NCBI GenBank assembly: GCA_029883265.1
Contig: JAOUJM010000013.1
Location: forward strand, 1 to 42,822
DNA: 42,822 bases
DNA from: Gammaproteobacteria bacterium
GTDB taxonomy: Bacteria > Pseudomonadota > Gammaproteobacteria > S012-40
Reading direction: 5' to 3'
Under the pieces are notes generated by a model. The model was not told the origin of the DNA. It worked only from the letters and a program-made list of their open reading frames with translations, and did no database searches. The translations under genes and the position numbers were made by a program. Numbering within the stretch: position 1 is the stretch's first letter; every line of letters begins with the position of its first letter. This document shows, piece by piece, positions 1 through 42,822 of the stretch.

Positions 1-66
1 ACAACAAACATCGTACCGAAAAGCCTATTTTGTGTGCTAAGCAAGCAAACAAAAATACTAGCATGT

Positions 67-606
67 TCAATCGCCAGCCCCTTTCTTTGCGAATTTTATA
101 ATTTGTTCTAATGGCATATGATCACCAGCGTCCTTTCCATTATAAATGGATCGAATTATTCCCTGCTCATCGACAAGCAAAGACAAGGGCATGGAAAAAA
201 AGCGTGATGAAATCTCTTGAGGAAAGTAACCCGAGAGCATCGCTTTCATTACGGTTGGCAGACGAAAAGGTATACCTCTAAATAAGCCCAACAACGATTT
301 TTTTACACCAAATAATTCATAATATTGCCGATTGTAATCAGCCAATATTGGAAATATAGCAATCTGCTTATTCGCATGCTTTTTTAAATGCTCAATTTCT
401 GACTCAAATATAGTTACTACTTCACAGTTGCCCACCAACTCAGCTTTTAATTTGGCTAGCTGTGCCACCCGCAGTTTACATAAGGGACAAGTAGCAAAAC
501 GAAAAAAGGTAATTAAATACTTCTTACCTTTTAGTGATTTGCTATCAAACTCTGAGCCGTCGATTGCTGGCAAAATTATTCGTGGCAAACTTTGACCGAC
601 TTCCAT
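67..606 (-). CDS. Peroxiredoxin-like / AhpC-TSA family thioredoxin-fold protein
   Basis: A 179-residue protein with a thioredoxin-like fold of the AhpC/TSA (redoxin) type. The sequence FRFATCPLCK places a C-P-L-C pair at residues 40-43, after a beta strand (YLITFF), where the active-site cysteine of peroxiredoxin-like proteins sits. Family knowledge suggests a thiol-dependent peroxidase or reductase; the substrate cannot be read from sequence. There is no signal peptide, so it is probably cytoplasmic. The segment SMPLSLLVDEQGIIR near residue 140 matches the conserved cis-Pro strand and turn of this fold. The ATG start has a GGGAGAG ribosome site just upstream. It lies 86 bases downstream of a methyltransferase gene on the same strand. 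The family call is good; the exact role is open. Confidence 0.75.
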   Translation of the reverse strand: MEVGQSLPRIILPAIDGSEFDSKSLKGKKYLITFFRFATCPLCKLRVAQLAKLKAELVGNCEVVTIFESEIEHLKKHANKQIAIFPILADYNRQYYELFGVKKSLLGLFRGIPFRLPTVMKAMLSGYFPQEISSRFFSMPLSLLVDEQGIIRSIYNGKDAGDHMPLEQIIKFAKKGAGD

Positions 607-691
607 GGCACTCTCCCGATTTACTTTCTTTATTAAAAAGAAGTTTTGTATTTATTGATTGAAACGTCTGACATGATTCCAAGCGATACCA

Positions 692-1153
692 TTACAACCA
701 TCGACGCACTCTGGATTGATATTTTTTATATTCGTCACCAAACAACTTACTTAGCATTCGTTCCTCCGGCAATATTTGAAATATGTGGATATATAAAACA
801 AAGCCAGTCACTCCTAATATCGCAATTAGACTACTCAAATATATACACCAGGCCGTCAGGAAAAATGTCAATCCAACATACATGGGGTTACGACTTATTT
901 TGTAAATTCCCGTGCTCACAAGCGCTGAAGTAGCATCAAGTTTTACCGGATTCACCGTTGTCCTTGCTTTACGAAAGTTTATCAAGCCGAAAAGATCAAA
1001 TAACAGCCCAGTGGTTACTAGCAAACCAACAACAAACAATTTCAGCGCATTATCTATTTCTGTCGTTGGTAGATTACCAGCCATCCACCAAATTAAGATG
1101 GCGAACAACAGAGCCACAATGGGCGGTGGTATTTTGCTTTCGAATGCTTTCAT
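692..1153 (-). CDS. Isoprenylcysteine carboxyl methyltransferase-family membrane protein
   Basis: A 153-residue integral membrane protein with about four hydrophobic helices. The C-terminal half has the ICMT/phospholipid methyltransferase signature: SRNPMYVGL around residue 87, then PEERMLSKLFGDEYKKYQ and a basic RVRRWL end. Bacterial members methylate small hydrophobic or isoprenoid-like substrates using S-adenosylmethionine, but the substrates of this small group are mostly unknown. The length is normal for the bacterial family. It is the probable upstream partner of the peroxiredoxin-like gene on the same strand. The hydrophobic open frames on the opposite strand look like shadows. Confidence 0.82.
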   Translation of the reverse strand: MKAFESKIPPPIVALLFAILIWWMAGNLPTTEIDNALKLFVVGLLVTTGLLFDLFGLINFRKARTTVNPVKLDATSALVSTGIYKISRNPMYVGLTFFLTAWCIYLSSLIAILGVTGFVLYIHIFQILPEERMLSKLFGDEYKKYQSRVRRWL

Positions 1154-1234
1154 TGTATATCCTCACTAACTATTCATTTGTTCATTCAGCCATATGCACT
1201 GACTGACTAATCTTGATCTAAACTGAAGTACTGG

Positions 1235-1719
1235 CTAGGCTATCTTGTTTAATCGCCGGGTGTGTTTATGTTTTTTTGGGCTTGCAGTTTCCAATGGCAG
1301 CCAGGTTTGTGTTCGAAAAAAAACAATATATAGCCCCGGACCAGCAAGTTTCCACTTTCAAGCCATAACTCACACTGATAAAACTCGCCACTATCAGGGT
1401 CTAGTATTTTCCCTCCATCCGATTGCTCACCATTTATCTCCAAGCCATTAATGATAGCCATCCCCACAATTTTTTTATTTTCACCTTAACACTTTTCATA
1501 TACTGGACTTGAGTCCTTATGAGGCCTCCGACAAAGCTTTACAATCTTTCCATAAAGCTTTCCGTTTTTTTCATAAAGCTCCACAATCGTTCTAGCGAGA
1601 CCAGTCACATAATCAATACTTTTCCAATGACCGAAAACCGTTGGCTATTGCTCCACGGCGGATACCAGTGTTGAAAACAATAACGTTAAAATCAGAAATA
1701 AACTCCATAATTTACTCAT
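1235..1719 (-). pseudogene. DUF2147 family protein, degraded (two nonsense codons, one frameshift)
   Basis: Reading leftward from the ATG at 1719 gives a signal-peptide-like start (MSKLWSLFLILTLLFST) and then a continuous DUF2147 pattern: GHWKSID, IVELYEKNGKLYGKIVKL, GGKILDPDSGEFYQCEL and LLVRGYI. The frame is broken by a TAG after codon 24, where QQP would be natural, and by a TAA in EKC-stop-GE, where family members have EKCKGE. Near the C terminus the expected RTQTW motif is present but in another frame, shifted within the A8 tract at 1316-1323 (plus strand). Reading the shifted frame ends at TAG 1235-1237. DUF2147 proteins are small secreted proteins of unknown function. With three independent lesions in an otherwise well preserved sequence, this is a fairly recent pseudogene. 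Confidence 0.85.
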
Positions 1720-1956
1720 AACAACTCATTACATTCATTTGCTTCATCACAGACTGATTAATCAAATTTTCTGTTTCATATTGCTATTCCCACTTATTTT
1801 AGTTTATATATGTTATCTACATGGAACGAGCTACCAACACACACGCTCGTGAATTCGAACTGCTTAACCAGGCATTAGAGTAACAAAACCTAGCCGGGCA
1901 ATATTGACGCTAGGGGTCACATTTTTAGCCTTAGAAGACAAAGAGTAGGAATGTTA

Positions 1957-2961
1957 ATGATTGAACACCGATGCACGACAGCGACAGTACGCATGGTACT
2001 CAAGACCGTTGAATCCAAAGGTGTTGATGCAAATGAATTATTGAATCTGGCAGGAATCGACCGGGAAACTGCAGAAAACCCCGATGGGGAAATCAGTTTT
2101 TGTCAAATGCGGGCGTTTTGGCAAAACGCTTTTCAACTCTCAGGCGATCCACTTCTAGGCATGCATACGGCGCAACAAGTCGAAATTGGTGACTATAAAT
2201 ACCTGGATTATCTCATGATACATGCCGCGACGGTTGGTGCTTCAATTCAGAATATTTGTCGTTACACGGCTCTAATTAATACTTGGATTCATTGGGAGAT
2301 TCAGGAGAGAAATGATGACATTGCCATATGCATGAGCTCTAATATCGGCACAATTTGGCCACACGCCTATGAATTTGTTTTTTCTTTTATGACAAAAAGA
2401 ATACGTCAAATCACCACTGAGAGCTGGACGCCGAAGCGTATTTGCCTTCCCTTTTCATCACCAATTAATTCACAAGCACATAAAGATTTTTTCAGAACTA
2501 CATTACAATACGACGCTCCGGTAGGCATACTGGTGATATGCCGCGACAGCTGGAACCAGCCCTTACCCACTAGTGATCAACAATTAATGAGTGTATTAGA
2601 TGAACATGCACGTATGTTGTTGGAAAAACGCCCACTGCCAGACGATTTTGTAGGCCAAGTGCGTAAACAAATTGTACGTGAACTACACGGTGGCGAGGCA
2701 CTTCGAAAAAACGTTGCAGAGAAACTTAATATGAGTCCACGTACTCTGCAACGACGCCTCGACAAACAAGGCGTTATGTATGCTGATTTAGCAGATGAAG
2801 TACGCGCAGAGTTAGCCAAAACAAAATTACAGGCTAGCGATTTATCTTTACCTGAAATTGGTTCTCTACTTGGTTTTTCTGAACAAAGCTCCTTTAATCG
2901 TGCGTTCAAGCGATGGACTGGCAAAACCCCACGAGAATATCGTCGCAAGATGCTATTATAG
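1957..2961 (+). CDS. AraC-family transcriptional regulator (arabinose-binding-like N-domain)
   Basis: A 334-residue regulator. The N-terminal two thirds match the AraC-type effector domain found in OruR/ArgR-like regulators. The C-terminal 90 residues hold the double helix-turn-helix: NVAEKLNMSPRTLQRRL, then LSLPEIGSLLGFSEQSSFNRAFKRWTGKTPREYRR. I place the start at 1957 because AGGA (1947-1950) is six bases upstream; an ATG at 1951 touches the AGGA and would add only two residues. It is convergent with the drug exporter at 3050-4654, so it could regulate that gene, though adjacency is the only support. The ligand is unknown. Confidence 0.88.
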   Translation: MIEHRCTTATVRMVLKTVESKGVDANELLNLAGIDRETAENPDGEISFCQMRAFWQNAFQLSGDPLLGMHTAQQVEIGDYKYLDYLMIHAATVGASIQNICRYTALINTWIHWEIQERNDDIAICMSSNIGTIWPHAYEFVFSFMTKRIRQITTESWTPKRICLPFSSPINSQAHKDFFRTTLQYDAPVGILVICRDSWNQPLPTSDQQLMSVLDEHARMLLEKRPLPDDFVGQVRKQIVRELHGGEALRKNVAEKLNMSPRTLQRRLDKQGVMYADLADEVRAELAKTKLQASDLSLPEIGSLLGFSEQSSFNRAFKRWTGKTPREYRRKMLL

Positions 2962-3049
2962 GCAAGCTTCCAAAGCTCATTTTTCGAAAGCCTCACGCCT
3001 TTAGCTATTTAGACTGAGAGTTTTTACCGTTGCTTCAATTTTATGACAA

Positions 3050-4654
3050 CTACTGGTTATTGTCTTTCTGTTTAGTCGTTTTTGTATTTTTTTCATTGCT
3101 ATCGCGCAATGGAATTTCACGGAGAAAAAGAACCAAAAATACAGCGAAACTCATGGCAATACTGCCGCTGATGAATACATTGGAAAGACCACTATTAAGT
3201 GCTTCACGCATGGCGAATATCAGTTGTTGCAAAAGTGTCTGCATATCGGGCGATAAGGCAAGACTAACTTCGGCCAGTTGCCCAGGGTTAATCAGTAGTT
3301 GCGGCTCTTCCATATGGTCAAGCACTTGGCGTGGCAAGCTTGATAGTTGTTTGGAATCAAAATCATTTTCAAGATTTTTTTCAAGTTGTTGATGCATGGT
3401 GTGAGCCATCACCGTTCCCATTAGCGCAACACCAAGTGTTCCACCGAGCTGACGAAACAATTGTCCAGTTGCGGTGGCCACACCAAGATCTCCGTGATCA
3501 ACGGCATTTTGAATGCTTAAGTTGAACACGGGCATGCCAATACCTAATCCCAAACCAACAATCATCACATAGGCAAAAACTACGGACAATTGGGTTTCTT
3601 GGTTCATTGTCGACAATAAATACATGCCCACTGCTGTTACAGCCAAACCAAAAAATGCAAGATTTTTATAACGTCCACTACGTGTTATGGACTGGCCTCC
3701 TAGAATACTGGCCGCAACTAAACTCAAAGTCATTGGCATAAGCATTGATCCCGATACTGTTGCCGATAAGCCCAAAACACCTTGCAAGTACAGCGGCACA
3801 TATAGCAAGGAACCAAACATGCTGGCACCAATGACAAAAACTATAACGTTGGATAAACTGAAAACACTATTGCTGAATAATTGCAGCGGTAGAATGGGGT
3901 GAGATGCACGACGTTCAACAAAAATGAACAACATCAAGGCAATAACTGCACTAGCAAGCAAGCCAATAATTTCCCATGAAGCCCAAGCATATTGTTGTCC
4001 TGCCCAGGTCGCAGCTAATAATAATGGAATTACACATAGACTGAGTAGTAGTGCGCCAGTGTAATCGATTTTTTGTTTTGTTTTTTGTGGCACTGAAGGG
4101 AACAAAATCATAATTAAAACAAACGCAACAATACCGACGGGAATAAATACCCAAAACACCCACTTCCAATGCCAGTGATCAACAATATATCCACCCAGAG
4201 TAGGTCCAAAGACACTGGCAACGCCGAAACTCGTGCCAAGAAAACCTTGCCAGCGACCGCGTTCTCGGGGCGAGAATAAATCACCTACTGCGGTAAACGA
4301 AGTCGCCATAATAATTCCGCCGCCGACACCTTGAATAATGCGATAGATGATAAGCTCAATTATTCCGCTCGCCAAACCACATAATACCGACGCAAAAATA
4401 AAAATAGCAATACCTGCAAGTATGAACGGCCTACGTCCATAAATATCCGACAGTCGTCCCACTACAACTGCAGGCACCGAAGCAGCTAAAATATAAGCGG
4501 TAAATATCCAACTAAAATATTCTATACCTCCCAGATCTGAAATCATATGCGGCAATGCCGTACTAATAATGGTTTGATTAAGTGCTGCAAATAACATAGC
4601 TGCCATAATGGCAAACATGATACTGAGTTTTTGCCGTTGCTCTAGGTGCTCCAA
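3050..4654 (-). CDS. MFS drug exporter, DHA2 family (14 TM, EmrB/QacA type)
   Basis: A 534-residue multidrug:H+ antiporter of the inner membrane. Visible family motifs are LNQTIISTALP in TM1 (motif D), GRLSDIYGRRP in the TM2-3 loop (motif A) and FGVASVFGPTLGG in TM5 (motif C). The hydropathy pattern fits 14 helices with a periplasmic loop near the C-terminal end. The frame opens with TTG at 4654, preceded at a longish spacing by GAGG; the first ATG would remove 12 residues of the cytosolic N terminus and has no ribosome site, so TTG is preferred. No EmrA-like membrane fusion partner is nearby. A 22-base dyad lies just upstream at 4681-4702. The exported substrate cannot be predicted. Confidence 0.9.
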   Translation of the reverse strand: MEHLEQRQKLSIMFAIMAAMLFAALNQTIISTALPHMISDLGGIEYFSWIFTAYILAASVPAVVVGRLSDIYGRRPFILAGIAIFIFASVLCGLASGIIELIIYRIIQGVGGGIIMATSFTAVGDLFSPRERGRWQGFLGTSFGVASVFGPTLGGYIVDHWHWKWVFWVFIPVGIVAFVLIMILFPSVPQKTKQKIDYTGALLLSLCVIPLLLAATWAGQQYAWASWEIIGLLASAVIALMLFIFVERRASHPILPLQLFSNSVFSLSNVIVFVIGASMFGSLLYVPLYLQGVLGLSATVSGSMLMPMTLSLVAASILGGQSITRSGRYKNLAFFGLAVTAVGMYLLSTMNQETQLSVVFAYVMIVGLGLGIGMPVFNLSIQNAVDHGDLGVATATGQLFRQLGGTLGVALMGTVMAHTMHQQLEKNLENDFDSKQLSSLPRQVLDHMEEPQLLINPGQLAEVSLALSPDMQTLLQQLIFAMREALNSGLSNVFISGSIAMSFAVFLVLFLREIPLRDSNEKNTKTTKQKDNNQ

Positions 4655-4680
4655 CTTGGATTTTTACCTCTATTTAGTAC

Positions 4681-4702
4681 TCAGTTTAACCAGCTAAACT
4701 GA
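4681..4702. promoter_or_regulatory. Operator-like dyad upstream of the drug exporter
   Basis: TCAGTTTA, six bases, then TAAACTGA: a perfect 8-base inverted repeat centred about 37 bases before the exporter start. The size and symmetry suit a homodimeric repressor of TetR or MarR type. No such repressor is in this window. The neighbouring AraC-type protein would more usually bind direct repeats. Function is inferred from symmetry and position only. Confidence 0.45.
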
Positions 4703-4787
4703 TAACACGAGTCGTGCCGGATCATAAGGATTTTCTATTTTAGTTTGCTAAAACCCAAATTTATCAACATAGGACTGTCAAAGTGCA

Positions 4788-5784
4788 TTATATATTCTTT
4801 ATCAGCACTTTTCCTTTGGCCCGCACTGATTCCATGTAGGCCAAGGCGTCTTGTGTTTGCGAAAAAGCTAAGACTCGATTAATGATTGGTTGTATTTTGC
4901 CTTGTTCATAATAGTCACGAATAATGTGCAATTGCAGGCCACTATCTTTCATAAAATGATAAGTATAATTCACAGTAAATTGTTTAACTTTTTTAGTTAT
5001 TCCACGTGAGACTAGAGCAAACAGAACTGCTTTCCTTGATCCTAGATTTTGGCTCATTGCAAACTTTGCATTGGGCATCCCACTAATCGATGCCACGCAG
5101 TCACCAGGTTTGACAATCTGAAAAGATTTATACAGCGCATCACCCCCCAGCGTATCGAATACCGCATCATAATCAGACAAAATAGTTTCTAATGATTTTT
5201 TTGTAATTAATTATTTTGTCTGCGCCGAGAGAAGCTACCAAGTCATACCCTTGCTCACTCACCGTAGTTGCGACATAAGCACCCATGTGTTTCGCTAATT
5301 GAATAGCGAAGCTACCGATGCCGCCCGCGCCTGCTTAAATCAAAATCTTTTGCCCATATTGCAGCGTCATCATATCATTAAATACTTGATATGAAATCAA
5401 TCCAATTAATGGCATTGATGCCGCTTTAACAAATGATAGATTTTTTGATTTAAGCGCTATGGTATTTTCATTAATCGCAATACATTCTGCAAACGTTCTA
5501 ATACGATTCTTTGTTGCTCTTGCGTAAATTTCATCACCGACTTTAAATTTCCTAACTTTAGAACCGACTTGAGAAATTACGCCAGGGAAGTCATTTCCCA
5601 TAGTCAATGGCATTTAATTTTTAAGCAGTATTTTTGCCTTGCCATCACGCAATTTAAAGTCTAGGAGATTTACACTGGCCGTATATATTTCCGCCAGAAC
5701 ATCATATTCACCTACTTCAGGATTCTAAACATCTTTCACACATAACGGTTGACGACCGTATTGTTTAATTACAAAAACTTTCAT
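4788..5784 (-). pseudogene. Zinc-free alcohol dehydrogenase / quinone oxidoreductase (MDR family), degraded
   Basis: Starting at ATG 5784 (AGG ribosome site upstream) the frame reads MKVFVIKQYGRQPLCVKDV, then NPEVGEYDVLAEIYTASVN, GNDFPGVISQVGSKV and AGAGGIGSFAIQLAKHMGA, the nucleotide-binding loop, and ends AYMESVRAKGKVLIKNI. This is a whole medium-chain dehydrogenase of about 330 residues. It is broken by TAG after KDV, TAA before MPLTMGND (family has KLPL), TAA before AGAGG (family has Gln), and a one-base shift in the T7 tract at 5196-5202, after which SLETILSDYDAVFDTLGG resumes. Intact relatives reduce quinones or enals with NADPH. The remaining open pieces are 5335-5613 and 4788-5180; neither would make a functional enzyme. 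Confidence 0.92.
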
Positions 5785-6061
5785 TATTTTATTTACCTTT
5801 GGTTTATTTTTGTTTGACTACTTATTCGACACTGAAGAACGAATGTGGCTAGTTTTGTTTTCACATATAAAGCTTATCAGCTTCTTATATAGCACTATTA
5901 AAGCAATGCTCTAAGTAGTTATGACAGAAATGCAATGTAATCATCACGTCTAGCTGACGACCAACATTACTAATCATGTAACAGCTAGAAAAATATCTTA
6001 GGTGAATCGTGAATAATTTATTTGTAGTATAAAAAAACATAAGTACTGCCCGTTGCGATAA

Positions 6062-6081
6062 AACATGACCAGGATCATGTT
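6062..6081. promoter_or_regulatory. Palindromic site, possible operator of the binding-protein operon
   Basis: AACATGA and TCATGTT form perfect 7-base arms around CCAGGA. The right arm overlaps the proposed -35 element at 6080-6085, a position suited to repression. It does not match the FNR/Anr, NtrC or CRP consensus as I know them. The cognate regulator is unknown. Confidence 0.4.
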
Positions 6082-6108
6082 GCACCTTAATAAAGCCGAT
6101 CCTACACT
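6080..6108 (+). promoter_or_regulatory. Possible sigma-70 promoter for the 6210-10077 operon
   Basis: TTGCAC, a 17-base spacer and TACACT. The -10 keeps the key A2 and T6 positions, but the -35 matches only its first three bases, so this is weak evidence. It would give a leader of about 95 bases before the binding-protein start. Confidence 0.28.
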
Positions 6109-6209
6109 TGTCCCAATCTACAAATGAATAACCAAGGCCACAAGCTTCGAGTTACGGATTTCAAGTCTTTGGTGACCTAACAACAATTTGGTTATGTGGG
6201 GCAAGCATC

Positions 6210-7259
6210 ATGAAAAAGTTTTATTCGGCTTATTTGCTAACATTTTCAATTTTTATTGGATCAGCAGCGGCGCAAACTGAAGTTTTGTTTAACGTCCCTA
6301 TCGGCATTACACCGGCCTTGAGTACCGCCGGACTATTCATCGCTTATGAACAAGGCTATTTTCGAGCGCAAGGTATAAATCTGATTATGAATCACGTACC
6401 ACGAGCCGGTGCACAAATGATTCCTTTTCTCGCCAGCGGGCAGCTATTAGTAGGCTGCGGTAATCTCAATGCCGGATTATATAATGCAATCGCCAACGAC
6501 ATTCCCATAAAAGTCGTTGCAGATAAAGGAACGGTCACACCGAATCACGGCTATCTCGCTTTATTGGTCAGAAAAGCGCATGTTGATTCAGGCCGCTACA
6601 AAACACTCGGCGATTTAAAAGGCATGACAATTGCGCTTACTGCACGGGGTGTTTCTCAGGAAATTGTTTTGGAAAAATATTTGCACCAAGCTCAGTTGAA
6701 CTTGTCCGATGTGCGCTTAATCAATCTTAGCTGGGGTGATATGAATGTCGCTTTAGCCAACGGCGCAATTGATGCAACCATTCAAGTTGAACCGCTAGTC
6801 GCAAAAGCAGTTGAGAACGGCATTGCGGTTCGGGTCAAGGGCGACGACGAAGTCTATCCCAATCAACAAAGCGCCGTCATAATGTATTCGCCAGTCTTTA
6901 TAAACAAACATCCTGAAATGGCTAAACGCTTTATGGTTGCCTATGTCAAGGGCATGCGTGATTATAACGATGCATTTGAGAACAATATCAACAAAGAAAC
7001 GATAATTCATATTTTAATGAAACATACTAAAGTAAAAGACCGCGCTACTTATGACAAAGTCGCCAACGTAGGTTTGAATCCCGATGCCATGTTAAATATA
7101 GAAACCATGCGCGCAGATGCTCAATGGTTGTATCAAAAACGATATATAAAGAATCCTGCTGATGTAGATAATATTGCTGAACTGCGTTTTATTAACTATG
7201 CACGCAAGGTATTAGGTCCGTACACACCCAATAAAGCGTTCGCTAACGTCAACCCCTAA
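6210..7259 (+). CDS. ABC-type periplasmic substrate-binding protein, NMT1/THI5-like (SsuA/TauA type)
   Basis: A 349-residue secreted protein. The signal peptide MKKFYSAYLLTFSIFIGSAAA has a likely cut after Ala21. The mature part follows the NitT/TauT/THI5-like pattern: IAYEQGYFRAQGINLIM (early helix), a PFLASGQLLVGCG segment, LGDLKGMTIAL, and GAIDATIQVEPLVAKA near the second lobe. Relatives bind nitrate, sulfonates, thiamin pyrimidines or other small molecules; the ligand cannot be read here. The CCCFC iron motif of the THI5 enzymes is absent, and the export signal argues for a transport or sensing protein. GGGG is eight bases upstream of the ATG. The radical SAM gene starts 12 bases after the stop. 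No permease or ATPase gene is adjacent, which is unusual. Confidence 0.85.
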   Translation: MKKFYSAYLLTFSIFIGSAAAQTEVLFNVPIGITPALSTAGLFIAYEQGYFRAQGINLIMNHVPRAGAQMIPFLASGQLLVGCGNLNAGLYNAIANDIPIKVVADKGTVTPNHGYLALLVRKAHVDSGRYKTLGDLKGMTIALTARGVSQEIVLEKYLHQAQLNLSDVRLINLSWGDMNVALANGAIDATIQVEPLVAKAVENGIAVRVKGDDEVYPNQQSAVIMYSPVFINKHPEMAKRFMVAYVKGMRDYNDAFENNINKETIIHILMKHTKVKDRATYDKVANVGLNPDAMLNIETMRADAQWLYQKRYIKNPADVDNIAELRFINYARKVLGPYTPNKAFANVNP

Positions 7260-7271
7260 GAGGCTCTTTGC

Positions 7272-8738
7272 ATGCAGCACGCACAAACCTTTTTGCATCA
7301 AGCCAAAGCTATGCTTGACGCCTTTAATTTGCACGAAGTAAAAGCCAGTGGTTTGTTGCCCAATAACGGCAATCTGTTTTTTCCTGTCGTCAACTATCCA
7401 CCAACGATTATGATTGAAAACCAGAATGAGGCTCACACAGCTTCCGATGATCGACTACATCGCCGACGACTCTACACTGGATACTTGCATATTCCGTTTT
7501 GTCCGTCACGCTGCACCTATTGCCACTGGATCACCAAAAGCAAAAGCAAGAGCAATGAGGTTGATCGTTATATACAATATTTAATTAAAGAAATGCAGCT
7601 ACAACAACAAGCAAATGCAGACGCAACACCAATTGCCTTGCAATCGGTTTTATGGGGTGGTGGCACGCCTACATATCCCGAGGCGCGACAAATGGAAACC
7701 CTGCTACAAGCCTATCACAAATATTACGACCTAAGTGCTTGTAGCCAATTTTCTGTGGAAGCAGAACCCGGCACGTTAATTGGTGCTAGCGGCATTCATC
7801 GTTTGAATGTCATGAAAGACTATGGCGTCGATCGCATCAGTCTCGGCGTGCAATCGTTTGATAATCAAATACTCAAACAAATGGGGCGTTCGCATACTCA
7901 CGAAGACACACTCAAGGCCTTATCCAATATGCGCAAGCTCGGCTTTAATAATATTTATATTGATTTGATTTATGGTTATCCTGGACAAACCATCAAACAA
8001 TGGGAACAACAACTACTACAAGCAGTAGCACTCGATATTGACGGCTTTCAATTGTTCCGCCTACGCATTAAACCCACTGGTGCAAGACAAGGCAGAATTG
8101 TCAATATGCAAAACAAAAATCCAGAGCAATTTCTCAAAGCAGATGATATATTTTTAATGAAGGCCTTAGGTAAAATTATTTCTGAATCCCATGGTTTTTA
8201 CGAGTTTCAACGCCGCATATTTTCCAAGAATTCCTATAGTTCCTCTCATTATTTGCGCGATTGGTTTTTGAAGCTTTACGACATTATTGGCGTAGGTGTA
8301 TCCGCCTGGTCTCAGGTTCAAGGAACATTTTCAGTGAACATTAGTGATAGCGATTTAGAAAAATATTACGCTATGCTTGATAAAGACCAACTTCCAGTCA
8401 AACAACAAATGAGGCAAAGCCTGGATGATCTTGTTAGACGTAGTTTCATTCTGCCACTAAAGAACGATGTAGTAGATAAGAAACAATTTCATCAAACAAC
8501 CGGATTACAATTCAAAGATTATTTTTCGACACAAATTGCTACTCTAAAACAACTAGACATGCTTGCAGAGACATCTACTTGTTATTTTTTAACTACAAAA
8601 GGTCAGTTTTTTGCTGATGAAGTCTGCACCCAATTTTTTGCTGAAAAATATCAACCGTTCAAGGGCAGCACCCGCTTAACACTAGCGCAAACAGTAGCCT
8701 CTAACAGGAACTCACAAGTCAATGCTCACGCAGATTAA
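7272..8738 (+). CDS. HemN/HemW-like radical SAM protein (coproporphyrinogen III oxidase family)
   Basis: A 488-residue radical SAM enzyme. The iron-sulfur motif is C77-x3-C81-x2-C84 (HIPFCPSRCTYC), followed by GGGTPTY at 129-135 (SAM binding), SVEAEPGTL near 161, DRISLGVQSF at 187-196 and DLIYGYPGQT at 231-240, all in HemN-family order. An N-terminal stretch of about 70 residues with NYPPTIMIE precedes the barrel, and GVGVSAW near 341 stands where HemW has its Gly-Ala-Gly loop. Family members do decarboxylation, haem trafficking, haem opening (HutW/ChuW) or C-methylation, so the name coproporphyrinogen oxidase would be premature. The cysteine motif is followed by His-Trp rather than the Asp-Phe usual in HemW. 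The start has GAGG eight bases upstream, and the stop overlaps the aldehyde dehydrogenase gene by 17 bases. Confidence 0.85.
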   Translation: MQHAQTFLHQAKAMLDAFNLHEVKASGLLPNNGNLFFPVVNYPPTIMIENQNEAHTASDDRLHRRRLYTGYLHIPFCPSRCTYCHWITKSKSKSNEVDRYIQYLIKEMQLQQQANADATPIALQSVLWGGGTPTYPEARQMETLLQAYHKYYDLSACSQFSVEAEPGTLIGASGIHRLNVMKDYGVDRISLGVQSFDNQILKQMGRSHTHEDTLKALSNMRKLGFNNIYIDLIYGYPGQTIKQWEQQLLQAVALDIDGFQLFRLRIKPTGARQGRIVNMQNKNPEQFLKADDIFLMKALGKIISESHGFYEFQRRIFSKNSYSSSHYLRDWFLKLYDIIGVGVSAWSQVQGTFSVNISDSDLEKYYAMLDKDQLPVKQQMRQSLDDLVRRSFILPLKNDVVDKKQFHQTTGLQFKDYFSTQIATLKQLDMLAETSTCYFLTTKGQFFADEVCTQFFAEKYQPFKGSTRLTLAQTVASNRNSQVNAHAD

Positions 8739-10077
8739 TCCTTTTACGGAAACGATTGAGTATACCGTCGATGCTCATAATGATTCACAAATACAACTGT
8801 TTTTACAACAAGCAGATGCAGGCTTTGATCATTGGAGACGATTATCAATATGTAATCGTCAGGAGAAAGTGCAAAATCTCGCTAAACTTCTTCGACAGAA
8901 TAAACGCCAGTTTGCTACTAGTATTTCTACTGGCATGGGAAAAATCATTAACGAATCCTTGGCGGAAATTGATAAGTGCATATTGACCTGTGACTATTAT
9001 GTTGAACATGCGGAAGCATTCCTCAGAGATGAAGTGATTGGCTTTAACGACGCTTATGTATTACACCAACCACTAGGCACCATACTTGGCATCATGCCTT
9101 GGAATTTTCCATTTTGGCAAGTATTTCGTTTTGCTATACCCACCTTACTCGCCGGTAATACTGTTTTATTAAAACATGCCTCATCCATCCCACAATTGGC
9201 GCAAATTATACAACAAATATTTTGCGATGCCGGTTTTGCTAAGACTGTTTTTCGCTGCTTGTTAATTGGTGCGGACAAAATCGAGAAACTTATTTCCAGC
9301 CCAGTCATCAAAGGCGTTGCGATCACCGCAAGTGAAAACACCGGTCGCATAGTTGCAGCACTAGCGGGCCATAATCTAAAACCCGTCTTGCTTGAACTAG
9401 GCGGCTCTGATCCTTTTATTGTACTTGAAGATGCGCCCATCAACGAGACAGTCAATGCAGCCGTCGCATCACGCTTTTTCACATCGGGACAAAGCTGCAT
9501 AAATGCCAAACGATTTATTCTTACACCAGCTATCACAGAGCAATTTATTCAATCATTTTCGCAAGCCGTAAAAAAATTGAAACTTGGCGATCCTTTGGAC
9601 CAAAACACCCAACTTGGGCCAATGGCACGTAAGGATTTAGTAGGGCTTATCAACTCACAGGTCGAAAGCAGTGTTGCTGAAGGTGCAAAAATTATTGCAA
9701 CACACTCAAACCTGCCAAGCACTGGTTTTTTTTATCCTCCTTGTATACTGGATAACGTGCACACTGGCATCCCTGCTCATGATGAGGAACTTTTCGGCCC
9801 TGTAGCTACTATAATTCGCGCACAAGACGAAACACATGCGATTCACATTGCCAATAATACGCGCTTTGGATTAGGTGCCAGTATATGGAGTGAAAACAAG
9901 CAGCATGCAAAAGCATTAGCCAAAGAAATTGATGCAGGAATGGTTTTTATCAATAGCATTGTCAGAAGTGATCCAAGAATTCCATTTGGCGGCATCAAAC
10001 ACTCGGGCTTTGGTCGCGAACTACAACGCCCAGGCATTCGCTACTTCTGCAACCACAAAACATTATATAGTGAGTAG
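8722..10077 (+). CDS. NAD(P)-dependent aldehyde dehydrogenase, Sad/YneI (succinate-semialdehyde dehydrogenase)-like
   Basis: A 451-residue class I-type aldehyde dehydrogenase, the short form typical of E. coli Sad (YneI). Catalytic residues are in place: Asn128 in MPWNFPFWQ, Glu225 in LLELGGSDPF, Cys259 in TSGQSCINAKR, and EELFGPVA later. KHASS at 151 and the C-terminal PFGGIKHSGFGREL also match Sad. It oxidises an aldehyde, possibly a semialdehyde, to an acid. The cofactor loop reads ITASENTGR rather than the commoner G-S-x-x-x-G form. Its start lies inside the radical SAM gene, so the two are translationally coupled. This implies that an aldehyde arises in the pathway served by the operon, but the substrate is unknown. 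Confidence 0.9.
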   Translation: MLTQINPFTETIEYTVDAHNDSQIQLFLQQADAGFDHWRRLSICNRQEKVQNLAKLLRQNKRQFATSISTGMGKIINESLAEIDKCILTCDYYVEHAEAFLRDEVIGFNDAYVLHQPLGTILGIMPWNFPFWQVFRFAIPTLLAGNTVLLKHASSIPQLAQIIQQIFCDAGFAKTVFRCLLIGADKIEKLISSPVIKGVAITASENTGRIVAALAGHNLKPVLLELGGSDPFIVLEDAPINETVNAAVASRFFTSGQSCINAKRFILTPAITEQFIQSFSQAVKKLKLGDPLDQNTQLGPMARKDLVGLINSQVESSVAEGAKIIATHSNLPSTGFFYPPCILDNVHTGIPAHDEELFGPVATIIRAQDETHAIHIANNTRFGLGASIWSENKQHAKALAKEIDAGMVFINSIVRSDPRIPFGGIKHSGFGRELQRPGIRYFCNHKTLYSE

Positions 10078-10097
10078 ATAGCAAATCCTGCTATCTA
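10075..10097 (+). terminator. Hairpin at the end of the aldehyde dehydrogenase gene
   Basis: TAGATAGC, a 7-base loop, then GCTATCTA: a perfect 8-base stem that begins within the stop codon of the aldehyde dehydrogenase. It is followed by an AT-rich tail but no clean T run, so it is a weak or processed terminator for the three-gene operon. Confidence 0.45.
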
Positions 10098-10273
10098 TTA
10101 AATAATGAAAATGGGTAACTTGATAAGTCTCAATAAATTTTGAATGCCAGTCGATGCCATTTCACTAGAAATCAAACAAGCCTCATCAATTTAGGCACCG
10201 GACAAAACCGCTATCATTTCAGCAAGCAAGAGTGCTCCCTTAGCGGCAGACGAAAATGATCTATTTTTCATTT

Positions 10274-10626
10274 TCAGTTCAAAATAGTATTTAAGTTCAC
10301 AATCCATTCACTGCCATCAAAACCGCAAGCTTTCTCGCCAATGCAGCAACATGCATTCATAGCACATAATTCATATTTTCTTTATCAGTCAGAAAACGTA
10401 AAACTGCTTTATTTATTTCTTTTAGCAACCAGCGCACAGACTCTCCTAAAAAATTGTGTCTAGACACAGAATGTATGGCTTCTGTACTAACACGGGATGA
10501 CTGAATGAGTTTTACTAATTCAACAAACACTTTATCATTGATTCGCCAGCGTTGAATTTTCAGACCGCAGAAGTGTGAAAAGATTTCTTTGATTTTTACT
10601 TCATCCTCTCAATCTAGCTGAGCCAT
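10274..10626 (-). pseudogene. Probable degraded gene of unknown family
   Basis: At 10626 an ATG follows a strong GAGGG ribosome site at seven bases, but the sixth codon is TGA (MAQLD-stop). The same frame then stays open for 83 codons, including EDEVKIKEIFSHFCGLKI and FVELVKLIQSSRVSTEAIHS, before a second TGA at 10357-10359. That TGA overlaps an ATG opening a 28-codon frame (MNACCCIGEKACGFDGSEW...) that ends at 10274. A good start signal, an early stop and a second frame that continues suggest a broken gene. I do not recognise the family. A chance open stretch in AT-rich DNA is the alternative. The rest of the gap (10098-10273 and 10627-10793) shows nothing I can name. Confidence 0.4.
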
Positions 10627-10793
10627 TATTTACCCTCTTATTCTTTTAAATTATTAAATATTGATGTTTCTATATTGCTGGCAACTATGTTTACGAAATA
10701 GCGCTCTCGTTTATCGCAAACAATGACCACAAATCTATTTTTCTCTTGCTTTCAAATGAATACCATAAATTTCGAAAAATCTTTTGTTTCTTG

Positions 10794-11153
10794 TTAATCA
10801 AAACCATCATGGAGCAGTGCGCGTTTAAATTGCCCTGCTTGTAATTTGTCTTTGTCAGTTAGGTCAGGCTTGTTGTCATAGATATATGAGAAAAAATATA
10901 GAAAATTTGGGTGTGAGCTGTTATCCAATACCAAGCAATCGGAAAAGTTTTCTGTACTGGCTAGCTTTCTGTCTTTAGCGTCGGAAAAAACAATTAGATC
11001 ACCCGATTTAATGACAAGGGTTAAGTCCTGTAGATTGCATAACTCAAAGGCATTGGATAGCTTGAAGCTCGTTCCCGGATTTGGCCTACAAGCTACAAGA
11101 AACAGCGTGACAATTAAAGCGGAGTAGCACAATCGCCGTGTTAACATTTTCAT
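10794..11153 (-). CDS. Small putative lipoprotein of unknown function
   Basis: A 119-residue protein with a lipoprotein signal: basic MKMLTRRL start, hydrophobic core and an LVAC lipobox with the acylated cysteine at residue 22. The mature part is about 98 residues with two further cysteines (FELCNLQ and FSDCLVL) that could form a disulfide. A second ATG two codons in (11147) is an equally possible start. It stands alone between a decayed gene and tRNA-Met. I do not recognise a family, and no function is inferred beyond membrane anchoring. Confidence 0.6.
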   Translation of the reverse strand: MKMLTRRLCYSALIVTLFLVACRPNPGTSFKLSNAFELCNLQDLTLVIKSGDLIVFSDAKDRKLASTENFSDCLVLDNSSHPNFLYFFSYIYDNKPDLTDKDKLQAGQFKRALLHDGFD

Positions 11154-11415
11154 GACCAGCTCGGTACATGTTTAAATTGTTAGTACAATAACTCGTCACC
11201 CATGTAATACAAGCACAATATCTTTTAGCTATTCTGCCAATATGGATTTAGAGCACGGACTTTTCACAGCCACACCAACGGAAACGCATGGTTTCTGAAT
11301 TGTCGATTTCATTTTGCAAGCATAAAACAAGGGTCGGGAATTCAAAGCATAAAGTGGCAGATTTGCCGTTTTATGGGTCATCTTCCAAACAAGCTTCTGA
11401 GAACAAAAAAAGAAA

Positions 11416-11492
11416 TGGTGGCTATGCCCTGATTCGAACAGGGGACCCCATCATTATGAGTGATGTGCTCTAACCAGCTGAGCTACATAGCC
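11416..11492 (-). tRNA. tRNA-Met (CAT), elongator type
   Basis: The minus strand reads GGCTATGTAGCTCAGCTGGT at the 5' end, the anticodon arm CATCA-CTCATAA-TGATG, and the T arm with GTTCGAATC. The acceptor ends GCATAGCC-ACCA with CCA encoded; total 77 bases. The body closely resembles E. coli elongator tRNA-Met, so the CAT anticodon is read as Met rather than initiator or Ile2. A strong promoter lies upstream (11509-11537), and a T-rich run follows the CCA end. The location downstream of ychF matches Pseudomonas gene order. Confidence 0.95.
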
Positions 11493-11508
11493 ACGATAGG
11501 GAGGGCGA

Positions 11509-11537
11509 ATTGTCCAGATATTGGACCTGTTTGTCAA
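11509..11537 (-). promoter_or_regulatory. Sigma-70 promoter of tRNA-Met with GC-rich discriminator
   Basis: On the minus strand: consensus TTGACA at 11537-11532, a 17-base spacer, and GACAAT at 11514-11509. The bases after the -10 are TCGCCCTCCC, a GC-rich discriminator of the kind seen at stringently controlled stable-RNA promoters. The tRNA begins 16 bases after the -10, so the 5' leader is short. Confidence 0.75.
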
Positions 11538-11560
11538 GTGTAATAAGCGCTTACTTACAC
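11538..11560 (-). terminator. Dyad downstream of ychF, possible terminator
   Basis: GTGTAA and TTACAC flank the palindrome TAAGCGCTTA, giving a stem of about 11 pairs with one bulged base, 36 bases after the ychF stop and abutting the tRNA-Met -35 box. No T run follows in the ychF direction, so termination is uncertain; protein binding is an alternative. Confidence 0.35.
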
Positions 11561-11595
11561 CAAAAACAACATCAACCCTTAGAAAAAACAATCAC

Positions 11596-12687
11596 TTAGA
11601 CATTAAAACGAAAATGCAGAACATCGCCATCCTGGACAATATAATCTTTACCTTCGAGACGCCATTTTCCGGCCTCTTTGGCGCCTGCTTCGCCGTTATA
11701 TTTGACAAAATCATCATAAGCGACGGTTTCTGCGCGAATAAAACCTTTTTCGAAATCTGTATGGATAACCGCAGCAGCTTGGGGCGCGGTGGCACCTATT
11801 TTCACTGTCCAGGCACGAACTTCTTTAACACCGGCAGTAAAATAGGTCTGCAAACCCAATAATTCATAACCGGCGCCAATGACACGGTTCAAACCCGGCT
11901 CTTCTAAGCCGAGGTCCGAGAGAAAATCCGCTTTTTCTTCATCTTCGAGTTCAGCAATTTCAGCTTCAATTGCTGCGCACACCGGCACCACAACTGCACC
12001 TTCTTGTTTTGCCAGCTCGATAACTTTAGTTAAGTGCGGATTATCATCAAAACCATCTTCGGCAACATTGGCGATATACATAGTGGGTTTGATCGTGAGC
12101 AAATGTAATTCTTTAACCAACTCACGCTCGTCATCAGATAACTCAAGTGAACGTGCAGGATGACCCGCATCTAAATGATCACGAATTTTTTCAAATAATG
12201 TTTTTTGTTTGACTGCGGTTTTGTCGCCGCTTTTTGCAGTCCGCGCCACACGGTTCAAACTTTTTTCCACGGTATCTAAATCTGCTAAGGCGAGTTCTGT
12301 ATTGATCACTTCAATATCACGAATGGGATCGACGCCACCAGAAACGTGTGTGATGTCATCATCCTCGAAGCATCGCACCACATGTGCAATGGCTTGAGTT
12401 TCACGAATATTCGCTAAGAATTTATTGCCCAGACCTTCCCCCTTGGATGCACCCGCAACTAGCCCTGCAATATCAACAAATTCCATGGCCGTGGGAATCA
12501 CTTTTTGCGGCTTGACGATTTCAGCCAGCGTATCCAACCGTTTGTCTGGCATAGGAACCACACCCACATTAGGTTCGATGGTGCAAAATGGATAATTCGC
12601 TGATTCAATGCCAGCCTTGGTTAAGGCATTAAACAGCGTTGATTTGCCAACATTTGGTAAACCGACAATGCCACATTTAAATCCCAT
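11596..12687 (-). CDS. ychF: Redox-regulated ATPase YchF (Obg-related)
   Basis: A full-length 363-residue YchF. The P-loop GLPNVGKS is at residues 9-16, the switch [18 protein letters not shown] follows near 73, and the G4 position reads NVAE rather than NKxD, the change that makes YchF prefer ATP over GTP. The C-terminal TGS-like domain includes [20 protein letters not shown] and the conserved [10 protein letters not shown] and [12 protein letters not shown] end. YchF binds ribosomes and affects oxidative stress responses and start-codon choice. AAGGAA eight bases before the ATG is a good ribosome site. It lies downstream of pth, as in many gammaproteobacteria. Confidence 0.97.
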
Positions 12688-12710
12688 GGTGTTTGTTCCT
12701 TGTCTTTATT

Positions 12711-12741
12711 GAATGAGAGCAAAATAAAATCGCTCTCATTC
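12711..12741 (-). terminator. Strong hairpin between pth and ychF
   Basis: GAATGAGAGC and GCTCTCATTC form a perfect 10-base stem with an 11-base AT-rich loop, centred in the 146-base gap and ending 24 bases before the ychF start. It lacks a T run on the minus strand. It may be an end-protecting or processing hairpin, or a weak terminator that lowers ychF expression relative to pth. Confidence 0.4.
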
Positions 12742-12833
12742 CAACCCTCGCTTAACGGCAGAAGGCATGTTCTTTTTGTTAACGTTACTCAAACTGATAA
12801 TCGGAAGTTTACGAGAAACGTTCACACCCAAAA

Positions 12834-13415
12834 TTAATCACTATGCAATCGATGCATGGCATTTTGCAATTCACCTTGCACCAGCATCGGCACTACACGT
12901 GCACAATCTAACAAACTGTTTTCGATTAACTGTTGTTCAGCTTGCGGAGCTTTATTGAGCACATAGTTGCTGACTAAATGACTCACGCCAGGATGACCGA
13001 TACCAATGCGCAAGCGTAAAAAATCTTTTTGATTGCCAAGCTGAGCAATAATATCACGCAATCCATTATGTCCGCCGTGACCACCGCCTTTTTTTAAGCG
13101 TGCTTTACCCGCCTCAAAATCCAATTCATCATGAGCAACTAGAATCTCCTCAACCTGGATTTTATAAAATCGTGCTAAGGTCGCAACCGAAAAACCACTG
13201 CGATTCATAAACGTCATAGGTTTTAATAATCGCACTTGCTCGCCTGCTATTGACGCTGTAGCAAGATCGGCCTTAGTTTTTGCATCTGGTTTTAAACTTA
13301 CACCGCAATCGCGCGCGACCTCATCTAAAAACCAAAACCCGGCGTTATGCCGGGTCCGGTCGTACTCTTGGCCGGGATTACCCAAACCAACAATCAATTT
13401 AATGCCACTAAACAT
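12834..13415 (-). CDS. pth: Peptidyl-tRNA hydrolase
   Basis: Cleaves peptidyl-tRNA released from stalled ribosomes and recycles the tRNA. The 193-residue protein has the Pth signatures: LIVGLGNPG at the N terminus with the conserved Asn, RHNAGFW carrying the catalytic His, KPMTFMNRSG, VAHDELDFEAGKARLK with the catalytic Asp, and GGHNGLRDI. I use ATG 13415; a TTG two codons earlier (13421) is possible but less natural. It starts 11 bases after rplY, so the two are co-transcribed. Confidence 0.95.
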   Translation of the reverse strand: MFSGIKLIVGLGNPGQEYDRTRHNAGFWFLDEVARDCGVSLKPDAKTKADLATASIAGEQVRLLKPMTFMNRSGFSVATLARFYKIQVEEILVAHDELDFEAGKARLKKGGGHGGHNGLRDIIAQLGNQKDFLRLRIGIGHPGVSHLVSNYVLNKAPQAEQQLIENSLLDCARVVPMLVQGELQNAMHRLHSD

Positions 13416-13426
13416 AAGCAATAAGC

Positions 13427-14062
13427 TTAGGCTTCGCCGCCTTCTTCACCGCCTTCGGCTTCAGCACCAGCATCATCAGCGCTTCCACCGCGTGTTTTGT
13501 GAATAGCAACAACTGGCAAATCATGATCTTCGCCATGCGAAAGTGCTACCGACTCAACACCAGCAGGTAATTTCAAATCACTAATGTGAATAACGCCTTC
13601 TAGCTCTAAACCTGAAACATCAACTTCGATAAATTCGGGTAGATCTTTAGCCAAACAAGATACTTCAACGTCGTTCATGGTGTGCTGAACCATACCACCG
13701 GCTTTAACACCCGGCGCAGTTTCTTCACCAATAAAATGCAAAGGTACTTGCATATGAAGTTTTTCTTTTTCACTTACGCGCTGAAAATCAACGTGTAAAA
13801 GTTTGGGTTTGAACGCATGGCGTTGCAAATCACGTAAAATCGCTTTTTCTGCTTTACCGTCAATCTTGACAGTCAAAACAGATGAATAAAACGCTTCACT
13901 TTCTAGTCCTTTAAGCATCGCCGAATGGCTCAAGGTTAAAGAAACTGGATCTTGCTCACCACCGTAAATAACGGCAGGAACCTTTTCTTCGCGACGTAGG
14001 CGGCGGCTCGCACCTTTCCCCAAATCGTTGCGAACTTGTGCTTCAATTATAAAGTCACTCAT
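13427..14062 (-). CDS. rplY: 50S ribosomal protein L25, long (Ctc-type) form
   Basis: A 211-residue L25/TL5/Ctc protein that binds 5S rRNA. The N-terminal domain shows RNDLGKGASRRLRRE and VPAVIYGG, and HVDFQRVSEKEKLHMQVPLHF links to the TL5-type C-terminal domain. The final 20 residues are Gly/Glu/Ala-rich and acidic, a common but variable tail. The E. coli protein is only about 94 residues, so this is the long form found in most bacteria. The ATG has AGGAG nine bases upstream. The preceding 517 bases are gene-free and structured. Confidence 0.95.
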   Translation of the reverse strand: MSDFIIEAQVRNDLGKGASRRLRREEKVPAVIYGGEQDPVSLTLSHSAMLKGLESEAFYSSVLTVKIDGKAEKAILRDLQRHAFKPKLLHVDFQRVSEKEKLHMQVPLHFIGEETAPGVKAGGMVQHTMNDVEVSCLAKDLPEFIEVDVSGLELEGVIHISDLKLPAGVESVALSHGEDHDLPVVAIHKTRGGSADDAGAEAEGGEEGGEA

Positions 14063-14121
14063 TTTTTACTTCTCCTAATAACAAAAAAACATAAAAACCC
14101 GCGACCAAGTTCTTATGCACC

Positions 14122-14145
14122 AAAACACTCGAATATCACCGAGTG
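14122..14145 (-). terminator. Possible attenuator hairpin in the rplY leader
   Basis: CACTCG, an 8-base loop and CGAGTG, followed on the minus strand by TTTT, about 60 bases before the rplY start. The stem is short (six pairs) and the T run has only four, so it is a weak intrinsic terminator. It could be the 3' end of prs transcripts or an attenuator for rplY-pth. Confidence 0.35.
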
Positions 14146-14230
14146 CTAAAAGCTTCTAAAGTCCGTCACGGCTCTCACTACAGGATCCGCGACTTAGGCG
14201 CTAGCATGAATTTATTTTCGTATGTTCTTA

Positions 14231-14278
14231 GCAGACCTGTTTGAACCGAAACGTTTTTTGTTTCGGCGAGTTGTCTGC
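14231..14278 (-). repeat. Nested inverted repeat in the rplY leader
   Basis: Outer arms GCAGAC (14231-14236) and GTCTGC (14273-14278) enclose inner arms CCGAAAC (14246-14252) and GTTTCGG (14260-14266) with a 7-base loop. CCGAAAC also occurs at 14413-14419, so one inner arm has two possible partners in the same transcript. Confidence 0.5.
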
Positions 14279-14424
14279 ATCATTCGAAAATGAATCTAAT
14301 CATTTTTGCCGCATCGGAACACTTTAGAACCGCTAATGCGTTTCATAAAGTATTTCCTACACTATCGCTCTGATCACGGCTTCGCATACTTCCACCCTAT
14401 AGGACAGAAAGGCCGAAACCGAAG

Positions 14425-14462
14425 TACCTCAGCGGCTGCTTGGTTTATGCTCCGCTGAGGTA
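14425..14462 (-). repeat. 11-base perfect inverted repeat downstream of prs
   Basis: TACCTCAGCGG and CCGCTGAGGTA are exact complements with a 16-base loop, 118 bases past the prs stop. There is no T run on either side. It could be a processing or stabilising hairpin at the prs mRNA end, or the first stem of a leader RNA. Confidence 0.5.
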
Positions 14463-14579
14463 AGAACCACATCAAATTCAAGCTTCGCGCTTCTAGCGAA
14501 ACAGCATCTTACAATGCAAACTGAGTCGAGCTCATGTTTCAATTCGAATAAATGGCATCAAACCATTTAAATATAAGTT

Positions 14580-15533
14580 CTAATCTATAAACAACGAACT
14601 CACCGATTCACCCGAGTGAATTCGGCGCATGGTTTCCGCCAGCATTTCTGCAATGCTTAATTGCCTAATTTGACTGCATTGTTGCGCTTCTTCGCGCAAC
14701 GGCACCGTGTCCGTTACGACTAACTCATCCAATTGTGAGTTAGTAATATTTTCTATGGCCTTACCCGATAAAATCGCATGGGTGCAATAAGCAACTACAC
14801 GCTCAGCGCCACGGTCTTTTAAAGCGCCGGCCGCTTGGCATAGTGTTCCTGCGGTGTCGACCAAGTCGTCAATCAATACGCAGGTGCGATCGCGAACATC
14901 ACCGATGATATGCATGACCTTGGCTTCATTAGGGCGTGGACGACGTTTATCGATAATCGCCAAATCCGCATCACCTAAGCGTTTAGCCAAAGCCCGCGCA
15001 CGTACCACACCACCTACATCAGGTGAGACCACCATCGGGTCTGGATATTTTTGCCGCCAAATATCACCTAATAAAATCGGCGAGGCATAAACGTTGTCCA
15101 CCGGCAAATCAAAAAAGCCTTGGATCTGATCAGCGTGTAAATCTAAGGTCAACACTCGATCCGTACCCACGCTTTGAATCATATTCGCCACTACTTTCGC
15201 AGTAATGGGTACCCGTGCCGAACGGGTGCGTCGATCCTGACGCGAATAACCATAATAAGGGATCACTGCGGTCACACGCTCGGCCGATGCACGGCGCATG
15301 GCGTCAACCATGACCAGTAATTCCATTATATTGTCGTTTGAGGGAGCGCAGGTGGGTTGCACGATGAATACATCTTTACCACGCACATTGTCCATAATCT
15401 CTACAGCGACTTCACCGTCACTAAAACGGCCTACTTGCGCCCGGCCCAGTTTGAGGTTTAGGAAATGCGCAATTTCCCCGGCTAGCCGAGGATGGGCATT
15501 GCCCGAAAAAACCATCATAGGACCATCGGTCAC
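14580..15533 (-). CDS. prs: Ribose-phosphate pyrophosphokinase (PRPP synthetase)
   Basis: Makes PRPP from ribose 5-phosphate and ATP for nucleotide, histidine and tryptophan synthesis. Visible motifs are [14 protein letters not shown] at the N terminus, [10 protein letters not shown] near 93, the flexible-loop and metal-site stretch [12 protein letters not shown] at 131-142, and the PRPP loop [12 protein letters not shown] at 219-230. I start at GTG 15533 because GGAG lies seven bases upstream (15541-15544), giving 317 residues, the family norm of about 315. The open frame continues further upstream into tRNA-Gln, but that part is not coding. It supplies substrate for HisG, also encoded in this window. 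Confidence 0.95.
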
Positions 15534-15559
15534 TGTCTTGCTCCTGGAAACAAACAGAT

Positions 15560-15588
15560 GGGTGGTTTGTTTTATTGGACAACCACCC
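15560..15588 (-). repeat. Hairpin between tRNA-Gln and prs
   Basis: GGGTGGTT (15560-15567) and AACCACCC (15581-15588) are exact complements with a 13-base loop. On the minus strand it follows tRNA-Gln by six bases and precedes a T-rich stretch. It may guide 3' processing of the tRNA or cause partial termination before prs. Confidence 0.45.
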
Positions 15589-15594
15589 GGAAAA

Positions 15595-15669
15595 TGGCTG
15601 GGGTGCCAGGATTCGAACCTGGGAATGCAGGGATCAAAACCCTGTGCCTTACCGCTTGGCGACACCCCA
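15595..15669 (-). tRNA. tRNA-Gln (TTG)
   Basis: The minus strand reads TGGGGTGTCGCCAAGCGGTA at the 5' end, the anticodon arm CAGGG-TTTTGAT-CCCTG with anticodon TTG, and the T arm GTTCGAATC, ending GCACCCCA-GCCA with CCA encoded; 75 bases. It is nearly identical to E. coli tRNA-Gln in layout, including the U1-A72 start. It sits between ispE and prs with only eight bases to ispE, as in Pseudomonas, and is probably cut from the ispE-prs transcript. Confidence 0.95.
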
Positions 15670-15677
15670 ATAAATAT

Positions 15678-16550
15678 TTATTTCTCTTTGATCGGTGACT
15701 GTTCAGCCGCTAATCTTGCCTGCAAGGGGCTGATATTTAAAGCTTTAGCAACCACACCTTGCCATTGTGGCGATAGTTTTTCAAGCACAGATTGAGCCGC
15801 TTTTTGGCTCTCGAAGCTGGCAAAAACACAAGCGCCAGTACCCGTCATCCGTGCTGGCGAATAAGCAGATAATGCCTCAATCGCCGCTGCTACTGGTGGA
15901 TAAAGCTGTTCCACCAAGGGCTGACAAATATTTGTCATTTGCCCGTTCAAAGAATCGCGTATTTTGATGGCTTGTTGGTCGCGTGTCAATTGCTCTGAAG
16001 AAAAAATCTTGCCTGTATCGACGTGTACTGGGGGAGTAATAATCACATACCATGGCTCCGGCGGATTGACTACTGTGATTTGTTCGCCAATCCCCTCTGC
16101 CCAGGCGGCATGGCCATAAATGAATATGGGCACATCGGCTCCGAGCTGCAAACCTAGCGCGGCTAGTTGTTCTATTTGTAGGCCTGTTTGCCAAAGCTGG
16201 TTCAAAGCAAGCAAAGTGGTCGCCGCATCGGAACTACCGCCACCTAAACCACCCCCCATGGGTAAATTTTTTTCAATGCGAATATCCGCCCCTTGGCTGC
16301 AGGCAGTCGTCTGCTGTAATAAGCGTGCGGCGCGAACCACCAGATCTGATCCAGGCTCGACACCTGGTAGCGGATTCAAATGCCGAATCTGCTTATCCAC
16401 ACGTAGATCAAAATAGAGCTGGTCACAATAGTCGACAAATTGAAAAATGGTCTGCAATAGATGATAACCATCCTCGCGACGTCCGGTGATATGTAAAAAC
16501 AAATTAAGTTTGGCTGGTGCAGGCCAGGGTATTGAAAATGTTTCAGTCAT
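15678..16550 (-). CDS. ispE: 4-diphosphocytidyl-2-C-methyl-D-erythritol kinase
   Basis: The fourth enzyme of the MEP pathway; it phosphorylates CDP-ME with ATP in the cytosol. The 290-residue GHMP kinase has APAKLNLFLHITGRREDGYH at 11-30 with the active-site Lys14, the glycine-rich ATP loop PMGGGLGGGSSDAA at 97-110, the LGADVPIF motif near 142, and ARMTGTGACVFASF near the C terminus. The ATG follows the TAA of the upstream lipoprotein by three bases. tRNA-Gln and prs lie downstream. A good full-length match. Confidence 0.96.
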   Translation of the reverse strand: MTETFSIPWPAPAKLNLFLHITGRREDGYHLLQTIFQFVDYCDQLYFDLRVDKQIRHLNPLPGVEPGSDLVVRAARLLQQTTACSQGADIRIEKNLPMGGGLGGGSSDAATTLLALNQLWQTGLQIEQLAALGLQLGADVPIFIYGHAAWAEGIGEQITVVNPPEPWYVIITPPVHVDTGKIFSSEQLTRDQQAIKIRDSLNGQMTNICQPLVEQLYPPVAAAIEALSAYSPARMTGTGACVFASFESQKAAQSVLEKLSPQWQGVVAKALNISPLQARLAAEQSPIKEK

Positions 16551-16553
16551 GAC

Positions 16554-17357
16554 TTACATCGTTTTATTTTTTAATTTTGAACCCGCGTTCTCACCTAAAG
16601 ATCTAAAAATATCGTATATTTCCTTACGAGATTTATCAGCCAAAGAGTCACTTTCTGTCTCGATATGTGTCGCTCCCCCAGGAATTTGCAACTTAGTTGT
16701 TACTTTGATGGTTTGAATTGACTCGATCAATGACATTTCTATTTTCAAAACTCCGACCTCTGGCTCATCACCGTTTCGCTCACTTTCGACAAAGGTAAAT
16801 TGCCCCGATTCGCTGAGTTTTTCCAATAAACTATCTCTGATCGCAGCTTCCATTTCATTTTCAGGCAACGGAAACCAAGTCGAATTTTCAAAATGCGTTT
16901 GAATTCTAAGCGGTAAAGCCTGTGATTTTTTTGCATTCATTTGCATACTTGTTTGCTGTGTTTGCCCGCTTTGATTATTTGTCAAATTAACATTGACTAT
17001 TTCAGGTTCAATATCGTATCCATCACCTGAAATTAAGTCGACTATCATTCCAACAAAAAACAAACTACTAAAACCAAAGTTTGCTAACATCCAAATATCA
17101 TATGACTGTTTTAGAATAACGTCGGTGGAACCATAACCTTCACTACTAATATTTAAAATTTTGTTGCCGCTGCCACGCTTCACTTGCACAATTGCCGGAC
17201 TTTTATAAACTCGCCCATCAATATGCAGGGTTGCGTTCGAAGGATAGGTGGTTACAGGAATTTCTACAAAATCACTATTCGCGACAGTTGCACATGCGGA
17301 CACACTGCAGATAAGTGTCATGCTTAAACTTTTTTTTAGTATTTCCGTTAATTTCAT
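16554..17357 (-). CDS. Putative lipoprotein with PEGA-like domain, unknown function
   Basis: A 267-residue protein with a lipoprotein signal (SVSAC, acylated Cys22). The segment VEIPVTTYPSNATLHIDGR, then VYKSPAIVQVKRGSGNK resembles a PEGA-type beta domain that often sits in the periplasm near peptidoglycan. A hydrophobic stretch ANFGFSSLFFVGMIVDLISG follows, then a C-terminal alpha/beta domain with LPENEMEAAIRDSLLEKL. The start at ATG 17357 is chosen over GTG two codons earlier; no clear ribosome site supports either. It is wedged between lolB and ispE, which are neighbours in related genomes, and couples to ispE by a 3-base gap. Function unknown. Confidence 0.72.
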   Translation of the reverse strand: MKLTEILKKSLSMTLICSVSACATVANSDFVEIPVTTYPSNATLHIDGRVYKSPAIVQVKRGSGNKILNISSEGYGSTDVILKQSYDIWMLANFGFSSLFFVGMIVDLISGDGYDIEPEIVNVNLTNNQSGQTQQTSMQMNAKKSQALPLRIQTHFENSTWFPLPENEMEAAIRDSLLEKLSESGQFTFVESERNGDEPEVGVLKIEMSLIESIQTIKVTTKLQIPGGATHIETESDSLADKSRKEIYDIFRSLGENAGSKLKNKTM

Positions 17358-17391
17358 CAGCACATTTCAACCATTGTTATTGCGGCCTATT

Positions 17392-17985
17392 CTATACGAA
17401 TAGTTTCCAGTCCTTAATGACTATTCGCACTTGATATTCAGGATGGCGTAAAAAGATTTTATTCGGCATTTGTAGGTTTTCAATTTGAGTATAACGCTTG
17501 TATTCAATCTCCCACTTCGCTTGAGAAAAACTGCGCAATTGGTTTTGTTCATCAAAATGCATATTTTGCGCTTTGGAACGCGGATCAATTTGTGCCCGCA
17601 ACCAAAAATTCAATGCATTGACCGGCAAATGCATGCCAGTGTGTCGGTGCAGTAAGCGCTCTGCATCCACATCGAAATATTGTTCATCATCAGACAAGCG
17701 CAATTCAGCACCTTCCGGGTTACCAATAATACGAACTGCACCTTGATTCAATGGACCCGTAATATCAATCAAATAGTGGGATGCCGTTTGTCGCCAGATG
17801 ATTTGTCCATTCCAAGCTTCATCACCATTAACTGCAGCAAAACGCGCCTCAATCTGCCAATTTGGAAATTGTTGCAACTGACTAGCACGCTGCTGCCATT
17901 CAACAGGTAAGGACGACTTTTTTTGAAAAGGAAGACTGGAACATGCACTAACTAAAATTAGCGCGAATACAGCCAAGTATCTCAC
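17392..17985 (-). CDS. lolB: Outer membrane lipoprotein LolB
   Basis: LolB accepts lipoproteins from the periplasmic carrier LolA and inserts them into the outer membrane. The 197-residue protein has an LVSAC lipobox (Cys15) and the LolB pattern NWQIEARFAAVNGDEAWNGQIIWRQ near residue 42, then YLIDITGPLNQGAVRI, LLHRHTGMHLPVNALNFWLRA and a late IRIVIKDWKL-like strand (VRIVIKDWKLFV). It begins with GTG, which overlaps the stop of the TPR gene by one base (TAGTG), so translation is coupled. The neighbourhood is the standard one for lolB. Confidence 0.93.
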   Translation of the reverse strand: MRYLAVFALILVSACSSLPFQKKSSLPVEWQQRASQLQQFPNWQIEARFAAVNGDEAWNGQIIWRQTASHYLIDITGPLNQGAVRIIGNPEGAELRLSDDEQYFDVDAERLLHRHTGMHLPVNALNFWLRAQIDPRSKAQNMHFDEQNQLRSFSQAKWEIEYKRYTQIENLQMPNKIFLRHPEYQVRIVIKDWKLFV

Positions 17986-19694
17986 TATTTATATCGTTCC
18001 AAGGTTTCACGCAAAACATCATTATCGCCAAAGTCCTTCAGGGCCTTATCCCAAACTTCACGTGCTTTATCTTGTTGACCCATGCTCCATAACACCTCAC
18101 CATAATGAGCGGCTACTTCTCCGTCCTGCAATATTTCCATAGCCTTGGCTAAATATTTTAAAGCTTCGTCATGTTCACCCCGGCGATAATGCACCCAACC
18201 CATGCTATCCATAATTGCAGGATCATCCGGCTCTAGGTCCATGGCCTTTTTCACATAGGCATAGGCTTCATCAAAGCGTTTCGTACGATCCGCTAATGTA
18301 TAACCTAATGCATTAAGCGCAGCTGCGTTTTCCGGCTGTTGCTTAACGACTAGCTCCAAGTCTTTAATGGCTAAATCCACTTTACCTATATGTTCAGCGA
18401 TAAGCGCACGTTCGTAAAGAATGTCATTATCGTTTTTAAACGCTTTTTTATTCAGCGCATTGCCATATAACTCAAATACTTGTTTATATTTTTTCTGGTC
18501 ACGTAAAAGCTGACCTTCAAACAATATCAATTCACGTTGATCATCAATTGAATTCGCTTTAACTTGGCTTAAATGTTTTTGCGCTTCTTCGATTGAACTC
18601 ATGCGCGCAATAATAGCCCCGATACGCAACTGAGCATCAAACAAATACTCGCCACTTAAAATTGAGGAATACCATTCCATGGCCACATCATCACGCTTTT
18701 TACGCTCAGAAATTTGTCCTAAATAAAAAGCAATTTGTGGCGTACGTTTGCCTAAATCTACGAGTTGACTTAAATAACCTTCAGCTTCTTCTAACTGCTG
18801 GAATTGCATAGACAACATGGCTAGAGCAAATAACACATCTTCATTATCAGGCATTTTCACTGCAAGCACTTCAAACTGACTACGCGCATCTTTGAGACGG
18901 CGGGCTTCCACTAGGGCACGCGCATAGGTTAAACGCACATCGTCTTTTTGTGGATAGACTTTGAGATAGTTATGCAGGTATTCCAAGGCGGCATCAACTC
19001 CGTCCTGCATTTGCACAATGCGCGCACGTAAAACCACTGCTTCCGACCATTCACGCTTCAGGCCCAGTGCTAGTTTAATGTGGTCCATAGCCTGAGTTAC
19101 TTTGTTGGCTCTTAATGCAAGGCTAGCCGCAACATATTGCGCCTCGGGCAAGTCGGGATAAAGATCGGTTAAATAAAGAATGACCTCATAAGAAGGCTCA
19201 GGTGGCACTTCGCGATGCATCAAGGTGCTGAGAAATAAGAAGGTACGCGCACGCTTATCGGGGCCAGCCGCAAGAATGGTTTTCAATTCTTCCTTGGCTT
19301 TCTCATATTGACCATTATTTAGGTAAAGAAAGGCCAACATGCGGCTAGCATCAATATTGTCAGGCTCAGCTTCCACCCAGATACGAGCTGCTTCCATTGC
19401 CTCTTGTTTGTGATTGGCCACATTGGCTATTCGTACCGCACGCTCAGCAACTTCTGGATCACGGCTGGCGCGGGCAGCACTGAGATAGTATTTTACAGCA
19501 AGCTCAGACATGCCGCGTTGAGCTGCGAGTTCAGCCACCATCAGGTCATACATGACATTTACATGGGGTTCCGAAAACTTATAGTCACCTGGATTACCAA
19601 TTGATATCTCAGATGTTTTAGGCTGGCTAGTAGTGGCACAGGCCGAAATTAAGCTAGTTATAATGATAATGAGTAAAACTGTAATACGATCCAT
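17985..19694 (-). CDS. TPR-repeat lipoprotein (PA4667-like)
   Basis: A 569-residue protein: lipoprotein signal with LISAC lipobox (Cys19), then tetratricopeptide repeats through almost the whole length. Clear repeats include the segments around AAELAVKYYLSAAR-like SELAVKYYLSAARAS near residue 65, EAMEAARIWVEAEPDNIDAS, and the C-terminal pair NAAALNALGYTLADRTKR and PAIMDSMGWVHYRRGEHDEA. It is probably anchored in the outer membrane facing the periplasm and acts as a scaffold. Homologues occupy this slot between hemA and lolB in Pseudomonas. GGAG is five bases before the ATG. Divergent from hemA. Confidence 0.88.
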   Translation of the reverse strand: MDRITVLLIIIITSLISACATTSQPKTSEISIGNPGDYKFSEPHVNVMYDLMVAELAAQRGMSELAVKYYLSAARASRDPEVAERAVRIANVANHKQEAMEAARIWVEAEPDNIDASRMLAFLYLNNGQYEKAKEELKTILAAGPDKRARTFLFLSTLMHREVPPEPSYEVILYLTDLYPDLPEAQYVAASLALRANKVTQAMDHIKLALGLKREWSEAVVLRARIVQMQDGVDAALEYLHNYLKVYPQKDDVRLTYARALVEARRLKDARSQFEVLAVKMPDNEDVLFALAMLSMQFQQLEEAEGYLSQLVDLGKRTPQIAFYLGQISERKKRDDVAMEWYSSILSGEYLFDAQLRIGAIIARMSSIEEAQKHLSQVKANSIDDQRELILFEGQLLRDQKKYKQVFELYGNALNKKAFKNDNDILYERALIAEHIGKVDLAIKDLELVVKQQPENAAALNALGYTLADRTKRFDEAYAYVKKAMDLEPDDPAIMDSMGWVHYRRGEHDEALKYLAKAMEILQDGEVAAHYGEVLWSMGQQDKAREVWDKALKDFGDNDVLRETLERYK

Positions 19695-19728
19695 GCGTGC
19701 TCCAATTTCGAGGCCTTAATATAGACTA

Positions 19729-19778
19729 GGTCTTAATGAGAATATACCATCTTCGTTCTTTATCGCCTATTTAAGACC
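19729..19778. promoter_or_regulatory. Inverted repeat in the hemA / TPR divergent control region
   Basis: GGTCTTAA (19729-19736) and TTAAGACC (19771-19778) are exact complements; their centres are 42 bases apart, about four helical turns. They sit in the 179-base divergent gap between the TPR gene and hemA, closer to the TPR start. This could be a pair of sites for one regulator or chance. Confidence 0.35.
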
Positions 19779-19873
19779 ATGATTTTACCGGAATCTCTTG
19801 TAATTCTTCCGCGCATAAAAGAAAATTGCGAGTTCGCCGAAAACTTGGCAAAAAAGTAGACTCTAACAAACAT

Positions 19874-21139
19874 ATGCGGCTATTAGCGTTCGGAATAAAC
19901 CATAAAACAGCTCCTGTTGATATCCGGGAACGGGTTGCGTTCGCGCCTGAACGTCTACAAGCGGCCTTAAAAGAACTTACCTCGCAGCCAGATGTTAAAG
20001 AGGCTGCTATCCTATCGACTTGTAATCGCACAGAATTATACTGTTATATCAATGACAATGGGCAAACAGTAGAAGATTGGTTTTCCAATTATCACCACTT
20101 ACCAAGTGAGGAAATCAAACCTTTCATCTACACCCACCCGGACAATGAGGCAGTACGTCATTTATTACGCGTCGCTAGCGGCCTGGACTCCTTGGTGCTC
20201 GGTGAACCGCAAATTCTCGGCCAGGTTAAATCGGCTTACAAAGAAGCCAGTGAAGCGGGCGCCATTGGTGCTGTCCTGAACCGTCTGTGTCAACATACAT
20301 TTAATGTCGCCAAACAAGTGCGGACTGATACCGCCATAGGCTCCAGCCCAGTCTCCGTGGCATTTGCAGCGGTCAATCTAGCGAAACAGATATTTGCATC
20401 ATTCGAAAAACAAACTGCACTTTTGATCGGCGCGGGAGAGACTATTGAGCTCACGGCACGCCATTTAAAAGAAGCAGGGATTGGTCATTTAATGATTGCT
20501 AACCGTACCGTCGAGCGGGCCCATAAGTTAGTCGAGGAAGTTGGCGGTTTTGCCATGGCCTTGCAGGATATACCCGAGCACTTGGCTGACGCCGATATTG
20601 TCATATCATCCACTGCCAGCCCCTTACCCATTTTAGGTAAAGGTAGCGTTGAGCGAGCGATTAAAAAACGAAAGCATCGACCTATGCTCATGGTAGACAT
20701 TGCGGTACCCCGCGATATTGAGCCCGAGGTTGGCCAGCTTGCGGATGTTTATCTCTACACAGTAGATGACTTAAAAGATATTATTGAAGAGGGATTAAAA
20801 ACCCGGCGAGAGGCTGCGGCACAGGCGGAGGACATTATTGAGAACCAAGTCAGCCAGTTCATGGGCTGGATACAGTCGCGTAGCAGCGTTTCTATGATCC
20901 AACAATTTCGCCAACAAACCGATGAAATCCGCCAAGTTGAACTTGAAAAAGCTTTACGCCAATTGCAAAATGGTATGACTCCGGAGGAAGCCTTAAAACG
21001 CTTCGCGCATAATTTTGCTAATAAACTTTTACATGCACCTACATCGCGCTTACGTCAAGCCAGTATTGATGGCGAAAACAATTTAATGCGCGCCGCCGAA
21101 GAATTATTTGATCTTAAAAAGTCTGACGACCCAACGTGA
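19874..21139 (+). CDS. hemA: Glutamyl-tRNA reductase
   Basis: Reduces glutamyl-tRNA to glutamate 1-semialdehyde with NADPH, the first committed step of tetrapyrrole synthesis. The 421-residue protein begins [20 protein letters not shown]; the nucleophile Cys50 is in [32 protein letters not shown] follows near residue 100, the NADPH loop [12 protein letters not shown] near 173, and the C-terminal dimer helix TSRLRQAS near 395. The frame extends 16 codons further upstream from a TTG, but ATG 19874 gives the family start. Its stop overlaps the prfA GTG by four bases. Confidence 0.97.
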
Positions 21140-22221
21140 ATAAAACACTATTTAACAAACTCGAAAGAATTAGCGAACGCGTGCAAGAAATTAGCGCCCT
21201 GCTTGCGGACCCCGATGTGATTAACAACCAAAACAAATTTCGCGATTTGTCCATGGAGTATTCACAACTGACCCCTGTGGCCGATTGTTTTAAACAATAT
21301 CAAACGGCGGAAGACGATATTGAGACTGCCCAAGCCATGATGGATGAAGACGATGCTGAAATGCGCGCCATGGCCTATGATGAAATAAAAAGCGCTGAAG
21401 CCCGCAAAGAAGACTTGCAAATCGAATTGCAAAAGTTGTTATTACCTAAAGATCCCCGTGACAACAATAACATCTTTTTGGAAATTCGTGCAGGTACGGG
21501 TGGAGATGAAGCTGCAATTTTTGCCGGTGACTTATACCGCATGTATAGCCGATATGCTGAGCGGCAACGTTGGCAAGTGGAACTCATCAGTGAAAGCTTA
21601 GGCGAACATGGTGGTTACAAAGAAATTATTGTGCGCATCATTGGCAAAGGCGTTTATTCAAAACTTAAATTTGAATCAGGCGCCCATCGGGTACAACGTG
21701 TTCCTGAAACTGAAGCTCAAGGCCGGGTACATACCTCAGCCTGCACCGTCGCCATCATGGCGGAAGTTGACGACGTCGAACAAATTGATATCAATCCCAA
21801 TGATTTAAAAATCGATACCTTCCGTGCATCAGGCGCCGGCGGTCAGCATGTTAACAAAACAGACTCAGCTATTCGAATCACTCACTTGCCCACGGGCGTC
21901 GTTGTCGAGTGCCAAGATGAACGCTCGCAGCATAAAAATAAAGCCAAAGCCATGTCAGTCTTGCAAGCGCGTTTATTGCAAGCAGAACAAGATAAACAAG
22001 CTCAAGAGCAAGCGGCTACACGTAAAAGCTTGGTCGGTAGCGGTGATCGCTCTGAACGCATTCGCACTTATAATTTCCCCCAAGGCCGCATGACCGATCA
22101 CCGTATTAATTTAACCTTATACAAGCTCGATGCCATTATGGAAGGTGAGCTAGATCAAGTGATTGACCCATTAATTAATGAACACCAGGCTGAACAACTT
22201 GCCGCATTGAATGAGCAATAG
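21136..22221 (+). CDS. prfA: Peptide chain release factor 1
   Basis: RF1 recognises UAA and UAG and triggers peptide release. The 361-residue protein has the PxT anticodon-like motif as PET at 190-192 and the catalytic GGQ at 235-237 within [27 protein letters not shown] and [15 protein letters not shown] also match. It begins with GTG overlapping hemA (GTGA). The GGQ glutamine is methylated by PrmC, encoded next. Its presence supports UAG and UAA being normal stops here, so the nonsense codons in the pseudogenes are unlikely to be recoded. Confidence 0.97.
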
Positions 22222-23068
22222 AAATCCTTTCAGTATTCAACAACTTTTAGCAGTGGCCTATGAAAAGCTTGCTAGTTGCTCAGATAGCCCACGGCTAGAT
22301 GCCGATGTATTATTAGCCTGGCTGCTGCAAAAACAACGCAGTTTTCTATTCACCTGGCCAGAGCAAATAGTTAAAAACGATACAATAGCGCAATATGAAG
22401 CGCTTATACAAAGGCGACAACAAGGTGAACCGCTCGCCTATATTACCGGTGTTCAAGAATTTTGGTCGTTGCAACTAGAAGTCACTCGTAACACCTTAAT
22501 CCCACGCCCGGAAACCGAAGTCCTAGTTGAGCAAGCCCTAACATTAATTCCCTCAAATAAGTCGCTGAGTATTTTGGATCTGGGCACGGGTTCTGGTGCA
22601 ATTGCTTTAGCCATTGCCAGCGAACGCCCTCTTTGCAAGATCACAGCTGTCGATAATTCACAAGCCGCACTTAATGTCGCAAAAAGTAATGCAGCACGAC
22701 TGGGAATTAACAATATTGAGTTTTTAGTTAGCGACTGGTTTAGTGAACTTGAGCTACAGGTATTTGATTTGATCGTATCGAATCCACCCTATATTGCTGA
22801 AGCAGATCCACACTTAGACAAATTAGACTACGAGCCAATACAAGCTTTATGTAGTGGCAAATTCGGCTTGGATGACATCAGTCAAATAATCCGAGAGGCA
22901 AAACATTTTTTAAAACCAAGTGGCTATTTGTTATTTGAGCATGGCTGGAATCAGGCTTCACTGATCAGTGAACTTTTCACTGAAGCCTCTTATTCTCATA
23001 GTTTTAGCGCAAAAGATTTAAGCCAACATTTTCGCGTAACCGGCGCTCAATTCTCTACTGCAATTTAA
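22211..23068 (+). CDS. prmC: Release factor glutamine methyltransferase
   Basis: Methylates the GGQ glutamine of release factors using SAM. The 285-residue protein has an N-terminal helical domain ending [18 protein letters not shown] at 99-107, the SAM loop [16 protein letters not shown] at 121-136, and the catalytic NPPY at 191-194. It overlaps prfA by 11 bases, the usual coupled arrangement hemA-prfA-prmC. Its 3' end overlaps the convergent chemoreceptor gene by 14 bases. Confidence 0.96.
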
Positions 23069-24803
23069 AAAACGAAATAGTGTTTTGCAAGGATTGGGAT
23101 TGTGCGCTTAACTTTTCTGCGGTAGATGTTAACTCTTCAGCTGATGCAGCGGTTTGCTGTGCAACTTTATCAAGTTGCGATACTGCCATATTCACTTGAG
23201 CTACGCCTGAACTTTGCTCATTTGAGCTATGAGAAATTTCCTGCACGAGCTCCGCCGTATGCTGAATACCTGGAACAATTTCTAATAGCAGTTTACCTGC
23301 CTTTTCCGCAACTGCAACACTCTCCTGGGTAAGCTCACTTATCTCTTGCGCCGACACTTGTGAACGCTCAGCTAATTTTCGCACTTCATCCGCTACAACC
23401 GCAAAACCCCGACCGTGCTCACCGGCGCGAGCTGCTTCAATAGCAGCGTTAAGCGCCAGTAGATTGGTTTTATAAGCAATATCTTCAATCAAAGAAATTC
23501 GGTCGGCGATTTTACGCATCGCGCCAACCGTGTCACTTACTGCAGATCCACCATCAGCCGCTTTTTGGGCCGCGTCCTCTGCCATTCTATTTGTTTGCTG
23601 TGCGTTCTCGGAGTTGTGATCTATCATCGCAGACATTTGCTCTAATGATGCACTAGTTTCTTCCACGCTAGCTGCTTGCTGCGATGCACCATCACTTAAC
23701 ATCTGCGCAGTGTCGGTCACTTGCCTTGAAGCCAAGGCCGACTCGGATACGCCCGTGAACACATCAAGCAGTACTTTTTGAATTTTATCTACAAAGCCAT
23801 TAAATGCTTCGGCTGTTTCACCAATTTCGTCGTGACCAAAATCAGGTAAACGTAATGTTAGATCACCCTCGCCCTGATGCAAATCGATAGCAGCATCTCG
23901 CATCGTGATCAGAGGCGTAACTATTGTTTTAACAATCCACAGAACAAAAGCCACCATTATGCTTGAAACAATCACAGTGAACAGTAAACTTAGTTTGTTT
24001 AATTCAGTCAAACTGGAATCTGATTCATTTTGAACTTCAGCGTGTAGTTCCGCAAGTAACGTTTCGGTTTTGTGAACAGTATTGCGCATCTCACCCATTA
24101 CACCGGATTTACTATCAAGCCCTTTTTGTTTCTCGGCCTCGACTAAGGATAAGAACTGGGACCGATACAGATCCATAGCTTTTTTAATATCTTCACGATC
24201 CCCCGGACTCAATTTAGATCGCAGAATATTTTTTTCTAAAATGGTAAAGTTTTTATCAAATTTCCCTAAGTATTTTTCATCACGACGCAACATAAAATCT
24301 TTCTCATTACGCCGCAGCATTAACATGTTTACTAACAACGCTTGTTGCTTGGTCGCTTTAATTGCTTTTTCTGCAATGTGAACCGTATCTCTTAAGCCAC
24401 CATACAAACCATCTTTTGAATTAAGCCCGATTTCTTGCTGCTTCGCGATAAGCTTATTGAAAATTTGGTAATATTGATTTGTAATTTGTGCTAGTGATGC
24501 GGACTTGCTTTGATCGAAACCATTTTCGTATAAAAGGCCATCCAAACGGGCAACTTCCAGCTGCATTATGCCAAAATTCTTCTCGAATTCGGCCTGATAT
24601 TTTAAATCTTTACGTGCGAGAAAATCTTTTTCGTTGCGCCGTAGCATTAACATTTCTGCTTCTAACTTAGTGATTGATTGGATAGTGTCTTTTAGGCTGA
24701 CAGTTTTGTTATTGGTGTAATCCGCCATAACGACAAGTGCAATCATGCTCAACACCATTAAGCCTGCAAGAATTAATAGTTTATTTTTAATGCTTAAATG
24801 CAT
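23055..24803 (-). CDS. Methyl-accepting chemotaxis protein with HBM-like bimodular sensor
   Basis: A 582-residue chemoreceptor. TM1 spans about residues 9-27, then a periplasmic helical domain to about 280, TM2, HAMP and a full signalling domain with the hairpin tip [20 protein letters not shown] and [16 protein letters not shown]. The sensor contains the 11-residue string [11 protein letters not shown] twice (51-61 and 160-170). Each is followed by a related helix and a later LNSKDG or LDSKSG turn, which is the internal duplication expected of helical bimodular (HBM) sensors such as McpS, whose ligands are organic acids. I start at ATG 24803 with GGAG ten bases upstream; an upstream TTG extension is unlikely. 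No che genes are nearby. Confidence 0.92.
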
Positions 24804-24953
24804 GCTGGAATCACTCCAAGAACAATTATAATAGCGCTTCGGCAAGTGGTATTAAAACTTTAATTTGTTGGAAAATAGACAAAAAGATGCGCAACATCAG
24901 CACTAAGAAATGGCAATAAACATTGGATTAGTCGTAAAAATTAAAAGGGAAAT

Positions 24954-25895
24954 TCAGTCTTTTGGCGTTGGCTTGTCAAGCGCATCTAATTGCGCTTCTG
25001 CCTCGTCAAACGCTTGTTCGATATCAATGTCGTCATGTACAAATTCGGTTACATCAGGATTTTCTGCATTTTCATTTTCAGCGGCAGGCTGGGTTTTCAA
25101 TTCTTCACTTAACTCTTCTTCTTCGGCTTTTTCTCGTTCTTTTTTGTTTTTCACAAATAACTTAGAGAAAAATAAACCCAGCTCAAATAGAAAGAGCATC
25201 GGCACCGCCAACAGCGTTTGCGATATCACATCGGGCGGCGTTAGTAACATAGCAATTACAAATGCAGCAACGACAATATAAGGTCGTGCACCGGAAAGTT
25301 TTTCGGGTGTAGTGACACCTGCCCACACCAACACAATAGTCACAATAGGCACTTCAAACGCTAAACCAAAAGCAAAAAACATTTTCAGCACAAAATCCAG
25401 ATAACGCGCGATATCGGTCATGACCGCCACACCTTCAGGTGCCACACTCGTAAAGAAACCAAACACCAATGGAAATACCACGAAATAAGCGAAAGTCGCG
25501 CCAGCATAGAATAAAAATGTGCTTGAAAACATCAGTGGGAACATCATGCGACGCTCGTGCTGATACAAACCCGGCGCAATAAATGCCCACATCTGAAAAA
25601 GCAACATGGGCATAGAAACGAAAATTGATAACACCAACGTGAGCTTGAAAGGCGTTAAAAAAGGTGACGCCACTTCAGTCGCAATCATCGAACCACCGTC
25701 GGGCATATGCGCTAGCAACGGTGCTGCTAAAAACGTGTATAGATCATTTGCAAATGGAATCAAACAAAGAAATACGACCATGACAGTCATGACAATACGC
25801 AACAAACGATCACGCAGTTCGATTAAGTGCATGACTAACGGCTGATCATTGGCATTTAGATTTGAAGTTTTTTTATGCTTCTTTTTGAAAATCAT
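24954..25895 (-). CDS. tatC: Sec-independent translocase subunit TatC
   Basis: The multi-spanning receptor of the twin-arginine export system; it binds the RR signal peptide of folded substrates. The 313-residue protein has the TatC start MHLIELRDRLLRIV, the conserved ASPFLTPFKLTLVLS stretch, the QMWAFIAPGLYQHERRM motif, and six TM helices, with LTPPDVISQTLLAVPM before TM6. A roughly 60-residue acidic, Glu/Asp-rich tail follows the last helix and is longer than in E. coli TatC. Its ATG overlaps the tatB stop by four bases. It is the last gene of the his-tat array. Confidence 0.96.
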   Translation of the reverse strand: MIFKKKHKKTSNLNANDQPLVMHLIELRDRLLRIVMTVMVVFLCLIPFANDLYTFLAAPLLAHMPDGGSMIATEVASPFLTPFKLTLVLSIFVSMPMLLFQMWAFIAPGLYQHERRMMFPLMFSSTFLFYAGATFAYFVVFPLVFGFFTSVAPEGVAVMTDIARYLDFVLKMFFAFGLAFEVPIVTIVLVWAGVTTPEKLSGARPYIVVAAFVIAMLLTPPDVISQTLLAVPMLFLFELGLFFSKLFVKNKKEREKAEEEELSEELKTQPAAENENAENPDVTEFVHDDIDIEQAFDEAEAQLDALDKPTPKD

Positions 25896-26284
25896 TGAGA
25901 CTTATCATTCCCTGAACTAACTGAAGTCGCATCTTTTTCATTTTTATTGACTATAGACTGATCGGGTATCTCTGCCTTAATCGTGTTACTAGCATTTTTC
26001 GCTGGAATCGGTTTAGGTTTAGCATCATCAGAGGATTCATTAAAATCCTCTTCTATAAGCTCATGTCGCTGAACAATTTCTTTTTGCTCTTCCAGCAAAT
26101 GCTTTAACTCTTCGGCCTTATTCATTTCAATATCGAGTTCGTGTTTAACATTACTAGCGAATTGGCGCGCCCGACCTAACCACAAACCTAGGGTACGCAC
26201 CATTCCTGGGAAACGATCAGGCCCAACAACAATCAAGGCGATAACCGCAATGAGTGTAATTTCCCAGAATCCAATATCAAACAC
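25892..26284 (-). CDS. tatB: Sec-independent translocase subunit TatB
   Basis: A 130-residue single-span protein: MFDIGFWEITLIAVIALIVVG is the N-terminal helix with the TatB-type Glu8, then PDRFPGMVRTLGLWLGRAR forms the amphipathic helix, followed by a charged coil. It works with TatC in substrate recognition. The start is GTG (26284) with GGTGG seven bases upstream. It lies 30 bases after tatA and overlaps tatC. Confidence 0.94.
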   Translation of the reverse strand: MFDIGFWEITLIAVIALIVVGPDRFPGMVRTLGLWLGRARQFASNVKHELDIEMNKAEELKHLLEEQKEIVQRHELIEEDFNESSDDAKPKPIPAKNASNTIKAEIPDQSIVNKNEKDATSVSSGNDKSQ

Positions 26285-26314
26285 AGTTGACCACCTATTC
26301 CATCAAAAGCGCTT

Positions 26315-26563
26315 TTACACGCGGTCTTTTTCTTTTTCTGTAGTTTGTTTTTTCTCGTCCGATATCTCGACATCAATCACACGATTCGCTTCTTTTTCTT
26401 CAACCTTTTTGGCGGCTTCCTCTTCGCCTTCTTTCATGGCGCTACGAAAACCTTTAACGGCTGAACCAACATCAGAACCCAAAGTACGCAAACGTTTCGC
26501 ACCAAACAAAACTAATACAATTGCCAAAATAATGATTAATTGCCAAATACTTATGCCACCCAT
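26315..26563 (-). CDS. tatA: Sec-independent translocase subunit TatA
   Basis: An 82-residue pore-forming Tat subunit: [21 protein letters not shown], then [19 protein letters not shown] with the Phe-Gly hinge before it, then a charged tail. The absence of an early Glu and the presence of Gln8 fit TatA rather than TatB. AGGAG lies eight bases upstream of the ATG. It follows hisE by 63 bases, as in the betaproteobacterial his-tat arrangement, but without the HIT-family gene often found between them. Confidence 0.94.
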
Positions 26564-26626
26564 GTGGAGTCTCCTATTTTTAACTAAAAGGTGTTAACCC
26601 TTGCAAAGCGAAAAAACTGTTACCAA

Positions 26627-26947
26627 TTATTCAGATCGGGATGCTTTTTCTGCGTGCCCCGATACCCCAAAACGTCGCGCCAACTCTGCTAACACCTGAT
26701 CAGGATGAAGCCCTTGTTGCGCCAATAAAACCAAACTATGAAACCACAAATCGGCGATCTCATAGATTATTTTGTCTGCCTCACCATCTTTAGCTGCCAT
26801 GATGGTCTCTGCTGCTTCTTCGCCAATTTTTTTTAAAATCGAGTCCAATCCCTTTGCATACAAGCTTGCTACATAGGATTCCGAAGCGTCAGCTTGCTTG
26901 CGCTGCTCTAAACTTGCTGCCACTTTGTTGAGTATGTCTTCACTCAT
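26627..26947 (-). CDS. hisE: Phosphoribosyl-ATP pyrophosphatase
   Basis: Second step of histidine synthesis: PR-ATP to PR-AMP. The 106-residue protein matches the HisE family: [32 protein letters not shown] with the metal-binding Glu pairs, then [20 protein letters not shown]. It is a separate gene rather than fused to hisI as in enterobacteria. Its ATG overlaps the hisI stop by four bases. Confidence 0.95.
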
Positions 26948-27333
26948 TTTTGATAGATCTCGTGTGGGTCTTTAATTATTGCATCTACAGGCCGCCATTG
27001 TTGGTTTTCCAAGGCTTGAAAAAAGCAATGCTGGCGTCCCGTATGGCAGGCAATCCCACCGATTTGTTCCACTTGCATAAGAATAACATCGTTATCGCAG
27101 TCCAAACGAATATCTTTTAACGTTTGCACATGACCAGATTCTTCGCCTTTTCGCCATAATTTGTTGCGTGAACGTGACCAATATATTGCACGTTGCTCTT
27201 TGACTGTGAGCGACAAAGCCTCGCGATTCATCCAGGCTAGCATGAGTACTTGGCCTGTTTTTTCATCCTGGGCAATCGCAGGAATCAAACCATGCGTGTC
27301 CCATTTAATCGCATCCAACCAAGCCTCACTCAT
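26944..27333 (-). CDS. hisI: Phosphoribosyl-AMP cyclohydrolase
   Basis: Third step of histidine synthesis: it opens the adenine ring of PR-AMP. The 129-residue protein shows [35 protein letters not shown], then [15 protein letters not shown] and [11 protein letters not shown], which contain the Cys and Asp metal ligands. It overlaps hisF by eight bases and hisE by four, so translation is tightly coupled. Confidence 0.96.
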
Positions 27334-28102
27334 CTCGAACCTCTATACCGGCTTGTGCCATCACCGCCTTAGCTTGAGCAACCGTATGCTCACCAAAATG
27401 AAAAATACTGGCCGCTAGCACAGCGTCTGCCTTACCTTCGGTGACACCTGCTGCCAAATGCTGCAAACTACCAACGCCTCCCGATGCAATCACGGGCACT
27501 GTCACAGCATCGCTAATCGCACGCGTCAAAGCCAAATCAAAACCTTCACGTGTACCGTCGCGATCCATTGAGGTTAGTAGGATTTCGCCTGCACCTAGCT
27601 GCACCATTTTTTTCGCCCATTCAATGGCATCAATACCTGTGGGCTTGCGTCCACCGTGGGTAAAAATTTCCCAACGTGGCGCTTCATTTTCAGCACTAAC
27701 TCGTTTTGCATCAATGGCAACAACAATACATTGTGCGCCAAATTTTTCCGAGGCTTCGCGCACGAAGTCGGGATTGAATACTGCTGCGGTATTAATTGAA
27801 ACTTTATCCGCGCCGGCATTCAACATACGACGCACATCGTCAACCGTGCGAATACCACCACCGACAGTCAACGGAATGAAAACCTGACTAGCCACAGCTT
27901 CGACTACATGCACCATGGTTTCACGATCATGGGCACTAGCAGTAATATCAAGAAAGGTGATTTCATCAGCACCTTGTTCGTCATAGCGACGTGCCACTTC
28001 GATTGGGTCACCCGCATCACGAATATCAACAAACTGCACACCTTTGACTACGCGCCCGTTATCGACATCAAGACAAGGAATGATGCGTTTAGCTAAGCCC
28101 AT
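27326..28102 (-). CDS. hisF: Imidazole glycerol phosphate synthase, cyclase subunit
   Basis: A TIM-barrel synthase (258 residues) that uses ammonia from HisH to form imidazole glycerol phosphate and [23 protein letters not shown] carries the catalytic Asp11; [28 protein letters not shown] has the first phosphate loop, and [15 protein letters not shown] the second. The family end AGIEVR is kept. It starts one base after the hisA stop with AGGGA upstream. Confidence 0.97.
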
Positions 28103-28103
28103 A

Positions 28104-28844
28104 TTAATTCCCTGTGAGCTCGTCAGCTAGTCGCTGCGCTTCAGCAAAATCCAAAGTACCCTCATAAATTGCACGACCAGTAATTGCACCCATAATACCT
28201 TCATCTTCGACTGCGCAAACCGCTTTTACGTCTTCAATGTTAGTAATACCACCCGATGCAATAACAGGAATACGTATGGCCTGTGCCAATGCTACCGTTG
28301 ATTCAATATTTACGCCGTTTAACATGCCATCGCGACCAATATCGGTATAAACTATGGCTTCAACACCCATGGACTCAAAACGCTGCGCCATATCAATAAC
28401 ATCATGATTCGATAATTTCGACCAACCGTCGATTGCAACTTTACCATCTTTAGCATCCAGCCCAACAATTACATGACTAGGAAACTCCAAACACAAGTCT
28501 TCGACAAAATGCGGTGCATTGATTGCTTTGGTGCCAATAATTACGTACTGCACACCCAAATCTAAATAGGTTTGTACCGTATCTTCATCACGGATGCCGC
28601 CGCCCACTTGAATGGGAACGTCGGGAAACGCTTTTGCAATCGCTTCTATTGCCGCACCATTCACTGGTTTACCTGCAAACGCGCCGTTCAGGTCAACCAG
28701 GTGCAAGCGACGAGCGCCAGCTTCAACCCAACGTGCTGCCATTTCAACAGGATCTTCACCATAGATAGTTGAATCTTCCATATCGCCTTGACGTAGACGA
28801 ACACATTTACCATCTTTTAAATCAATCGCTGGAATAATTATCAT
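28104..28844 (-). CDS. hisA: ProFAR isomerase
   Basis: Fourth step of histidine synthesis: the Amadori rearrangement of ProFAR to PRFAR. The 246-residue TIM barrel begins [21 protein letters not shown] with Asp8 as catalytic acid/base; [28 protein letters not shown]-like [24 protein letters not shown] and [12 protein letters not shown] are also family motifs. AGGAAGG precedes the ATG. It is 42 bases downstream of hisH. Confidence 0.97.
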
Positions 28845-28886
28845 TTGCCTTCCTCAAATTGTTTGTGGACGCTGTCCAACACCCGG

Positions 28887-29534
28887 TTAAACACCATCAC
28901 CATTCCATTGACTAAAGTTTTGCAATAACTGTAATCCCGCATGCGCACTTTTTTCCGGATGGAATTGCACTGCAAAAACATTATCACGACCAATGGCTGC
29001 CGCAAATGGCAAACCATATTCACATTCTCCTTGCACCACGCTTTGCTCCGCTGCTTGCACATAATAGCTATGCACGAAATAGAAACGACTCGACTGTTTA
29101 ATATCACGCCATAATGGATGATTGCTTTTTTGTTGCACTTGATTCCAGCCCATATGCGGAATTTTCAGTCGTTCACCGTGTGAATCATGTAAATTTGTAC
29201 CAAAAAATTTCACTTCACCAGAGAAAAAATTCAAACACTCAGTTCCATTATTCTCTTCACTAAAACTCATCAGTGCTTGCATGCCGACACACACGCCTAA
29301 AAAAGGCTTGGATTGAATGCATTCGGCGACAACTTTATCTACGCCTAAACGTTTTATTTCAGCAATGCAATCACGAATAGCACCCACACCTGGCAACACC
29401 ACACGATCGGCTTTTAAAATTTTTTCCGCTTCATGAGTTACAATAATTTTGGCATTGCCAGCCACATGCTCAAATGCCTTTGCAGCTGAATGCAAGTTAC
29501 CCATTCCATAATCAATAATTGCGATAGTTTGCAT
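28887..29534 (-). CDS. hisH: Imidazole glycerol phosphate synthase, glutaminase subunit
   Basis: Class I glutamine amidotransferase (215 residues) supplying ammonia to His[14 protein letters not shown] starts the protein, [10 protein letters not shown] holds the oxyanion-region loop, the nucleophile Cys is in [10 protein letters not shown] near residue 83, and the His-Glu pair is in [13 protein letters not shown] near 194. It lies between hisB and hisA with gaps of nine and 42 bases. Confidence 0.96.
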
Positions 29535-29543
29535 ATGGCTAAC

Positions 29544-30137
29544 CTACAAACTTCCTTTGGTGGACGGGATCACGTTGGCCATGCGCTCATCCTGACTTAC
29601 CGCCATGCGTAGGGCTCGACCAAAGGCTTTAAAAATGGTTTCGGCAATATGATGTGCATTGCGTCCACGTATACAATCAATATGCAATGTCGCTTGCGCA
29701 TGATTAACAAAGCCTTGGAAAAACTCGTAAAACAATTCCACTTCAAAACTTCCAATGGCGGCCTTCGGAAAATCCGCATGAAATTCCAAACCGGGCCGCC
29801 CGGAGAAATCGATAACCACCCGACTCAAGGCTTCATCTAAGGGCACATAGGCATGACCATAACGAAAAATTCCTTTTTTATCCCCCAAGGCTTGCTTAAA
29901 CGCCTGACCTAAAGTAATGCCAATATCCTCAACCGTATGGTGCGCATCAATATGCAAATCGCCTTTTGCCAGAATATCGATATCAATCAAACCATGGCGT
30001 GCGATTTGATCGAGCATATGTTCAAGAAAAGCAACGCCCGTGTCAAATTTTGCTTGGCCAGTACCATCCAAGTCGATGCTCACTTGAATTTGCGTTTCTA
30101 AAGTATCGCGTTTTACGCTTGCGCTACGTGCACTCAT
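29544..30137 (-). CDS. hisB: Imidazoleglycerol-phosphate dehydratase (monofunctional)
   Basis: Sixth step of histidine synthesis: dehydration to imidazole acetol phosphate. The 197-residue protein has the duplicated metal motifs [11 protein letters not shown] near 70 and [12 protein letters not shown] near 167, plus [13 protein letters not shown]. It lacks the N-terminal histidinol-phosphatase domain fused in E. coli HisB, so the phosphatase must be encoded elsewhere. GGAG is seven bases before the ATG. Confidence 0.96.
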
Positions 30138-30147
30138 GTGTCACTCC

Positions 30148-31245
30148 TTAAGCAGCCTTGGCTAAGGTTTGTTTTAAAGCCTGAATAAACAATTCATTTT
30201 CTTCATCCGTTCCAACGGTTACACGCAAACAATCACGTAATAACTTGTGTCCAGCCGAAAGATTTTTAATCAATACTTTCTGCGCTTTTAATGCTTCAAA
30301 GATTTCATCAGCGGCCCCTGCATCTACCCTGAAACTGATAAAATTTGCTTCGGAGGGAAACACGGTCACACCCGCTGTATTGGCAAGCACTGCTGCTAAT
30401 TGCTCGCGACTTTGTTTTAAATTTTGTGTTTGCTGCTGCAAAACATTGGCATGCTGCAAGGCAAAACACACCGTCGCTTGGGTCAAGACATTAATATTAT
30501 AAGGCAAACGAACCTTATCAAATTCATTCAACCACGCGGCCTGACCAATCAAATAACCTAAACGCAAACCAGCCAATCCAGTTTTTGAATACGTACGCAT
30601 CAGAAGCATATGATCATAAACATCGAGCCAATCAATCAAACTATCACTGGCAAAAGCAGTGTAAGCTTCATCAATGACAACCAAACCATGGCTCGCCTGA
30701 ATAATTTGCTCCACTTGCTCGCGGGAAAAAAGGTTACCTGTGGGATTATTTGGATAAGCGAGAAAAACCACAGCAGGTTGATGCTCCTCAATGGCCTGCA
30801 GCATCGCTGGCATATTCAAACTAAAATCTTCATTCAAATCGATACCGACGAATTCCACATTGCACAGTTTTGCAATCATTTTGTACATGACAAAACTTGG
30901 CTCGGGCGCTAATACTTTTGCATTCGGCTTAGCCAGAGCCATGATAATCATTTGAATAATTTCATCGGAACCATTACCAAGAAGAATGGAAAACTTGTTA
31001 TCTATTTTCTCATGCTGACGTATCGCATCACAAAGTTGTTTTGCTTGCGGATCAGGATAACGATTCAGTGCAGCGTCCTGTATCGATACCAACCAAGTTT
31101 GCTTGAGTTCTTCGGGCAGACTGTACGGATTCTCCATGGCATCAAGCTTAAGCATTCCGTCAGCGCTGGGTACATGATAAGCGCTCAGTTCTCGCACTTG
31201 ACTACGAATGAGTTGTTCGACTTGCTGTTGCAGGGACGTTTTCAT
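30148..31245 (-). CDS. hisC: Histidinol-phosphate aminotransferase
   Basis: A PLP-dependent class II-fold aminotransferase (365 residues) forming histidinol phosphate with glutamate as donor. It shows [11 protein letters not shown] at the N terminus, [12 protein letters not shown] near 90, [11 protein letters not shown] near 166, [10 protein letters not shown] near 190, and the PLP lysine in [16 protein letters not shown] near 225. The ATG overlaps the hisD stop by four bases. Confidence 0.95.
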
Positions 31246-32543
31246 GAAGCATCAATACGATATTCAGCCGAACGCGCATGCGCAGTCAATCCCTCACCGC
31301 GCGCAAATGGCGAAGCGATTTTACCCAGCGTAGTTGCACCTTGCGGCGAACACATAATTAAACTAGAGCGTTTTTGAAAGTCATAAACACCGAGCGGTGA
31401 ACTAAATCGAGCCGTGCGTGATGTGGGCAATACATGATTCGGTCCGGCGCAATAATCACCAATCGCTTCAGCGGTATAGCGTCCCATAAAAATCGCACCG
31501 GCATTACGAATTTTTTTCACATAATTTTCAACATCGTCGACGGAAAGCTCCAAATGTTCAGGCGCAATATAATTACAAACCTCGGCGGCTTCATCCAGAT
31601 CCTTAACCACAATAATGGCACCACGCTCATTTAAGGATTTTTCAATGATTTCTGCACGCTCCATTTGTGGCAAAAGTTTTTCAACACTAGCAATTACGTC
31701 CTGTGCATAGTGCGCATCAGGTGTCACTAAAATGGATTGCGCATCTTCATCATGTTCGGCTTGTGAAAACAAGTCCATGGCTATCCAATCAGGATTGGTT
31801 TTGCCATCGCAAATAACCAAAATTTCTGACGGCCCAGCAATCATATCGATACCAACCGCGCCAAATACCATGCGCTTTGCTGTAGCCACATAAATGTTTC
31901 CCGGCCCAACAATCTTCGCCACTGGTGGGATAGTGTCAGTGCCATAAGCGAGTGCGGCAATAGCTTGTGCACCACCCACTGTAAATACGCGGTCAACACC
32001 AGCAATATAGGCTGAAGCCAATACCAACTCATTGACTTCACCATCAGGTGTAGGCACTACCATGATTAATTCAGGCACACCCGCAACCTTTGCTGGAATG
32101 GCATTCATTAATACGGATGAAGGATATGCAGCTTTCCCGCCTGGCACGTACAAACCAACTTTATCCATAGGTGTGACTTGCTGGCCTAATAAGGTGCCAT
32201 CAGCTTCTTTATAGGACCAGGAATCAGCTTTCTGATGCTCATGGTATGCACGAATGCGCTCAGCCGATGTTTTAATCAAGTCACGCATGCTCGGCTCAAG
32301 ATTGTCACAGGCGTGTTTTAAACGTGCTTGTGAGATTTCCAAATCGGCCGCCACATCCACACGCATGCGATCGAAGCGTTCAGTATATTCCAACACCGCC
32401 GCATCACCTCGTTGGCGCACGTTTTTTAAAATATCGTTAACCACGTCGAACACACGTTCGTCGGAAACTCCTTCCCAGGCAATTAATTGATCCAGGTCAG
32501 TCCAAAACTGGCTATCGGCACGATTTAATTGAGTTAATTTCAT
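31242..32543 (-). CDS. hisD: Histidinol dehydrogenase
   Basis: Final two oxidations of histidine synthesis, zinc- and NAD-dependent. The 433-residue protein contains [74 protein letters not shown] and [20 protein letters not shown], the full family series including zinc-ligand Gln, His and Asp positions. It starts 21 bases after hisG. Confidence 0.97.
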
Positions 32544-32564
32544 GATTATTCACTCGGCATAGAA

Positions 32565-33209
32565 CTAAGCGGCGCTGGCTTCACCTACCGCTTGACGCAT
32601 GTGATTTATAAAAGACTTGATTGTTTGCGACTTCATTTTTAAAGAAGCCTTATTCACAATCAGGCGTGAGCTAATATCCGCGATATGCTCCAAGGGTTCG
32701 AGCCCATTGGCACGTAAGGTGTTACCGGTATCGACTAAATCAACAATCGCATCAGCTAAACCCACCAAAGGCGCTAATTCCATGGAACCGTAGAGTTTAA
32801 TAATTTCAACTTGCTCACCCTTGGCTGCATAATAGTTGCGTGCGGAATTAACGAATTTGGTAGCAATACGCAATCGAGAGCCGCGACGCTGGAATCCAGG
32901 TTCACCCGCCACCATCAATTTGCATTTGGCAATCTGTAAGTCCAGCGGCTCATAGACACCGTCTCCACCATGCTCCAACAAAACATCTTTTCCTGCTACG
33001 CCTAAATCTGCAGCCCCATACTCGACATAAGTAGGTACATCGGACGCGCGCACGGTGACGATTTTAATGTGCTCATGATTAGTATCCAAAATCAGCTTGC
33101 GGCTGGTTTCCGGGTCATCGACCGGGATAATTCCGGCGTGAGCGAGCAAGGGCAAGGTATCTTTGTAGATTCTGCCCTTGGATAATGCGATGGTAATTGA
33201 TTGGTTCAT
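32565..33209 (-). CDS. hisG: ATP phosphoribosyltransferase, short form (HisG_S)
   Basis: Commits PRPP and ATP to histidine synthesis. At 214 residues this is the short catalytic form, which lacks the C-terminal ACT-like regulatory domain and in characterised species needs the HisZ subunit for activity and feedback control. Motifs: [33 protein letters not shown] and the PRPP loop [14 protein letters not shown] near 160. No hisZ is in this window. It heads the his genes, 51 bases after murA, without an obvious attenuator or His-rich leader peptide in the gap. Confidence 0.96.
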
Positions 33210-33260
33210 GGTTTTTATTATACCGAATTTCCTCGCGGGTACTATGGCCCCACGGGTGCT

Positions 33261-34523
<1,263 letters not shown>

Positions 34524-34553
34524 TTACTGCCTACTCGTCTACGCTGTGGTGAT

Positions 34554-34799
34554 TTACTTATCTTGTTGCTGTTCCCATTGGCTGGGCGTATAGGATTTGA
34601 TAGCTAGTGCATGGATAGTGCCGTTGCGAATATGCTCATCCACACTGTCATACACCATACGTTGGCGCTGTAATAAACTCTTGCCCTCAAACTCTGGACT
34701 GACTACCACTACCGCCACATTGCATCCATCACCAGTAATATTGACTTCTGAATTGTTGATTGATGCTTCGATTAAAGCCTTGATGTCGTCGTTATTCAC
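34554..34799 (-). CDS. ibaG: BolA-family protein IbaG (YrbA)
   Basis: An 81-residue BolA-like protein. It shows GDGCNVAVVVVSPEFEGKSLLQRQRMVYD and a late IHALAIKSYTPSQW, the IbaG/YrbA pattern. Family members bind [2Fe-2S] clusters with monothiol glutaredoxins and the gene is typically next to murA, as here. The start is GTG (34799) with GGGG seven bases upstream. mlaB, which normally precedes it, is missing. Confidence 0.92.
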   Translation of the reverse strand: MNNDDIKALIEASINNSEVNITGDGCNVAVVVVSPEFEGKSLLQRQRMVYDSVDEHIRNGTIHALAIKSYTPSQWEQQQDK

Positions 34800-34841
34800 G
34801 AGCTATCCCCAAACTATTAAGTGCAGCCGACTATTATAATC

Positions 34842-34910
34842 CAAGCTGCTGCCAGAAATATAGACATAATGTTTTTTTATTCAAATTGTTTTATTAAAAT
34901 CAGCAGCTTG
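34842..34910. repeat. 10-base inverted repeat between mlaC and ibaG
   Basis: CAAGCTGCTG (34842-34851) and CAGCAGCTTG (34901-34910) are exact complements separated by 49 AT-rich bases. The gap is where mlaB is expected in related genomes, but no STAS-domain coding remnant is visible in it. No target duplication was seen at the ends. It may be a long-loop terminator of tolC-mlaC, a tiny relic of a mobile element, or chance. Confidence 0.45.
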
Positions 34911-34969
34911 AGCCCAATTTTGCTAGACCTGAACGTAATGGAGAAGCCGCAATCAAAAAGACATAAAGG

Positions 34970-35560
34970 TTACTGCTTATTACCTTCCACCAAACGATTG
35001 ATTAATTCCCTAATATTCGATTGGCGAATTTCTTTGGCGAATGTAGTGCGATAGTTCGCAATTAGACTGATGCCATCGATTTTCACATCGTAGACTTTCC
35101 AGGCATCGTTTTTTAAATGTAAACGGTAATCAATAGGGATGGGGAATCCACCCGCCTGATCTATTTCTGAACGAACTGTCACTTTACCACTACTCAGGTC
35201 TCCCTGGAGCGGTAAATATTTTATTTTGCTGTCGGTGTATTCGAGCAAGGAGGCAGCATAAGTTCGTACCAATAAATGACGAAACTCGTTAACAAAATCC
35301 TGTTTTTCCTTAGCAGAGGCCTTAGCCCAGTAACGACTCAATACCCATTTAGACATTTTTTCAAAATCAAAATGGGGTAATACGTATTGATTCACTACAT
35401 CATATATTTTTTCCGGATTTTTCTTTAATTCTGTTTTTTGAGCCTTGAGAATTTCAAGTACCTTATTCGATGAATCCACTACCAATGCCTGCGGATCCCC
35501 GGCTGCCATGAGTAATGAACTAAAACTTAAAATGATTAACAAACAAAAAACTCGCATCAT
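34970..35560 (-). CDS. mlaC: Periplasmic phospholipid-binding protein MlaC
   Basis: A 196-residue Ttg2D/MlaC-family protein that shuttles phospholipids between the outer membrane MlaA complex and the inner membrane MlaFEDB transporter. It has an N-terminal signal peptide (LLIILSFSSLLMAAG, cut near residue 20), VVNQYVLPHFDFEKMSKWVLSRYW near 60, FRHLLVRTYAASLLEYTD near 104, and the late WKVYDVKIDGISLIANYRTTF typical of the family. It starts by an ATGA overlap with the TolC-like gene. mlaF, mlaE, mlaD and mlaB are not next to it, unlike in E. coli or Pseudomonas. Confidence 0.92.
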   Translation of the reverse strand: MMRVFCLLIILSFSSLLMAAGDPQALVVDSSNKVLEILKAQKTELKKNPEKIYDVVNQYVLPHFDFEKMSKWVLSRYWAKASAKEKQDFVNEFRHLLVRTYAASLLEYTDSKIKYLPLQGDLSSGKVTVRSEIDQAGGFPIPIDYRLHLKNDAWKVYDVKIDGISLIANYRTTFAKEIRQSNIRELINRLVEGNKQ

Positions 35561-36918
35561 TGATAGGCTCCTGCGACATAGTCTAATTGGGCAACCTGTA
35601 CATTATAGTCATAAACCATTTTCAGATATTCCGTATAGGTTAAAACATACCCTTGAAACGCACTGACAATTTTATCGGTTTGCTCCAGACCGGCTTCAAA
35701 GTCAGCGTAACTGGCAATCATCCAACGACGGGCAGATTTGGAGCTTTCCATTAATTTGGTCACTGAGATATGGCCGGCTTGAACCTGGTGGTAACGCTCC
35801 GCCACTTGATAAGGAATACCTTGCAATGCCAAACTTTTCTTTTCTACTAAAGCATCCAACTGAGCTTGCTCTTGAGCTGCTCGAGCCTTTTTCACGCTAC
35901 GTTCCCAGTTCCATTGAAATCCGACCAATGGCGTCGCTCCATAATCATTAAACACATCGTACACATAGGGGTTATCAATTCGCGTACGAAGCGGTGAATA
36001 AGACGCAAAAATAATCATGCCAGTAAAGAGATTAGGACGATTCATAGCTTTATTAGCGGCGACCAAAGCACGTCGCGCATTCATACCATTTTCCAATTGA
36101 AACATTTCTGGGCGCTTGCTGAGCGCTTGTTCGGTTAATGCCGCCAGACTCAAGCTCGGCAACGCAACAGCTTGAGCACGTTTATCCGCGATCTCCAACG
36201 GTTGATCTAATGCCACACCAATAAGAACTTTTAAACCATCAAGTGCGATATTTTCCAAAGCTTGTGCTTGTGCTAAGAAACTAGCCGCCAAACCGCTAGC
36301 CGATTGCAAGGCGTATAAATCTGATTGTTTGGCGCGGCCATTATCATCATCCAACCAGCCTTGCACCAGATCAACTGCACTATCCACTCGTTTTTGCACA
36401 TCACCAAGAAATAAACGTGCGTCACGTGCCGATAAATAGCCGTGATAGGCTTTATGCACATCCAAGATGGTTTGACCACGTTGTAAACGAACATCTTCTT
36501 CTTTGACTTTAATATTAGCTTTAGCCGCTTCAGCAAAATATTTAATTTTCCCAAAAGTATAAAGCGGTTTCACCACTAGGGATTGCAGCATAAACCAGGG
36601 CGAAAATCCGGGTGATAAGGCATATCGATCATCACGCACTTCACATGGCGTGGCCTCACCACAGGTTTCTTTGGTAAAAAAACCTTCCTGATCCGTTCGC
36701 GGCGCCATAGCCACATACGACAATAACTCAAAACTAAAGTCTTTATTGGCATAAACTTCATCAAGTTGCGCTTCGGCTACAGCGATTAGTTTTTCGACCT
36801 CGCTAATACGCGGATCATGGTTTAACGCTCGCTCAGTTGCCTGTTGTATATTGATGGTTTCAGCAATTGCCGTGGTACAAAAAAATACAGCAAGAAAGCC
36901 TAATATTCTAAAAATCAT
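35557..36918 (-). CDS. TolC-family outer membrane efflux protein
   Basis: A 453-residue outer membrane factor. The signal peptide ends AIA at residue 19. The mature part has the long helical-hairpin pattern of the family: INIQQATERALNHDPRISEVEKLIAVAEAQ near the start and a related repeat ALTEQALSKRPEMFQLENGMNARRA from about residue 265. A cysteine pair (KETCGEATPCEVRD) lies in an early loop. It would form a trimeric channel through the outer membrane. No membrane fusion protein or pump is adjacent; instead it is translationally coupled to mlaC. It is therefore not named tolC. Confidence 0.85.
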   Translation of the reverse strand: MIFRILGFLAVFFCTTAIAETINIQQATERALNHDPRISEVEKLIAVAEAQLDEVYANKDFSFELLSYVAMAPRTDQEGFFTKETCGEATPCEVRDDRYALSPGFSPWFMLQSLVVKPLYTFGKIKYFAEAAKANIKVKEEDVRLQRGQTILDVHKAYHGYLSARDARLFLGDVQKRVDSAVDLVQGWLDDDNGRAKQSDLYALQSASGLAASFLAQAQALENIALDGLKVLIGVALDQPLEIADKRAQAVALPSLSLAALTEQALSKRPEMFQLENGMNARRALVAANKAMNRPNLFTGMIIFASYSPLRTRIDNPYVYDVFNDYGATPLVGFQWNWERSVKKARAAQEQAQLDALVEKKSLALQGIPYQVAERYHQVQAGHISVTKLMESSKSARRWMIASYADFEAGLEQTDKIVSAFQGYVLTYTEYLKMVYDYNVQVAQLDYVAGAYQ

Positions 36919-37047
36919 CCTTATCCTCTTTATTGAGCTCTCAAACCTTCAATGATTTGGCAAGACCTCTACTTCGATCGGTGAGACGCTCGGTATTAAG
37001 TTCAATTTCAACTCATTGATGCGAAAACAACACTATAGCATCGACAA

Positions 37048-37077
37048 AACCAGGGTCGAGAGGCCCACACCCGGTTT
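37048..37077 (-). terminator. Possible terminator after the histidine kinase gene
   Basis: On the minus strand, AAACCGGGT pairs with ACCCTGGTTT with one bulged base and a 12-base loop, followed by a short TTTT. It lies 100 bases past the kinase stop. Stem quality is moderate, and the T run overlaps the stem. Confidence 0.38.
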
Positions 37078-37176
37078 CTTAATAAATTCCAGGCAAAATA
37101 GAAACATGTGCTTAAATTATGACCGCTTTATTTCTGCGAGTATAGTGCCAATGTCGAATGAAAGATATGTCGCTTA

Positions 37177-38970
37177 TTAGCTCGCAAGATTTTGATTGGA
37201 ATCTCGACTAGAATTCGACTTGGCCAGGGGTAAATCCAGCCAAAATTTGCTGCCCTCTCCCACTTCAGATTGCACACCAATGCTTCCCCTCATGATTTGC
37301 GCAAGTTTTTGACTGATCGCCAAACCCAAGCCGGTTCCACCGTGGCGTCGAGTAATACTTCCATCAACTTGGGTAAAGGCCTCGAAGATACTTAAACGTA
37401 AACTTTCGTTTATGCCGGCGCCAGTATCTTTTACCGCTATTCGTATATACAGCTCATCGACGTCATCAGTAAGAATTTCAGAACTTAAACACACTTTACC
37501 TGTATCGGTAAATTTAATGGCATTCGCCATTAAATGATTTAGGATTTGCCGAATGCGAATCGGATCTCCCCATAATTGAGCGGGTATTGCTGTATCGAAT
37601 TCGAATTCAATCGCTAAACCTTTCGCGATCGCCTGCACAGCAAAAAAATTCCCAATTTCTTTACATAGCTGATTAATATCAAACTGTAAGTTTTCAATTT
37701 CAAAACGATCAGAGTCAAGCCGAGTAAAATCTAAGATATCATTTAATAAACTCTCCAACGTATTCGATGCGCTAATGGCGACTTTTAGATAATCCTGTTG
37801 TTTTTCATCCACCTCAGTGGCTTGCAATAGTTCCAACATACCAATAATTCCATTCATTGGTGTGCGCAACTCGTGCCCCATGTTATCCAAAAACTCAGAC
37901 TTAACCCGATCTGCGGTTTCTGCTTGTTTACGCGCAAGTATTAAGTCTCCTTCCATTTTTTTGCGAAAAGTAATATCACGAATAATGGCGGAAAAAAATC
38001 GTTCGCCATTAATATCAAATTCACTAATAGCGATCTCGACCGGAACCTGGCTACCATCCTGCCGCATGCCTGTGACTTCCCGACTAATACCGACCACTCC
38101 GGGCATCGATAGCCCCTTGAAGTGACTCATTAACTGCTCATGTTTTTCTGCAATTGGACGCGGAATAATGACACTCACACTTCGACCAATCAACGACCCC
38201 ACATCGTATTGAAAAATGGCAGCGGCCGCAGGGTTCAAACGTACGATATAACCTCGTAAATCGGTAATCATTATGCCATCAACAGCTGTATCAACTATAG
38301 CCTTACTGGTTTTTTCGCTGATTTGCAATTCACTATTACGTTGATCAAGCACACGCCGGTATATAAAACTTAGCAATAGTTGCAAACCAAAAATAAACAC
38401 CAGCATGTAAATGCCATAGTGATGCTGCTGCTGCATCACACTTTGGTGTTTTCTAAAATGCATTTCAAGTAAATCGGTCAGCTGATTTGATCTATTCATT
38501 GCCGTGTTGAACACTTGATTAAAAACCAAATCAAGCTGAATATCATCGGCTAAGGTGCCGTCTCTACCATGACGAATTCGTGTCAAAGTCAGTTGCTTCA
38601 ATTGGTCAAATTGCTTCTCTAACTCCGTCGCCGCAAGCACCATGTCAGCGTGTTTAGTCTGCGAATCCGGAGGAGTAATCGTCATTTTAATTTTGAGTAA
38701 AATTTTGTACGCTGCATCAAATTCACCAAAAACATTTTTCTCCAAATCAATATCTGGCTGTCCACGCATGACTTCCTCGAGCCACAAATGAGCCAGTGTT
38801 AATTTATTTGCCACTTCATGGCTCTCTAGCACCAATGTCGAATTTTTCGCCATGGACATTTCCATGTCAGCTTGCAGTTTGGCAATAAAGCCAATCGCTA
38901 TAATCGCCATGACCAACTGCAGCCATACGAACAAATAATAACGATGTAATTTTTCTATTTTTAATACCAT
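37177..38970 (-). CDS. Membrane sensor histidine kinase with PAS domain
   Basis: A 597-residue kinase from ATG 38970. TM1 lies at about residues 12-32, a periplasmic helical sensor of about 150 residues follows, TM2 at about 185-205, PAS/PAC at about 222-337, HisKA with the phospho-accepting His366 (MGHELRTPMNGIIGM), then HATPase with NHLMANAIKFTDTG, DTGAGI and HGGTGLGLAISQKL. No receiver or HPt domain follows and no response regulator is adjacent, so it is an orphan kinase whose partner is elsewhere. The frame remains open upstream to a TTG at 39054 (625 residues), and a GTG lies between; no candidate has a clear ribosome site, so the start is uncertain. Confidence 0.88.
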   Translation of the reverse strand: MVLKIEKLHRYYLFVWLQLVMAIIAIGFIAKLQADMEMSMAKNSTLVLESHEVANKLTLAHLWLEEVMRGQPDIDLEKNVFGEFDAAYKILLKIKMTITPPDSQTKHADMVLAATELEKQFDQLKQLTLTRIRHGRDGTLADDIQLDLVFNQVFNTAMNRSNQLTDLLEMHFRKHQSVMQQQHHYGIYMLVFIFGLQLLLSFIYRRVLDQRNSELQISEKTSKAIVDTAVDGIMITDLRGYIVRLNPAAAAIFQYDVGSLIGRSVSVIIPRPIAEKHEQLMSHFKGLSMPGVVGISREVTGMRQDGSQVPVEIAISEFDINGERFFSAIIRDITFRKKMEGDLILARKQAETADRVKSEFLDNMGHELRTPMNGIIGMLELLQATEVDEKQQDYLKVAISASNTLESLLNDILDFTRLDSDRFEIENLQFDINQLCKEIGNFFAVQAIAKGLAIEFEFDTAIPAQLWGDPIRIRQILNHLMANAIKFTDTGKVCLSSEILTDDVDELYIRIAVKDTGAGINESLRLSIFEAFTQVDGSITRRHGGTGLGLAISQKLAQIMRGSIGVQSEVGEGSKFWLDLPLAKSNSSRDSNQNLAS

Positions 38971-39138
38971 AAACAAAAAACGGCTTAACGCCCTGATTCC
39001 CTGTGAAAAATAAAACAGCACTTGTCTTTCTTTATTGTCGACCTTTAGCAGCAACGGTTAAATCTTTCGCACCACAGCAAACTGAAGAAATCGCATACTG
39101 CGCCGCTATGGTCGCAGTAACTATTTTCAAGATGAATT

Positions 39139-39642
39139 ATGAGTGACGCAAACACTTCTTCTATATGGGGTAGTCTTTTCCGCAAACGCGAACCCTGGCA
39201 AGAAACCGTAACGGAACTATGGGCAGCCACCCCTTTTTTTCGTGGTATTCCTTTACGTGAAATCCGCAGAATTGTTGATAATATGCATTTACGCAATTTC
39301 TCCGTAGACGAACCTATTTTTCATATTGGAGACCAAGGCGCTGGCGCTGCTATTATTCTTTCCGGTGTCGTTGAAATTCGCTACAAAAAAACAGTTCTAG
39401 CAACCTTAAGTCGCGGTGATTTTTTTGGTGAAATTTCACTAGTGCTGGACGAACGACGCACAGCTGATGCCACCGCTATTGAAGATACCGAACTTGTTTT
39501 TTTCCTACGCCCGGAATTAGACGAATGGATCACGCAGGCTCCGCAACACGGTGCTCGACTTAGCACTAACCTCGCTCATGTGTTAGCTAAACGCTTGTTA
39601 CACGCCAATGAGATGTTAGCCAAGGCTCAAGGTAAAAAATGA
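39139..39642 (+). CDS. Cyclic nucleotide-binding (CRP/FNR-type cNMP) domain protein
   Basis: A 167-residue soluble protein made of one cNMP-binding beta roll. The phosphate-binding cassette region reads RGDFFGEISLVLDERRTADATA near 100-121, with the Gly-Glu and Arg of nucleotide-binding members kept. There is no helix-turn-helix domain, so it is not a transcription factor of CRP type. Its stop overlaps the next gene, an AI-2E/PerM-type permease, by four bases (ATGA). The natural inference is that it modulates that permease in response to a nucleotide, but no ligand can be assigned. Confidence 0.85.
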   Translation: MSDANTSSIWGSLFRKREPWQETVTELWAATPFFRGIPLREIRRIVDNMHLRNFSVDEPIFHIGDQGAGAAIILSGVVEIRYKKTVLATLSRGDFFGEISLVLDERRTADATAIEDTELVFFLRPELDEWITQAPQHGARLSTNLAHVLAKRLLHANEMLAKAQGKK

Positions 39643-40700
39643 TTCAGTGGATTCTTGATCGACCAATTGGTCGTGCAATATTTATTTACACAATAATGCT
39701 TATTAGTCTTGCATTGCTTGCTGTGATTTTTTCCCCTGTTCTGATTCCTTTGTTAGTATCATTTTTATTTTATTCACTATTGCAACCCCTCACCAACAAA
39801 CTACTTGGCCGAGGTTTCAGCAAGTATAGTGCGATCAGCCTTGTTCTTATTGGCTTAGTCGTCATAACCGTCACCGTCATTGTTGTGTTATTTCCGTTTT
39901 TACTAGATCAAATTGCTGAACTACAGTCGCGCTTGCCGTCAATTTGGAAGCATATTAGCGCGATGGTGGCAGAGTTAGGAAATGTCTTACAACAAAAAGC
40001 GGGCGTGAGCTTTGACCCCGACACTGTGGTGCAACGCGCTTTGGAATATTTAAAACAATGGGGTGCATCAACAGCCATGTCATCAGCAAGCTCGGTGATG
40101 ACCATCGCTATGACCTTAATGCTAGTACCACTAATCACTTTCTTTTTGTTAAAAGATTACCAACGTGTGCGCAATCATGTGATGTCTTGGTTACCTAATC
40201 GAGGGTTTGAACTCGGCTGGCTCACTTATTACCGTGTTACATCACAATTACAAAAATATTTACGCGGTGTCATGATCCAATCCCTTATTGTAGCAATGGT
40301 TGCATCCATAGGTTTTTGGTTAATTGGCGTTGATATGCCCGTTTTATTTGGTGTGCTCACCGGCTTATTCAATTTAATTCCCTATGTTGGTCCTTTGCTC
40401 GCAATCATTCCACCGCTTATCATTGCACTAGGTGAACAAAGTTATAGTATTGGCTTGTTATTCGGCATACCAGCGGTTGTACTAACTGCCCAGTTAATAG
40501 ATAACCTAGTGGTCATCCCCGCTGTCATAGCCAATACCGTCAACTTACACCCATTAGTTGTTTTATTAGGCATAGTCATATTCGGCGCCGTGTTTGGTTT
40601 TATTGGCATGCTCATCGCCATACCTGCTATGTCGGTATCCAAAATCGTTTTTAATGCATTGATTTATGGGCTACAAGGCAAAGATTTTGAACTGGCTTAA
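39639..40700 (+). CDS. AI-2E transporter / PerM-family permease
   Basis: A 353-residue inner membrane protein with about eight TM helices arranged as in the PerM/TqsA/YdiK family: two N-terminal helices, a helical periplasmic/cytoplasmic segment (LDQIAELQSRLPSIWKHI), a central pair, then the conserved MIQSLIVAMVASIGFWLIGVD-like run and LTGLFNLIPYVGPLLAIIPP near 245. Members export AI-2 or other small molecules, or act as Na+/H+ antiporters; the substrate is open. AAGG six bases upstream of the ATG. Coupled to the cNMP-domain gene. Confidence 0.88.
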   Translation: MIQWILDRPIGRAIFIYTIMLISLALLAVIFSPVLIPLLVSFLFYSLLQPLTNKLLGRGFSKYSAISLVLIGLVVITVTVIVVLFPFLLDQIAELQSRLPSIWKHISAMVAELGNVLQQKAGVSFDPDTVVQRALEYLKQWGASTAMSSASSVMTIAMTLMLVPLITFFLLKDYQRVRNHVMSWLPNRGFELGWLTYYRVTSQLQKYLRGVMIQSLIVAMVASIGFWLIGVDMPVLFGVLTGLFNLIPYVGPLLAIIPPLIIALGEQSYSIGLLFGIPAVVLTAQLIDNLVVIPAVIANTVNLHPLVVLLGIVIFGAVFGFIGMLIAIPAMSVSKIVFNALIYGLQGKDFELA

Positions 40701-40796
40701 TCCCACCACCAGACGATAACACTGAAGACATTAACATCATCCAATTTATTGGTTTGGGTCTAAATCTAGGGTGTGAAATACGCTATAGTGAAACAT

Positions 40797-41288
40797 ATGC
40801 AAACAAAATTTCTACTACTTGTCATGATGCTTAGCCTGCTTAGCGCCTGCGCCACACAGCCGGGTTATGTTACACCACACAATTCTGCTTTTGCCTATTC
40901 ACCCAGCGACGATCATGTAGGCAATGAAATTGTATTTCATGCCATTCAACTCGTTGGCATTCCCTATACCTTTGGTGGAGTACGGCCAGAAACCGGTTTT
41001 GATTGCAGTGGTTTAGTATTGTACGCACATCAAAAGGTGGGTATATCCGATGTACCACGCAATAGCCGTGTGCAATACAGTCAAGCCAAACCCGTACGAA
41101 TGTCACAGCTTAAACCGGGTGATTTAATTTTCTTTCGTTTGAGTTTCAAGCGAATTTCGCACGTAGGTATTTATATTGGTGATGATCGTTTTGTGCATGC
41201 ACCTCGTACCGGAAAAACAGTGTCTTTCGCTAGCCTACACAATCCATTCTGGAAAAAACGCATCGCTGGCGCCGGTCGCTATTATTAA
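40797..41288 (+). CDS. NlpC/P60-family lipoprotein (putative peptidoglycan endopeptidase)
   Basis: A 163-residue lipoprotein with an LLSAC lipobox (Cys18) and a single NlpC/P60 cysteine peptidase domain. The catalytic triad is in place: Cys70 in GFDCSGLV, His122 in [10 protein letters not shown] and His134 in FVHAPRTGK. It should cut the gamma-D-glutamyl-diaminopimelate bond in stem peptides, like Spr/MepS. I start at ATG 40797; an upstream GTG at 40773 would put extra basic residues before the signal and has no proper ribosome spacing. It is convergent with YgiQ, overlapping by four bases. Confidence 0.9.
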
Positions 41289-42822
41289 TGGCGTCTTCGC
41301 TGTCTATTTGGCTTGCTTGATTTAGTTGATGGCGACGCCTTAACCAATCCCGTACCCTTCGGTTGCCAAGCCGGAACCAAATGTTTTTTACCCGCTCCAA
41401 TCAAATCTTCGCGCCCCAGTTTTTTTAATAAATCCCGCACCATAGGCCAATTATTCGCATCGTGATAACGCAATAATGCTTTTTGTAAGCGTCGTTGCGT
41501 CAAACCTTTGGGAATGACTAATTGCTCTTTTTCATTAATTCGATGCAAGGTGTTTTTGCCGCTGTAATACATGGCGCTCGCTATAGCCATAGGTGAAGGT
41601 AAAAATGTTTGTACCTGATCCACGCGAAAACCATTTTGCTTTAACCAAAGCGCTAGATTCAACATATCTTCATCACGCGTGCCGGGATGTGCCGCAATAA
41701 AATAGGGAATCAGGTATTGCTCTTTACCGGCTTGCTGGGAAAACTTATCAAATAATTTTTTGAACTCATAAAACGCACCAACACCCGGCTTCATCATCAA
41801 GCTCAAGGGTTGCGCTTCCGTATGCTCTGGCGCAATTTTCAAATATCCGCCCACATGATGTGTCACCAACTCTTGAATATATTCCGGTGAACGCACCGCA
41901 AGATCGTAACGCAATCCTGAAGCAACAAAAACTTTTTTCACGCCCTCGACTTGTCTTACTTGGCGGTATAAATTAATCAGTGGCTGATGATCTGTGTTTA
42001 AATTTTTACAAATATCAGGATATACACACGAGGGTCGGCGGCATATAGCTTCTATTTTTTCATCTTTACATTTCATACGATACATATTCGCCGTCGGCCC
42101 ACCCACATCGGATATGTGACCACTAAATCCTGGCGTTTCATCACGAATGGCTTTGATCTCTTTTACAATCGACGCTTCGGAACGGCTTTGAATAATTCGG
42201 CCTTCGTGTTCGGTAATCGAACAAAATGTACAACCACCAAAACAACCACGCATAATATTCACTGAGGTTTTTATCATTTCATAGGCGGGTATATTCCGTT
42301 TTGCATAGACCGTATGCGGTCGTCGTGAATAGGGCAAATCAAACACGCCATCGAGTTCTTTTGTAGTAAGCGGTAAAGGTGGCGGGTTGACTACAAGAAA
42401 ACGGGCACCATGTGCTTGCACCAAAATACGCGCGTTGTGAGGATTCGTTTCCAAATGAAACTGACGTGAAGTTTGTGCATACATCAATTTATCTTCTCGT
42501 ACGTTTTCATAACTAGCCAAACGTACAAATGCTAACTCATTCTCATTCTTGGTTTGAGTATTTAAATGCTCGACCTCGACAAAACTTGTCGGCAATTGGC
42601 TGCGTGCAAATGCAGTTCCACGAATATCAGCAATATCACTCAATGATTCTCCCGCAGCAAGGCGATGCGCAAGTTCAACCACCTGGCGTTCAGCATTTCC
42701 ATAAACCAACATGTCTGCTTTTGCGTCGAATAGTATCGATCGACGAACTTTATCCGACCAATAATCATAGTGCGCAATACGACGCAAGCTAGCTTCGATA
42801 CCACCAAGTACAATCGGTACAC
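41285..42822 (-). CDS. YgiQ-family radical SAM protein, 5' end beyond the window
   Basis: The C-terminal 511 residues of a YgiQ protein (about 700 in full-length relatives); the frame stays open to the right edge ([21 protein letters not shown]), so the start lies outside. It shows [23 protein letters not shown] and the radical SAM motif [12 protein letters not shown] with C-x3-C-x2-C, then [16 protein letters not shown] and [17 protein letters not shown], and the C-terminal DUF3362 region with its [18 protein letters not shown]-like stretch. The end is basic ([10 protein letters not shown]). The biochemical function of YgiQ is unknown. It is convergent with the NlpC/P60 gene. Confidence 0.93.

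Follow-up and report, generated by a model that had tools for sequence, protein, structure and literature searches.

What a periplasmic substrate-binding protein (SBP), a radical SAM protein of the HemN superfamily (rSAM) and an aldehyde dehydrogenase (ALDH) might do together is the question raised by a compact group of genes on contig C235 of a gammaproteobacterial assembly (G000; 520 contigs, 5.27 Mb). The window, as the term is used here, is the whole stretch of 42,822 nucleotides that was analysed. Its tetranucleotide composition was compared with other contigs of the genome (correlation 0.92–0.96), and since the composition matches, misbinning of the contig is unlikely. The trio points to a small-molecule pathway as yet unnamed, and its features are as follows:

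6062–6081, no strand: palindrome AACATGACCAGGATCATGTT (AACATGA-N6-TCATGTT), likely operator, with similar copies before two other SBP genes
6210–7259, forward strand: SBP gene, intact ORF of 349 amino acids, NMT1/SsuA-like periplasmic protein with a signal-like N-terminal segment
7272–8738, forward strand: HemN-superfamily radical SAM gene, intact ORF of 488 amino acids, CX3CX2C motif (C77-C81-C84) followed by HW
8722–10077, forward strand: Sad-like aldehyde dehydrogenase gene, intact ORF of 451 amino acids, catalytic C259 and E225
10073–10099, forward strand: hairpin lacking a T run, directly past the last stop codon

The initial annotation had described this layout as looking like one operon, and most of its elements were recovered. 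The three reading frames are intact, with a gap of 12 bases (7260–7271) between the SBP and rSAM genes and an overlap of 17 bases (8722–8738) between the rSAM and ALDH genes, the latter suggesting translational coupling of these two. The hairpin at the end is present (folding z = −2.98), though its T run is absent, and a terminator scan called no terminator there. A promoter-like pair in front was also proposed but did not hold up, as a promoter scan gave no site in 5765–6209 and 8 promoter-like sites in the region, fewer than the mean of 12.4 in shuffled sequences. The palindrome in front was found again before the SBP gene on contig C156 of the same genome (AACCTGATCTAGATCAGGTT) and before that of genome G764 (AACATGATCTGGATCATGTT), with at most two mismatches to the consensus; its far end lies 148–169 bases ahead of the start codon in all three cases. 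It was not found in the other 15 SBP upstream regions. Since it precedes two further SBP genes of this family at much the same spacing, the palindrome is more than a chance occurrence, and it is likely an operator shared by these three genes.

Further upstream in the window, an AraC-type regulator gene (nearest NCBIfam QhpR, below cut-off) and a gene for a DHA2-type MFS multidrug efflux protein are convergently oriented (1951–4654). Two short ORFs follow on the reverse strand (4788–5613), one resembling the C-terminal part of zinc-type dehydrogenases (4788–5180) and one an N-terminal-like part (5335–5613), and both may belong to one broken dehydrogenase gene or reflect an assembly error.

The binding protein had been called NMT1/THI5-like. 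The NMT1 part of this assignment stood (PF09084, NMT1/SsuA-like, 1e-19), whereas a THI5/ThiY-like role in pyrimidine metabolism was set aside, as only generic NMT1 matches were obtained. The protein scores under the SsuA, TauA and nitrate-type cut-offs (for SsuA, TIGR01728, 98.8 bits vs 163.5). Comparisons of the SBP are based on its sequence, as its AlphaFold model is of poor quality for comparing binding pockets (pLDDT 50). The closest SBPs outside the system are 34–44% identical and mostly belong to ABC operons within aromatic-acid clusters, where Rieske dioxygenases, a PdxA-like dehydrogenase, UbiD/UbiX and IclR regulators are encoded alongside. From these surroundings we infer a small carboxylate, possibly aromatic, as the ligand of the core system, a guess from the context of relatives at that level of identity.

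The second protein carries Radical_SAM and HemN_C domains, in agreement with its earlier placement in the HemN family. Its cluster motif CX3CX2C and SAM1-site residues place it in the radical SAM superfamily: C77, C81, C84, E163, Q194, R206 and D231 correspond to C62, C66, C69, E145, Q172, R184 and D209 of HemN, and HemN Y56 is also kept. The SAM2-site positions C71, F310 and Q311 of HemN are W, L and R in the window protein, and two-SAM chemistry is therefore uncertain. A family signature was recognised as CX3CT[FY]CHWITK plus SHYLRD. All curated cut-offs were missed, namely those for HemN (TIGR00538, 171.9 bits vs 324.95), HemW (TIGR00539, 184.8 vs 205.4), ChuW/HutW (TIGR04107, 182.8 vs 400) and the STM4012 family (177.8 vs 380). 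Firm grouping with a known HemN, HemW or HutW clade had been named in the initial annotation as speaking against its reading. In the tree, the protein does not group with HemN or HemW: the 17 rSAM members form one clade of their own (support 100/99) apart from both, and ChuW, whose branch is very long, is placed outside this clade at an exact position that is unsure. The AlphaFold model (pLDDT 70.7) is best matched by HemN (1olt), with NocN as the second-best PDB match.

A search of genome contigs with the single rSAM sequence gave no match, and a profile search of genome contigs gave HemW-like proteins of Firmicutes and at least five loci in gammaproteobacterial MAGs. In plasmid and phage collections no close relative appeared besides a protein from Bradyrhizobium plasmids, the closest out-of-clade homologue found, which is 36% identical to the window protein and 40% to the G764 protein. 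Within about 10 genes of this homologue lie EamA and signal-bearing SAM methyltransferase genes, and the ABC genes there are different. On the plasmid of Bradyrhizobium sp. ISRA443 (L215:3753–16413), a signal-bearing methyltransferase, EamA and two radical SAM proteins, one of them the HemN-like relative, are encoded within 13 kb, along with ABC and efflux genes.

Comparison across genomes confirmed the linkage of SBP and rSAM genes, which are adjacent and co-occur in many genomes, and placed them in a conserved system of six families: a signal-bearing SAM methyltransferase, an EamA permease, the SBP, an ABC ATPase, an ABC permease and the rSAM. Both SBP and rSAM are present in 17 gammaproteobacterial genomes from four families. 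In a class-level sample of 369 genomes, four had both and one (79% complete) had the rSAM alone; G003, which lies outside this sample, carries both. Of the 24 genomes in the order that includes G207, 12 had both, 10 neither and two one of the two (Fisher p ~6e-5, calculated by hand and uncorrected for kinship). A phylum-wide sample added no further genomes with the system. The carriers found here are gammaproteobacterial genomes only, MAGs account for all five that have named records, and Bradyrhizobium represents a partial relative. A literature search found no description of the SBP and radical SAM combination; the system is a rare one of uncultured bacteria and appears to be undescribed.

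The two genes are adjacent at G000:C12, G048, G764, G762, G766 and G776. The usual order is a divergent methyltransferase gene, then EamA, SBP, ATPase and permease, with the rSAM gene adjoining or elsewhere, and a matching ABC ATPase and permease occur in nearly all relatives. A trio conserved without ABC parts, as initially envisaged, was not seen, as ABC parts are usual and the ALDH gene is missing from all other loci. In genome G048 (contig C75, L038:2280–5759), the core system is immediately preceded by genes for MoeA-like, MoaB-like and sulfite-oxidase-type molybdoenzyme proteins, none of which were seen there in other genomes.

The exported-looking SAM methyltransferase, encoded divergently from the EamA permease, was observed at L035:1225–4007 (G000:C12), L040:8507–10356, L136, L151, L178 and other loci. 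All 10 methyltransferases with a readable start have a hydrophobic N-terminal segment and seven of the 10 a lipobox-like motif, so that, judged by inspection of the sequences, the core-system methyltransferases look exported. An exported SAM methyltransferase would be unexpected, and its position beside an EamA permease raises the question of bacterial SAM use outside the cytoplasm. SAM transporters of the EamA-type superfamily are known from Rickettsia.

These gene contents could also be read as biosynthesis or salvage: the SBP would import a precursor or breakdown product, the rSAM would extend it by methylene transfer to yield a natural product or cofactor, which in the core system would be finished or exported by the methyltransferase and EamA permease, and in the version found in the window would be tailored by the ALDH. 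HemN-like enzymes with a partner methyltransferase act in this manner in CC-1065 synthesis (PMC6050322), and both the NocN match of the rSAM model and the second radical SAM, EamA, signal-bearing methyltransferase and efflux genes near the Bradyrhizobium homologue fit such a role. However, clustering of neighbouring ORFs showed recurrence in at least three genera for the six families only, with no biosynthetic core enzyme among them, and an ABC importer is the constant partner. The proposal is thus considered rather unlikely.

The window is not the sole place in its genome where these families occur. Further SBP copies (56–57% identity) lie on contigs C12 and C156, and a further rSAM copy (49%) on C12, beside the SBP gene and behind the EamA permease gene. 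The SBP had initially been regarded as lacking a permease or ATPase; locally this is correct, with neither gene beside it, but contig C172 of the same genome encodes one closely related ABC permease (67% identical to the G764 protein) together with its ATPase (53%), and no SBP gene adjoins them. The three SBPs of this genome may share this ABC core; it may also be that the window SBP is unable to dock on the C172 permease. A gene for an Rrf2-type regulator lies divergent from the ABC genes on C172 (L133:8359–8817). Overall, the initial observation, the SBP–rSAM link and the position of the rSAM outside HemN and HemW and far below the HutW cut-off were upheld, and conservation of the trio and a genome-wide lack of ABC parts were not.

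The window copies are highly divergent. Their terminal branches measure 1.42 for the rSAM, 1.9 for the SBP and 2.69 for the ALDH, compared with medians of 0.34, 0.35 and 0.46, and many family-invariant sites are changed across the window proteins; the rSAM alone has 24 changes at clade-invariant positions vs 0–6 in other members. This concerted divergence of all three proteins supports the view that the three genes form a single specialised unit; the same pattern would, however, also arise if they had been transferred together from a distant lineage. In the SBP, F63, S66, K69 and G83 are lost, which are kept by the family and by at least five of six outside relatives from aromatic clusters; Q at position 69 is also found in the G767 SBP, another long-branched one. 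As these ligand-loop residues are lost although kept in relatives of 34–44% identity, the window SBP has likely switched its substrate relative to the family. The same long branches in all three genes and the many altered invariant positions would also be expected from a redundant paralogue under relaxation that is losing its function. All frames are intact, however, and neither the cysteines of the cluster nor the catalytic residues nor the operator-like palindrome have been lost, which makes decay of the duplicate very improbable.

The third protein is an Aldedh member that appears nearest to Sad-type succinate-semialdehyde dehydrogenases, as annotated before, although the curated Sad family score was not reached (NF006915, 467.8 vs 730 bits). 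The catalytic Cys and Glu and the oxyanion Asn are present (C259, E225 and N128). As the ALDH gene is absent from every other SBP/rSAM locus compared and adjoins the pair in the window only, it might be a chance neighbour. The SBP–rSAM pair would then be the functional unit and the ALDH an ordinary succinate-semialdehyde dehydrogenase, which would agree with the finding that Sad-like ALDHs are common in relatives with one strong match per genome, that the window gene is the sole strong match in its own genome, and that the pair is found elsewhere without it. Against this, the gene overlaps the rSAM gene by 17 bases, and its product is 44–50% identical to the Sad-like proteins of family relatives, which share 53–80% among themselves, and is long-branched like both its neighbours. 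A chance association is therefore viewed as doubtful.

The reading preferred here, and put forward tentatively, is that the window unit represents a duplicated and specialised version of the core pair, SBP and HemN-like rSAM, of a rare ABC-import/radical-SAM system, that an ALDH joined this pair, and that an imported acid undergoes a radical reaction giving an aldehyde that is then oxidised. Family membership, co-occurrence, the ABC partner in the same genome, the intact cluster, SAM1-site and ALDH catalytic residues and the concerted divergence are read from the sequences, and the order of import, radical reaction and aldehyde oxidation is proposed by analogy, in mechanism only, with the chu/hut heme operons and HemN-like methylene transferases. 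In the periplasm, the SBP would bind a small carboxylated compound, possibly an aromatic one, and pass it on to the ABC ATPase and permease encoded on C172. In the cytoplasm, the rSAM with its [4Fe-4S] cluster and SAM would make or break a bond in this compound, perhaps using two SAMs like HemN and ChuW. Finally, the resulting aldehyde would be oxidised to an acid by the Sad-like dehydrogenase, using NAD(P). The chemistry suggested initially, cleavage or decarboxylation to an aldehyde followed by oxidation to an acid, would be compatible with these parts.

A bolder and distinctly improbable extension is that the core substrate is first modified outside the cytoplasm by the exported methyltransferase with SAM supplied via the EamA permease, before ABC import and radical cleavage, and that the window unit is a second, substrate-switched branch with aldehyde oxidation, the whole being an undescribed catabolic route that involves SAM chemistry in the periplasm. 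In any case, the analysis defines a conserved gene system that pairs an ABC importer with a new HemN-superfamily radical enzyme. If the preferred reading is right, there would be a radical-SAM uptake pathway beyond heme, with a substrate that could be found via one binding protein.

Among known systems, the selenocysteine-assisted organometallic (SAO) ABC system was considered for its transporter scores, SaoA being the best NCBIfam match of the core ATPase and SaoP lying at most 2 bits from the best match of the core permease. Membership was rejected, as all scores stay below the cut-offs, with 235/360 for SaoA and 138/295 for SaoP (G764 proteins) and 37/300 bits for SaoX (SBP). SsuA, TauA and aromatic-acid importers of the NMT1 type have the SBP, ATPase and permease families in common with the system, but EamA and the radical SAM protein always accompany the SBP in this clade. 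HemN-like enzymes are able to transfer methylene groups, and C10P pairs with a separate methyltransferase in CC-1065 synthesis (PMC6050322). Such class C enzymes (C10P, NosN, NocN) share the HemN superfamily with the rSAM, and NocN also a CTFC[DH]W-like motif; they differ in that no natural-product cluster is found here and that the associated methyltransferase looks exported. In the chu/hut operons (ChuT, ChuW, ChuX, ChuY, ChuU, ChuV; HutW), the radical SAM enzyme acts on imported heme and uses two SAMs for ring opening (PMC10035031). As in the window, the gene for an SBP comes directly before that for a HemN-superfamily radical SAM enzyme, and ABC parts occur in the same genome. In contrast, the window SBP is NMT1/SsuA-like and not of the heme type, the rSAM reaches 182.8 of the 400 bits set for HutW, and no TonB receptor or ChuX/ChuY homologue is among the recurrent neighbours. 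Although the unit is not a member of them, the chu/hut operons would, by analogy, be its nearest functional counterpart.
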